From Zasmidium citrigriseum (lineage: Eukaryota; Ascomycota; Dothideomycetes; Mycosphaerellales; Mycosphaerellaceae), in the NCBI GenBank assembly GCA_002786025.1, contig NHNW01000036.1:62001-126000 (forward strand): a stretch of DNA of 64,000 bases. The letters are read 5' to 3'. The translations under genes were made by a program, and so were the position numbers. Below, one piece after another: positions 1-64,000 of this stretch. The notes below the pieces were generated by a model, which did not search any database, had not been told where the DNA came from, and saw only the letters and a program-made list of their open reading frames with translations. Each line of letters opens with the position of its first letter. Positions within the stretch are counted from its first letter, which is position 1.

Positions 1-1070
1 CCCCCATCATTCGAATCCGAGCCCCGTCCAAAAGACTTCACCCGATTGATCAAATCCTCCCCTTGCTGTCGAAACCACGCAAACACAAAGTTATCCTCCA
101 GGTGGAACATCCTGGTAATATGCGCTTTGATCGAAAGTGTCCGGATAGGATCAAAGATCGCCACCGTGATACTCGCTACCAGAGCCGCCAGCAAAGGAAT
201 CACAATCCTCGGATGTCCAAAAATCCAATCTTTGATCCAACCCGCCCTCTGTTTCTTCTCATACGTCAACCTCAGCACCGTCCCCATCTTCCCACCTCCC
301 TCTGCATCCGAAACAGTATACCCATGCATACAATTCTTCGCCATGATCGCTTTCCGATAATGCGAGAAGTCCAAAAACGCATACCGGGGCACGACTTTGG
401 AATCCGACGGCTGAGCCTGAATATCTGATAACTTCCCAAACGGCCGGAAGAAACTATACAGTTGCTCCTGAGTCAGTTCCGCGACTTCGGCGCCGGGCTC
501 TGTGGGTAAGAACTCGACTTTCAATCGATCGCAGGGCCGGCGGGAGAGGTCTTCTACCCAGGGTTTTCCGAGGACGAGATCGGCTTTGACGCTCGTGAAG
601 GGCCACCACCAGGGCCTCGCCTTGTTCTCTTTGAGATACTTCGCCACGGCCTGCGAGATGGCCTTGGAATCATGCTGGCCATCATGATTGAACTTGAGAA
701 ACGCCCCTCCCTCTCCGAATCTCGGTAGAACTTCGACCACACTTGCGTTGCCCTGGGTAGCTTTCTCGAAAATCCTCGCCGGGTTCACGACGCCGAGACT
801 GTCCTTTTGGGTTACGTCGACGAGTTTGGCGGGTTTCTTGCCGATGCGGGTGAAGATCCGGGCGAGGAAGTCGAGACGTGTGGGCAGGATGTTGTTGAAG
901 AAGAGGATGCCTTCAGTGGGTGTTGTTGTTATGTGGCCGGATTTGTTGTCGCCTGTGTCGCCGACCATCCAACGTTTTGAGGTGAGGACTTGTGAGGTTG
1001 GCATACATGGTCGGAGGGGGAGTTGGGCGAGGCCGTTGGAGCGGGAGAGAAGGAGCCTTCGAGATAACAT
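1..1070 (-). CDS. YME2: Mitochondrial escape protein Yme2 (RNA12), N-terminal part, cut by window edge
   Basis: The reading frame is open from an ATG at 1070 to the left edge, about 356 codons without an intron. Known of the family: Yme2 is an inner mitochondrial membrane protein with an RRM-like domain in the matrix and an AAA-like domain in the intermembrane space, and it affects mitochondrial DNA escape and nucleoid structure. Seen here: a basic, Arg/Ser-rich N-terminus fit for mitochondrial import, the conserved segment EGILFFNNILPTRLDFLAR, then an RRM-like stretch ending near a hydrophobic segment (IVIPLLAALVASITVAIF) that fits the single membrane span. The AAA-like part lies outside the window. 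Assignment is by recognising this order of segments. Confidence 0.8.
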   Translation of the reverse strand, partial: MLSRRLLLSRSNGLAQLPLRPCMPTSQVLTSKRWMVGDTGDNKSGHITTTPTEGILFFNNILPTRLDFLARIFTRIGKKPAKLVDVTQKDSLGVVNPARIFEKATQGNASVVEVLPRFGEGGAFLKFNHDGQHDSKAISQAVAKYLKENKARPWWWPFTSVKADLVLGKPWVEDLSRRPCDRLKVEFLPTEPGAEVAELTQEQLYSFFRPFGKLSDIQAQPSDSKVVPRYAFLDFSHYRKAIMAKNCMHGYTVSDAEGGGKMGTVLRLTYEKKQRAGWIKDWIFGHPRIVIPLLAALVASITVAIFDPIRTLSIKAHITRMFHLEDNFVFAWFRQQGEDLINRVKSFGRGSDSNDG

Positions 1071-1366
1071 GGTAATTTAGTGAGGCCTCCAAAGGCCCAG
1101 AGGTATGGAGACTATGACATGTTCAAGACCCAAGATTTAAAAATTGATGAAGTGATGTTGAAGAGAGCGAGAAGTGAGGGATGGTCGTTGTGGCACCAGA
1201 CCACGCGCCACAGCTCATCGACGCGCCAAGACCGTCCAATCCCTGTTTCCATTCACTTTTGCTTTTTGGAGCTAACTACATTGGACGCAATCACGTGAGA
1301 GGGGGAGCAGACGACTCGTGAAACGATGTCTTGTAGACATGCTCTCATTAGGTGATATGACACTAC

Positions 1367-3281
1367 CTAGATCGACAAACTCCAAGCCGCAACCCCTGGG
1401 TCCAAAGCCTGCCATACGAAAGGCATCCCTTGACTCAAACCATCCGCATCAAAGCCTCTGTTCCTCACAACCTCACTCCGCGCCATCATAGCCGCCTTGA
1501 ATTTCTCATTAGCGGACTGCGTAGCGGCATTCATGCGACTCAGCATGATAGGGTCATCGAACATGTGGATCATCGATCGGTTGCTGTTCGCCAACAACGG
1601 TCGAGCGAAGTTTCCTGCCACGCCGATGTATCCGAGGGCCTTTTCAAGCGGCGGGAGATAGGAAGCTACGTCTGTCACGCCTTTGGTGTCCGGGATGGGC
1701 TTATACAGAGCCGTGGGGTGGAAGGGGAGGGTCGAGGCGACGGTGATGAGCTGGTTGAGGTTTACCGCGTGGTGTGAGAAAGATACCAGGCGGGCCATTT
1801 CGGCCAGGAGGTCTGCTAGGTCTGAACGAGTCTCGATAACTGGAAAGTCGATGACATTAGCAGGCCCATTGGCCTCTTTGATCCAGGCTTGAAGTTCTTG
1901 GTCGCTTCCGATGGCCGCGTCTGAGGTGTAGTAAGATGAGATGAAGGATCCCGTGAACTCTCGAATCGCATTGAAAAGCGGCATGCCGTCCTCGTAAAAT
2001 GGGAAGCTCTTCAATGGGGGACCGACCGGAGAGTCAATGAGGCCTCGGTTTTGAAGATTGGTCAGGAAGTAGTTCGATCGAAGAGCACCTGCCGAGCCGT
2101 TGAAGTACGTCTCGTTTGCATATTGAGATGCTGCTGACCCGCTGAGGCCAAAGTATGTATCGAGGACGCCGCCGGGACGGACGAGGATCAGGAGTGCGAG
2201 GGGTCGCATTCCGAATGCGCCGTAGGATACTGCCTGGATATCAGTGGTGTCGACGGGGAACTAATGAGTTACTCACATCGTTTGATGATGGCCAGGACGG
2301 GATGCTGGTCGGAGAGTGTTCTCACAGCGGCTTCGTATACAATCTCGGTGACGAAATGGTTCCGTGCGAAGTGATCGAACTGACCCATGAAGAAGTCATT
2401 GACGTTAAACATGATCTTGGCCAGCAACCAGTCATCGGGACTATCCTGTGGGGTATAAAGGAGGTTGTTGCCAACGCCAGTCCGGATCGCGAGAGGCAAG
2501 AAATCTCCACTGGAAGGGCAAATGTAGAACAGCGCATCACAAGCCGGGGCATACTGTGGTGGAGGTGTTCGAGGCAGCCTTCCTTGGACAGTATGGTCGA
2601 CGTAGAACAGGCTGCCAGAGTTGAAGAGGCTTTCCAGCGTCTCGCCCGTGATGTTGGTGACAATCGCATCATCTACCGTGAAGGGCAAGCTTTCGCTGGC
2701 AGGATTCAGCCTTCTCACGGCATAGGGGTTAAAGGATAGGCGTTCCATGGAGAACAAGAGATCTTGAGTGTAGTTGGTGAGGATTCCATCGTATTGGCCA
2801 GTCGGTTGGGAGCTCGGTTGCCATTCGCCGTCATAAAGTTTGGTGTAGTCGTCCAGCGTTTTCAATCCGTTGTACTGCGATCGAGTTAGCCCTACGCCTT
2901 AGATACCAGACGACAGTTCTTAAACTTCATTACCTTGGCACTATCCAGACGAGCCTTCGCATCGTCCTGCTTTGTAATAGTTACTTGAGCAGCAAGTTCA
3001 GCATTGTCGATTGCGCTATCCGCCGATGAATATGTCGTGCCGAGAACTCCAGCTGGAGATGCAGGACCGACACCGACTGGAGGGCCATATGTGAAAGTTT
3101 GTTGTTTCGTAGAGATGTCTGTGGCTCTCAGGACGTCTGGGCCATCTGGAGGGAGGGAATATGGTAACAGAGACGAAGAATTATCTTGTCTTTCTTGCAA
3201 CGACTGAACACCATCTTGCGTGCTGCCAGGTACGGGAGAAGCCACCACCACCGTCAGGAACAGGAAACTCAAGATAGACAT
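1367..3281 (-). CDS. Secreted lipoxygenase, manganese-lipoxygenase type
   Basis: Three exons, 3281-2934, 2874-2277 and 2229-1367, give 602 residues, the usual size of fungal Mn-lipoxygenases, which oxidise linoleic and linolenic acid to hydroperoxides outside the cell. Residues 1-20 form a signal peptide (MSILSFLFLTVVVASPVPGS). Metal ligands can be placed: His284 and His289 in DHFARNH, His468 and Asn472 in SHHAVN, and the C-terminal carboxylate, here Ile602 rather than the Val named in characterised Mn enzymes. Several N-x-S/T sites fit a secreted glycoprotein. Intron 1 has GTAATG/CGCAG borders; intron 2 uses GTGAGT and the second of two close AGs, which restores the family segment KRLSYGAFGMRPLAL. 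Iron instead of manganese cannot be excluded from sequence. Confidence 0.88.
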
Positions 3282-4220
3282 TTCGTGCCTGGCTCGTCCC
3301 AAAGTCAAGGAAGAGGGAACCTGTGAAATAAGAGCCCTATGTCGTCGATCCGAATGCTTGCACAGTTGACGAGATGGGCACCAACTGGAAACATGAATAC
3401 TCACACAAGCCCTCGGTGTAGGCCCTGCAGCAGTACAAGTACCTCGAAGGCACAGGCAGACTTTGGATCGCTCGCACGGTGTGGTATACGCAGCATGCAG
3501 GCTGCCCCTAGCGCCAACGCGACGGCAAGGCATGGAAGTCCTTCTTCAAGACATTATTGGTCCAAGTGGTCCCGGGCGACATCCATCGGTCCCGGGTCAG
3601 GCAAAGAGTTGTCTTGAGGCACGCACGATGGGCCATGGCGGCTACGTGCCTGTTGGATCGCCCGAGCGGTTTGTACTACCCTAACAGGTACGGCATGTCT
3701 TGGCCCGCACACCGTGGTCGACTCCGGTGATACCGCAGCACAAGGAACTGCGAGACCGAGGATCTTGCCTGCACTGGGACGTGTGGAAGAGGTCCTGTTT
3801 AATGTTCTGGGGGAGCGTCAGCCAGGAAAACTAAATTTAGCGCCGCTTCAGCTTACTTTCGAGCGTGGGATGTCCCCGGCCCGCCACGTGATATCGATTA
3901 GCCTTCAAGTGCATGAATGAGGATTTCGGGGGTGTGGTTGATTGATCACGATGGTTTGCTGCAGTGGCACTGTATGGGTGTGGTCAAACAGTGGCGAAGA
4001 CGACCAATTATCGAGCGCACGATCAGATCTCTTTGCTGACCACTTCTCTCGCCCTACTAGATCGAAAGTTCAGCGGACAATGCGAGGCAACATTGAAAGT
4101 TTGCGGTACTCAAAACGGAAAGCCACAGCATCTGTCGTTCAAGGCAGAGCCGCATTGCCGATTCTCGTGCTTGTATCACAACCATCTGTCAACGACGTCA
4201 ACGTCGCACAACTTGCAGGG
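3282..4220. other. Intergenic region upstream of the lipoxygenase
   Basis: This 0.94 kb lies between the lipoxygenase start and the end of the Spo7-like gene, which is on the same strand. Short open frames occur on both strands but none has family-like sequence or credible introns. It probably holds the lipoxygenase promoter and the Spo7 3' region. No repeat or RNA gene was recognised. Confidence 0.5.
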
Positions 4221-5740
4221 TCAAGCCTCCTGTGGCTCGGCTTTGATCTCATCTGCGAAAATGGGCTCCTGTTTAATGGGAGTCTCGCCTTCCTCCTTCT
4301 TGATAGAACCCTCATCGGTGCTCGAAGTGCTGATCATGCTGGATCTCTTCGATAGTGGTTGCAATCCTGACAAATCCTGAGGGTCGTGGAACACTGTTTC
4401 CGTTGCGCTGAGACGGCTCTTCTCGTTGACGGGTGGCTTACGAGCTCTCCTTGTGGAGCCAGTGCTGCTGGTCGAGTGGGCACTACTTCCTCTGCGTTCG
4501 CGCTTAGGATGTCTGAGACGAGTCAGCTTGAGCTCGGCACCGGGAAAGTCTGGCAATTCATGCTGTTATGCCGTGCTATACATACCGTGCATCGGGGTCT
4601 GGAGTCGGTGCTCGCGAATGTGATGAGTTGCGAGAATGCGAACCATCGCGAAGGATGCTCTCTTTGCGCCTACGTTCCTTCACAATCGGCGCCTTTTCCT
4701 TGAGAGCAAGTTTCTCCAGATCCAGTTGACGCCGTGTCTTTCGTCCCGTGAAAAGGCCTAGGCGAACATTGTGCCATCCACGCCAGCCTGTCCACCATAG
4801 CCATCCACCTTCACGCTTGGCAACTTCTCGCTGGCGAGCTCTCACAACAGCGCGTAGTGAAGATCGCCGTGCATTCTCCCGCTCCCAGTACTCCATGCGG
4901 AAAGTGTCCCATCCTTCTCGAAAGTCAGGTGAAAATGGCTTGGGCAGGAGTAAAACTCGTAGGACGTCTCCGCCAGGCGCAAGGTCTTCCTCCAAGAGTC
5001 CATGTCTGGCTGCGTGAGAGTTCCAGTGATCTTTCGAGGCGTTGGCTTCAATGTCCTTGGGCACAATCTGAAAGTTGACCCGATCTTCTCGAAACCAGCC
5101 AAACGGGTCCAGCATGGCAATCCATCCGAGGACTTCGGAAAGGAATGAGCCTTTCACCACCACGACCTTTAGATTGAAGCCTCTAAGGCCACGGTTGGTG
5201 GTTCCCACAAACTTCCTCGGCCACCGCACACCTCGTTCGTACATGCCAGTACCCAGGAATAGGGCAAACGTCACGATGCCAGAACACCAGCCGAGCTTCT
5301 CCGCGGACTCCAGGACCCAGTAGACGCTTCCACCAACGCCACTGCCATCTTCTCGAGGTCTGAAGAACAGCAGGTAGGTGAATGAGAGGTTCCATGCGGT
5401 CAGAGTTACCAGCAACAGCAGGTGCATCCGTAGTCGTGCGCGGAGGCTGATGTACTGTAGTCGAAGCGAGGATTCCAGAATGAGCAGATTGAGATAGATC
5501 TGAGGCGGACTCGATGGCAAGGCATCTCGAGGATCATTGCTGTGTCCAGTTGTTGAAGGTGGAAGAGGAGCTGTGATTGAATGCGAAGTAGATGAGGATG
5601 CCTACCTCAGGTCGGTTAGCTCAGAGATTTGCATGTGGTGCGATTCATGGCGCTCTCACCTTCGCATTGGCAGCCACTTGCTCGGCCGAGACGTCAGGCG
5701 GAGGAGCGCCCTTGACTATGCGGTCGATGGGGTCGCTCAT
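4221..5740 (-). CDS. SPO7: Spo7-like regulatory subunit of the Nem1-Spo7 phosphatase
   Basis: Exons 5740-5660, 5601-4586 and 4512-4221 give 462 residues. Spo7 binds the phosphatase Nem1 at the nuclear/ER membrane, and the complex dephosphorylates the lipin Pah1, linking lipid synthesis to nuclear shape. Seen: the conserved start MSDPIDRIVKGAPPP, the segment SSPPQIYLNLLILESSLRLQ, two hydrophobic spans (around LLLLVTLTAWNLSFTYLLFF and LGWCSGIVTFALFLGTGMY), then a basic region and a long Ser-rich tail. The first intron joins AK to ASSST and the second joins DAR to HPKRERR. The tail is longer than in yeast and ends with two psi-K-x-E sites (IKQE, IKAE), possible SUMO acceptors. It is divergently arranged with the hydrolase gene at 6399. 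Confidence 0.85.
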
Positions 5741-6398
5741 GGTGGCGTGGAAAGGAATATCTTCGACTGCAGACCCCAGCAGCGGCGTGAGGTTCACAAT
5801 GTCAGGGCCAGCAGAAACATCCCAGCACGCGTGACGTCAAATTTGAAGCGCTGCTGATTGACGGCCGGGTTGCTACCGCATGGCCAGAATCATGTGACAG
5901 TCCGATTTGGTGTTATGGGACTTGTTGGTGAATGTGTTGAGATCGTGGGCGATGGACGGTCTTCGGCAGGTCACAACGTGGCGGGATGGCTGGTGTTGAG
6001 GCGAGAAGCAGAAGTCGGACGCTGCGGCCGCGGCAGGGATCGTCATCGACCGCCTTCAACAACACAAAACCAATGCTCGTCCACTTTGTGAAAACGTCTT
6101 GTGCTTCAATCGCTCCGTCGCAGAATGTGGCAGCCTGATCTTGTATGTCAGCCTCGTGCGAAAGATAATCTCCGTTGACCGGCATCATTCGCCCGCCGCT
6201 TGTGACCGCAGCGCGGACATAAAGACCACCTCGCCCATTCTGGCCACCCTCCTTAAGTCGGCGGGAGCAAGTCTCCTCGCGTTTCCTGCCAGCCTTCGCT
6301 CGTCGCTCCTGCTCGCCGCCATATACACAAATACCGCAAAGGATACGACTCCGCTGCCGCCACAGCAAATACCGTCGCGAAGCTACACCACCACCACC
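5741..6398. promoter_or_regulatory. Shared divergent promoter region, SPO7 and hydrolase gene
   Basis: This 658 bp separates two divergent starts. A frame open from 6099 continues into the hydrolase and would add 100 residues, including a stretch rich in Ser, Arg and hydrophobic residues. That could be an alternative mitochondrial presequence or simply translated 5' UTR. Confidence 0.4.
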
Positions 6399-7922
6399 AT
6401 GGCCTCCGATCCGCCCAGCGCGCCCATGGGCAACAGACCCGTTCTGGCACGCCAGCGAGCCAAAGAAGATGCAGAAGCGCGTGGCGAGCCTCCGCCAAAA
6501 GCAGCCTACTTTCCACTGGGATACAAGGAGGGCTTCTCGCAATGGTGGGCAGGCCTCACTCCCGCCGTGACCGAGCACAAGGTCATGAGTTTCATTCCCT
6601 ACCTCCAGAAGCCACCCACTCAGACCGGCAGTGCGCCTGCTAGCACGACTGCATCATCCGTCAGCGTAGACAAGACCGGATCCGATGTCGAGTGTGTCCA
6701 GCGAACGAGCAGCATCAACGATCCTCACGGCCCTCGACAGTGGCAAAGCAATATGGTACAGCTGGCAGGCAAGAACAGATATTTGAACGAGTTCAGTGTA
6801 GAGAGATTGGGCGAAGATGTCAATAACAATCTGGTCATGTTGCATGGATACGGCGCGGGACTGGCTTTCTTCTACAAGAACTTCGAGGCTCTATCTCGTC
6901 TACCGCACTGGAAGTTGTACGCGCTGGACTTGCCAGGTATGGGTCGAAGTAGTCGGCCGCCTTTCAAGATCCATGCGAAAGATAAAGAGGGCAAAGTGCG
7001 AGAAGCAGAGAATTGGTTCGTGGATGCTTTGGAAGAGTGGCGAAAGAAGAAGGGTATCGAGAAGATGACACTTATGGGCCACAGTATGGGTGGCTATATG
7101 GCAGTCTGCTATGCCTTGAAGTATCCAGGACATCTCAACAAGCTCATTCTGGCCTCTCCTGTGGGCATTCCGGAAGATCCATACGCGGTGAACGAGGATA
7201 TGCCAGAGCCGGGAGAGAGCACCATGGTCAATGAGGTCGCTCAGGACGCAAATGATGCCACTGCCACCAAGAAGCCACCACCTCGAAGACAGATGCCGAA
7301 ATGGTTCGCAACACTCTGGGACGCCAACATCTCGCCATTTTCGTTGGTAAGACTTTCTGGACCTCTTGGGCCCCGACTCGTATCTGGCTGGACGAGCAGA
7401 CGTTTCTCACATCTCCCACCAGAGGAAGCACAGGCACTCCACGACTACAGCTACTCTCTCTTCCGACAGCGTGGCTCTGGCGAGTACGCCCTCGCATACA
7501 TTCTAGCACCTGGAGCATTTGCACGATCGCCTCTGATCCGCAGAATTCACGGGGTTGGACGGCAGTATCTCGAAGTTCACAAGGAGCCATCACCAGACAA
7601 CGCCTCTGCCGAACCACAAACCGCCACAAGTAAAATCAGAGAGACCGGCATTCCGATTGTGATGATGTACGGCGAGAACGACTGGATGGACGTCGCGGGA
7701 GGCCTTGCTTCTGAAGAGATCATCAAGGCAGAGAAGAAGAAGGCTCTCGCTCAAGCATCAGAAAGGGAGAAGCAGCTGGAGAACGGAGATGTCAAAGTGA
7801 CGGTCATTCGGAAAGCTGGCCATCATGTCTACTTGGACGGCTATGAGCAGTTCAACAGTGAGATCCTGGATGAGCTGAAGGATGTGGAAAGGAGGCAGAA
7901 GAGACTCTCTCAGGTGAAGTGA
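6399..7922 (+). CDS. Alpha/beta hydrolase of the Cld1/ABHD5 family (probable cardiolipin or phospholipid acyl hydrolase)
   Basis: One exon of 507 residues. The ATG at 6399 is chosen because it sits in ACCACCATGG; an in-frame start at 6099 would give 607 residues. Family: yeast Cld1 removes an acyl chain from mitochondrial cardiolipin before tafazzin remodelling, and ABHD5/CGI-58 and Ict1 are relatives. Seen: the oxyanion region VMLHGYGAG near residue 145, the nucleophile elbow GHSMGG at 227-232 with Ser229 present (it is lost in animal CGI-58), and the late HX4D box HHVYLD with His475 and Asp480. The catalytic residues therefore look complete. If the protein is mitochondrial like Cld1, the extra 100 residues upstream may matter. 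Confidence 0.8.
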   Translation: MASDPPSAPMGNRPVLARQRAKEDAEARGEPPPKAAYFPLGYKEGFSQWWAGLTPAVTEHKVMSFIPYLQKPPTQTGSAPASTTASSVSVDKTGSDVECVQRTSSINDPHGPRQWQSNMVQLAGKNRYLNEFSVERLGEDVNNNLVMLHGYGAGLAFFYKNFEALSRLPHWKLYALDLPGMGRSSRPPFKIHAKDKEGKVREAENWFVDALEEWRKKKGIEKMTLMGHSMGGYMAVCYALKYPGHLNKLILASPVGIPEDPYAVNEDMPEPGESTMVNEVAQDANDATATKKPPPRRQMPKWFATLWDANISPFSLVRLSGPLGPRLVSGWTSRRFSHLPPEEAQALHDYSYSLFRQRGSGEYALAYILAPGAFARSPLIRRIHGVGRQYLEVHKEPSPDNASAEPQTATSKIRETGIPIVMMYGENDWMDVAGGLASEEIIKAEKKKALAQASEREKQLENGDVKVTVIRKAGHHVYLDGYEQFNSEILDELKDVERRQKRLSQVK

Positions 7923-8603
7923 TGGCCTCGAACGAGGAGCTTTGACTTGGAACTTTAGCGATGGTGTTGGGGATTGGATCTTTGAAGACTTTACATGATA
8001 GACTACTGCTCTCTACGAGTAGTTTGAAGAAGGCATATGAGCAAGCAGCTCGAATTTTGTTGGCTTCGTTGAAGTTGGCTCGAGTAAAGAGCACAAGTGA
8101 AATGTTCTCTGATCAAGTCTCACCCATTCCCACAAAACTTGTGCGCAAAACGGCCTTTTGCACTATTACGGTGTTCAATATGCAATATTCAAAGGCCCAT
8201 TGGTGGTATTGAAAATACCACGCACTCGAATAGCCACGCCAATCTTCTAGAAATTCGCCGCTACAACGTCTCCACAGCCCCAACGGGCGTGACGTTGCTA
8301 CCAACGGCTGTCGTATTCCTCCAACTGCATTGCAATTTGCCGGTAGCCATAGGCCTGTTCATAGGCGTGCCACACAGCGGGATCTAGTGGAAGTACCTAA
8401 CGGTCATACTGGGATGTTATCTCAGGGTAGATTGCACGTTGCTTAGCAGTCTCTTGCTGTAGAGGACGTCGTCATGGGATTCGTCATTGCTGGAGTGGCA
8501 GATTGCAATGGTGATGATTAGAGAGTAATTTAGCATTTGTGCATTGAATCTTGGTAGGTATCTGTATTGCTGTACGATGATTACAGAGCCATGAAGTCGA
8601 CAA
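7923..8603. other. Convergent intergenic region
   Basis: This 0.68 kb separates the stop codons of the hydrolase (plus) and ASK1 (minus). It is AT-richer than its surroundings and fits two facing 3' UTRs. No gene was recognised. Confidence 0.5.
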
Positions 8604-9924
8604 TCAGAACGTGTCATCCTCGACATCATATGCCCGCCTCACAACGCTGGGACTGGGCTCATCGAAGCCTAGGCTATCATCGCCTTCAATGTCGTCTGTT
8701 GCGTCGGCTCCAGCAGTCAATAACAAGTCATCTACAATCTTCTTGCTCGCCTCCCTCGCCGGTGTTTGCATCAGTCTAGACTGGGGCAGATGGAATTGCA
8801 TCGTCTTAGGCGGGCTCATCTCAGGAAGATCATCATCCTCATCGCTATCGTCAAAGAACGCGCTGGCTCGTGTTCTATCCTTAGTCGAGGCATAAGCTTT
8901 GTCTTGCGGCGAGAAGAGTTCCATTCCAGTAGAAGTCTTTGGCACTGCAAGACCATTTTTCTTTCCCGCTGGGGTGAGAACGGAGACTCCTGGTGTTCTT
9001 GGACCAGCTTTGGCTGGCGAGAATAGTTCACTGCGGAGCTCTGGTGCTGCGATAGGTGAGGATCCAGGAGAGTCGTCCCAAGGCGCTTTCTTCGTGGCTG
9101 TGGCAGGGATTGTCTTCGCTGGCTGTGCTGCTTGACGTTGTTGGCGTTGGGTATGGGGTGTGGCCTGGATGCGGTAATTCTTGTCCAAAATGGCCCGGTG
9201 CATCATTGGATCGTTGTTCTGACGGCGTTGGCTGTTGAAAATCGGAGGCTTGAACGAGGATTCGGGTTCGAAGGGAGAAGACTGTAGGTTGGCAGCAGGA
9301 GTCATCCGAGGCGTGCTAGGCTGCTCGGACGAGTCCTCCATGGCCGCTGCATTCCTGCCTGTGTATTTTCTTGGTGTTGGAGATTTGTACGAAGAGCCGG
9401 GCCTACTCGTCTGTCCTCTTCCAGCACCGTTCGTCTTCTTTGCCGTCGATGGGGGCAGCTTGGGTGTTGTCTGAACGCCTGTCATTTGGGTGGGTGACTC
9501 CACACTGAACTCCTCATCTTCGTCTTGCTGCTCAGCGCCCGTGATTGTACTCTCGCCCTCCTCATGGCCACTCGGTGTCTGGAAGGATTCGGTCGCTTCG
9601 GTGTTTGTTACAGTCTCGTCGGTATTCTCTTCGTATCCGGATAGGGAGACATTGGCCGATGCCTCGAAGAACTGCTTCCAGAACTGGGATATGTGAGCAA
9701 GTTCCTCTTCATGCGCATTGAACGTTGCCACGTACCTTCGATCCCTCCCAGACCTCGTTGCTATGCTTCGCGTATTCCTCAACAATCGGCAGGATGCTGG
9801 TCGTGACAATTCGATGCGCCTTGCTGAAATTGCTGTCGATTTCTTGCAGCGTGAGGGTGATCTGCTGTTCCAATCGCTCCAGCTCCTCCGTGAGGGTCAA
9901 ATTGCGCTGTGCCGGCCGCGACAT
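8604..9924 (-). CDS. ASK1: DASH/Dam1 complex subunit Ask1
   Basis: Exons 9924-9736 and 9683-8604 give 422 residues. Ask1 belongs to the fungal DASH ring that couples kinetochores to spindle microtubules. The conserved part is at the N-terminus: LTEELERLEQQITLTLQEID, then the HRIVTTSILPIVEEY segment, running across the intron into FWKQFFEASANVSLSGYEE. The intron (GTACGT to TCCCAG, 52 nt) splits WEGSK from FWKQF. The rest is disordered and rich in Ser, Thr and Pro, with several S/T-P sites such as SPTPRK and TPRMTP that suit cyclin-dependent kinase control known for Ask1. Upstream in-frame TTG was ignored in favour of the ATG at 9924. Confidence 0.93.
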
Positions 9925-10540
9925 GGCTCCCAATGTTCAATCGCAATTACTTGTCGCAACAGAACGCGTGTCTGTTGGAAAACGCGATGGGAGGTAAACT
10001 CAAAACCCCGCGCTGGGGTCAAAGTCATTCACTCGCAGCTGACGAATCACAGGACGCTAGCTCGAGTCATGTGCACCGCCAACGTCAGGTCCCAAGCTCT
10101 CGCAGCTCTCCTCCCAAGCTCTTCTCCTCTTTCTTCCAAAACCGCGGGACAATCTTCCTCATAGCTCTTCGGTGCAGCGGAGGAGATGCTCACGAGGCCT
10201 CCCTGTTGCACCCTAATGGCGGCAGATTCTCCGTGCACAAGTGAGGAGATCGTGAGGAGTACCTGCAGTGTGGAAAATTGGGAGACGATGTCCGAGACGG
10301 CAGTTCAACTGGCGATGGGTATATAAACCCTCCGCAGGGATGCAGGCAAGTTCACGGTTTTCACTTTCTCGCTCTCGTATGTGCTTATTCCCTTCGATTT
10401 GGAAAGAGGACAAAATATAAAGCCGCGAATCATTCTACCGGATCTATCACTTCGTATCTCGTATCTCAAGATCATCCAGTCTATCGGGTCTATCTCCGCT
10501 TTTACCATTTCCACTGAGCCACTGAGATCGATCATCAAGT
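9925..10540. promoter_or_regulatory. Divergent promoter region, ASK1 and short-chain dehydrogenase
   Basis: This 616 bp lies between two divergent starts. The right part holds a clear TATA element (see 10320). The remainder, toward ASK1, has no recognised motif. Confidence 0.5.
10320..10327 (+). promoter_or_regulatory. TATA box of the short-chain dehydrogenase gene
   Basis: The octamer TATATAAA lies 214 bp before the dehydrogenase ATG. Initiation roughly 30-60 bp downstream would leave a 5' UTR of about 150-190 nt. TATA boxes are typical of regulated rather than housekeeping fungal genes, which fits a metabolic dehydrogenase. Confidence 0.55.
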
Positions 10541-11670
10541 ATGAGCCGCGTCGCGATTGTTACGGGATCCAGTCGAGGAATTGGCCGTGCTATTGCCCTT
10601 CGAATTGCCAGGGATGGGCACGACGTCTGCGTGAATGACATCGAAGCAAACCGAGAGCTCTGCGAGAAGACAGCAGCAGACATCCGAGCTCTTGGACGGA
10701 AGGCCTGCGTTGCCATTGCAGATGTCTCCAAGCTCAAGGAGGTTGAGCAGATGATCCAAACGGCGGTCAAGGAGCTGGGACCTTTGAACACAATGTAGCT
10801 ATTCACCATCGGGCAAAGAGATTGGCTTCACTGCTAACACATATCAGGATTGCCAACGCGGGAATTGTACGTTAAGTCAAGGGCGGCAGCCACCGTGCAA
10901 GATGTCTGAAACTCCTACTGACCTTCTACCCTTTACTTTTAGGCACAAGTCAAGCCCTTGCTCGAGCTCACAGAGGAAGATATGGAGAGAATGTTTAGTA
11001 TCAATGGTTAGTTCAACGGACGCGACGTCCATCGTGACAGACTCGAACGATCGCTGACATTGTTCTCCTCGCGTAGTCTACGGCGTCCACTACTGCTTCC
11101 AAGCCGCCGCAAAACAACTCATTGCCCAAGGGAACTGCACTCCCGAACATCCCGGCCGTTTAATCTCAGCAGCCTCAATCGTAGCCTTCAAACCCTTCGC
11201 TATGCTTTCCCACTACGTCCGTCACCCTCAACCCTCCCAGCCCTCCCAAGCCAAAAATCGCACAATCCAAGGATCTCACAGCTAACAATCTTCCAGTCCT
11301 CCTCCAAATGGGCCGTCCGCGGCCTAACCCAAGCATATGCCATGGAGATGGCTCAATACCACATCAACTGTAACGCCTACGCTCCTGGAATCGTGGGCAC
11401 AGCGATGTGGGATCTCATTGATGAAAAGCTTGGCGCTCAGACGGGAGCGAAAGTGGGCGATACGATCAAGAAGTACAGTAATGAGTTGATTGCACAGAAG
11501 AGGACGAGTGTGCCGGAGGATGTGGCCAAGTTGGTGAGCTTCCTTGCCGGACCCGATAGCGACCACGTTACTGGGCAGACGCAAGTAAGTCTATTGTTCA
11601 AGGGGTTTGGGAGAAAAGCAATCGCTGACGAGGGTTGCAGGTCGTTGATGGTGGGATTATCTTCACTTGA
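10541..11670 (+). CDS. Short-chain dehydrogenase/reductase, acetoin/butanediol-dehydrogenase-like
   Basis: Six exons, 10541-10794, 10848-10866, 10943-11006, 11077-11216, 11297-11584 and 11641-11670, give 264 residues, the usual classical SDR length. Seen: the nucleotide-binding TGSSRGIGRAIA at residues 8-19, the NAGI motif split by introns, the catalytic Ser in ISAASIVAF, and Tyr-x3-Lys as YSSSKW, itself formed across an intron. The C-terminal VVDGGI is on a 30 nt last exon. Family members reduce acetoin or diacetyl, or oxidise other small alcohols with NAD(P); the real substrate is unknown. Exon 2 is only 19 nt, and intron 4 has a weak GTCCGT donor supported by frame and by the YxxxK motif. 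Gene predictors could easily break this model. Confidence 0.85.
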
Positions 11671-11740
11671 TACTGTACATATGTACGCAAAGTTCGCTTC
11701 TGGGGATGCCTTTTCAATGCTTCAATCCTCGATCGTTATC

Positions 11741-12702
11741 TCATCCTGCTCCTATACTTTCATCCACCCCAAGCACACTCTTTTCATACCCACCCGTGCC
11801 CTCATCCGCCCTCTTTACTACCAACGCATCAAGATCAATCCCCTCCAGCACCCTAACATTGACCGGCTTGATGTCCAACATCCCCCTAACCCTCTCCTTT
11901 CCCGCCTCCGACAAACCCTCCACCACACTCTTCGGCGGCCCATACAAATTCTGAAAAACATGCACACCACAAGTCTTACAGAACGGGAAACCATTAAACC
12001 CACGCCCAAAACGATAATCTTGCGTGTGCTCGGCTCCGGTGACGGTGACGTGGGATTGGGATGGGTAGACACCAATCCAGGCGTTCTGGGACGATGTTAG
12101 TAGGAGTATGTGACGGGGAGGGGAGGCGGACGCGGGAGCAGATACTGCAGTTGTCTTCTTTGATTTCGAGGGCTTGAAGGGGCTTATGGAGTTGGATTGT
12201 GACGCGGCCGCAGTGGCAGGAGCCTCTTAACGGTGGTGCTGGGAGATCTTGAGGGCAGGTCTCTTGAGGTCGAGGACTATGAGTATTAGCTTTTGATCAA
12301 GTGGCGTAGAGTAGATGGAGAGTTCACTTACTCATAGTCAAACACATTCACTCCTCTCAACGCTCTCAGATTCACAGCCCTTCTCCCAGCCAAAACACCG
12401 GTTGTGTGCCCACTCCTCACAGTTGTTCCACACATCGAACAAAACTCCACAAGTCAGCTCCAGCATCCATCAAAATAGCTATACTGACTGACCTCATGCA
12501 CGACACTCTCAGCCTGATACTTGACAATCTTTCCATCGTCTCTTGTTACGTCAACCTTGATAGTCTCTCCTAAAGGTACCCACAAAGCTTCTTTCTTTCT
12601 ACACAACCCACACTCACACCTCACCAAGTCCTTCAAATCAACGTCGTGGATCTCAAAGCGATAGCTGCCACAATGGCAATTGCCTTTGAATGTCGTCGGC
12701 AT
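11741..12702 (-). CDS. Two-domain GFA/CENP-V family protein (DUF636)
   Basis: Exons 12702-12493, 12444-12332, 12276-12132 and 12085-11741 give 270 residues. GFA domains bind zinc through Cys clusters; some relatives are described as glutathione-dependent formaldehyde-activating, but most fungal members have no proven substrate. Domain 1 shows KGNCHCGSYRFE, CECGLC and FCSMCGTTV. Domain 2 shows RGSCHCGRV, CSICSR and FCKTCGVHVFQ. Both zinc sets look complete. A Pro/Gln-rich linker (DPRPQETCPQDLPAPP) joins them. The start at 12702 puts the first CHCG motif near residue 8, as is usual. Intron 3 uses a weak GTCCGC donor but has a clear TACTAAC branch site. The stop lies 70 bp from that of the convergent dehydrogenase. 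Confidence 0.82.
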
Positions 12703-13316
12703 GTTTGGGGTAGAAATGCGTTGAGACCAAGTGGTCATCAAGGTACTTTCGCCAAGCGGCTTGTGAAATGAAGCGAGGTGAATGAAAATAGGCAACCTTG
12801 ATCAGCCCGGCCCACTTCAGCTGAAGATACCACCTTCCAAAATCGGAGCAAGACGGACATGCGAGGGAGAGGCGCAGCACATATGACAACCAAATATCAG
12901 AAATGCAGTGATCAATCCATGTACCATTCTCATATTCGTAACAGGAAAACAACACCCCTCTCCTTTCCAACAAAAAGAGCATAAGCCTCATCGACTCATG
13001 AAGAAGAAAGCCACTCACACACGCTAAATCGCTCTCATCGCATCAAAAAACCAAGACCTCATCAGTCTCGGAAACAGAAGTGAAAGAAGAAGCTCCAACC
13101 CTCCCTCCCTCTCTCGAAGTGGTATATCCTCCTCTCCAAAACGCAATCGCAGCAGTACCCAAGAAGCGCGATCTCTAAAAGCTCAGAGCTCCCCCGGAAG
13201 GGAGCCTAGTCGAAAGATCATCAGTGTGCCCAGAACGCCTCGCCGATTCCCTGACAGCAAAGTAGGTGTTGCTTGGTAGAATGAAACCCCAAAGAAGGCA
13301 TCTCCGTCATGATCTT
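12703..13316. other. Intergenic region
   Basis: This 0.61 kb lies between the GFA protein start and the RhoGAP stop, both on the minus strand. It must hold the GFA promoter and the RhoGAP 3' UTR. No coding signal was seen. Confidence 0.5.
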
Positions 13317-16300
13317 CTAGTCATCTCCCCCGAAGACAGCCTTGTGCTGCTCCAGCAGTGCCTGCACAGCCCCTCGCTGCACCTGCATATCGCTCATCTC
13401 CCGCTCGATCGACAGCGGCCGCATGATAGTCGGCGCAAAGACCACGGCGAGGTTCAATGGCGTCATGAGATTCTTAGACTCATACCCCATGACACGCGCC
13501 AGGTGCTTGATCAGGAACTCGAGGCAGTCGCGGTGCGCTTCGGGGAGCTCGCTGACGGCTTGACGTAAGGCCTGTCCTTGCTTCTCTTTGTCCTGCGTCT
13601 GGCCGGCTTCGAGCAGCGATTCGTAGGCGTCGTAGACGATAAGGGGTGTGGGCAGTTTGCGGAAGTATTGCTTCAGCGCGCTGGTAACGGCGTGAATGTC
13701 TAGATCCTGGTCCGAGATGTCGTAGTTGTTATCCTTTTCAAAGCCTTGTTGGACAGACTTGACTTGGCCGGCACCGCCGGACTTTCGGTAGATGCCTTCA
13801 GCGTCCATGCCGCGGGCCTCGACCTCCTGAATGCATCTAGCGACGATGCTGGGTATCAGTCGGTTCTCAAATTCGCAACGAGCACCGAGCTCCGAACCGA
13901 ACAACACTATATTCGTTAGCATGTGACTCTGACAATGAGTTCCTGCTTTCGACTTACCGGAACCATCTGACGACACCAAATTCGTACTGCTGTTGTCCTT
14001 GAGATGGCCAAGACCCGTACCTTGCTTGCCACCATTCTTCTGACCGAAGAAGCCATACCCCGTACTCTTGCCGTCATCCATACCCTTGCTCGTGATACTG
14101 CTCTGTTCACTGCCAGCGGTCGCCTGTGACTGGTTGTACGGATGACCGATAGAGTACTTTCCTTGCGGACCTTGTTCACTTCCGGCGAATGCGCCCTTGA
14201 TGCCCTTGGTAACCTTGCCCGTGATCTTCTCACCACGATTGCGCCAGTTGAATTTGTTCGGCTTTCCGCCCTTGCGAATATTCACGACTTGCGGTGCAGT
14301 CAGAACGGTCGCCGGCTCAGCGTCTGGATCCTGCAAAAGATTTGGCATCGACGGATCTGTGTTGACAATGTTCAAGTTTCGCACTTCAGCAGCGCCAGTA
14401 TCAACTTTGGCACCTGGATGGTAGATACCGAGACCGTTTGCTCCATTTGTTGGTTGGCGATTGTCCTGGTACATGCCCTGGATGCTTCGTATAAGTTCGT
14501 TGTTGTGCTGGAGAAGCTGGGTGTTCTTTGTCGACAAAGACTCATACTCCTGGAAGCCTTTGTCTTTCATCTGAATGAGATTGCCAATCTCATCCGTCAG
14601 TTCATTGCGCTTATGCATCAGCTCTTCGATTTGCGCGCCCATCTGATCCTTGAGCTTCTGAAGTGATTCAGCGAAATCTTTGAGGATGGTAGTCTTGAGC
14701 GATGCGAGATCCAGCGGCTGATTGCTATCCTTCGCTTTGCCCAGATGCTCGGTCATGACTTCCAGCTCGCGCACTATCATTTCTCGCTGCGTGTCCAGGA
14801 ACGCCATTGTAGAACGCTTCTCGCGCAGCTCAGTATTCACCGCCTTCATTTCGGAAGAGCCATCGAGCTTCTCTTGCAGGATCAGCTTCTCAGCCTCCAG
14901 CTCAGCGATGTGTGTCTGCGCCCGCCTCAGTGAAGCGCGCAGCGACTCAAGCCCGTCAGCACTGGTCGGTGAAGTGATATTAGGCGTCTGTGAAGGCGAG
15001 GATATCTCGACAGATCCGTTCCTCGGCGACTTGCCACCCGGTGCAGCTCGGTCGCTGAAGCTCCTGCCGTGTTTCACAGCATTTGACACCCGGCGCAGAA
15101 CTGAAGGCGAAGCTGCACCTCCTTCTCTGGTCTGTCCGGCCTGGCCAGGCTCCCCGCGTAAGATGCGGCCCATCTCATCATCCATTGAGAAGCCGCCATC
15201 GAGACTGTACTTTGGTAAACCAGCACTTCGTAGTCCAGGCGACAATTGTCCATCGATCGACGGCCGGTCTTCACTGCTTTGCATTGTGCTGATAGATTCG
15301 TTATGTTTGTGTCCCGGAGGCGGCGGAGGCGCATGTCTGGGTGCGATGAAATCATCATTGGCTACAGATTTGCTGGGTGCGCTGGGTCGGGATGCCGCAC
15401 GTGGTGGTGGGCCTGCCTCAAAGCTATTCCGCACGACAGTCGGTTCTGGCTTCGAGCGGCTGTTGTCGCGTGAAAGGGTACTTTGCGCATCCGTGAAGTT
15501 CGAAGGAACGGAAGACGAAGACTGATTGCGCTCATGGGTGGGCTGCTGCGACTGACTCCTGTTCGCATTTGTTGCTGCAGTCGGTGTTGCAGGGTCCGGC
15601 TCCGGACGTTTCGACTTCGCTCCAAGTGAGTCCCCTCGCAGTGGCAGACCTCGATCTGCATGTTTGTTAGGAGGGACCGGCGTATCATTTACGTTCGCGC
15701 CCTTCTTCCGCTTGGGATCATCAAATGGGTTGACCCCGGAATTCTGCGAGTCAACGGATACCGGTGATATGGGTTGGCCGGAGCTGTCTCCTCTGCTATT
15801 GTTCCCATCAATTGGCGAGACGACCATTGGCGAATTCTGTCCCGCTCTCGAACCGGCTCGTGATCGTTCCTTTGCAGATCTTGGCACATCCTGCAGCTTG
15901 AACCCGTCCTGCTGATTGAGGGTGTGAGAGTCCGTGGCGAGCGGTGGTGCCTTCAGCTTCGCCGCTCCTCTATCCTGTGCGTTGGCGGTCACCGGTGAAG
16001 CTGTCGTGGAACCGTTTGCGGGCGTGGTTGGACCCGAAGTGTTTCTCTTGCTGTTGTTTCGGCCCTTTTCTTGGTACAGTATATGCGGGCTCGGCTTTGT
16101 CTGGCTGGGCGCCTGCTCACGCTCCGTGGATACCGATCTTGACGATGCAGTCCCTGGTCGCCCCTCGTCTCTCGGCGGTGGTTTTGCAGACAATCTCCCA
16201 TTTTGTACACCAAAATAATCCCTCGGTTGATTGTTCTCCTTGCGCGGCTCCGGCGAAAGTTCATTGCTACGCCCTACTTGCTTTCGCGGTATCGCAGGTG

Positions 16301-17247
16301 GCTGACTCGATGGAGGTGGGGCATTAACGGGAGTTGGGTCGAAGGCCATTGGGAGGAATCCGCGCTCTGACCCGTCATCATCGTCGTTGCTGCTAGATAC
16401 GTTCGAAGGTCGGCCATTGTTGTACGTGCTGGCGGGGAGCGTGGGGCCATCTATAGCAGGATTAGTTATGGTCAAGCGTTTCAGCCACTTGGTACTTGTG
16501 AACCCACCTCTGCGCGGGTCGTCGGACAACGGCGACACGTCGCGAGCGTACTTGTTGGACGTGCCGCCGTTGCGCGAATCCAGCTGTCTGTCCCTTGGCG
16601 ATCTGCGTGCTCCGGGTGCAGTCTGCACCGCGGCATAGGTCGTCTCTGGCGGCGTCTCATCCTCGGGAGTAAAAGCACTAGATGGCGCAGCACCAGGTGG
16701 CAGAGACGGCAGAGCTTTCTCTGCGCCGGGCGTACTCCCCGGCGTTGGTTTAGGTGTTCGAGCTTTCTTACGTCTCCTAGCCATAAGACTCTCGTGACAA
16801 CTCATACAAAAGATCCCCTGCGATGTTCGGGCGTATCGCAAGTTCTCAATCTTCCTCTTGCAGTTGCGACAACGGAAACAGCCCGAGCAAAAAGCCTGGT
16901 CGCCGGTAAGGATGGCGAGATCTTCAATCTTGTTCCCGCACGCGCTGCAGCTGTACGTGCAGTTGTTACATATAAGCGATCCGTCGCCCAATAGGAGTAG
17001 GTTCGCATCGGAGTCGAGGAGGGTGCCGCAGGTATTGCATCGGAAGCAGTCGATATGCCATCGGTTGCCAGCTAGATAGTAGGTCAGTCCCGCTCCCCTA
17101 TCGTGATCGCAAAGCAGCAAACCTACCTAGTTCAAAGGCCTTACCCTCCTCCAAGATCTCTCCGCAGCCCTTGCAGGGATAGACGACGTCTTCCTGGTCC
17201 ATGGGGGACTCGGGATAGGTGGTGTTGGGGCTGTCGAGGGCGGCCAT
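13317..17247 (-). CDS. LIM-domain Rho GTPase-activating protein (Rga1/Rga type)
   Basis: Exons 17247-17127, 17071-13958 and 13906-13317 give 1,274 residues. Proteins of this type switch off Cdc42/Rho GTPases in polarised growth and septation. Two LIM zinc fingers lie at about residues 25-140 (CKGCGEIL ... HIDCFRCNTC ... CSACGNKIE ... CFRCRNCKRKI). A long disordered Ser/Pro-rich middle follows, then a coiled coil at about 750-900, and a RhoGAP domain at the end with the arginine finger in GIYRKSGG and the helix LMTPLNLAVVFAPTIMRP. The 51 nt intron at 13907-13957 is in frame and so hidden from frame-only prediction. A second in-frame candidate, 16451-16507, could remove 19 residues. Confidence 0.9.
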
Positions 17248-18857
17248 TTTGGATATGTGATACTCAGGCCAGGACAGCGGGATGGGGCGCGGCGACGGCG
17301 GTCATGCGGCGGGAGGGTGTGCTGAGCTCACACGGCCAGACAGGGCGGCACGTCGTACCTGCAGCGCAACGATCGAAGGGATGGGATGGTTGGCGGGCGA
17401 ATATAGAATGCGCAGTAATCTGACGCTCCTTCTGGCGAGCCCGCCCTCGGACAGACTCCTCTCGGTCTCTGGCTGCGGGCACACGGTCAGCGTCGCGTGC
17501 ACGGCGGGGCGGGGGATCGCATTGGGCGGTGGAGGGGAGTAGCGAATGTGTCGGGGGCGGGAGACGGCGAGCAGGAGGCGATGGACACGGCGGTGGTGGT
17601 CGTCGGTGGTGCTGGGTGGAGCAGCAATGGGTTTGGGTCGGCTGCGAGGGTACGCGGATCGTGCCTTCCTTCAGCCTTCGCGCTACTGTACGTTCCAGAG
17701 AGAATCCCAGTCCAGGCCCGACGTCTGCCAGTCTCTTCACTTCAACAACAACAGGGAGAAATCGTTGCGATGATGGAGATAAGCAGATACAAGAGTCACC
17801 AGCAACCAGTGCTGCAAACGATGAGGCATAGCCGAGCAGGTGGTGAAGCGGCGACTTGCAACTAACGCCGCCGCTGAAACACTCCAACTCCCTCTGCCTC
17901 CGACAGCACCACCACCGCAGCTCAGCCAAGCAGCACCCGCGGCAAAGCAGTGCGACTCTGTCACCACACAACCGCGTGGCAGGCCGAGCGCCACTAATCT
18001 CCAGCACAATGGCTGCTCCCTTCAGCCCTGATAACGTACCACCCTCCAGTTGCCAAAGCTACCTGCGAAAAGGTACCAACGAGAAACACACCTACATCTT
18101 GAAACTGGTCGGCCCCGATAGCATTCGTCTGAGATCGTCCACCGAGCGCCTGTCGAGACGAATTCTATCCCCTCAATGGCCCTTCATATCTTCACCATCA
18201 CCACCGATGCGAATTCACTCAATGTCCATCGCCATGTCGCCCATTCCCGCCAAGGAAGGATCAGCCATGAGGAGCTCCACCTGTCTGCCGCACCACGCAC
18301 GACCAGGACCCTTGAAATCCACGCCTCCGCAGATAAAAAAGGGGCAGACCTTACATAATTCGCGGAATCCGAGTCCACGTAAGTGAATGAACAGCAACAC
18401 CATCAACCATCTTCTCCTTCTTGATGACTATCATCGGCACAACGACCACGTCTTCAATAGTGCGAATGCGTTCATGCACACCACGGCCTGCCCGCATCGC
18501 ATAGTCCCAAACTCTCTCTTCTGCACGCTAGCGAATCAGCGCGCGGAGAGTGTGCCTTTCGGAAGCTGGACTGTCCTAATGGGGTGGTACAACAGTACAT
18601 CTTCGCGAGGTTGGGCTAGATCGATTCGACGACACTGACCTACGGAGAATTTGTGCATTTCTTCACGCACGTCACCATTGCCATGGCTTGATGATAAGTA
18701 AAAGGGATGCGTGAGTACTGTTCTTCTACACCACCCACGTGGACAGGAAGGCGAGGAGACGATTGGTAAGGAGGAATTGGGAGGGATAAATCGATCAGAA
18801 GGTCGAAATTTCATGATTGGCATCAATCATGAACGTCAGCATTAAAACATGGTATCT
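17248..18857. other. Long GC-rich intergenic region upstream of the RhoGAP gene
   Basis: This 1.6 kb lies between the RhoGAP start and the STU1 stop, both on the minus strand. The first 0.8 kb is rich in GC, CT runs and GGC/CGG triplets and has open frames on both strands that look compositional. An ORF at 18009-18386 (plus, 125 codons, starting MAAPFSPDNVPP) has a fair start context, but no domain was recognised, so it is not called. The region probably contains a long 5' leader and the RhoGAP promoter. Confidence 0.4.
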
Positions 18858-21800
18858 TTACACCGCGCTGCCCTTCTTGGCAATGTAGTAAGTCAATAGG
18901 CCCAGGCGACCCTCGTCGACTCCCTTGAACTCCTGCCAGAAGTCGGCTTTCGTCTCTCCCCACGCCTCATACAACTCGCTCGCTAGATCAACGTCCACTT
19001 TGCGTACTTCCGAATCAGCATCGCTGACATAGCCTGCGGTCGTCTGTGCCAGTCGCTTTCGACGCTCCTCGCCAAGATCGATACCCTTCTCTTTAGCCTT
19101 GGTGATGAGCTGACGGAGGATCATGAGTGCCATGACAATCGAGCGAGCTGTTGAGCTGTCCTCTCCTGATGCTGGGAGGAAGTCGAGGATAGCGTCGGTG
19201 CAGCCCTCTGGGGCTGAGTCTTGAATGATCTCATCGGCGCTGCGGTGCATGTCGGCGAGAATATGGCTGCTCGAATCGATGCCCTTCCGGCACATGAGGA
19301 CTGTCACCAGCGCCTTTGCATGCCAAGCGGCCGCTTCTTTGCGGTAGATGGTGAGCATGGCGCGAACAAGTCCCAATGCTTGCGCTTTGAGACCAGCAGC
19401 CTTCTGTGCTGGTAGTTGTCCTAGCTTTGCATCCTGATCGAACGTCTGCAGGTAGTCGAGAGTCGCACCCATCAGCTCATCGTACTTCTTGCCTCCATCC
19501 CAGATGTCAGTCTTGGATTTGACGAGGTCTTGTACGCGGCGGAAGCCATGTGCGTCGAGTGCTTTCGTTCGAATTCGCTCGATACCCGATGTGAGTAGCT
19601 TCTTGTTTCGCAGCACGTCTGCACTGTGGTGCGGCGACATGGGTAGCCGCGACTCTGAGACCTGAGGCGGACTGCCGGCCGGGCTGGTGCTGGAACCAGC
19701 ACTCTGGGTAGGACTGTTCAGTCGGACATTCTCGTTCACAGGCAGTTCTCCAAGTACCTGACGCTCTTCCGCTGTCCCAGGCTGCGTCGTGTTGTCTGTA
19801 AATGGGTCTTCGTAGATTTGCACCTCGTCTGGTTGTGGCGCCTTCTTGCTTTCTTCGACGGACTCCTGCCGCTCGTGCGTCCTGCTCAACTGTCTCTCTG
19901 CTTCCGGTGAAAGCTTGCCCTTCTGCCGAGCGTCTTCGAACATGGCCTTCATAGGGCTACGATATGCGAGAGGCGACCGAGCTCGTGGCTGACTGCTAGT
20001 CAAATTCGGCATCACCATGGTGAAGCCGTCCGGGTCCTCTATAAAGTCAGGTATTCCACTGTCCACAGAATGAGTTTGGCCGGTACCAGGCCGCTTGTGA
20101 CCCGGTGAGAATGTTCCTCCTCGAGATGTTGTGATTCCTCCCTTTGGCATGACCATAGTCAAGTCATCCTCTCGAATGCTCGTCATGGTATCGCCATTCG
20201 TAGTGCTGCCTTTGCTGGTTGGTCGTGAGTCCAGACCTTGCTGCTGCCGGCCCCGGATGAAGACCGGGCTGCGCTTTCCAGGACTACCAGGACTTCCAAT
20301 GTTGCTCTCTGCCGCCTTGGGCCTACTCCTAGCAGCTACCGACGAAGCGAGAGAGCCTTGCGAGGCTTTAGACGCGCCTGTGCCCTTGTCCGGGCTTCCA
20401 GCTGGAGTGCCATTGGCGGGCGTCTCTGGCCGTAGCATGCGTCTCGATGCGTAAGGATCTGCTGTTTGAGGACGTGCAATCTCTGGTCTCCGCGGTCGCC
20501 TCACTGGTCCAGACATCAGAGAACTACCCTTCTTCGTTCCAGTGGACGATCCAGGTGGCTCCTGAGCGGCCGATGCATTCGATGCCGTCGACACGTTGCG
20601 GTTGGTCACCTTTGATAGATTGGATGGCCGGCTGGTTGAGCTTGCCGCTCCAGCGGGTTGTCGTGCTTTCGCAGGCGAGAGGTCGGCCATGGCAGAGTTT
20701 GGTCGAGATGGAAGCTTACCAGCAGCCTTGGCCTTCCTCTGCTCTGCCATCACCTCCCTCAAGCTACTGCCAGCGCGGCTCGTTGCTCCAGGCCGGGACG
20801 TTGCCGAACTTGTCGTTTGTGATTGATGGAATGCAGCATTCGGGTTGTGGGAATCTCGCTCTAGCGCCGTTCTCGACTTGGGGTCCAACTTTGAGATGAT
20901 GGCCTCAGCTCTGCCTGACCAGCTCTTTGCAAATGTCCAGTACGTCGCTCGGTAGCCTTCTTTGACCTTTGGGTTGGCGTCGTCAAGACCCTTCTTGATG
21001 CACTTCTCAGCAAGCTCAAGACCCCCGGAGCTCTCAAAATTGTTCTTGTAGCTAGCCTGTCGCTTCAAGATGGTGGTGAGCCAGCCTGGCGTGCATCCTC
21101 GAAGCTGCACATTCTTCTCCTGCACGGCGAACCAGATGTGTTGAACCATGCGGACGTGATATGAGCAATTCTGGAAGATTGCGTCTGAGGTAGTCCTGCC
21201 GTTTTCCGCCGCAATGTGTTTTGTTGCTGCACTCATTTTGATGAATGATTGCAAAAACATCTCGACATGCGGATCGAGCGCTGGGCCGAGTGTCTTTGCG
21301 AGCTCTTGAACAAGCTGGCAGCCGTTCGTGGCCATGGTGGTACGAAGTGAATTCGACACTCGTATAATCCCATCTACCATGCTCTTGATGCCGGCCATGA
21401 AGGCAGCGTGGAATTCGTTCGGCGCATTGCCTTTGAGTATGCGGCGCAGCTTTAGAATCGACTTGTCTCGTGGTACCCAGTTCTGCTCAGTCTCCTTGCC
21501 TTCGAAATGAGGCAGCATATCCCTGAATGTGTCTTCCAGTTCCCTCTGTGAATGGACATAGATCGGATCCATTTGGACAGTCTCTTGAGGCGGCGGTTGT
21601 GCGGCCTCGCTGTTGATGGTCTCGGCGAAATGTGCGGCGTGGTCGAAGGTCGGAAGGGATCGTGTGGAGGCCGTCAATTCGGGGGATGGTTCTGGCTTAT
21701 CGGCGGTCTGTGGTCGCGATGTGGGCGGTCCCTCTGCTCCGATCTGCGAAAGGATCTGTGTCACGATTGAGTGTCTCACCGAATGCGCCTTGAGTTGTCT

Positions 21801-22492
21801 CTTCAAGTCCAACTTGGCGCGCTCTGGTGCGGTGGAGAACAAGTCAACAAGCACAGCTTTAGCAGCTTCTCGCGTATTGCCATCTGCATCTTCAAGCCGC
21901 GCGACAATTGACGGAACGTAGCCCTTGAAAGGCATGCCCTCGTCCCTATGCATCCTCACCACCCATCGCATGCCCGTCTCCTTGGCGCGCGCATTTGCCC
22001 CGCCAATGGCTTCCTGAATGATCTGCTCGACATCTCCAGCGCAGAAAGGGTATAGATCACTCAGGGCTTGCGATGCCGAGGCGCGAACTGGTTCTCGGAG
22101 GTCGCCAAGTCGGTCTTGGAGGGGAGCGAAAAGTCGAGGTGCGAATTGCGTGATTGCATGGCCGTGATCCTGGATCTTGAGCCGCTTAAGAAGGTGGCCG
22201 AGGGTAGAGAACGCGGTGCTGGCGAGAGTAGATGAGGCTTGTTGGGTAATGGCGAGCTTAATGCAATCGAATGTCGAGGCCTGGGCAGATTCTGGCACGC
22301 GATAGTGCTTGATGTCGGACTTGAGGGAGTTGAATTGCTGGACCTTCTGTTCAGACGAGGCGGCCGGTCGCTGCAACGTGAGATGTTATTAGCAGGTGTC
22401 GTCCGGGGTCAGGATGCGCCTGACGGGCTGTTGTCGCGACGCGGACGACTCACCTTGAGGATCGCCAACAGCGCGACGGCCTGTTGATCCAT
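18858..22492 (-). CDS. STU1: CLASP-family microtubule-stabilising protein Stu1
   Basis: Exons 22492-22454 and 22370-18858 give 1,183 residues. Stu1/CLASP binds microtubule plus ends and kinetochores and promotes rescue of depolymerising microtubules during mitosis. The N-terminus carries TOG-like helical repeats (PRLFAPLQDRLGDLREPVRASASQAL, continuing to about residue 220), and a second CLASP_N-type domain follows at about 290-520 (LPHFEGKETEQNW ... SILKLRRILKGNAP). A Ser/Arg/Pro-rich basic linker fit for microtubule binding lies near 540-800, and a helical C-terminal domain completes the protein. The first exon has only 13 codons (MDQQAVALLAILK). The stop is close to an AT-rich 3' region. 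Confidence 0.9.
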
Positions 22493-23036
22493 TGTTATTG
22501 TGCGGTTGTCGAGTGGGCGCGGGAGTGCATCTAGTAGTGGTGGGTGCGGTGTTGACGGGCTGGGTTGGGCGTCGAATGTGCGATGTTGTCAGTTTGGTTT
22601 GGCGGCCCGCGGCTGCAGCAGACCACACGGTTCCCACGGCGATCCAGAAGTCGCGCAAAACGAAGACCGGGGTCTGTTGTCATATGCAATCCCGGTCGCT
22701 GGTCGCACTGTTGATTCGCGACGCGTTTGGCGAGGAAATACTGTCTGCAAATAAGCGGACTGCTTTGATAATTCGGTCACTCCCATCAAATATTCGGTTT
22801 GGTAAGAGCGAAACGCGTTCACCGTTGGCCTCGTTGGAGATCGGTGTGGGGGAGATCGACCAACGAGGCAAGCCCAGTTGGAGGCCAAAGCGTCGAAGGC
22901 CCGGCTCAGGCAACCTTGCATGTGCGCTTGCTGCCTGGGAAGTCGCAGTCTCACCATGCAAGGGACGAAGGGCTGAGTTGAAGAAAACTGTACAACAACG
23001 CTCTCTCCTTCTCAATCACATCTATAAACCTCCACA
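22493..23036. promoter_or_regulatory. Divergent promoter region, STU1 and BSP-type peptidase
   Basis: This 544 bp separates two divergent starts. A TATAAA lies at 23022-23027, only about 10 bp before the peptidase ATG, too close for a normal TATA-to-ATG distance. If it works as a TATA box, translation would have to start further downstream. Confidence 0.35.
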
Positions 23037-23807
23037 ATGCCCGCCATACCCCACCCAGAGCACGGCCAATCGCCCGCAACACTCCCCATCCGCAGACACA
23101 AGTTCGAGAACCCCAAACTTCGTCTTCATCTGGAGAACATCGGCCATGAAGGCAGTTCGAACTTCCTCTCCAACATCCATGGAAACGAAGACCTTGAAAC
23201 TCAAGTCCAAAATGTCCTCAACCTTCTATACATTCGAGATTCTCATCGACCCGGAACTCGATCCGTGACTTTCATCGTCCGAGAAATGGGTGGCGTTGCT
23301 TACACTACTGGAACGGAGCTCGACGACGATCACAAGGAAATCCACATCAGTCTGGCATACATTAAGAATAAGCCTCGCGAGGAGATCTTGGGCGTCATTT
23401 GTCACGAACTTGTTCACTGCTTCCAATGGAATGCCGAGGGAACGTGTCCAGGAGGTCTGATTGAGGGGATTGCGGATTGGGTGCGGTTGAGGGCAGGGCT
23501 GGCTGCTAAGCATTGGAAGCAGGATGCTGAGGGAGATTGGGATGGAGGGTACCAGCACACTGGCTACTTCCTCGACTATTTGGAGAACCGCTTCGGTCCT
23601 GGCACCGTCCAGAGGATCAATACATGTCTGAGGAAGGGCAAGTATGATGAGAAGGACCTGTTCGGCAGTTGCTGTGAAGGCCACAAGGTGGACGAGCTCT
23701 GGGAGGAATATCGTGAGCATTTGAAGAAGAAAAAGAAGCACGAAGACGATGAGAAGGCTGCTCGGGAAAAGGCCAGCGCACAGGATGAGGCCGAGCATGA
23801 GAGGTGA
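23037..23807 (+). CDS. Basic secretory protein (BSP) family putative zinc metallopeptidase
   Basis: One exon, 256 residues. BSP proteins, first known from plants, carry an HExxH zinc motif and are assumed to be peptidases; plant members are defence-linked and secreted. Seen: ICHELVHCFQW with HELVH at residues 123-127, followed by GGLIEGIADWVRLRAG near 139-154, which supplies the typical downstream Glu/Asp and aromatic residues. GYQHTGYFLDYLENRFG and the RKGKYDEKDLF stretch match the family. There is no signal peptide: the protein begins MPAIPHPEHGQSPATLPIRR. The tail is a Lys/Glu-rich helix. The protein is therefore probably intracellular, unlike plant BSPs. Confidence 0.85.
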   Translation: MPAIPHPEHGQSPATLPIRRHKFENPKLRLHLENIGHEGSSNFLSNIHGNEDLETQVQNVLNLLYIRDSHRPGTRSVTFIVREMGGVAYTTGTELDDDHKEIHISLAYIKNKPREEILGVICHELVHCFQWNAEGTCPGGLIEGIADWVRLRAGLAAKHWKQDAEGDWDGGYQHTGYFLDYLENRFGPGTVQRINTCLRKGKYDEKDLFGSCCEGHKVDELWEEYREHLKKKKKHEDDEKAAREKASAQDEAEHER

Positions 23808-24136
23808 TGGACAAGGCTCGGAGGACTCTGCACATAGAACATACCCCCGCTCTTTCGATTGTAACATCTAGTCTATCCTCTACGGAATCTCAATCCAGCC
23901 AACGCCGCGCTAAAGACCTTGTTCATTGCTCCCTTCAGATGCACATTCGTCATGCGAGGCCTTCGTCTGCGGATAACTCTTTCCCACGACGTCCTGGTAG
24001 CCCGGCTGTTGCGATCGATGACCCATTGGCGTCGGCATGCTGGCCGTGAGCGAGACCATGTTGAATATGGTCGTCGTTGTGAATCAGTAACAAAGCTCGA
24101 CAAAGCCGCCCTTATGTGTCGATTCCCACTGTGCTG
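23808..24136. other. Convergent intergenic region
   Basis: Between the stops of the peptidase (plus) and the nucleotidase (minus). It fits two short facing 3' UTRs; nothing else was seen. Confidence 0.5.
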
Positions 24137-24916
24137 TCACGAAGACTTGAACACTTCCGGGAATATGGTTCGCAATTCTTCCAGATCCTGAATTTGGTGA
24201 TCACAAGCCGGCTCTGGTGGCGGTTTCGCATCAGGTTCAACCAAATGTGCAGTCTTCCAGCCGTATGCTTTGCCACCACGGCAGTTCAACGCCGAGTCGT
24301 CTGTTCTCGGTCAGACTCGATTAGACCAAACTTACGAGCATTGTTCGAACTCACCAACATAGTAACACTTGTTGATGTCCGTTACACCCGCCTCTCGCAT
24401 GGCTTTAGCGAACATATCCGGATCCGGTTTGCAAAGTAGCCTCTCCGCCGCATAATCACAGTAGGTGATACCCTCGAACAGATCCTCGATGCCGAGTAGC
24501 TTCACAACCCGCTTGCCATGCGTGACATATGCATTCGTAAACAACCATGGCTTCACCTTGGTCGTATCAATGTCCTCAATCAGCTGCCGTAATTTCGGGT
24601 TTGGCTTGATTATGCCCTCCAAAGGCAGTGCATCGTCGACTTTGTCGTTGTACTCCATCGGATCGACTTTGTGGTGGCGAACGAGTCCCTCAATGGCCAA
24701 GCCGTAGTCCTTGTAATATCTTTGGTGTAGCATAGTGGCGTCTTCTCGGGAAATGGAAAGGTGTGTTTGGAAGTAGTCGTCTATAAGCTCGGACATGATC
24801 TCGTGAATCTTATAGGACTTCGGGTAGAGACAGTTGTCGATGTCGAAGAAGAAGACGACACGCTGGTCTGGCGATGTGCCGTTGGTGGCGTCTGTGACGC
24901 CGTTCGTGCCGGCCAT
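24137..24916 (-). CDS. HAD-family pyrimidine 5'-nucleotidase, Sdt1/Phm8-like
   Basis: Exons 24916-24355 and 24300-24137 give 241 residues. Sdt1 and Phm8 dephosphorylate nucleoside or lysophospholipid monophosphates; related proteins detoxify pyrimidine analogues. Seen: HAD motif I as FFDIDNCLYP near residue 23 (DxD with Asn after it, as usual in this group), motif II in WLFTNA, the Lys in CKPDP, and motif IV as VDDSALNC, completed only when the intron (GTGAGT donor) is removed. The 3' exon supplies GWKTAHLVE and EELRTIFPEVF, typical of the Sdt1 group. The ATG at 24916 gives MAGTNGVTDATNGTSP. It shares a 356 bp promoter region with the plus-strand gene at 25273. Confidence 0.87.
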
Positions 24917-25272
24917 GGTGAGAGAATGCAGTGTTGGAGAGAAAGAGAAGAAGAGAAGAGCAAGGAAACGATTAAGAGGAAAGCTTGCCGTTTTTATGTT
25001 GGACGAGTAGGAGTCATGAGCGCGAGTGAAGTGTTCACGTTGCCCACGCTTGGGGACGGCTCCTGCCGACTCCTTTCTTCGGAGTTTCAGTCGCACCTCA
25101 AACTTCCACCTCGACTTCTTCCTCCACGCCCCCCATTGCTCCACGGATTACCGCCATCTTCGCGTCGCTGAGGATCGAACCCATTCGACTTGTGCATCCA
25201 GAGTGACAGTCGCTATGTTCGAGTACGCGTCGTAGTCCGCCCTCTTGGATCACATTCGTTACAGACGCGCAC
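24917..25272. promoter_or_regulatory. Divergent promoter region, nucleotidase and disordered protein
   Basis: A 356 bp space between divergent starts. The part next to the nucleotidase is a GA/CT-rich tract (24920-24965), a common fungal core-promoter or leader composition. Confidence 0.4.
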
Positions 25273-27897
25273 ATGGCCCTGCACGTCAGCAACGCGCACC
25301 AGGTCAACGGCGCGCAGTCGCCGTCTGCAGAGGAAGAAGAGCTGTATGATCAGCTGCTGCGTCTACGCGATGCTGTTATCGCTGGCACACATCCGCATCT
25401 GAAGCTGCCACCTGCCGCGATCGAGTCGCTCAAGGCGCAGCGACAAGCGGCCATCACTGCTGCAGCGCAGGATGGCGTCAACGGCATCGTCAACAATGGT
25501 GTCGCATTCAATGCAAATGCGACCACTAATAATGCACAGCAATCCTCATCAGCCTCCGCGCCTACATTCCCTGGCCTGCCTGGACTGCAGGCTTCCAACA
25601 GACCCTTCGTGAACAACGCAGTGCCTCCAACTTTGAAGCCCAGTTCGTCGGGTACACTAGATCCCATCTTTTTGGAAAAGTCGGACAGCCTTGTACGGGC
25701 GGAAGGGCAGCTCAAGCGGCAGCGCATAGAGCGAGAGCTACAGACACAGGTGGAACAGCGAAGGCCCCTACACCGCGACAGAGATCCAGGAGGAGATGCT
25801 CCTATGGCCCTCGATGTGGAGGCAATTCTTGCCAGTGCGTCCGCTCGGGAACCGCACGTGTCGGGCTTAGAATCCGCAAAAGCTGCGACTCCCAAGAGCA
25901 ACAGCTCGTTCGACACGAACGACTACTACTCTAGTCAAGTTGAGAGTGATTGGAGCTCTCCTCAAAGCGCTAGTAAGGGTTCTGACCGCGCAGCAGATGC
26001 CTTTGCCGCAGACCTCGAAGCGCCGAATGGACCTTCAGCAGCTCGTTCCAAACTGCCTTTCGCGAATCAGCCGGGGCAGACTGCTAATGACAATTCGATC
26101 CATGTCAATAGCCTGCAATTTGATGGCATAGTCGAAGTGGACGATGACGATGACGAGTACGATCCCGCAGATGTCACAACATTTGACAGCGTTCCCAATG
26201 GAGCTACTGCCGCAGTTGGAGGCCAAATCACTCCTCCAGACGATGACGATTCGGAGTATGAGCCAGGGGAGATCACTCAAGAGAGTGCCGTGCCAACCCC
26301 GTACGATCCTGGACATCAACAAGCCCAGCCATCACCCCAAGTGCCTGTCATTCGCAATCACTTGACTCACATAGCTGCACCTCAACCGAGCCGTGTGTCA
26401 CCTCTCGCTGTCGCCAAAAATTCGCACATTGAGTTGGTCAACGGACGTCCAGAAGTGGTGCACAAGGGCCGTGCGAATCACCACAACGCCCAGAGTCGTG
26501 CAAGCACTGGATCCCCGCCTAATGGCATTGGAGGAAGTGGCAAGAAGCGTCAAAAGAAGAAGCGAAAGCGAGAACAAGAAGCAACAAATCGCAACAACAA
26601 GAAGTCGAGACGAGAGCGTCAGGCCGCAGCGCGTTCACCGCCCTCACCTGCCCATCAGCAGCCATACATCAAGGATGAGCCTATCTCGCCTCCTCCCTTC
26701 GCAAACGTGCCCGAAGTCCAGCCTTACGGGCAGCGAGCCACCCAATACCGACCCACCGAGATCGATCTTGTATCGCCCAGGCACGCTCCGCCACCCGTTC
26801 AATATGCGCCCGAGGCACCACGCTCTGGACTACGATATGAATATGCCGCACCAGCTTCTCCGGCGGCTGTTCGAGTGGCATCTCCAGCTTACCGCCCTGT
26901 GCACAGAGATACGCAGGACCTCAGGCGAGTTGCCAGTCTGCATTATGCTCAGCGGCCTGCATCGCCTGCGCAGCGCACGTATTCACCGGCACCATCAAGG
27001 ACCGTCTCGATGACCTATGGGGACCCTCGCTTGGCAAAGGCGATTGAAGTCGATCCCTACCAGGATCCAACTCCCCGAGAACCGGTGCGATATGTACGCA
27101 GCGAGCGCTCCAGGTCACCCCCGCGGCTGCAAGAGTACCAGGATCCATATGCCAGAGTGTCCAGCCCTGCGATGATGCCTCCGCCTGCAGCACCACCCAG
27201 GCGAATTGTCGTCGACCAGTATGGTAATCGCTACTATGCCGCAGAACCAGTCTCTACTCCGCAGCAACAACCGCCAAGAGCATCTGTGGCTCCGGTGGAG
27301 CTTGGCTACGAACGAGCGGCTAGTCGTATGGGAGCGCCGTATGCTCAACCAGCTCCAGCTTCGCAGTACGAAGCAGCAGATCGTATGGCGCCGCCGTCTC
27401 ACCACAGGCGACCGACTTCCGATGAACGACCTGTTCAGTATGTGGATGCCAGCGGCTATCGAGTGCGTGACTATGAGCCTCCAAGCAGTCAAGTTCGCTA
27501 CGTCGAGGCCCCTACTTCGCCCACTTTCCAGCCAGTACCAACGCCAAGATATGATGCCATGGCACCTCCACCACCGCGAGAGCCAACTTCACCAGTGTAC
27601 GCGCCGCCGAGAAGCTACAGCGTGCGGCCTGAAGAAACCGCACCCTTGCCAACTCCCACTGCATATGCACCGAGACAAGCCAGTGTTGCCCCAGTCCAAT
27701 ATGCACGTCAGGAATCTTCGGCGCTTCCTCCTGCCCCAGCCAGGGCAATGAGTGTGATGCCAGGATACGAACAACCGGCGGCGGCGACCCGAGCCTACAG
27801 TCATGCACCGCCGCAGATGCGATACGTCGATCAGTACGGGAGAGAAGTCTTCCCTTCAGAAGTCAGGCAGGTGCCTGCACCAGAATACCGGTATTAA
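25273..27897 (+). CDS. Large disordered protein with basic nuclear-type cluster, function unknown
   Basis: One exon, 874 residues; no domain was recognised. The first 60 residues look folded or helical (EEEELYDQLLRLRDAVIAG), and may be the only ordered part. Two acidic patches follow (DDDDDEYDPADV and DDDDSEYEPGEI, the latter two similar to each other). A strongly basic cluster near residues 415-450 (KKRQKKKRKREQEA and KKSRRERQAAAR) suits nuclear import. The last 400 residues are rich in Pro, Tyr, Arg and Ala, with repeated short motifs of the RYV/QYA type, such as VRYVE, MRYVDQYGREV and PVQYA. Such Tyr/Arg-rich low-complexity tails often occur in RNA-associated proteins; that is only an inference. 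Confidence 0.75.
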   Translation: MALHVSNAHQVNGAQSPSAEEEELYDQLLRLRDAVIAGTHPHLKLPPAAIESLKAQRQAAITAAAQDGVNGIVNNGVAFNANATTNNAQQSSSASAPTFPGLPGLQASNRPFVNNAVPPTLKPSSSGTLDPIFLEKSDSLVRAEGQLKRQRIERELQTQVEQRRPLHRDRDPGGDAPMALDVEAILASASAREPHVSGLESAKAATPKSNSSFDTNDYYSSQVESDWSSPQSASKGSDRAADAFAADLEAPNGPSAARSKLPFANQPGQTANDNSIHVNSLQFDGIVEVDDDDDEYDPADVTTFDSVPNGATAAVGGQITPPDDDDSEYEPGEITQESAVPTPYDPGHQQAQPSPQVPVIRNHLTHIAAPQPSRVSPLAVAKNSHIELVNGRPEVVHKGRANHHNAQSRASTGSPPNGIGGSGKKRQKKKRKREQEATNRNNKKSRRERQAAARSPPSPAHQQPYIKDEPISPPPFANVPEVQPYGQRATQYRPTEIDLVSPRHAPPPVQYAPEAPRSGLRYEYAAPASPAAVRVASPAYRPVHRDTQDLRRVASLHYAQRPASPAQRTYSPAPSRTVSMTYGDPRLAKAIEVDPYQDPTPREPVRYVRSERSRSPPRLQEYQDPYARVSSPAMMPPPAAPPRRIVVDQYGNRYYAAEPVSTPQQQPPRASVAPVELGYERAASRMGAPYAQPAPASQYEAADRMAPPSHHRRPTSDERPVQYVDASGYRVRDYEPPSSQVRYVEAPTSPTFQPVPTPRYDAMAPPPPREPTSPVYAPPRSYSVRPEETAPLPTPTAYAPRQASVAPVQYARQESSALPPAPARAMSVMPGYEQPAAATRAYSHAPPQMRYVDQYGREVFPSEVRQVPAPEYRY

Positions 27898-28819
27898 TCA
27901 CGAACTTTTGTGGACTTTTGGAGCAAAGCGACGGTTCGGCATTGGGAGGGGTTCTATTGCAACGAAGGCAGCATTGATCGGGGTATTTGCATTGCGACTA
28001 CACATGTATCAAAGAAAGCCGACCACGGCTGGTTGTAATAGTATTGATTTCGGTGTCCGAGCTTTTCAGCAGTGAGTTTGACCATACTACGTCAAACGGG
28101 AGTTGTGATCGGCACTAACGGCACTTGCTCCGATTTCACTTTGGCCTAGACTCTGCCAGCCAGCAGCTCAGCAGCAGGTACATTACAAACAGTGTTCGTG
28201 AGACGCAGACAACACACGCGTTGAAAGATGCTGGCTATCGTAGATGTTGTATCAGAGTAATTGTTGTTGTGAGTAGAGTCGGGTGTTCGAGCAAGTGCCA
28301 GGTTCACAGCCCGCACAGAGCCTCAGTTGGTCGATCCATCGACGAAGCACAAGCTACGCCTATAGATGAAGCGGCAGGCGATAGCAGCCTCATTTGTGCG
28401 AAATACCGCTGTTTCAGGGGGACAATAATGGCGGGCGGGCGTGCGACGGTGGCTGCTTTTATCTTTGAAAGATGCTGGCAGGGCCGCTGCAGCGCTGCTC
28501 CAAGCCGCATCCGCTGGAGCAGGCCTTGGCGAGGCTAGTACCGGACTGGAGGTGCTGGAGCGGTCCTGCTTCGACATCTCACCCTCCCCGACGCTCCATC
28601 ATCATCACGCCCGCGTGCCATGCTCCGCCATTGAATCCATTTCTTTCTTCCCTTTCGTCGACTCCTTCGAAAGGCTTGCCCGCGTGGTCTTTGGTCTTTG
28701 GCGGCTCCCCGGCGCGCCTGCTCCTTCGCTTCGTCCCTGGTCTCGTCTCCTCACTCCGCCCACACCTCCTCCTCTCCGCCGCCTCGCCCGTCCGAGGTGC
28801 ATGACTCCGCCCCTCGAGC
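27898..28819. other. Intergenic region upstream of the multi-KH gene
   Basis: This 0.92 kb has a GC/CT-rich last third (28560-28800) that looks like a long 5' leader. Small frames occur but none shows family-like sequence. An extra upstream exon of the KH gene is possible and not excluded. Confidence 0.4.
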
Positions 28820-31800
28820 ATGCACAAGATCTCCCAGTTCACAGGGCAAGCGCGGCATGGCTGGGACCGCGTCTCGCCCGCAATGAGCTTTGGCATGTCC
28901 CGGCCGCACTCGCAAGCAGACATGGTCCCGCCCAACGCCAAACGCCAGATGCCCGGCGCCAGCATGAGCCCCAACCCTGCCGTGCCCGGTCACCCTGTCA
29001 ATCTGTCTTTCAACGTGCCCTTCAACTCCAATCTGCCTGGTCCGGATAAGGAGGATGTGCTGTATAGCAGCACCGGGGCCTATCAGCGTTGGATCCATCC
29101 GGAAGGAGCTGCGGACGACACGCCCAACCACGCTCTACCTGTCCACACACGAAATGTCGAGAACCTACGGAGCCTGTGCAGACAGTTGAGTGAGAGCAGT
29201 GGCGAGAGAGTGCATGCCACCGTCACGTCCTCGAAGCCGAAGCCCGTGCCGGGTATGCAGCGAGGTCCACTGACGGCCCTGGTGACAAATGTTTGTATAT
29301 CAGGCGACTCGGACGTGGTGCACAAGATGAGGGCCAAAATCCTGAATGAAACCCCCATCACGTTGGTGAGTATGAGAATATTGCGTGTCTCTGTGCGTGC
29401 GGCTGACAGGCATCCAGCGCTGCGAGACCATCGATATCGACCGCGAAATAGTCTTTCCCAAAGGCCAGGATGGTGCACGAGCTGATATTCTTAACCATAT
29501 GGACGAGATTGCCGATCAGACAAAGGCTGACATCTTCCTCCTCGAGTCCAAGGCCAAGAGAAAGGACTCGGACTCGATGAGCTCGTTCCGAGGCATGGAG
29601 AAGAGCATGGACAATAGGCTGAGGGTGCACATCTATGGTGATGCTGAGAGCTCCGAGAATGCAAAGACGAGACTTTTGATCATGATTGATCAGATCCTCC
29701 AGCGTCAGGTCGACACCATTCGACTCGAGCTTAGTTTGCACAGCTTGATCTCAGGCCGCCATAGGAGGAATGTGAAGCTCATCGAGTCTGCTACGGGTAC
29801 GGCCATCTACTTCCCGCCGATGTTCCCAACTGTCTTCGGATACACACCGCCAGGATCGATCCCGCTGAGGAGCCGAGACGAGATCATCGTTACTGGAGAC
29901 AACATGGACAACATCCTGCAGGCGAAGAAGAGGCTACATGATCTTGTGCTGGGATGCAAGACCTTTGTGAAAGATGTGCAGATCACGACGAGCAAGGTGG
30001 ACTACATTCTGCTGGAACGCCTGGACAAAATTCGACGGATCATCGAGGCCAACGGCTCGTATGTGTTGCTGCCACCGCTCGGTAACCACAGTGGCATCTT
30101 GCGAGTCCAGGCCAACGACATCTTGAACGTCGAACGCACCGTGCGTGAAATTATGGGCTTGGCTGGCCAATTCTACAGCGCTTCGTGGTGGGTGACCCAC
30201 CCGGACCCTTCGCAGCGACAGCCGACGCCATCCGACATCCGCGCGATGCTCCCAGACATTTGCATCAACTCCGGTGCCGAAATCACCTTTGAGAAGCTCA
30301 ACTTCCACATCAATGGCAGCGATGATGCCGTCAAGGCGGCCATGTCCATCATCAACACTCTGCCATTTGTCAAGAAGGCTCAGTCCACGCTCCGCGTCAA
30401 GGTTGAGCTCGCCAACGAGCACAAGGAATTCGTCAGCGGGAAGAAGAATGGCAAAATCAATAAGATCATGAGCCAGAGTAACGTCCAGATCGTCTTTGAC
30501 GGTTTCAACGAGTACAACTTCTACATTGACGTCCGCGGAGCACAGTACGAGGCGACGAAGAATGGGCTGGACCTTGTGGAGCTGGAGATGCCGGCTTCGA
30601 TATCATTCCACGTCCCAGACCAGTATCACAAGCGCATCATCGGCATTGGTGGCCAGCACATCCAGCGAATCATGAAGAAGTACTCAGTCTTCGTCAAGTT
30701 CTCCAACGCAATGGACCGTGGTGGTATTGGCAAGGACGACGACGATATCAAGGTCGACAATGTCATCTGTCGCACGCCTGCCCGCAATGCTGACAATCTC
30801 GAGCTCGTCAAGCAAGAGATCATGGATATGGTTGAGAAGGTTGATGCCGAGTTCGTCTCCGAGCACGTGCCAGTCGATCGCCTGTACCACCGCGAGCTTA
30901 TTGCCAGGATGTCAGAGATCGAAGAGCTGGAGAAGAAGTGGAACTGCAAGATCACGTTCCCAGGCACTGAGCAGGCCAGCGATATCATCACAGTCTCGGG
31001 CCCTGAGTATCAGGTGCCGCTGGCTGTTGATGAGTTCTTGGTAAGAACATCCTCAGGGATGATTCATGAAACACGCGCTAATCATTTCTTCAGGGCATGG
31101 TACCAGAAAGCCACGAGATCGAGTTCCCATCGACCGAAGACCTTCGCAACTTCCTGTCATCTGACGAATTCCGTGACGACACGGCTCGCAAACTCAAGGA
31201 GCAGTACGTTGTCGAAGTGGCAGCCAACGAGCCATACAGAGAAAAGCAGGAAGACAAAGAAGTCCTGATGGAACGCTTGAAGCTCAACTATACTAGGAAC
31301 AATGCCGGCGGACTCAAGGATGCTATTGACTTTTTGCTGATGCCGCTGATCGCTCGTGGCCTGGATCAGAACGCGGTCAAGGGTGCCATTCCTCGCCCCA
31401 AGTCTGACTCGTTCGAAGACAACATGCCGTTCTTCGAATCCAAGCTCCTGCAGCGGGCTGAGCCACCAGTGACCACAGAATCGCCAACTCGCTCGACCTT
31501 TGGTGATGACACTAGCGCTCGCTCGATCTTCGACAAGCTGCGCAAGCCAGGCAGCATGTCCTCCTTCACGTCCTTTATGGAACGCCGACGGAAGACCGGC
31601 TCCAACTCGCCTTCCCTCTTCATGCACGCCTCGAGCAATGCTTCCAAGGCCTCGCTCGTTAGCATGGAATCTCGCGACTCTGGCTATCGCAATCCATGGA
31701 ATGATTCTGGTATTGATCTCGACCACGACCAGCAAAACGGACACAATCACGCCAACAGCTGGGGCTCTTTTGCCGCCGCTTCTCGTCCGAACACCTCCTC

Positions 31801-32122
31801 GAACTCCCTTTCTGGTGCATTTGAGACCAAGTTTCCTTTTGGCGCTAACGGTAATGCGTCCACGAGTTCTCTTAACACTCCAATGATACCCGGTCTCGGC
31901 ATGATGTCGAACGGAGGCGCGGGACCAAGTGCCGCGAGTGGCTCGGTCAAGGGAGACGTGACACCCAAGTACGAAGACTACGGAAAGGGAAGTCTCACGT
32001 CGACTGAGAGACCGCCGTCGCAGCAGCCCATCTCGCGCCCGACTTCGACCAATGCCGCGGCTACCCATACTTCTGCGAGTACAACTTCAGGATACCCGGC
32101 CCCTATCGGGCCTCCGCATTGA
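28820..32122 (+). CDS. Multi-KH-domain RNA-binding protein (vigilin/bicaudal-C-like)
   Basis: Exons 28820-29365, 29418-31040 and 31094-32122 give 1,065 residues. Seen: an N-terminal disordered stretch, then a run of KH-like units through residues 170-720. The clearest is RIIGIGGQHIQRI near residue 590, a canonical GxGG loop; another is degenerate (SGKKNGKINKI). The remaining units lack the loop, as is common in Scp160/vigilin-like proteins. A Ser/Asn-rich tail of about 230 residues ends the protein. KH proteins of this type bind mRNA and polysomes in the cytoplasm. Intron borders GTGAGT/ATCCAG and GTAAGA/TTCAG keep the frame. The start at 28820 is chosen as the first in-frame ATG; Met at 28883 is an alternative. 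Confidence 0.85.
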
Positions 32123-32994
32123 TTGATGGAATGATTGAAAGTTTTTGTTGTTATGATGGCATTGGTGTTTGATTGTTTGGGCTTGCTGATTTTTTGCGCG
32201 AGTGCTTTTCTGGTGCTTGTTTTTGCTTTGCTGCGTTTTGTTCAACCAACGGAAATACCCAATGTGCGAGACGTTCCGGGATACCAAAAGAGACACAAAA
32301 GCTCTGCTGTTGTCGACTGCGTTTTTGTGCGAATTGCAAGACTGAACTGAACGGGGAAAATGAGGGAGCTTTTGACGGGGCTGATGGGATATACCACTCT
32401 GCGTTTGTTTTTCGCGTTCCATCGTTTTGTTTCTTCATGGCTGGGACGGGAAATGCAAATTTGTGTTTTTCGATACTCCTTGCCCGTTCTCTTCTGATAC
32501 AAGAGGTGGGATTGTTTCGATCTCTGGACTTTGGTCTTGGGGTCGATCGCTCCGCTGTTTTCACGTTCACTTTCGATGGAGACGGTATCATGAGGATGAT
32601 GCGGACGATTCTTTGGGAACACACAGGAGAGGCGGGTCTTGCTTCAAGAAACGGCTTTTTCGATCACATACAGTGGATAGACAATTGGATGTATCGCTAC
32701 TTCCATCCCCTTTCTCACTTGTTCTTGCTTGCTATCTGCGTGGCATCGAGAGGTCTTGCCTGGTGACGAGAGCGGCTGCGATGGGGGACTTCCTCACTCT
32801 TGCTCGACCAGCATCTTCACCAAAACAACCACACGCTTGCATCGCTATCATCGCTGATACCGCGCAGAACACATCGTCCACGTCTGCAACCCCTTATCGC
32901 TATTATCACCACCTGCATACAACGTACAGAACATCAACATCGCATACGACATCGTTTCCAGCAAGCAAGATCGCTGCACTCGCCAACCGCAATC
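32123..32994. other. Intergenic region, T-rich 3' part of the KH gene
   Basis: This 0.87 kb starts with T-rich sequence after the KH stop codon (for example, runs of TTTTTG between 32130 and 32240), which suits a long 3' UTR, and ends with the leader of the NmrA-like gene. Nothing else was recognised. Confidence 0.45.
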
Positions 32995-34352
32995 ATGAGC
33001 ACGATTCGCTCCGTCGAAAAGAATAAAGACCGGTGCCTTGTCATGATGGTCCCCAGTACCCATAGTTACAAACTCCACCCATCCATCAACAACGCGTACA
33101 GAAACATCAGGATCTGGGTGCCGACTGGAGACAATGCCTTCTACGACAAGGTCGCGCATTACAATGGGAACGCGGAGATCGTGTCGTCGGAGTTGGATCT
33201 GGCTGGCTGCAGACAACTGATGAAAGGTATGTTGATGAGAGTGACAGTGAGAGTGAGCTGACCGTAAGCCCAGGTGTGGAGTGCTGCCTAATGAACACAC
33301 CCGCTGGTGCTTCGGATGAGCTTTCTTTCGCGAAGAACATGATCCAAGCCGCAAGAGAGAATTTGGCTCCACGCGGCAGGTTCAAGCATCTTGTATTCTC
33401 TTCGCTGCTGCAGCCTATACTCACCGGCATTGGGCCTTACTCATCGCAAAAATTGGCCATCGAAGAGCACATTATCGAGTCAGGAGTTCCATACACCATC
33501 GTTCACGTCGCCCCTCTGATGGAGCAGGTTGTCACTCCCTACATTTGCATGGGCGATCGCACGACCATACCCACCCTCCTCGATCCCACGATGGCATTCA
33601 GCTACATCAGTCGAGAGAACCTTGGCGATGCACTGGGAAGGATCCTCCAACAGAGAGAGTACCACTACTATGCCACGTACCATCTCGCGGGGACACCGGC
33701 TCCCATCGGCATGTACGAGATCGCAATGAAGGTACGCAAGATCTTGGACCGCGAAGTAAAGACGAAGCGACTTTATGTCGTCGATAAGCCGGAGAAAGCT
33801 AAGAGCGGGGATTTGATGTTTTCGGTTCAGGGGTTGAGGACATTGAGGGCTGAGGACGGCACTGTCATCCTGCCGACGGATATCTTGGAGGCTCGTGGGG
33901 AGAACATTCCCAACTTCGATATCACGAGGGAGATTGAGGAGGGCAATATTCCTCCTTTGGACCTTCCTGGCCCCGCTCATGAGAGAGGAAACGACCAGGG
34001 CTATGGGGATACTAAGGCTCATGAGGGAGATGTTCCTTTGCCTCTGAATCCCACTGGTCAAAGTGCCGAGCAAGCCACAGCCCAGACGCGCGAGGATGAC
34101 ACCCACTCTGTGGACATCACTGACCTGCGGGAACAAGACGAGCCGATGGCAGATCGTGAAGCAGGAGATGTCAACCGCGAGGCAGAAGATGCTAACTTGC
34201 CTTCGCATACGGAAGGTCAAGAAATGCGGCCCACGAGCTCAGCAAGACGCGACGCCCTGGAGCCTGGAGCACTCAGGCCAACTTACTCTCAAATCGATAT
34301 AGAAGACTGGGCGAAACACGCGGGTGTACCGCAGCCTCCGGAAAACGCCTAG
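32995..34352 (+). CDS. NmrA-like NAD(P)-binding protein with disordered tail, ends at an in-frame TAG
   Basis: Exons 32995-33226 and 33274-34352 give 436 residues. The family has a Rossmann fold; NmrA and relatives sense NAD(P) or regulate transcription, while others are reductases. Seen: FKHLVFSSLLQP and SQKLAIEEHIIESGVPYTIV, the typical atypical-SDR NmrA core, then PTMAFSYISRENLGDALGRIL. The usual N-terminal glycine-rich loop is weak or altered (MVPSTHSYKLHPSI), so cofactor binding is uncertain. From about residue 300 the protein becomes acidic and disordered. The TAG at 34350 is followed by an open frame in the same phase (see 34392), so this may be the front half of a longer gene. Confidence 0.75.
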
Positions 34353-34391
34353 GATGCAAGCTTCTTCGAAGATGCCCTCCCCAGGCCTGAG

Positions 34392-35261
34392 ATGAACATG
34401 ATGCCATCGGCATCGGAATTCCCACACACGACAATCTCCCATCCTCCACACACACAAGCGCCTCCAGATAGAGCAGGTCGAATGGACTCTCTAGCTCAAA
34501 CCGCTAATGATGTCGCGCTGGCATCTTCGTCAAGCCTCAAGCTCCCCCCTATCAAAATAGGGGAATCCTCCAGGGGCGTGGATCCAGTCCCTCATGTTCC
34601 CACACACGCTGAAGTCCACGGTCCACCTCCAGCATCAGGCGCAGTCGGCGGGATCTCAGGCCAAGAGATCAGCGAGAACGTGGCCTCGTTTGCCGGTCCG
34701 CCGGTTTACACTAATGTCTCCGTGCAGCACGGCCCTCTTTCATCGAAATTCCAAGGAAAGGAAAACGCAAGTCTCCCAGGTCAAGAAGGACAGAAAGTCA
34801 TCGCCTACAAAGACCCCAGCACTGGCGACCTTCTCACCGACCCACGTTACACCGGTCGACCAGAAACGCGCGCGGAAGCTTCCTGGGCGAAAGAAAGGGG
34901 CCGGTCCTGGTGGGACTCTGTGCCCCTCGTTGACGACCACTATGCTACGTACTTGCAATACTTCACGCAGCAAGGACGCGGATTGCGAGGGAATCCGAAT
35001 ACGCTGAGATGGTTGATCCAAAAGACGCCAGAGAGTTGGGACGCCTTTCTGCTGAGGATGAAGAGGGAAGTTGAGAAGAACGTGATGAAGGCGGAGCAGA
35101 AGCGCGAGCAGGACCGTCAAAGGGACAGGGCACAGGCGGCGGCGACGACGGCCAACACGGGCAGACGTCGCGGCGCGAAGTTCATTACTGGCTCGACGGA
35201 GAGTGAGGAGGAGAGGATGGCTGCTGAAGAAGACAGTTCGGGAAGTTTCGCTCAGTTGTAG
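34392..35261 (+). CDS. Unrecognised ORF in the same frame behind the NmrA-like gene
   Basis: An open frame of 289 codons from the ATG at 34392. It lies in the same frame as the NmrA-like gene, and the codons between the TAG and this ATG (DASFFEDALPRPE) are also open. The product is not recognised. The first 150 residues look disordered. Residues 150-240 have a folded appearance with conserved-looking aromatics (WAKERGRSWWDSVPLVDDHY, LRWLIQKTPESWDAFLLRM), followed by a charged coiled coil (EVEKNVMKAEQKREQDRQRD). No promoter-like gap or separate leader can be seen. It is either an independent small gene or the back half of one gene broken by the TAG. Confidence 0.5.
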   Translation: MNMMPSASEFPHTTISHPPHTQAPPDRAGRMDSLAQTANDVALASSSSLKLPPIKIGESSRGVDPVPHVPTHAEVHGPPPASGAVGGISGQEISENVASFAGPPVYTNVSVQHGPLSSKFQGKENASLPGQEGQKVIAYKDPSTGDLLTDPRYTGRPETRAEASWAKERGRSWWDSVPLVDDHYATYLQYFTQQGRGLRGNPNTLRWLIQKTPESWDAFLLRMKREVEKNVMKAEQKREQDRQRDRAQAAATTANTGRRRGAKFITGSTESEEERMAAEEDSSGSFAQL

Positions 35262-35423
35262 ATGTTTTGAGATTGGGGGACGGAAGGGGTGTCGTTCGTT
35301 GGGTCTTTTTGAAGGGGCGTGCTTGTTTGGAGATCTTTCGTGAATAGTTAGATACCACATCGTATAGGTAGTGCTGTATTCGTTACGATTGAGTTCCCAC
35401 ATATTCGTCTTCATCTATCTCCG

Positions 35424-36359
35424 TCATCTAGGCTTGTCTCCACCAAGCGTGATTCGAAGCATGTCACGCTTGAATCCATGGTAGTCATTGATCGGATTGT
35501 GCTGCACCGCCCGATTATCCCAAAATGCCAAACTCCCTGGCTCCCACGAGAACCTACACGTAAATTCTGGCTTCACTTGATGCTGGAAGAGGAAGTTCAG
35601 GAGAGGAGCGCTCTCTTCGTTCGTCCAGCCGTCGAAACGTTCGGTGTGGGCGACGTTGACGTAGAGGACTTTCTGCCCAGTCTCTGGGTGTGTGCGAACG
35701 ACCGGGTGGTAGGATACTAAATCGTCGGATTTGGAGTCAGGAGCGGAGTCTTTGATCCTGTCTTCACGGGTTTTGGACGCAGCGGCTTTGGCTGAGGTAT
35801 GTACAGCCGTGAGGGTTGAGAGGATGGCTTTCAGACCGGGTGAGAGATCGTCGTAGGCGGCTGCCTGGTTTGCGAAGAGCGTGTCGCCTCCATAGGGAGG
35901 GATCTCTTGCCCCAGAAGGAGAGTTCCCATGGGTGGTTCGGGGAGATAGACTGTGTCGCTATGCCAGATGCCTCCGAAGTTTGTCGTTTCGTTTTCGCGT
36001 TTGAGGACGCGAATTATGGTTGGGTAGCCTTCAATGCCTTTGACGAAGGGGTATTCGAGCGGTTTCCCGAAGTGTTGAGAGAAGGTGAGGAAGTCTGATG
36101 GGGTGAGGGACTGGTTGCGGAAGAAGATTACTTTGTGGTCGAGGAGGGCCTGGCGAACGCTCCTGGTCTTTGTTTCGTCAAGGGCTCGAAGATCGATGTC
36201 TTCGATGACCGCGCCTAGAGATCCGGCTATTCGGCTGATCTTGAGGGGTGCGTCGCTTGAGTGATTTGTCGGAGAGGTGAAGTGTCTTCTGGGAGTCGAA
36301 CAGCAGAGTCGAACGTTGTTGTGTGAGGTTCGTAAACATCTTGCTGTTCTGAGCGACAT
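35424..36359 (-). CDS. TauD/TfdA-family Fe(II)/2-oxoglutarate-dependent dioxygenase
   Basis: One exon, 311 residues. Such enzymes hydroxylate small sulfonates, sulfate esters or related substrates (taurine in TauD). Seen: the HxD motif in IWHSDTVYLP with His133 and Asp135, the PPYGGDTLFANQ segment, and the distal His in AVQHNPINDYHGFKRDMLRI with the Arg expected to bind 2-oxoglutarate further on. The metal triad looks complete. The first 35 residues are rich in Arg, Ser and Thr without acidic residues (MSLRTARCLRTSHNNVRLCC), which suits mitochondrial import. The substrate is unknown. Confidence 0.88.
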   Translation of the reverse strand: MSLRTARCLRTSHNNVRLCCSTPRRHFTSPTNHSSDAPLKISRIAGSLGAVIEDIDLRALDETKTRSVRQALLDHKVIFFRNQSLTPSDFLTFSQHFGKPLEYPFVKGIEGYPTIIRVLKRENETTNFGGIWHSDTVYLPEPPMGTLLLGQEIPPYGGDTLFANQAAAYDDLSPGLKAILSTLTAVHTSAKAAASKTREDRIKDSAPDSKSDDLVSYHPVVRTHPETGQKVLYVNVAHTERFDGWTNEESAPLLNFLFQHQVKPEFTCRFSWEPGSLAFWDNRAVQHNPINDYHGFKRDMLRITLGGDKPR

Positions 36360-36750
36360 TGTGTTGGTTGATGTTTAGACTGGCAGCAATTCATAGAAGC
36401 CCAGTGCTCGCTTCGAGATACACAGTGATCGCTGCAGTTGATGTCAGATTTGCAAGTATTTGAACGCATGAAATGGGGAAACACTCACAATTAGCCTGTT
36501 CTTTCAACTGACCATAGGTTCTCGAGACCCATCTGTACTTCACGCAAGAAAGATGTTCAATCAATAGCCGGCCCCTCTCCCCTCACCATGCTAAGCTCCA
36601 TGACGAGGTAAGATGCTGCGGGCCGTTGCATAAGAGGTACACTTGTACCTATAAGTCTATATTAGTAGGTGTTTCGATTGTCAGAAGTGTAGAGAATGTA
36701 AATACCTTTAGCCCAATGCTCTCTCAGACTGTACTGAAGCACCCGGTCCT
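36360..36750. other. Intergenic region
   Basis: Between the dioxygenase start and the stop of the small membrane protein gene, both on the minus strand. No coding signal was seen; it holds the dioxygenase promoter. Confidence 0.45.
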
Positions 36751-37143
36751 TCACTCTTTCCTCTCCTTCTCATCTGTCGCTCCCTGAATCAATCCCGTTG
36801 CCCTCCCAATCCCAACTCCAACGGCGAACACCGTCAGAACCAAGGCACTGAAGAAGCCGACTCCAAAGGGTACATTGACCGAGATGTACCACAGGTTTGA
36901 ACCGTGTGGGCTCAGGCCACACAGCACTGAATAGAAGATGACTCCAAGAGCGACTCCGACAAGTGCCCCCGGATGTCCCCAATCTGTATGACAGCCATAA
37001 ATCCAGCGACCAGCGTGGAACGCGAGGTACGGGAAGGACATTGACACCACGAAGGAAAATCCGAGGGCGAGGAGGACCCCGGCGATGGTGATGGTGAGTT
37101 GGGCGGTTGAGGTGAGAGAGCCGTCCATATTTGGGAAAGCCAT
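36751..37143 (-). CDS. Small integral membrane protein, unknown
   Basis: One exon, 130 residues, not recognised. Three strongly hydrophobic segments are seen: LTITIAGVLLALGFSFVVSM, ALVGVALGVIFYSVLCGL and FGVGFFSALVLTVFAVGVGI. The short loop between the first two contains Cys and His (GCHTDWGHPG). The ends are polar, the C-terminus charged (TDEKERKE). No signal peptide cleavage site is obvious, so it is probably a three-span membrane protein. The coding potential looks real because hydrophobic and polar stretches are well organised and no stop interrupts them, but no homologue comes to mind. Confidence 0.6.
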   Translation of the reverse strand: MAFPNMDGSLTSTAQLTITIAGVLLALGFSFVVSMSFPYLAFHAGRWIYGCHTDWGHPGALVGVALGVIFYSVLCGLSPHGSNLWYISVNVPFGVGFFSALVLTVFAVGVGIGRATGLIQGATDEKERKE

Positions 37144-37661
37144 TAAGTATTAGGGGTCGGGGCTCTGGAGTCGAGAAGTTTGCTTTTTGATCTCCTGATA
37201 CTGGCTCTTATCTATTTTTGTGTCGTCGATGTATTTTTCGCTCAGGATTGCTATCACTGTCGTTGATTCCTGAGCAATGATGGAGATCGTGCCTTCCTCT
37301 TGTTCAGTCGTGGCTGACGGATCATCCAGTGTAGAAATGTGAATGTCGCAAACTCGTCTATAAATCCCACACTGTGAGATACAAAGACACTGTCTTTATC
37401 GCAAGAAAAGAAAGTTGATGTATTTCGCAAGTTGAGGCTGGGTCTCACTCTGTTTGATGTGCTGTGCCGCCAAGCCCCACCTCTGACTTCACTTCTCCAG
37501 GGGTGTCTTCCACGGCCATCTTCCTTCACCGAAACACCGAAAATCATCTCGACTCGAGGAAGGAAATAAACCCGATCGAGGAGATCTGGTGCGTTTGATC
37601 CCTACGCGCGTCGAACCCTGTTGGCATGATCAGGTGAAGATGAGTCCTAGATCCATCTCGC
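37144..37661. promoter_or_regulatory. Divergent promoter region, small membrane protein and F-box protein
   Basis: A 518 bp space between divergent starts, moderately AT-rich, with no recognised element. Confidence 0.4.
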
Positions 37662-38918
37662 ATGATGGACGGCTCTGACCGGCCTTGTCTCGATGGCCTT
37701 CCGGTCGAAGTCATCGAAAGTGTTGCCGCGCATCTTGACTTGATCGACTTATGCAACCTTCGCTCAGTCTCCAAAGAACTTGCAGCAAAGGCATCACAAG
37801 GTCAATTCAAATACTACTTCCGCCACAAGAAGGTCAACATCGACAGCACAGAGCAGCTCGAAGTTTTCCAGCGTCTGACACGACCAAATGCATTGGGCTG
37901 CCTTGTCGAGGAACTGAGTCTCTTCAGATTGACCCGTAGCGACCCTGATCGCCTATCGGATTCAGATCAGGCACTGTTGAACAACTGCTTCAGGAATTTG
38001 AAGCTCAACTCTCCCCACGGATGCTTGCCAAGTCTCTCACTCGAGATATGGACCACAGACGCCGACGGAAAGCACATACCTCCGAAGAGAATCGAATGGC
38101 AGACGACTTGGCAGCTAGCTGGTTTCCTCTACAGAGACACAATGAATGGACTTCAAGAAGGCAGCTTTCCTCTCAAACGTCTCACCATCTTCGGAGACGA
38201 TGTCGACTGCAGCTTGGCCTGCGATCAGCTCCCGTCCAGCCTTGATCAGATCGCTCCATCTACATCTCTCGAGGGGCTAGAGAGCCTCACTCTCAGCCTC
38301 ACCCACAGCCTAACCTGGACCCAAGAAACCGACACCGTCGCCACCGCCTCCGAACGCCACGAACGAATATCTTCCCTCCTAGCCCTCTGCCCAAACCTGC
38401 AAACTCTCAACCTCCACTGGTTCAACACCTTCGCCAAGACCAACTCGCCATCATCTCAACTCGACCACGAACGCAATTTCTTCGACCACATCGCAAGCAC
38501 CATCTCCTTCCCATACCTCAAAACCCTCACTCTCCGCGGCATCCACTGTACCGCCTCCTCCCTCCTCTCATTCCTCCAGAACCACCCCGGGCTCTCACAC
38601 ATCGACCTCAATGAAATCCACCTCTCAGAAGGCCACTTCCGTCCCATATTCACCACCCTCAGAAATCGCAACCTCGACTTCCTCCACCTCGACGATCTCT
38701 ACGAGACCACAGGCGTGATCTCATTCCCAGGCCAGCCGGGCAAAGCCCATACTTTCCGAGCCGGCAGGAATTGGCCGAATGAAATCACCAGACACGGATC
38801 CAATACTCGGAAGCCGATCAAATATGAGATCGTCCGTGGTCGAACGAAAGGCTCGGCGATGAATTTGATATACATGAAAAGGAAAAAGAAGCTGTATGGA
38901 CCTATTATGAGTAGATGA
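37662..38918 (+). CDS. F-box protein with leucine-rich C-terminal part
   Basis: One exon, 418 residues. An F-box is seen at residues 10-50 (LDGLPVEVIESVAAHLDLID, then LCNLRSVSKELAAKAS), the part that binds Skp1 in SCF ubiquitin ligases. The rest contains irregular Leu-rich repeats (LKTLTLRGIHCTASSLLSFL, LSHIDLNEIHLSEGHFRP, LDFLHLDDLYETTG), probably for substrate recognition. Such genes are numerous and fast-evolving in ascomycetes, so the target is unknown. Two adjacent Met codons (37662 and 37665) could start the protein. It is convergent with the carnitine acetyltransferase gene. Confidence 0.8.
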   Translation: MMDGSDRPCLDGLPVEVIESVAAHLDLIDLCNLRSVSKELAAKASQGQFKYYFRHKKVNIDSTEQLEVFQRLTRPNALGCLVEELSLFRLTRSDPDRLSDSDQALLNNCFRNLKLNSPHGCLPSLSLEIWTTDADGKHIPPKRIEWQTTWQLAGFLYRDTMNGLQEGSFPLKRLTIFGDDVDCSLACDQLPSSLDQIAPSTSLEGLESLTLSLTHSLTWTQETDTVATASERHERISSLLALCPNLQTLNLHWFNTFAKTNSPSSQLDHERNFFDHIASTISFPYLKTLTLRGIHCTASSLLSFLQNHPGLSHIDLNEIHLSEGHFRPIFTTLRNRNLDFLHLDDLYETTGVISFPGQPGKAHTFRAGRNWPNEITRHGSNTRKPIKYEIVRGRTKGSAMNLIYMKRKKKLYGPIMSR

Positions 38919-39260
38919 AACACTCACAACGAGAAAAAAGTGAACGTAGTTTGGAGTTTCGATCTTTCCATTTCGATTCAGCACGCACTACATAGCTCCG
39001 AAGCTTTGAACTCCCTGTAGAGATCTCTATAATTCCCTCCCTTCCTACTTCCTCCACGAGATCCAAAAGATAAGAGAAACGCCGCCGCCCACGCTGTCTG
39101 CAAGAGGGACACAACGAACCAAGTAACATAGGTGTCATGCAATAAATATCTTTGACGGATCCAAAGTCGCCTTGATGCTATTCTCTCTTCTCTTTCGAGG
39201 CATTCATTCGGCAGTATTTACGAGAATCGAAGTCGCACTGTGAATTGGCAGCGATGCTTT
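38919..39260. other. Convergent intergenic region
   Basis: Between the stops of the F-box and carnitine acetyltransferase genes. It fits two facing 3' UTRs; no gene was seen. Confidence 0.5.
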
Positions 39261-41218
39261 TTAGAGGCGGGCCTTGGTCGTGTTCTCGCTCTCCATGACG
39301 GCGCGGATGTCCTGGGCTGCCTCGTTCAGGAAGAAGGCCATGCGTTCGGCGCCGAGGTTCTTGCTGACGATGTTGAATTGGATGCTGTTCTCGTTGATCA
39401 TGTAGGCCATACTGCGAGTGATGTCAGTTCATGGTCGTAGGCATGTGAGTACTGAAAAGGAATGCTTACCCCCAACCATCATCAATAACTTGCGACCAAC
39501 CGTAACCGTTGTAGTACTCGGAGCTCAATTGCGAAGAGCTGATGAACCATGTACCGCTGTACGAGTACGCAGGATCCTTGAAGATCTCTGGCGTCTCCTC
39601 GCCGGGTTGGAGCAGCTTCTTCAGACCGAACAAGTGACGATCGCAACCCTTGCCGTCGCTGGCAGCAGTAATATACTCAGTGTGAGCGGAGAGCGCCTTC
39701 CTGAAGAGTTCTCTGCACTCCTCGTCGGTGGACAGCGGGTGTTGCATGGCGGCACAGAAAGCTACGCTCTCGTCGGACACCGTTCGGCAAGTTTCGGTTC
39801 GGCCTTCCTGGAAACGACGAGTGGCAGCAGATTCGTAGGTTGGACGACTCTTGCCGTAGAATTTGTAGTATGCCAGCTGGATGACCATCTGCACGTAGGC
39901 GTCGGGAGAGCACTTGAACTTCTTCATAAGACCCTTTCCGTATCCCTGGAATGCCTCGACGCGGAGCTCGTGTTGGCTGATGAGGCTGACGTGGTGAGTG
40001 GTGGCGAGGGCGATGTCTGCGTAGTTCTCGCCGGACAGCTTGAACTTGATCGGTGCTGGGTCGGGGATGTCGGATCGCAGTTGTGGGTTCTCAAAGTCGA
40101 GCTTCTCGTTGAAGATCCAGTGCATGATAGTATCATTCAAACGATGCGTTGGGGTGCCGTCCATCATGCTGTGCTCGCCGTTGAATCCAGAGGTACCGTT
40201 GTCGTTGACAATCATCTGCACTGGCTTGTCGAACCAGCGGTTGCTGCCATCGCCGTGCCAGTACTGGTGAGAGCGCTCGTGGAGGGTGATCGGAGTAGCG
40301 TCATCCAAGCAGACGACAAAGGAAGCAGATTCAATGGCCTCGATGGCGGCCTTGTTGGCCGGGTTCGACTTGATCAGGCGTTCACGCATGTCGGTCCAGT
40401 TGTCACGGTTCTCAGTGGTCATGATACCAACTGCTGGAGCCTTCTCGGCCATCTCGTACACTCTTCTGAACTGATGCTCGAGCTCCTTGGTGCTGAGCTG
40501 GACACCATTGTGGGTGTGAGGGACCTTGAAGAAAGCGTTCTTGCGAATGACGAGGATGTGCTGGTTGTCGTGGGAGGAGTACTTTACGGGGTAGTCGGCT
40601 GGCTTAGCGGGAACACGGCAGGCGTTGAACATCCAGATGTACGAGCTCATTGCCATGGGAAGCTTCTTCATGTATTCAGGCTCGAGCGAGTTCTCATCAA
40701 CCTGTCTCTTGAATTCCAGGGTTGCAGTCGAGATGGCAGCAGCTCGCTTGGCCGGGTCTCTCCGTTTCCTGTCATCGCGATGGCTGTAAAAGTACGAGAC
40801 ATAGGGGATGATCGGGTCGCGGTATCCAAGGTATGCAGCGTTGTTCCACCACTCAGAAAGCCAGTTCTTGATTTTAGGGTCCCTTGCCCGCTTGAGAAGT
40901 CGTTCTTGAAGGGTGTGACCAATAGCACCAGGCTTCGTGAAGGCCTCTACGGCCATCTTCGTGTTCTCATACTCGGCTTGGCTGAGTAGCGGGTGAACGG
41001 ATTTGAGGTATCGTCTCGAGGTCTCCTCAAGAGAGGGGACAGGTAATCTAGGGAGAGAGTCTTCGAATCTGAGCATGGCACCTTTGGCGTGGTCCTCCCG
41101 GTAGCCTGAGTATCGAAGAGTTGTTAGTCCGACTTGCTCCGCGTAACCTGGTAAGCCAACAATGACACGCACCTTCGGGCAGGCCGCTGCTCTTTCTCGA
41201 CTGTTGTTGGGCGACCAT
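39261..41218 (-). CDS. Carnitine O-acetyltransferase
   Basis: Exons 41218-41173, 41105-39470 and 39411-39261 give 610 residues. The enzyme moves acetyl groups between CoA and carnitine, needed to shuttle acetyl units when cells grow on acetate or fatty acids. Seen: the choline/carnitine acyltransferase start LPRLPVPSLEETSRRYL, the catalytic His327 in NGEHSMMDGTPTHRLND, the CoA-site stretch YGKGLMKKFKCSPDAYVQM, and STSQ-like ISSSQLSSEYYNGYGW near the end. The N-terminus has no mitochondrial presequence (MVAQQQSRKSSGLPEGYRED) and resembles the YAT1/FacC type. The C-terminus ends in ARL, which fits the peroxisomal PTS1 pattern. The gene has a 1.6 kb upstream space. Confidence 0.93.
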
Positions 41219-42822
41219 TTTGATGTTCTGTAGAGAGGGAAAGAAATGTTAGCGGCGGTTGGGAATGGCCGACCTCTTATGAAGTCACAAGTATCGAGGG
41301 ATGTGCATGGGAAAACCTACTGCAGCAGAAGATCCTCGGCAAAGCGACTGAGAAGCAGAAACAAGGCCGCGCCTTCGAGCAACTGCGCCAAACATCCCAA
41401 CAGAGGTCTGAAGGAGTGTAGCGAACGTAGAAAAGGTGCTGGAGCACCGTGGCCGCCTGTAATGTAGGCAAAAACGTCGGCGCCGGTGGTGCTGAGAGCT
41501 TCCAAGTGTGCCAGATGTTGACGACGGACTGCCGATCGACCTCGGCTTCACGCGTGTCTGTATCGGCGGAAACTCGCGTTACCAGGGGCCAAGTCGTGGG
41601 TCGCGAGCCTTCGCACTCTTTCACATGTATAAGGAGCCTTTTCGTGGAGCCGATAGGTGCGCGTGAGAGGAAGAGGAATGGATAGCGTCGCAGGTATTGC
41701 AAGAGCCGCAACCGGCTGACTGACGCTGGTGTTAAGTTATTACTTGCTCCGGCTGTTTCGCAGTCCGCCGCGCATGTGACGTCTCTGCTCTGCTCTTCTC
41801 CACGCTTTTGCTCCTGGCCTGGATCCCTCCAGTCCCACGCAAATGCACCGGGCTAAAAGCGGCAAGCTGAGAGAGTCTGGAGTCCCTGCTGCGTGACTCG
41901 CTGCGCCTTTCTGCCGCCTGCGTCACTGGCTCACAATGCCGGCGGTTCGTCGAATGATGTGGATATCGTATAGGTGTTCGAAGAGAAGATGGTAGGAAGG
42001 AAAGGAAATGGTTGCAAGAAAGAGAGCACTTTCAAATTGACCGCGAGACGCGTTCTCGGGGCCCCACGGAGGATTTAAACACTGTCTGGCCTCACTTTTC
42101 CTGGAGCCAAAATAACATTCCCCGAACGGCGAGCGTTGATGCCGCCCATCGGGTGGACCCTTGGCAGGAACAAGAAATGTCGTTGCAACTTGTACCCTTT
42201 TCCTCCCGAAATCAATGTGCCCGGGTGTGGCGCTCGAAATTGTCTTGCGGCTGTAGATGAGCCGTGCAACGAAGAAAGGGGCAGGACGTTGTGAGTGATT
42301 GATGTGGTGTTTTGTGAAGGCCGCGGAGGACAGAAGCAAGCATGAAGTGCAGTCGTGGCCAGGCACTTTCCAGGCAAATATTGATTAAGATTGCTTAACC
42401 AATAGATACATACTTCCTGCTACAGTACGATGATGATGTTACTCGAGAAGCTCTCGGGAGCATTCGCGTTGAGCTGTCTATGTCATGCAGCTATCCCGGC
42501 TCTCCTTGCTCAAGACCTTCGATAGAGCTTGCAGTGCCGCGGTCGATCGCTGGTAGATGAGAGAGATCGCCTGTCGTTGAGGAAATAGAGTCAGACACAT
42601 CCATGCTGCAACAAAGGAAATCTTTTTGAACGGCTATAAATCTACAATGTGGTTACAGACGCTCTATGCATCCAAGCCTCCGCCCAGCACAAGACTGGAA
42701 TCTGTCGCTTCTTCTCGGCTCCTCAATTCCGTATGTTCATTTGTGCATCGTGAAGGTACAGCATTGCGATTTAGATCACAGCATGTTCTCCTTCATCCGT
42801 CTCTTCGTGTTGGTGATGTGAT
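41219..42822. promoter_or_regulatory. Long upstream region of the carnitine acetyltransferase gene
   Basis: This 1.6 kb separates the acetyltransferase start from the malate dehydrogenase stop, both on the minus strand. Two CCTCGG hexamers occur, at 41334-41339 and 41540-41545. CCTCGG is the core site of the fatty-acid regulators FarA/FarB in Aspergillus. Two hits in this length are near what chance allows. Short open frames on the minus strand near 41923-42377 have no family-like features. Confidence 0.4.
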
Positions 42823-44031
42823 TTATGGGTTCTCCTTGGCCCACTTCTCGCCCTTCTCGATGTTGCCCTTGAGATCCTTCAAGCACTTGTCAAGGAGGCC
42901 CTGCTCGTGGTCGGTGACCTTTCCAACTGGGTGAATCTCTTCGACGCCGTTGGGGCCGAGAGTGACGTTCGATGCGAAGTAGGTAACGCCCTGGTCCTTG
43001 TAGAGAGGCGAGTCAACAAAGGTTGGCTCGACAACACCCTTCTGGCCCTGAGCAGCCTTGAGGAGAGACTCGGCGAAGCGGGCACCAGCCATGGCCATGG
43101 AGAGAGTAGCAGAGCCGGCACCGTCCTTGGCCTTGACGACCTCGTCACCACCGAACTGCACGCGCTTGACGTACTCGTCGCGCTGCTGACCCTGGAGCTC
43201 GTAACCGGACTGGCTGAGGAGAGGGACAATGGTCTCGCCGGAGTGACCACCAACAACGACGATGTTCTCGTTGGCTGGGTCGGTGTTCTTCAGCTGGGAG
43301 ATGAAGCGGGAGGCACGGACGACGTCAAGGGTGGTGACACCGAAAAGCTTCTTTGGGTTATAGACGCCCTTGCTCTTGAAGACCTCGGCAGTGATTGGGA
43401 CGGTGCTGTTGACTGGGTTGGAGATGATGAGCATGTTGGCGTCTGGGGAGTGCTCGGCGGCGGCCTTTGCGAGGTCACGGACGATCGAGGCGTTGGTGTT
43501 GAAGAGGTCTGCAGGTCGTCAGTCTTTAGATCCTACATTCTCCTCTTCATAGACGTATTCCCTACCATCACGGGTCATGCCAGGCTTGCGAGGGACACCA
43601 GCTGGGATGACAACGATCTCAGCACCCTTCAAGCAAGCAGCCAGGCCCTCGGGAGTTGGCTCGTAGCCAGTGACCTTATCATCATTCAGCCATTGCTCTT
43701 GATCTCTTTACAGTCTGCGCATCTCACAGTGCTCTTGGTGTTGATGTGGCCGACATCAGCGGCAACACCTGGGCCGCCCTTGATGTCGTACAGCGCGAGC
43801 TCGGTGACTCGTGGGTTGAGCTTGAGAAGGAGCGAGAGTGGCTGTCCGATACCACCTGCCGCGCCGAGAACAACGACCTTGGAGAGCTGTGGTGATAATT
43901 CGGGTCAGCGCTTCAATGGCTCGAGGCAAAAGGTCCCGGCTTCTACCCACGTTGCTGGAGGTTGCGGAGAACGCACGGCGGTTCAGTGCAGCGCCCAGAA
44001 TGGACTGCGAGGCCTTGCGAGCAGCGAACAT
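42823..44031 (-). CDS. Malate dehydrogenase, mitochondrial
   Basis: Exons 44031-43951, 43886-43728, 43674-43566 and 43508-42823 give 344 residues. The enzyme interconverts malate and oxaloacetate with NAD in the citric acid cycle. Seen: a presequence [20 protein letters not shown], the nucleotide-binding [20 protein letters not shown], the active-site region [15 protein letters not shown], the [10 protein letters not shown] motif, and the catalytic His in [16 protein letters not shown]. No peroxisomal signal is present (it ends WAKENP), so this is the mitochondrial form. Intron 2 ends GATAAG rather than CAG; the frame and the [11 protein letters not shown] segment support it. Confidence 0.95.
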
Positions 44032-44447
44032 CTTGGCTGTGGAATTGAGTCGAGGAAGAGATTGATGGAGAGGGTGTGGATTGGATGCAATGGACGAGAA
44101 GTTGCTGGTGTGATTTCTCGGGAAGAGGGAGCTTCAAAGGGCCCGGTCCACCGGCTGGCGCGTGCTGAAGGCCCGCAATACTTGAGAACTTCACTTACTT
44201 GCCGCGGCCTTTCGTTGTCATCCACTTCATGCCATCCGAGAATGTGTTCATTGCCATTTCCAGTCGATTTCATACAATGATCATTCTCCATTCTGGTTGA
44301 TTGGCCACTGGCGTGCAACATCCAAGCATAGCCCATGGGCAATGCCATCTTTCACGCGACGAGCTGACATCTGATCTCAGTATGCTTTCATCAACTTCCT
44401 CACGACCATGTGCTCCGCGTCAATGAATGACGACGGCAAGCCTCCCT
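44032..44447. other. Intergenic region before the paralogue array
   Basis: Between the malate dehydrogenase start and the stop of the first array gene. It holds the dehydrogenase promoter; no coding sequence was seen. Confidence 0.45.
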
Positions 44448-45878
44448 TTATTTCAAACTCTCCATCTGTCTCCTAAGCTGGAGCCGTCGCTTGCTGATTT
44501 GGAGCCGTCGCTCGTCAATCTGAAGAGCTTGCTCGTCAAGTTCGATCTCTTCCAGGTCCATATCGAGCTTCCGCTTTTCCCTAGAGACCTCACTGGGATC
44601 ATTGCAGCTGACCCGTGGCCTCATAGACTCCTCCGTCGGGCGCTGCTGTCCCATCTCTTCCGGTGACCTGGAAGTCTCTGGCGGTACTTCTGCTTTGGCG
44701 GCATCTGGTGGTCCTCCTACGACAATCTCTTCCTCGTCGTCTTCGTCCTCATCATCAGGAAGCGCCACGATCCGCTTTCTCTTGCGTCGCTCTGGAGGCG
44801 GAGAGGATCTACGCCCACCGCTTGAGCCTCCACGCCCGCTGGACTTGTCTGGCTCTTGAGAGAGGCTATGCTCCTCGCCCCGTGGAAGCCCGTGTCTTGC
44901 CCAATTCTCAGTCATCGAATAATCGACCTGTCGCACTCCACGAAGACCCCTCGTCGTTCTCGCTAGCGCTGGATCCAGATTTCCGCTGCTTTCGGACGAC
45001 AAGGAAGCCGTGGGAGTGGTTTTGGTGCTCTGGCTTGAAGAAGCTGGTGTGACCAGTCGATCAAAGTCCGCAACATCTGGCAACCGATAAGCATCTGAAC
45101 CCGCTTCTGTGAATGGAATCATAGGGCGACTTACCGATATTGCGAAAATGGAATTCGCAGACGGTGCCGTTATTTGCATTGAGAGGGCGGAAGCTTTCGA
45201 AATTGGTCTTAAGCCGAGATTTGTGATCGAAAGAGCTCTTACTACTGAGAGAATATCAGTAATGTGGACTTGTCACTACGATGGAAATCTTACAGGATTC
45301 TTCTCGGCGGATCCGTGAGACGGTATTTGGTTGGATCCAGCGAAAAGTGACCGCGAAGGACGTAAACGAAACACATCCAAGGTGCGGAACTAACATGTCC
45401 TTCCAGTTGTGGCGCCCAGCCCGTGCGGTGACGAGCCTCGTGTTGGAAGGGGCTGCAGTCGTCAGTATTGACCGTCGTATGGCAATGTCAAGAACTTACT
45501 GATTGGAACGGCGTTAGGCATGTAGTATGTCACTCTTTGGATTTCTGCGTGGTTGCTCTCCCACGTGGTCATCCCTTTGAATTTTCGCGTGCCCAGGGAT
45601 TTGTCGCTCTTGCAGTATACCCACGCCTGGGTAAGACCAAAGTTGCCGAGGTGTTGTTGGTTGCCGTCGTCGTACGCGATCGCCAGGAACAGCGTGTCTG
45701 CGTCCATCCAACGGAACCGATTCTCAATAGTCACGCTGACCGCAAACTGAGAACCTGGTCTTGCGGAAATGCCTCCAAATTTGAACTTCTGTCGGTCTCT
45801 GGTATCCATTTCCATCTCTTGCAGTGGCTTATCCTTTTCGTCCAGGATGCAGACTTCGATGCCGCCCCCGATGGCCAT
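44448..45878 (-). CDS. Array paralogue A: DUF7918-like domain plus charged coiled-coil tail
   Basis: Exons 45878-45500, 45399-45294, 45244-45135 and 45094-44448 give 413 residues. The N-terminal domain (about 1-200) starts GGGIEVCILDEKDKPL and includes LFLAIAYDDGNQQHL, the motif CFVYVLRGHFS and the closing strand VCEFHFRN just before intron 3. The tail is acidic, then basic (RKRKR near GGRRSSPPPERRKRKR), then a Glu/Leu-rich coiled coil (LEEIELDEQALQIDERRLQI). Intron 1 needs an acceptor at GGAAG, about 100 nt from the donor, because the nearer CAG gives the wrong frame. No enzyme motif was seen. Family resemblance to DUF7918 is by motif memory only. Confidence 0.7.
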
Positions 45879-46343
45879 TTTGCAAGATCGACGAATGTGA
45901 CGAGGGCGAGGCTGTCGCTTCGGGCAAAATTGAAGCTGGGCTGTGTGCGGGTGTTTTGATGTGGCGGGAGCTCGGACCACTAGCTTCGAAAAAGCCGCAT
46001 GTGAAAGTTGACGAAGATGGAAGGAGCACGGTTTTCGCCAGCCCGCTTTCCAACACCGAATGCAAACTCATTCCCTGCGTAGAAATATTGTGACGGCGGT
46101 CCGCATCGGCAATCGAGGCTAGAAAGAGTATGTTGTGCACCCCGCCACAAGCACCAATTGAGTCAAGAGACGGCATGACGAGACGAACAAGGGCACATGA
46201 CTGGATTCATACTCTTACTATCTTCTGATCTTGAACCCATGCGAAGATCTCAGGTAGAGCATGTCGTACCTATGAAGGTCATTTGGATCGGACTAACAGA
46301 TCCAGTGCAATCTGAATCCAGTGACCGCTTTCTTCTAACGGCA
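45879..46343. other. Spacer between array paralogues A and B
   Basis: A 465 bp spacer that must carry the promoter of A and the 3' end of B. No remnant of another copy could be recognised. Confidence 0.4.
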
Positions 46344-47501
46344 TCAGTCCTCGAGATCCAACAGCTGTTTCTTGACCTGGAGCGCCTCCTGCTTCAATTC
46401 GATCTCCTGCAACCGCATTTCAAGCTCCTTCCTCTTCTTGATTTTGGCATTGGAATCTTCGGTGTTTCTCGGTCCATCTGCGTTCGCATTGGCGATTCGC
46501 CGTTCTTCTACCCGGCCAACCTGCCCCGTTTGGTCTGCCTTGGGCTCCGGCTTGATTGCAGCTTCCATGAAGCGTGGCAAGACTTCTTCGTCATCTTGAT
46601 CCTCGTCCTCGCAGATGTCTTGCGGCCTGGCATGTTTTACACGTTTCGGCTCTGTCGCTGGAGTTGGTGGCTTTCGCCTCTTCGTTGTGGGTGGTAGTTT
46701 AGAGACCGCTGGCTTGGAAATTGACTTGGCCTTCGGCTGGGCCTTTCGTTTCGGCTTCGAAATTCCTGAAGTAAGAGCACGCCTCATGGACTTGTAGGGG
46801 TTCCACGCCTCGTCAGGGTCTTCGGCTGCAAGAAACATATTAGTTCGTCGATTCCAAAGAATCGAGTTGATTCGGCATCAAAGTCTTACCGACATTCCTG
46901 AAATGGAATTGCCAGATGTCAGTTCCCGGCGGTCCACCGAAGCAACCAAGATCGACCCTTGGCCAGGTCCCCGAGCTGGCAGGTTCGCTCTGCCTTGAGC
47001 GCAAGTGACCCCGCTGAGCATACATCGAAATGCAGCTGGCATATGACTGCAGCTCATTGGTGATGTCTTGAAAGAAGATGTTGATGGGCGGTGGCGTATC
47101 CGCTGATAAAAATTAGTCGCAGTCAGTCGCAATGGTGAGGTTTGCTTACTCAATCCCATATCCTGCGGCATGTAGTATGACTTGCCATTTTGATCGCGAT
47201 CAAAAGCGTGCTCCGTAGCGTAGCTGCTGTCTTTCTTGATGACATATGCATGGGTCAAGTTGGTCGTGTGCAGATGTTGACTGGAGCCGTCATCATAGGC
47301 AATGGCTACGAATAGCGCGTCCGCATCCTTCCAGTCGAAGCCTTCATCGATCTTGACAGTGAAGGCGAGCTGCCTTCGAGGTTCCACGAAGATCGTGCAG
47401 TATCGGTAAAAGCCCTTTCTTCCCTTCGACCGCCCGTGTTCTTTGACTTGAACATGATTGGCATCCTTGAGGAAGACAGTCAAGCCCTCGCCGTGGACCA
47501 T
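46344..47501 (-). CDS. Array paralogue B: DUF7918-like domain plus basic tail
   Basis: Exons 47501-47150, 47102-46890 and 46825-46344 give 348 residues. The N-domain has the same order of motifs as A: GLTVFLKDANHVQV, LFVAIAYDDGSSQHL, then CISMYAQRGHL and IWQFHFRNV at the exon end. The intron found at the RGHL position in A, C, D and E is missing here. The tail is basic and Pro/Lys-rich (KPKRKAQPKAKSISK and TTKRRKPPTP, nuclear-type signals), has an acidic patch DEDQDDEEVLPRF, one psi-K-x-E site (IKPE), and ends in a coiled coil (KELEMRLQEIELKQEALQVK) strikingly like the end of A. Confidence 0.75.
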
Positions 47502-47829
47502 GATGTCGTCTCGCTCTTGTAATTTGGAGGATACATGTTGGTTGATGAGTCCAAGTCAGAGGCGGAGCTTAGAAGTTGACGAGTGAAGCATTTCAATGCC
47601 AAGCCACTAGCGCAATGCATGTGACAGCGGAGGTGAGGGCATCGATGAGTATGCAACACGCAAATCGCCTGCTAGTCACCAAAAGCCTACAATCAGATGT
47701 TGAAGGGGTAGGTGTAAGATATGTCGCTTTCTCAAAAGCTCACTTCTCACTGACGCATAGTTTGACGAAGCAGAAGCCGTTGGCTCACAGAAGTCATCTG
47801 AAGATGTTTCACAATTCCGATACTGTCGA
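47502..47829. other. Spacer between array paralogues B and C
   Basis: A 328 bp spacer with the promoter of B and the 3' end of C; nothing else was recognised. Confidence 0.4.
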
Positions 47830-49328
47830 TCATTCATCAATGTCCATGAGCAAATCTCTTTCCTCCATTTCGACTTCCTCCAATCTCCATTTCACACCTT
47901 CCTGCATCAATTTGATCCTTTTCATTTGGAGAACAGATAGTTTCCGCCTCTTTGCGTTTGACAGGTTCGCCTCGTTTCGCTGTCCTGCTGGAATAGCAGC
48001 AGCTCCATCAGTGGTAGACTTTCCATCAACTTCCATGGCTGCGTTCTCCACTTGCTGAGGCTTGAGATTCGTGAACGACGTTTGGGCTGACAGATCTTGC
48101 TCTTCGTCCTCCATCTCCTCATCGCCCCTCGCCGTGTGCTCTTCAGTAACCTTCCGTTTCCTGGTTCTGGAGAGAGATTCAGGAGATGGGAGACTCCTAT
48201 CCTGGTTTTCACGAACCTGTTCCTCGTCGCTGATGTGGCCGTCATCGTCCTCGGATTCGCCCCTGCCGTCATCATCCCCTTCCAAGTCCTCGTTGACATA
48301 GTCCGTGTCCGCTTCGCGCTGTCGTTGGGTTTCTTCGAGAATGGGCCCCAGTGAGTCTGTAAAATAGTCTCTTCGTGGCAGACTTTCCAAACGGGTGGAA
48401 TGCCTTCGGCTGGCAGCATCATCCACCAATTGTGAGGCTTTCGCCGCGACGGTCGATGCCGGTTGGCTTGTTGTCGTTGGGGCAGAAGGCTTCGTCTTTG
48501 CAGCGGCCTCGAAGGTCCATCGGTCTGCAAGTACGTTAACCCAATCCAGCCAATGGAAATGTAATTTTAACATGTGGGAGGGATCACTGACCGACGTTTG
48601 CAAAATGAGTCTCGAAGACTTTCCCGTCCCCATTCGCCAACTCGTCGAAGCATTCGAGGTTGACCCTTGTAAATCTGTTCTCACAGGTCAGGTTATCTCG
48701 GCTGTATATAGGTTAGTCTGGTGCAATTCGGAAGGTTTCTAGTGCTGTTTCTCACAGGTGCTTTGGAAACGGATCGGCAAGGCGTCTCTTCTGTACTCTT
48801 TGGACGCAATGTCCACGGTGTACGAAGACCGATATGCAACCCCGATGAGAGGCCAATCTATCCTTCCATTCAGTCCTATTTGAAGATGGCCTAGACCCTA
48901 CAGTGGCTGTTTTGGTCAGCGGGAAACTTGCACTTTGATGAATTGTACATACCGGCAGCCACGGGTTCGGGTAGTCGAAAGTACTTGTCCTGTCTTCCGC
49001 GCTGTTTGGGCCACGTATAGCAAATGTCGAAGCTGTGTTCAACTGGGAGTCTGTTGGTCTTTTTCAGAACCGCTACTTGAGTAAGAGCGTTGGTCTCAAG
49101 ATGTTGATCATCAGAATTGTCGTAAGCAATGGCCACACGCAGATGCTCTGCGGCTTTCCAATCGAAGCGTTCTGTGATCGCAAGCTTGACTATGAAGTTT
49201 TCTCCAGGCGCACCGCTGATGATGCGGTATCTTGAGTGCTGGTCGTCATCGATTGATAGCTTCTTCTGGTCGAAGGGCTTCTTATCCTTGTTGAGAAGGC
49301 GAAGCTCAATGCCGTTGCTCTTCAACAT
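47830..49328 (-). CDS. Array paralogue C: DUF7918-like domain plus acidic tail
   Basis: Exons 49328-48953, 48906-48756, 48701-48592 and 48524-47830 give 443 residues. N-domain motifs: GIELRLLNKDKKPFD, LRVAIAYDNSDDQHL, CISVFVHRGHC and ETHFANV before intron 3. All three introns of the full pattern are present, in phases 1, 2 and 1. The tail is strongly acidic (DLEGDDDGRGESEDDDGHIS), has a short basic stretch (RTRKRKVTEEH) and ends with KRRKLSVLQMKRIKLMQEGV and an acidic helix. Compared with A and B the body is longer, but the region ending in a helix of charged residues is shared. The function is unknown; a nuclear location is inferred from the basic clusters. Confidence 0.75.
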
Positions 49329-50026
49329 CGTCCAGTGTCTGTCCTGAGTTAACTTGGGATGGTTTGGAACTGACCACAGTAGTCTTGAGACTTATATGAG
49401 GGCGTTGAGACGTATTGGAAGATTCTTGCTTGCGCCAAGACGCTAGCGCATGTCGCACGTGAAACATGAGTGAATGAGCACGAAGCATGCAGAACTATGC
49501 TCGGAGACGAAATAATGATTGTTCTGCCCTAAATCTGATTCCAGAGATTCTCAGACTCATTCGTAGCGCGCGAGATGAAGACTTTAGAACCGCCGAGTAA
49601 CCTCTCACCCCGTTCTCGCACAATTTTTGCGGAGCACAAAGATTTGATTCAAAGGAGGGCAAAACAACACAAGACTCTCACTCAAAAGAATTTCATTCAA
49701 GCTAGCCACTCAGAGCCTGGTCTGTTAGCCATCTCGCATCATGTTGCGAGAAGCTCTCGCTCCCGTGAATGGGCCATCCGATCTGCTTCAGCCATATTCC
49801 CCCTGACAGTGCTCCCGGGCGACTGAACAGCCGCGATCTTGCCTTGTGATCCGGCGGTCTGCTATCCTTTCGGCAAGCATGAGGGTGATCTCCGCGATCT
49901 CCTACGTAGATGACTGAGTACAGCCGTAGGCTCCGCTATCCAGAGCCTTTTGCAGCATTGCCCCTCGGATCATGATGTGCCGGTTTCACCATGAGATACA
50001 TCACCGCAGAGTTGCAGCCGATGAAT
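49329..50026. other. Spacer between array paralogues C and D
   Basis: The widest spacer in the array (698 bp), and it separates the A-C subgroup from the D-F subgroup. A plus-strand frame at 49575-49826 has no support. A decayed seventh copy was looked for by eye and not found. Confidence 0.4.
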
Positions 50027-51458
50027 TCACTCCTCCGTCTTCAGAAACATGGCTGTCTGCTTCTCTTTCTCCTTCTCAATCGCTCTTATCTTCCGTCTGA
50101 GCTCGATTTGCCGATATTCGTCTCGCATGTCTTCTACATCCTCGCTGTTTCCCCTCATAAACTCGGCTTTCCTCTTGACGCTTCTAGGCAAGAGATTGGT
50201 AGGGTCCCTAGATTCGCGCCTGGAGTTCAGCTCGGCGCTGTCGTCGTCGGTGTCGCCGGTAAGATCGATCGAGTTGGATGACCGATCTTGCTCTCTGCGC
50301 TGCTCTTCTCCGCGTGGTACACCGTACGATGACCGAGTCTGCCTTGAGTGCGGAACTTGTGTTTCAGGAGTACGTTCTGTCTTGATGAGCTGATGCTGTG
50401 GCTCTTCATCATCCTGGTCCTCATCTCCTGCTGAGTTTGGCTGCTTCTTGCGTCCGAGTCTCAGCTTTGGCCTAATAAGCTTGTAATCCCTTCTCGGCTT
50501 ATTATGGAGTCTCGCCGACCGCCGCTTGCTTGGAGGCTCGTCATCGCTGTCGTAGTCGTTATGCTTCTGAAATGAACTGGAGGAATCGTTCGTGGAGGAC
50601 GAGCGGGTCTGGTCATCTTGACTCGGCATTGATGTCGTAGCAGGCGCCACTGTCTTCTTCGGCTTGGCTTGAAGCGCCTTGAGCTTGTCTGCGACTGATG
50701 AATGTCAGCAATCGTACTTTGATCACTGCCCTGGCTGTCCCTTACCCATGTTACGAAACTGGAAGGCGTGGGGACCGTATTCGCGGTTGAACCAATCCCA
50801 ATTGATGACCGATGGGCTGTTCAGGTCGCTAGTATGACAGTCAGCAGTTGTCACATGTACCACGGCATGCTGATCGAGACCTACCTGGACGGCAATCTCG
50901 GCTCCGTGGAATAGCGTTCTTGTATCTCTGGGCAGGAGTTGAGCTCGCCTTGGAGAATGAATACCGATACACAGCCCCAAAGACCCGCCAACTCGTCCGG
51001 CCACGACACATCCGCCATGTCTTCGTCCGTGTCTTCAATACCGTTAGCCGGGTATAATCAAGGAGGCAAAGTGCTTGGAACTCACCTGCTGGAGTTGGCA
51101 TCGCGAAAGGGACTTCTTTCGGTTCGATGCATTCGCCCTCCCAGATACGCAGACTCGAGAATGTGTACTTGAGATGAGTAGAGCTCGCCGGAATGAACCA
51201 GGTTTGGAAGTTCATATCTTGATCGCTGGCGCCCTGAGAAGCCCCGTATCTGATGACGACCACCGCATTGCCCTCACGAAGGTATTCGCGGCGGAACGTT
51301 ACCTCGATTTCGAACGCTTGTCCAGGAGTAACGGCGACCAGCTTGCTGCCAGCATAATGTCCGAGGTCTTTCGTTGTGACGAAGGGGTTTGGGTGTTCCA
51401 CGATGTAGGCATCGCAGCCGGCGACTTTGAGTCTGACTTGGACGTGTCGTATCAGCAT
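50027..51458 (-). CDS. Array paralogue D: DUF7918-like domain plus nuclear-type tail with IDLT motif
   Basis: Exons 51458-51086, 51032-50885, 50828-50746 and 50688-50027 give 421 residues. The N-domain begins MLIRHVQVRLKVAGCDAYIV and has FQTWFIPASS (shared with E and F, not with A-C), then WGCVSVFILQGELN and HAFQFRNM at the exon-3 end. Intron phases are 1, 2 and 1, as in A and C. The tail has basic clusters (SKRRSARLHNKPRRDYK, RPKLRLGRKKQ), a psi-K-x-E site (IKTE), a SUMO-interaction-like SIDLTGDTDDD, and a C-terminal coiled coil (YRQIELRRKIRAIEKEKEKQ). Confidence 0.75.
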
Positions 51459-51736
51459 GTTGATTTTGAAGTGTTCGAATCGAGGTGTGGTTGTTGTTGG
51501 TTTGAAGGAGAGGATATCGTGATGTGTGACCTGAAAACGTGTGAGTAGAAGCTTAGACCATCATCACTGTGGTCAAGTGAGGTAAAGTAGCAGCTACTGA
51601 GAGCTGCAATCTTCATGTGATCCAGCATGTGAAAGGAAAAAAATGAAGTTGAAAACCTACCCTTTCTCCGACACGCAGCCCTCCACTGAGCCAATGCTCC
51701 AGCCGTAGAAGTACCATCTCCCATCTCCGCCCCTTC

Positions 51737-53506
51737 TCATCTCTCCATCTTCACGCCCTTGGCCTTTCGCTTCCGCAAAGCTCGTCGCTTGATCCTCAGC
51801 TCAAGCAGCTCAATCTGGTCATCCATATCCTCTTCGTCCTCAGTATCTTCAAGGCAGATCGCTGGCTTCTTCGAGTCTTCGTTCTCCTCGACAGCGTTTT
51901 CCTGCTTCACGTATGGAGCCACGTTGTCGTCGTCTTCTGTGAGGTCGATGACTGTGGACTTGATTTGATTTGCCTTCGGTTGAGAAGCGGTCTGGGTTCT
52001 TTTTGTCGGCGTTGCCGTTGTCGGCGGTGGAATCGGTTTTACTGGCTCACTCGTGGGAGGCTGGTGGATGGACAATTGTTTCTCTCGCTCTCCGTCTTCA
52101 GTCTTATCATCTGCTGCCAGGGTGTCGAAGTGCTCTGCCGTGACAGTGCTTTCCGCAGCGTGTGCGCTGGGGACTTTCTCGACCTCTGAGACATGCCGAT
52201 ACTCTTCCGAGGCCTTTACAGCACCCATCGGGGCCGGAGGAGCGACGTACTGCGTCGATGCTTGAGGCTGTGGGTCATCCTCCCCCTTCCTCTGCGGAGG
52301 CGGGCTTGTCTCTTTCGCACCTCTATCTGCTCCTTCACGACTCTCATCTTCCGAATCATCCTCCTCGGAATGATCATCGGGAACGATGAAGCCATTGAGG
52401 TACTCAGCGTCGCTGTCAGACAAATTTTCAGCCTCATCTTCGGCTGTCTTGGCTTTCTTGTTCATGCTCTCCTCTGCGTCCTTGTCGCCATCAGTAGCAG
52501 CTTGTCGCTCTTCCATTTGACGGCGCTTCCTTTCTTCGATTATCTCGCGATCTGACGGAGGCTTGGGAAAGTGCTTGAGGTCTGCTTGAAGTTGTCTCCA
52601 TGGGTCCAACCGTTTGGGACCAGCGGCTGGTTTGCGAGTCTTTTTCGGCAAGGATGAGAGATCTTGAGAGTCAGTCCTACATGCTCGGTACAAAAGTTTC
52701 CAGCGTGGGACTTACCCTTAACATTGAGAAACTCCCAATGACAGCATTCTCCATTCTCACCCCGGAGTGGCTTGAACCAGACTGGATCGATGATCTTTAC
52801 GCTGTCAGTGGCATCGTTACTGTAATCATTAGCGAAGTGATCAAAGTTAGGTTGACAGCTCGACTTGCCGGGACGCCTCAGGAGGGTCAGTAGGGTGGCG
52901 TTGATGCCCCTTGCCGGGAGAAACATCTACAAGCCGGCCTCGCTGTATGGTGACGAGGATGCTTCCCTTGTTCGGCACCTCATCGATCTGCCATTCAAGC
53001 CGATCTCGACCGAATGCGAAATCGGCTCCAGCTTCGTCTCCTAGTAGGGAGTCAGTACACGAGCCACGAACGAGCGGGCTTTGGGTATACTTACTCTTGA
53101 CCTGCTCCGGCGCCTCCATCTTGCTGGTCCCCTCGACACTCCCGTCGTCATTGAACTTCGTCACCTCACTAAGTTCATACTCCTTGCCCTTATTCCAACT
53201 CCCGAGGCACTTTCTGGGAACCCACCAGGTCTGGATGTTCTCCGAAGTCTCTTGCTTGCTTGACCTGCCAATACCGATTGTGACTCTGACGCCTCGTGCT
53301 GAGAAAGCCTCAAAGCCCAGGTGAGTGTGGCAGGCGACACGGATCGCGATTCGCTCGCCTGAAGGTATTGCCATGCATCGTGATCGAACGTCGGCTTTCA
53401 GGCCCTGGATGACTTCGACGTCGTCATTGAAGTGTGCTGTGGCTAGGGGCTGTTCCTCTCTGTCGATGAGAATGATCTCGACGACAACGCCTCTTAGCGT
53501 GGGCAT
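51737..53506 (-). CDS. Array paralogue E: DUF7918-like domain plus long acidic tail; GC-AG intron
   Basis: Exons 53506-53095, 53040-52869, 52819-52716 and 52662-51737 give 537 residues. N-domain: RGVVVEIILIDREEQPL, then NIQTWWVPRKC (shared with D and F), GSILVTIQRGRLVD and the closing CHWEFLNVK. Introns 1 and 3 are GT-AG in phase 1; intron 2 is best read as GC-AG (CG|GCAAGT to TTACAG) in phase 2, matching the position in A, C and D. The tail is long and acidic, with VIDLTEDDD followed by YVKQE, and ends in a basic stretch (IKRRALRKRKAKGVKMER) after a short Leu-rich helix. Confidence 0.75.
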
Positions 53507-53828
53507 GGCCGGTTGCGCGCCGCTATTAATTGTTGTGTGGCGACAATGGTATACCTTCGTTTTGCGTGGAGTAGAATGGAGGATGGCGAATCCAAGAGAT
53601 GAGGATAGACAATTGAAAGCTGCTCTCACAGTGAGCGGCGATCGCATGTGCCATAGGAGGCAGCCAAAGCGACTAAGGTGAGAAGTCGCAACTGAAAGGA
53701 GAGACTGAACTGAGATTGACTTACATTTAAAGCAAATGAGCAGCCCATGCATATCCACCTCAACCTCATCCACCTAGCCAAGCCATCCGTGATCCCATCT
53801 CCATCCAATCTCAAAAGATGCATCCAGC
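53507..53828. other. Spacer between array paralogues E and F
   Basis: A 322 bp spacer with the promoter of E and the 3' end of F; nothing else was recognised. Confidence 0.4.
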
Positions 53829-55480
53829 TCACTCCTCCCGCTTCATCTTCATCTTTCCCTTCCCCTTACCATCTCCCTCCATGGCACTCATCTGCTTCTG
53901 AATCTGAGCTTGGATCATCTTCTCATGATGCACGCCCTCCCGCGCCTTGCTCTCCTCCAGCTCAAATCGGAGCTGTTCCATCGTTGGCGCCTTCTCGGCC
54001 TTCTCGCTCGACTCGAGCATCTCTTTCTTGATCTTGACGGTCTCGTCCTCATCGTCCCGTGTAAGATCGATGACCTCGATTGGTTCTTGCTTGACAGGGA
54101 CGGGCTCTGGAGGAGTTGGTAGGGCCTCTTCGTCGTCTTCGTCCTCGTTCATAGAATTGTAGAGTTGGCAGAGGGACTTGAGATCGCCTTTGGAAGCGGC
54201 TGCGTCTTTCGCTTTCTTCGACTTGGTCGCGGCGGTGCCCTGAGCTGGTGCCTTTCTCTTACGCCCTCGTACCTGGCGTCTCCGCGGCGTTGCATGTTCA
54301 ATTTCCACTCCCGGCATTTGGTCGCCGCTCAGCGTCTCGTTTCCTGAGTCGCCTGTCGCAGACGCCGCAGGCTCGAATCGTGGCATGGGCTCAACAGAAA
54401 ACCTCATAGCCCTCCTCATCTCATTCATTTCGTCGTCGCTCAGCTTCTCACCTCCTGAGCCATCTGTCGCAGACGCCGCCGTCTCAGATCGTGGCACAGG
54501 CTCAACAGAACTCCTGATAGCCCTCTCTATGTCGTTCATTTCGCCGCCGCTCAACGTCTCGTCTTCTGAGCCACCTACCGCAGAGTCCGGCGTCTCAGAT
54601 CGTAACATGGGATCTGAAGAACTCCTGATGGCTCTCTCGATGGCATCCTGCTCGCTGAGTGTGCTCCTGGCTTCCTCGATGGGAGACACGGACTCGCCTC
54701 GTGGCGACTCGATTCCTTGCTCTTCGTCCGCGTCGTCTGCATCGTCTGTATCGGCGGCATCTGGCCGAATCATGTTTCTGAGCTCGAAGACGATGGCTTG
54801 ATCTGATTCTTTGAACCAGTCCCGGCTAATGACCTTCGGCATACCTGTCGGCTTCCAGCGATGAGATGGCGGAGGGTCCGTGGGGTGTAACGCCCTGAAG
54901 GCCGTTTCGTCGGTGAGGTGGCCACGGGCAACGAAGATGGCAATGCAACCCTTGTTGGCAATGCCGAACTCCTTCCACATGACGTCCTGGCACCCCACCG
55001 CAGGGTTGTCTATTGCGAATTAGCTGCTGATCATCTGATTTACAGACACCTTGATAAGGGTAGAAACTTACCGTCCGGCACTGGAATCGTGATCCGCGTG
55101 GGCGTGGCTGGAGCATCATCATCTTCAGACTCCCAAGTAGAGATGAATTCGAAGACGTGCCTCCTCTTGAGGTTGCTCGCGTCGATCCACCAGGACTGGA
55201 CGTTACTTAAATCGGAAGGATCTTGCTCTGTGTGGCCCAGCGCCACGGTGACACGAACTCCAGAAGCACCCTGCAGCTCGAAGTCCTGGCAGAACCGAAG
55301 ACAGATCTTGACTGGGTCGCCAGGGTCGCAGCGAATGGCATGGGAAGCGAACTCGCCCACGCCGTTGTGTACTTTGTGGATGTTCTCGTGGTAGCTGAAG
55401 TCATTGCCGTCGAGGTCTTGGGTACTCAGTCGCACTCCGCTGAGCCGGTGGAATGTCATGCCATAGATCGAGTTCGGCAT
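53829..55480 (-). CDS. Array paralogue F: DUF7918-like domain plus repeat-bearing tail; introns lost
   Basis: Exons 55480-55072 and 55009-53829 give 529 residues. N-domain: LSGVRLSTQDLDGNDFSYHE, NVQSWWIDASN (as in D and E), GCIAIFVARGHLTDE and AIVFELRNM. Only intron 1 remains; the two introns present downstream in A, C, D and E are gone, with the coding sequence running straight through. The tail has three 37-residue repeats (see 54312), then basic sequence (RRRQVRGRKRKAP), a VKQEP site, VIDLTRDDEDE, an IKKE site, and a Lys/Glu/Met-rich helical end. It is the last gene of the array; upstream lies a housekeeping gene. Confidence 0.78.
54312..54644 (-). repeat. Three tandem 111 nt coding repeats in paralogue F
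   Basis: Three consecutive units of 37 residues, with the pattern (I/M)xRA(I/M)RxSxxPxxRxE-x-AxxSxAx-GSxxExLSxxEM. Units 1 and 2 share ERAIRSS and SET; unit 3 is more diverged (RRAMRFS, PRFEP). The units stay in frame and carry several Ser residues. Recent in-frame duplication by slippage or unequal exchange is the simplest cause. Confidence 0.8.
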
Positions 55481-55746
55481 GTTGGATAGAGATTAGGTTG
55501 TCTGTCTTGTCAGCGACGATGGTGTTTGTCTTGGTTGTTGGTTGATGTAGAAGAGTTGGAGGTAGAAGTGTGAGAGCTGGAAGATTATAAGAATGCGAGA
55601 GCTGCCACTTGCATGTGATAAACAGCGCGAGAAAGGTGCAGATCGGAAAGTGAGGGCGAAATGAAAAGTGATAGGGTCTCCAAGCCCTGGCTGGTATCTC
55701 ATCTGCTTGAGCAGTAATGTACATGCAATGCTTTCGTCTATTGTTC
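55481..55746. other. Spacer between array paralogue F and NDUFA8
   Basis: This 266 bp stretch lies between the start of paralogue F and the stop of the complex I gene, both on the minus strand. It holds the promoter of F; nothing else was seen. Confidence 0.4.
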
Positions 55747-56382
55747 TTACTGCCCAAATATGGAGTGTGCCTAGCGTCTCATTAGCTCTGGTCAGCGGCA
55801 AGGGAGGGTGATATCTTACGTAGATCTGCCTCTTCCGCAGATGCACTGGTGTCTCATTCTCTGGAGCACCTGGGATCGTCTTCTCGAGTTTCCTGCCCAT
55901 ATCATCAGCATTTCATGTCTGCTATCTTCATCTTTACAATTTCCCACTCACAGGTTGTCAAACACACACTTATTTAAACCCCTCTCCAGCTTCCGGCATT
56001 GCCACAACTGCTGGTTGTTGTTGTCCAAGCATTGCCAGTGTGCCCGAAATTGCTCCAGACAGCTCTTGTTGATATCCTCAACCACGCTGGCAGCACATCG
56101 CGTGACCTTCCTGCCCTCCTTCAAACACTCCGTCTCGCCCTTGCCGTTGGCCTGGTCTTTGCAATGCATGAAGTCATCGTTGTAGGGCTTGCAGCGGGCG
56201 CCGATGAAGAAGGAGGCGGAGAGCAGGGGAGCGGAGGAGGCGCCGACTTCTGGGACCTTGGGGATGCTGTCGGGGAGGGGTGTGGTGTCGATGAGGACTT
56301 GCTGGTTGAAGCTGGCGTACTGATTAGCGGTTATTAACCAAATGGTACTGAGCATTAATTACCGGGGCGGTCTGGCGGACAT
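55747..56382 (-). CDS. NADH:ubiquinone oxidoreductase subunit NDUFA8 (20.8 kDa, twin CX9C)
   Basis: Exons 56382-56363, 56311-55952, 55892-55820 and 55770-55747 give 158 residues. NDUFA8 is an accessory subunit of mitochondrial complex I, imported into the intermembrane space and oxidised through twin CX9C pairs. Seen: FNQQVLIDTTPLPDSIP, the first Cys pair region ARCKPYNDDFMHCKDQ, further Cys in RCAASVVEDINKSC and HWQCLDNNNQQLWQC, and the conserved NETPVHLRKRQIY near the end. The first exon is only 20 nt (MSARPPR) and the last only 24 nt, encoding AHSIFGQ; both are set by frame and splice signals. An internal acceptor CAG was skipped because it breaks the frame. Confidence 0.87.
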
Positions 56383-56708
56383 GGTGGGCTGCTGGTTGTG
56401 TGTGTCGCAGTCAATCCGCCCTCCCAATGCGACTGGACTTCGAGCTGTGGTGAGGTCGGCGGAGAGCGTAAGGAAATCGGGAGCAGCCGATTGGCCGAGC
56501 AGCCCAGGAACGGCAGGCGCGTCTGAGCTTCTTCGCGCTTCACCTCGAATCTGCGCCCATTGTTGACCTTCATCCGCTCACTTTCGCTGGTTGTCTTTAT
56601 TGCGACACAGCCGGTCGCTTTTTCTGCACTTGCTTAATACCTCCTCCTTCTTCTTCGCGAACGATTGATCCTACTGAAAGCTGCAGCGACTGAATACGAG
56701 CTGCAAAG
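56383..56708. promoter_or_regulatory. Divergent promoter region, NDUFA8 and nucleoporin
   Basis: A 326 bp space between divergent housekeeping genes, without a recognised TATA box. Confidence 0.45.
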
Positions 56709-58223
56709 ATGAGCATCTTCGGCAACACGCAGCAAAACCAGCCTGCGGGCGGCGGCGGCCTGTTTGGATCGAGCACGACGCAGAATACAGGAGGTGGAGG
56801 GCTCTTTGGTTCAAATGCGAATGCGAACACTAGCGGATCAGGTGGCGGGTTGTTTGGAGCATCTACGAACCAGCAAAGCACAGGAGGAGGATTGTTTGGC
56901 TCGAGTACGGCGCAGAAACCTAGCACCGGAGGCGGTCTCTTTGGATCAAGTACCAACCAGCAGAACACGGGCGGCGGAGGACTCTTCGGCTCTAGCACGA
57001 ATCAGCCCAGCACTGGCGGAGGAGGACTATTCGGATCCAACACGAACCAGCAACAACAACAAAGCACTGGTGGAGGCCTCTTTGGCTCCAGCACTACCCA
57101 GCAGGGTAACACTGGTGGTGGAATTTTCGGGAACGCCAACGCCAACGCAACGACAGGAAACAGTGATTACATTGCTCGCATGCGAAATGCAGGGTCTGGC
57201 CAGACATCGTTGTTCGGCACAAATACCCAGCAGCAGCAGCCCTCGCTATTCGGAGCTTCAGGAGCGCAGGCCCAGCAGCCTCAACAACAACAACAAGCGC
57301 AACAGCCTCAGCCCACATCAACGTACAATCCGGCGACTGTGTCTGTAGGCAACTTGGGGCACACTATGACGCAGGCTCAACTTCAAAAACTACAGTTTGC
57401 TGGCGTCTCCACCACACCTAACGAGAAGTCGATCGCCGAACAGATCCGTACCGTGTACGCGAAATGGAATCCAGACAGCGACATGACCATCCTGAAGACG
57501 TACCTCTACAACGCAGTGCCAAAGGAGTACGCCCCTTTCTTCTACCCGAATACCGCGGCTGGCGAGGACGAGAGGAGCTGGGAAGAGGCATTGAGCCGCA
57601 AGCCAGATCCGCCCAAGGTCGATGGCAAGGAGGTCGAGAATCTCGCATACGTGCCCATCCTGGTGAGGGGGTTCCAAGCGCTTGGCAAGCGGGCGGAGAC
57701 TCAGGCGACCATTGTACAGCAGATGCGCGCCCGGCTACACGAGATGCACAATTCGCTGACGGCAATCATGGACGCGCACGAGCAGAGAATCACCGCAAAC
57801 ATCTCCAAGGCGAAGCGACAGCATAGGGTGTTGCAGCAGAAGTGTTTGAGGCTGTCGGTGAAGGTCCAGGTACTTCGTAACAGAGGCTATGCGCTGGATG
57901 CGGCGGAAGAGGGCCTGAGGAAGACGTTGTTGAGTCTGGAGAAGCAAGTGATGGATCCTGGATTCATGGGCAGGGAAGATGAGATCTGGGCGAGAATGAT
58001 CGCGCTGAAGGAGAAGGCGAGATGGTTGGAGGAAGAAGGGAAGCTGGTGAATGCGCAGATACAGCAGCAGCAGAGCAGCAGTCAGACTGCGGTGCCCGAA
58101 GACGTCTTGGCCAAGACGAGAAAGATCCTCAAAGACTACGACGGCCAGCTGCAGCACCTAGGCAAGGAGCTGGAGGACGTCAAGAAAGAATTCGAGGATT
58201 GGGAACAGAGCCGGAAACCGTAA
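56709..58223 (+). CDS. NUP57: FG nucleoporin of the Nup54/Nup57 family
   Basis: One exon, 504 residues. It is a central-channel nuclear pore protein that forms the Nsp1-Nup49-Nup57 complex in yeast. The first 160 residues are GLFG-type repeats (GGGLFGSS and GGGLFGAS, at least eight units) interspersed with Gln/Asn/Thr-rich spacers; a Gln-rich linker follows. From about residue 220 the conserved helical region begins ([20 protein letters not shown]), with [13 protein letters not shown] and coiled coils such as [20 protein letters not shown] and a C-terminal [17 protein letters not shown] helix. It lies convergent to TOM5. The yeast name is used by family position only. Confidence 0.9.
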
Positions 58224-58545
58224 GGAGCAGAGGTATGGAGCGTAATGCGTGGGAGTTGGGTATGATTTGTACTTGTCTTGCTGCGTTTTGAGCGAAGGCG
58301 TTCTGTGACGAGCATGGAAGACTCGAATCGCCGGTCATGCGAGGCGGGCATCCAAGGAAATGCGAAGCTTGCAATGAATCTTCTACCATCCCATTCCACC
58401 TCTCAGTGTCTGTGCATCCCTCTCCCTCCCCTCATCTTTCTATCGAGAAGCGATTCAGCCTTTCAACGCCGCGCTGAGAGGTATCCCATTCCCTTTTGTA
58501 TGCTGTACAGTATAATACATGTTCCCAGTCTCTTTCGCTGGCTTT
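58224..58545. other. Convergent intergenic region
   Basis: Between the stops of the nucleoporin and TOM5 genes, moderately pyrimidine-rich, consistent with two 3' UTRs. Confidence 0.5.
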
Positions 58546-58813
58546 TTATACGAGCTTCTTGACGGCGTCGACTGCAAAGGGGGCTGTACCATCACTGTCA
58601 GTCGGCTGCAGACTACCTTCATGAACATTCAAGCTCTTACAAAAGTACAGCACCACGCACATGCTGATCATGCCGTAGAGTGTCTGGGCCGCTGCTTGCT
58701 CTTGCTGCTTGAGCTCTTCCGCTGATGGGGGTGGAGGTGCTTGGAAGGAGTCAGTAGTTGTCGCGCGCATGTTGCGATGGGATTCTTTGAGTTCTCTTAC
58801 GGCCGCCGAACAT
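58546..58813 (-). CDS. TOM5: Mitochondrial import receptor subunit Tom5
   Basis: Three exons, 58813-58801, 58739-58641 and 58583-58546, give 49 residues. Tom5 is a tail-anchored subunit of the outer-membrane TOM complex that helps pass preproteins to the Tom40 pore. Seen: an MFGG start on a 13 nt first exon, the PPPPPSAEELKQQEQAA stretch (acidic/helical, facing the cytosol), one hydrophobic anchor TLYGMISMCVVLYFS, and PFAVDAVKKLV at the C-terminus, typical of fungal Tom5. Both introns are needed: intron 1 is GTAAGA to CCAAG and intron 2 GTAAGA to TACAG. Unspliced frames give a false 75-residue protein from a later ATG. Confidence 0.85.
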
Positions 58814-59066
58814 CTTGATTGATTCTCTCGATTTGTTGTGTGAGAAGGCTGGATTGAATCTGCACGTGTTGCTCGGAGGAAGTGAATCTGAAAGCTCGGG
58901 CTGGGCCGCTTGACGTCGGCGCCGCGACCTTCTTTCAAGGAGCGCTCACAACTGCTTTCAGACTTCCAACTTCCACCATCCACCACCTCCTGCACTCTCG
59001 ACACTCACCACCTTCGCATCGGCGGCCATTATCTCTTTGACGATTGGTGATTCGGATACCGCAAAC

Positions 59067-60589
59067 ATGGAGGACCTCGAGCAGCCAGCAGGCTCGCCAT
59101 CGCTCGACGCGGGCCCCGAACCGCAGGGCAACAACGACCCAGGAGACACTCTGCGCCCAGAGATCGAGGAGGAAGATGGTGCCGGCGGAACACCACCAAT
59201 GGCAGATCCACAGGCAGACATGGAGACGCGCGATGATGACGAGCATCCGGTCACAGCAACCAAGAACGGCACAAACGGGACTGGCAATGGAGAGGATCAA
59301 GGCGACAGCGAAAACCCAGACAACACCGGCGCCGCAGTCGACGATGATGATGACCTGGAGTCAGAACTTGAGGAGCTTGACGAGAAGGAATTCGAGGATT
59401 TCGACCCTTCTGCCTTGAACCTACCAGAGCAGCCACTCGCAGTGGACGAGAGCAACGTCGCGTTGCTAGGCGTTCACAAGCGTAAGCGAACTGCCGAGGA
59501 AGAAGCTGAGCGTGAGCGAAAGAAGAAGAGGAAAGAGAAGAAGCGCGACAAGCCGAAGCGCAGCAGGAGAGGCGGCGATGAGGAAGACTTCGAGGGCGGA
59601 GAGGAGCTTTCTGGGAAGAGGAGCCGGAAAGATGGTAGAGCCGTCAAGTCGAAGAGTAGGGCTCGGACACCCGACGATGTCGATGAGGAGAATCTGCCAC
59701 CAGAGGAGCGTGAGTAGTAGTCTCATTCCCGGATGCTATACAGGATACTGACATTCTACATACAGGCCGCAGACGTGCCATCGACCGCAAGATCGACGAA
59801 GCACTCAAGACTAACCGTGTCTCGAGACGCAAAGCCGCCCAAGTGGCAGAAGAGCGTGCAGACGAGGACATCGAGAACATGCGGCGTCTGATTATCAACG
59901 CTTGCCAGGCCGACCAAACAGCTCGTCAAAAGGGCGAAGTCGCTACGAAGAAGCTCCAGATCCTACCGCAGGTCGTAGAGTTGATGAACCGCAACACCAT
60001 CCAGTCCCAGCTTGTCGACCCAGAAGTCAACATTCTCGAGGCCATCCGTTTCATGCTAGAGCCCGCCGACCACGACGCCGCCCTCCCCAACTATCAAATC
60101 CAGCGGGAGCTCTTCGCCATCCTCGGCAAACTTAGCATGTCCAAAGAAGCTTTGATATCATCAGGCATCGGCAAAGTCGTCCTCTTCTACAGCAAATCTA
60201 TCCAGCCACAACCCGAGATCAAACGCCAGGCCGAGCGCCTCAGCTCCGAATGGATGCGCATTGTCCTGAACAAGGGCAAGGACCGTCGCAACGTTCCCGT
60301 CGAGACCAGAATGTACGACCCGGTTGCAGCCCAGCAATCGCAACGCCCAAGTGCCTCGCAATCGCAAGCAGCGCTCGCAGCCAAGAAGAAACGCGATGCC
60401 CAGAATGCGTTTGCTCCACAGAACCGCGCGAGAGTCGAGGGTGGTGTCGGTACTTACACGATTGCACCCGTGAGCAATCTGAGCAATGCTCAAGGCGTTA
60501 GCGCTCGTAGATTGGGCGCTAGCGGAGATGACATGTTCAGAAAGATCACAGCTCGGAGTGCGGCGAAGGGTGGGAGTGGCCGGCGATAG
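59067..60589 (+). CDS. IWS1: Transcription elongation factor Iws1/Spn1
   Basis: Exons 59067-59709 and 59766-60589 give 488 residues. Iws1/Spn1 binds Spt6 and RNA polymerase II during elongation. The N-terminal half is acidic and disordered, then basic (ERERKKKRKEKKRDKPKRSR, a nuclear signal). The folded core, about residues 250-400, is the TFIIS N-terminal (LW) fold: TKKLQILPQVVELMNRNTIQ, SQLVDPEVNILEAIRFMLEP, and RELFAILGKLSMSKEALISS, then SSEWMRIVLNKGKDRR. The intron (GTGAGT to TACAG) joins PPEE to RRRRAIDRK. The frame is open further upstream but has no ATG. It shares a 253 bp divergent promoter with TOM5. Confidence 0.92.
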
Positions 60590-61183
60590 AAGGAGGGTAG
60601 GCATTGCGATTGTGAGATTCGGCGGGGCATTATTCTTGAGTCCTGGCGTGCAGTCTCGAAGCTGATGAGCTAGAAAGCCTTGGGGCTTCGAGCGCTGCCC
60701 TAAAGGCTTGATTGGCGAACAGGCAGAACTTGTATCACTACCACAGATTTTGGAAAGAATCTGCCCGACAGGCAAAGAGAACATCAATCCTTCATGTTCT
60801 CTTGGTTCTCTTGGCGTTCGACGCCGCCGCGCTTTGTAAGGCGCTGAGTCCCTCTTCCCTTCATCCTCTCAGCGGCTGAGACAGCCAGGGCTGTGATAGA
60901 TCGCGGAATGACGACGAGTTGGATAAGTCGTTGGACGTGCGAAAATCAAATCACTCATAGTCTAGGCGCGATTGGGTATTGTCAACAAGCTTAGATGGCG
61001 CAACATATCCTTCAAAGAGTGCTTCCGCTCCTCAGCCGCGTCGCCCTATTTGATTTTAGAGAGTAAGTATTTGTGTAAAATGTGATGACGGACTCAGAGT
61101 GATTTGAACAGGAAGAAGATGTTGAATAGGCTTTAGATTCCCAGATCTTTCCTCTCCTTTCTCTCAAATCTTTCTATACCAAC
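60590..61183. other. Intergenic region
   Basis: This 0.59 kb lies between IWS1 and the MetE-like gene, both on the plus strand. Nothing beyond 3' UTR and promoter can be suggested. Confidence 0.45.
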
Positions 61184-62346
61184 ATGCCACCAACACCCAC
61201 CGTCCGCGGCGTCCACCTCGTGGGTTCTATCCCTCTGTCTAACACATCGGAAGTCTTCCGCAAAGTAACATCAGCCCTTCCTAATCGCCTCCGCCGGATC
61301 CCAGACGGAGAAACGGGATCAAGAGGGAACTTTGCGGCATGGCAAGCTCCTATTATCGGGCGTTGGGATGTGGTTCTTAATCCTTTGATTCGGAGATATT
61401 TGAAGCTTGAGAATCTGGAGCTGCCGGAGTACACTGAGGATGAGAAGAAGAGAGTGATTGAGGAGATGGAGGAGAAATTGGAGACGGAGTACGATGTTGT
61501 GGCGTTGGAGAGTTACGCGGTGTTCAAGAGGATGAAAGAGGAGGGTATCATTGAGAGGGATGTGAGATTCCTTGTTGCGTTGCCGAGTCATGTTACTGTT
61601 ACGGCGTTGTTTGTGAGGGAGGGGTTTCAGGCGGAGTTTGAGGGTGTTTATGAGAAGACGTTGGGGAGGGCTTTGGGGAGAATTCAACAGCAGATTCCGA
61701 GGGAGGAGTTGGCGATTCAGTGGGATTGTCCGCTTGAGATGGGAATGCTTGATGGGGTTGATCTTCCGGATCGAGATACGGAGAAGTGGTGGGAGAGGTC
61801 GGTGTTGGAGGGTGCGGTGGAGAGGCTGGCGAGGGTTTGTGAACTGGTTGAGGAAGGCGTGGAGTTGGGGGTGCATTTGTGTTACGGTGAGTCGAGATTT
61901 TCGTGTCGTCATTTCTTGTTTGTTGTCTCTGACTTTGGCTAGGCGATATGAAGGGAAAGCATTTCATCGAGCCTAAGACTGCAGATTCGCTCGTTCATAT
62001 GGCAAGGGGAGTCCTGGACCGCTGCCGGCGAAGGGTCGACTACATTCATCTGCCAGTGCCAAAAGACCGTACGGACGAAGCATATTTCGAGCCCTTGAGC
62101 GGACTTTCGGGGTATTTGCGTGATGGACACGAGCTTTGCTTGGGTCTTGTGCATCCAGATGATCTTGAAGGTACCCAAGAGAGGATCCAGGTGGCGGGCA
62201 AGTTCGTGCCTGCCTTCAGTGTTTCCAGTGAGTGCGGTATGGGCCGTAGATCGCAGGAGGCTTTCGGAAGTCTGCTCGAGATTGCTCTGGCGGTGTCAGA
62301 GCCAGTTGAAGCGGGTCGAGAACAATCACAGAGTCAAGAGCTCTAA
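61184..62346 (+). CDS. MetE-like (cobalamin-independent methionine synthase/UROD-fold) protein
   Basis: Exons 61184-61886 and 61943-62346 give 368 residues. The barrel fold is that of the C-terminal catalytic half of MetE, which moves a methyl group to homocysteine, but this short stand-alone form lacks the N-terminal half and its reaction is unknown. Seen: PTVRGVHLVGSIPLSNTSEV and RIPDGETGSRGNFAAWQ at the start, IQWDCPLEMGMLDG (the metal/substrate strand region), VHLCYGDMKGKHF across the intron, and SSECGMGRRSQEAF near the end, where a Cys is expected to bind zinc. The last 20 residues are Ser/Gln-rich. Its stop is three bases from the stop of TRM9. Confidence 0.82.
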
Positions 62347-62349
62347 ACC

Positions 62350-63173
62350 TCATGTCTCCTCGCGTGTGGCTATGGCCCACCAATTGTCTTTCTCATAGCC
62401 AGCCTCTATCACCTTTCCACTTGCAGCTGCGATGTCGTGTTCGAGCTCGCCCTTTCGGTACAGATGGTAGTAGCGATGAAATGTCTTGTCGGTGGACGGC
62501 GCCTGGGTGCCATCCTCGTTCTTGGCCTTCTTTGAGCCTTTCATGACCCAAGGCACCATAACATCTTGGTCGTCTTTCTCACTCCATCCACGACGACTGC
62601 TCTCCTGCTCCAGCGCCCATACGTACACGAGCGCTTGGCCGTCAGGTCTGAGCGTCTCCAGGATTGACCTCACGGCCTGAATGCGTCGTTCAGGCGTGGA
62701 GAGGTGATGAACGACAGCAATGGATATGGCAAAGTCAAAATAGTGCAGCTGATGCGGTAAATCCAAGATATCCGCAACAGCGACTGCATGTGGCTGATGC
62801 TGTGAAGCAATTTGCACGAGATTGTGAGATCTGTACTTACCTTGTCAGTTACTCGATCTTACTCACCGTTGCAAGTGCACACACCGGTCTGATCCAACTA
62901 TGAAGATCTCAGGATTAACGGCGAGGTATTTGCCGTTGCCACAACCTATGTCAAGGCCTATAGATCCCGCAGGTAGGTCCTTCAGGAAGCGTTCTATGAT
63001 CGGCCAGGGCTGCATGGCATCAGTCATTGTTCCCTGGTTTGCCAAGGAGTCTCGCCGATTCTGACCTTGTAGCGAGTCGAAGAGAAGTGCGAGGCAATCT
63101 GCTCGTACACGCTGTGCACGTGCTCTTCTTCGTAGTTCTCACCTCGGCTCGGTTCTGCGTTTTGATCGTTCAT
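62350..63173 (-). CDS. TRM9: tRNA (carboxymethyluridine-34) methyltransferase Trm9
   Basis: Exons 63173-63066, 63009-62885 and 62830-62350 give 237 residues. Trm9 with Trm112 methylates carboxymethyluridine at the wobble base of some tRNAs, completing the Elongator pathway. Seen: [20 protein letters not shown], then [19 protein letters not shown] motif I as [22 protein letters not shown] across intron 2, [20 protein letters not shown] and [15 protein letters not shown], and [26 protein letters not shown] near the end is characteristic. Only the methyltransferase domain is present, as in yeast Trm9. The order of exons was set by frame and by these motifs. Confidence 0.9.
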
Positions 63174-63971
63174 TGTGGTCTTGCCCTGGATTCTTTGTCT
63201 GTCTTTGCCTGGAACGCGGCCTTCGTCGGGAGTCACGTGAGGGCAAGAGATCGCGATATCCTTGCCTTGATTCTTGCCCCCTGGGTGGCGAAGATGCAGA
63301 ACAGAAAATGGATGGAATTGTGTTCTTGTGAGAGAGGAAGAGACCTTCGAAGAGAGCAGGTGAAATCGGCTCCGGGAAGTCCCGCTTGGTGGACCCACTC
63401 TGACTTGACCTCACCTTCCTCCTCCTGTTCTCCGTCTGGCCATCCGCGCTCTGCATATCCCATCTCCCTTCTGCACGCCTGCATCTTCGGTGAGACTAGA
63501 ACGCTCGCAGCGCATATCGTCTTTGTCTTCGCTGCAATGGTTGTCTCTACGTTCTTTGAGACTTCGCTTACCTCCGACCTTCCTCCTCTTTGTCTCTCTC
63601 CGTCGAAATGTCTCTGCACGAAGGGACACAAAGACACCTGATGTCTGGCTCACATTCGAGCGTGGCAAGTAAAATTTGAAGCAGGTCTCTGCCCTCCATG
63701 TCGAACACTTCCTCGTTTCCCAACAATGCTCTAGCCAGGTGAAGTCTAATCTGCCATTGTCCGCTGCGATTGACATCAAAGGACAATACGACCTGCGCTA
63801 CTATTGAGCAAACATCTCTTCTTAATCTGCATTCGCCACTTCTAACTTTGCAAACTTCCCCTCGCACTCATGCCGAACGTTCTCTCTCGACTCTTCGCCC
63901 TTACTTTTGCTCAACCATACGAGCTAGTCTCTTACTACCTACAACGCACTTTTACTTCACATCAAGGAACA
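63174..63971. promoter_or_regulatory. Divergent upstream region of TRM9 and the last ORF
   Basis: This 0.8 kb separates the TRM9 start from an ATG at 63972. Open frames of 100-200 codons on both strands have irregular composition and no family-like sequence. The right end is pyrimidine-rich (63820-63960), as in many fungal leaders. Confidence 0.4.
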
Positions 63972-64000
63972 ATGGTGGCCAAGACAAGGTCCAAGGCGGG
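63972..64000 (+). CDS. Possible start of a gene cut by the right edge
   Basis: An ATG follows a pyrimidine-rich stretch and the bases AACA, a good fungal start context. The frame then reads MVAKTRSKA to the edge. Nine residues are too few to identify anything. Confidence 0.3.

Follow-up and report, generated by a model that had tools for sequence, protein, structure and literature searches.

Organization of the Gene Array

The window analyzed here, a stretch of 64,000 nucleotides from a contig of Zasmidium citrigriseum (NHNW01000036.1), contains six minus-strand genes, A-F, which lie side by side and occupy positions 44,448-55,480. Models for genes A-E were built by hand from open frames and splice sites, and membership of the family was assigned by profile. 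Gene A (53829..55480) encodes a protein of 529 aa in which the N-domain (residues 1-218) is followed by a long tail; its single intron (55071-55010) is in phase 1. Gene B (51737..53506, 537 aa) has introns at 53094-53041 (phase 1), 52868-52820 (phase 2, GC-AG as modelled) and 52715-52663 (phase 1). Three introns were also modelled in gene C (50027..51458, 423 aa), at 51085-51033 (phase 1), 50884-50829 (phase 2) and 50745-50695 (phase 1), and in gene D (47830..49328, 440 aa), at 48952-48898 (phase 1), 48755-48702 (phase 2) and 48591-48525 (phase 1). The two introns of gene E (46344..47501, 348 aa), 47149-47103 and 46889-46826, are both in phase 1. Gene F (44448..45878), with three introns, is family-like apart from a frame break within exon 2 (45452-45294). 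Thus, all six genes of the array described in the initial annotation are present, but, given the break in gene F, only five are intact as assembled. Here, F1 denotes the piece of gene F before the break, and the piece after it was used for tail counts. Inspection of the N termini of the gene models by eye revealed no signal peptide.

The array and the unity of its family were demonstrated by profile searches, in which every N-domain (A-E and F1) was found by a profile built from the other five, with E values of 2.6e-28 to 1.2e-14. Pairwise identity among the six array proteins is 15-33%, and five of the six genes retain a long open frame, the conserved intron positions of the family and the domain core. 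Three further array-type members (G1, G2 and H) are located on two other contigs of the genome, such that the number of array-type genes per locus is 6, 2 or 1; matches on two more contigs (C61 and C131) were dismissed because their reading frames are not family-like. The earlier description of a locally amplified, sequence-diverse family is therefore borne out by a profile-recovered tandem array of such low identity. The array had also been judged not to be a transposon, and this agrees with RIP-type dinucleotide indices that resemble those of the rest of the window and with the outcome of the Pfam scan, in which full-length A-E and F exon 1 gave nothing of any kind above cut-off.

Sub-threshold Pfam matches to DAAD and Cwf15 in gene B and to GH101 domain 5 in gene D (E 0.0066) were rejected as noise of the charged tails. 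The match of DAAD, an AID/APOBEC-like deaminase family, to the charged tail of gene B was at noise level (12.8 bits, cut-off 25; E 0.11). Among PDB sequences, the best match (E 0.023) was dismissed. When the full five-protein alignment was used to search for homologues, none of 7,993 candidates scored reached E 0.01, probably because the search words came from the charged tails. When the N-domain of gene D was searched against a set of 5.8 billion proteins, 334 candidates shared words with it and none was a relative at E <= 1, a result that does not prove absence elsewhere because shared five-residue words were required.

Relationship to DUF7918

A link to DUF7918 (PF25534) had been suggested from motifs, and a comparison with the Pfam model proposed. 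Neither "DUF7918" nor "PF25534" was found to be mentioned across 5.39 million open papers. In the Pfam scan, gene D came closest with 25.3 bits, followed by F exon 1 (20.9 bits) and H (13.7 bits), all under the gathering cut-off of 27 bits, and no match was obtained for A, B, C, E, G1 or G2. Accordingly, the comparison gave sub-threshold matches for two of the window proteins and left the other four unmatched, and no array-type member reached the Pfam cut-off. A search of the genome with the DUF7918 family returned 11 stretches at E <= 0.001, none of which was on the contig of the window.

Canonical DUF7918 proteins were collected for comparison; 34 were retrieved and, once five short fragments had been dropped, 29 were aligned. 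An HMM built from these 29 sequences, with members from the window excluded, gave 14.9 bits with F1 and 10.2 bits with D, compared with a best score of 2.9 bits among the 946 shuffles that received one. Alignment of a nine-member array-type profile with the canonical profile by hhalign (K5, a canonical gene model, being excluded) yielded Prob 92.2 and E 5.8e-7 over 65 columns that cover the N-terminal part only; the swapped direction gave 82.8 and 9.3e-6, and a reversed control gave Prob 0.4. An earlier profile comparison, of six against five sequences, had been weak (Prob 19.5, E 0.0012). The profile-profile signal became stronger only once relatives joined the profiles.

The gene structures are also alike. 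Array-type genes and the canonical DUF7918 genes found in this genome have the same intron phases, 1-2-1, and the column of intron 3 matches between the two sets. This intron lies exactly two codons past an F-x-[FY]-R-like motif in C, D, E, G1, G2 and H and in the canonical genes K2 and K4; in gene B the distance is three codons. Together, the hhalign result and the intron columns point to common ancestry of the N-domain with that of DUF7918. The suggested link thus stands as distant homology on the basis of profile-profile, HMM and intron comparisons, whereas direct assignment by the Pfam cut-off does not, and the data support placement of the array family as a diverged sister branch of DUF7918.

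The canonical genes resemble those of the window in arrangement, since five of them form a tandem array at 43.6-51.2 kb of another contig (C112) of the same genome. By contrast, in canonical proteins an FRYRS motif runs into a PR[ST]PSP linker and a helix, with PR[ST]P present in most canonical rows, whereas PR[ST]P is missing from all eight intact array-type proteins. The canonical N-domain is modelled as an immunoglobulin-like beta-sandwich. An array model, comprising B with intron 1 retained and exon fragments, had a pLDDT of 45.9 and a strand order resembling that of the canonical model, and the array N-domains may share this predicted fold. Matches to solved beta-sandwiches (the TEAD YAP-binding domain, RhoGDI and PDE6D) were too weak for function to be deduced from them.

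SUMO-type Motifs in the Protein Tails

The tails, which are probably disordered, had been described as sharing only composition and a charged coiled coil. This description held only in part: a C-terminal coiled coil is clear only in G1 and G2, all six window genes being inside the shuffle range, and SUMO-type motifs recur in several of the tails. No conserved C-terminal helix beyond composition is common to the six window tails. Basic clusters and acidic runs, as defined by our own patterns, each occur in five of the six. In the tail of gene A, Tandem Repeats Finder identified three tandem 111-bp units (54315..54646, minus strand). By eye, these repeats look similar to the consensus of the ubiquitin-interacting motif (UIM); the Pfam scan lent this reading no support, listing no UIM for the repeat stretch or for two single units, although a motif of such brevity is ill suited to scanning of this kind. 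Matches of the repeat stretch to Sid-5, TPX2 and the L1 trimerization domain were below cut-off and regarded as noise, and none was above it.

The sequence psi-K-x-E is given as the SUMO consensus in PMC7096222, and VIDLT as the SUMO-interacting motif (SIM) of PIAS1 in PMC4907222 and PMC3901395. Motifs of the form [VI]-K-x-E were located, all on the minus strand, in the tails of gene A (VKQE, 54084..54095; IKKE, 54021..54032), gene B (VKQE, 51899..51910; VKME, 51743..51754), gene C (IKTE, 50375..50386) and gene E (IKPE, 46545..46556). These six occurrences, in 1,432 aa of tail, compare with a shuffle mean of about 1, and the count was equalled by none of 2000 shuffles in one run and by 3 of 5000 in another. 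The near-miss controls [VI]R.E, [VI]K.D and E.K[VI] were each absent from the six tails. Thus, four of the six window tails carry the substrate consensus outside the folded domain, the exceptions being D and F, in which no PIAS-type SIM was found either.

SIM-like cores with an acidic flank were found on the same strand in gene A (VIDLTRDDEDE, core at 54060..54074), gene B (VIDLTEDDD, 51938..51952) and gene C (SIDLTGDTDDD, 50258..50272). Three occurrences of [VIS][VI]DL[TS] in three of the six window tails compare with a shuffle mean of 0.012, a number reached in 0 of 5000 shuffles. Genes A and B share the identical VIDLT core of PIAS1 with acidic residues C-terminal to it, and the SIDLT of gene C retains the (I/V)DLT core. 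The likeness to PIAS proteins is one of this short motif alone, since the Pfam matches of the array proteins include neither an SP-RING nor any further domain of PIAS. Tails of D, E, F, G2 and H have no PIAS-type SIM, and that of G1 has VVDLT without an acidic flank. With G1, G2 and H included, [VI]K.E occurs nine times in seven of nine tails and the VIDLT type in four of nine. In 14 other open reading frames of the window (8,223 aa), [VI]K.E was counted six times and [VIS][VI]DL[TS] not at all. Across the 44.4-Mb genome there are 67 VIDLT-coding 14-mers, two of which are in genes A and B.

Both kinds of motif also occur in canonical DUF7918 tails, where the enrichment is stronger than in the window. 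Tail boundaries were taken from the alignment, since a regular-expression cut had caught only 13 of 34; 27 tails had >= 50 aa, and 21 were left once near-copies had been removed. The gene models K2 and K5, which as built fail past the third and second intron, respectively, were excluded from these counts. In the 21 tails, [VI]K.E occurred 24 times (19 of 21 tails; shuffle mean 2.5), compared with 0 for [VI]R.E and 1 for [VI]K.D, and [VIST][VI]DL[TSLC] followed by an acidic residue was present in 8 of 21 against 0.04 in shuffles. No such excess of SUMO-type motifs was seen in the folded domains of these proteins. The canonical VIDLT-like motifs lie at or near the C terminus, whereas the SUMO-type motifs of array-type proteins are mostly internal to the tail. 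The canonical homologues that bear tail motifs presumably span several classes of Pezizomycotina. Enrichment of SUMO acceptor and SIM-type motifs in the tails is therefore demonstrated.

Discussion

The explanation that we favor, to which we would give an even chance of being correct, is that the array encodes nuclear beta-sandwich adaptors that belong to a sister branch of DUF7918, operate as part of the SUMO system and have been tandemly duplicated and diversified. The tails would be SUMOylated at the [VI]-K-x-E lysines and would also bind SUMO through the VIDLT or SIDLT motif; conjugation and binding together could bring each protein into SUMO-dependent nuclear assemblies, with the fast-changing beta-sandwich supplying specificity for a partner or ligand. 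Nuclear location, SUMO conjugation, SUMO binding and the adaptor role are predictions, and the earlier "nuclear-looking" label fits the basic clusters and SUMO-type motifs. The six genes would then be local tandem duplicates, highly diverged today, a view as likely to hold as to fail when taken together with the SUMO-linked role.

The same family could instead consist of nuclear transcription or chromatin co-regulators that use acidic and basic tails and the beta-sandwich without SUMO, the motifs being incidental. The basic clusters and acidic runs would suit such proteins, D and F, if functional, manage without SUMO motifs, and at another genomic locus a PHD match, which at 17.7 bits stays below its cut-off of 24, lies in one open frame with a DUF7918 stretch, the sole hint of a link to chromatin. 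Nevertheless, [VI]R.E and [VI]K.D, which are equally compatible with a charged helix, are absent or nearly so where [VI]K.E is enriched, and the VIDLT-type count was matched by no shuffle; we consider this explanation unlikely, though a serious contender. An ordinary birth-and-death array, in which long-standing tandem duplicates drift with little constraint and have no special common role, would account for the frame break in gene F, the low identities, the variable gene number per locus and the want of a common C-terminal helix beyond composition. It sits poorly with the five genes that retain long open frames, intron positions and the domain core, and with the persistence of SUMO-type motifs in tails that are otherwise unalike, and is in our judgment distinctly unlikely. 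Diversification for self-recognition or genome defence, as suggested in the initial annotation, would be in keeping with tandem amplification, strong divergence and the lack of relatives of the D N-domain among the candidates scored. However, divergence by itself does not imply such a role, and the scan of A-E and F exon 1 placed no defence-type domain above cut-off, the nearest being the noise-level DAAD match, making this proposal highly improbable.

If the SUMO-linked adaptor reading of the array is extended, DUF7918 and its sister branch might form a fungal superfamily of SUMO-wired adaptors that both carry and read SUMO, with a beta-sandwich varied through tandem arrays and each array copy recruiting a different partner into SUMO-dependent nuclear assemblies. 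This extension is speculative and in our judgment rather unlikely; if true, such proteins might be the fungal equivalent of multivalent SUMO-SIM scaffolds. For DUF7918, a domain of unknown function, the conserved tail motifs give a concrete hypothesis, namely that these proteins are fungal SUMO clients and readers. The acceptor lysine and the SUMO-binding core are specific, testable motifs that are kept in the tails of homologues. The window shows that local amplification and diversification of such genes is possible, and the array provides a natural paralogue series in which the tail motifs can be separated from the changing head.

Gene content of the array

Six adjacent minus-strand genes, A-F, are present as claimed in the initial annotation and with the same outer coordinates (44,448-55,480), with a malate dehydrogenase gene on one side (from 42.8 kb) and Nup54/57 on the other (56.7-58.2 kb). 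The window covers positions 62,001-126,000 of contig C79. Intact reading frames of 529, 537, 423, 440 and 348 aa were observed for A-E, respectively, with intron 2 of gene B modelled on a GC-AG splice pair (52868-52820). In gene F, the frame breaks within exon 2 (45294-45452): the incoming frame matches its paralogues as far as GCVSF, and past the break the paralogue-like VLRGHFSLD lies in the outgoing frame, which continues across exons 3 and 4. The break may denote a pseudogene or an assembly error. Pfam analysis of the neighbors at 13317-41316 revealed ordinary genes: LIM-RhoGAP, CLASP, a KH-domain protein (Mug60/KHD4 type), a TauD dioxygenase and a carnitine acyltransferase.

Relation of the array to DUF7918

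Protein searches of the same genome (44.4 Mb, 148 contigs) revealed further array-type relatives, namely a tandem pair, G1 and G2 (contig C24, about 637.99-641.35 kb), together with one lone gene, H (C121, 142.1-143.5 kb). At the Pfam cut-off for DUF7918 (PF25534) of 27 bits, matches were sub-threshold for D, the best (25.3 bits, E 1.8e-5), exon 1 of F (20.9 bits) and H (13.7 bits), and no Pfam match to DUF7918 was obtained for A, B, C, E, G1 or G2. An HMM built from 29 public canonical DUF7918 sequences, window members left out, gave 14.9 bits for the piece of F before the break (F1) and 10.2 bits for D, the top shuffle scoring 2.9 (1,400 were made, of which 946 got a score); C scored 2.3 bits, and noise-level scores were obtained for A, B, E and the piece of F after the break. 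Profile-profile comparison of the nine array-type members with the canonical set gave a probability of 92.2 (E 5.8e-7), and 82.8 (9.3e-6) when the two profiles were swapped, the alignments spanning 64-65 columns on the N-terminal side; the reversed-profile control gave 0.4, and with fewer sequences the probability was only 19.5.

Intron structure provides separate support for this relation. Among the canonical genes of a five-gene array on C112 (K1-K5), a phase-1 intron is found in four of five (K5 lacks it) and the next, phase-2 intron in all five, with an additional phase-1 intron thereafter in K2 and K4. Phases of 1-2-1 were likewise observed in B, C, D, G2 and H; one or two introns are missing in A, E and G1, and the later phases of F are readable solely in the frame after the break. 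In C, D, E, G1, G2, H, K2 and K4, an F-x-[FY]-R-like motif precedes intron 3 by exactly two codons; in B the spacing is three codons. Given the sub-threshold Pfam matches, the HMM scores, the profile-profile comparison and the intron structure, the array is treated here as a putative sister branch of DUF7918; the link proposed in the initial annotation is thereby retained as a distant relation but not as Pfam-level membership.

In a tree of the nine array-type members and six canonical sequences, the two sets split with support of 100/100. G1-G2-H (95/96) and D-E-F1 (83/85) formed groups, the order among A, B and C was not resolved, and B and C had long branches. Thus, the branch occurs in this genome in groups of six, two and one, and additional diverged copies may have been overlooked. 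A search with the D N-domain, the inferred beta-sandwich head, retrieved no relative from a protein set in which related fungi are represented; within the limits of that search, the branch thus seems either restricted to its lineage or very fast-evolving.

Canonical DUF7918 genes

The closest canonical homologues came from Lecanosticta, with the best E, Zasmidium, at 47% identity, Aureobasidium, Cercospora and Ramularia. Together with the short introns of the genes, they mark the source as a filamentous ascomycete, probably a Dothideomycete close to Mycosphaerellales. The five C112 genes lie on one strand (43.6-51.2 kb), and scattered canonical copies occur elsewhere in the genome. As this array shows, a tandem arrangement of DUF7918 genes is in itself nothing new. 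On C119, a 386-aa open frame (120.2-121.4 kb; L010:1724-2881) matched DUF7918 above the cut-off (29.4 bits) and, C-terminally, a PHD finger below its cut-off of 24 (17.7 bits), which may connect the family with chromatin. The C119 minus strand (L007:91-2205) carries an unbroken 247-aa DUF7918 frame (47.7 bits) adjoining a 242-aa frame that is alike by eye and lacks a Pfam match. Long frames on C77 (L008:1138-2592; 40.4 bits) and C83 (L011:2-2347; 29.8 bits) match the later part of DUF7918 only and are possibly intron-split or rearranged members.

SUMO-type motifs in the tails

The SUMO acceptor consensus is described as psi-K-x-E (PMC7096222). The SUMO-interacting motif (SIM) of PIAS1, VIDLT, is reported to rank among the tightest of the described SUMO binders, and a preference for SUMO2/3 is reported for peptides that have an (I/V)DLT core (PMC3901395, PMC4907222). 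Many canonical tails carry VIDLTDD, VIELD or similar ends together with [IV]KRE, and [VI]K.E is present in each tail of the complete C112 models (K1, K3 and K4). Across 21 non-redundant canonical tails, [VI]K.E occurred 24 times, in 19 of them (shuffle mean 2.5; reached by 0/2000 shuffles), with 0 [VI]R.E, 1 [VI]K.D and 0 reversed motifs as controls. VIDLT-like motifs with acidic residues were found in 8/21 (shuffle mean 0.04), and the folded parts of these proteins showed no motif excess.

The initial annotation held that the array tails share only composition and a charged coiled coil. Among the window genes, four of the six tails carry [VI]K.E, with six occurrences in all (reached by 0/2000 and, separately, 3/5000 shuffles), and three carry VIDLT-type motifs (0/5000). 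For all nine members the counts were 7/9 and 4/9, with controls of 0 [VI]R.E, 0 [VI]K.D and 1 E.K[VI]. Some results count against this picture of the tails: neither motif was found in D and F; E, G2 and H lack the VIDLT type, and that of G1 has no acidic flank; the looser [VILMF]K.E, by tail number, was not significant in the six (371/5000); and the C-terminal helix showed no conservation beyond composition in the window genes. An acidic run lies within 30 residues before [VI]K.E in 7/9 (shuffle mean 0.065 counts), a pattern framed after the tails had been seen. Relative to fourteen other window ORFs (8,223 aa, six [VI]K.E), the excess gave P values of 7e-4 for the window tails and 3e-5 for the nine; the same ORFs contained 0 [VIS][VI]DL[TS] and one looser [VI][VIL][DE]L. 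Genome-wide, 67 VIDLT-coding 14-mers were counted, two of them in A and B, vs 18 with the backward pattern.

The gene A tail also contains three 111-bp tandem units of 37 residues each (54315-54646), UIM-like in appearance, for which no UIM was listed by Pfam. RAP80, which pairs a SIM with a UIM, offers a comparison. SUMO is a member of the Rad60-SLD family, of whose ubiquitin-like domains 15 stretches were found in the genome, some probably being ubiquitin.

Searches of open papers found none naming DUF7918 or PF25534; within that scope, neither the diverged sister branch nor a SUMO link appears to have been reported. Given that a basic cluster, an acidic run, an acceptor lysine and a SIM recur in the tails, these elements suggest nuclear proteins that carry and bind SUMO. 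Through a presumably disordered tail, such proteins would be SUMOylated, would bind SUMO and could so enter SUMO-dependent assemblies, and the beta-sandwich, the part that diverges strongly from copy to copy, would supply the partner.
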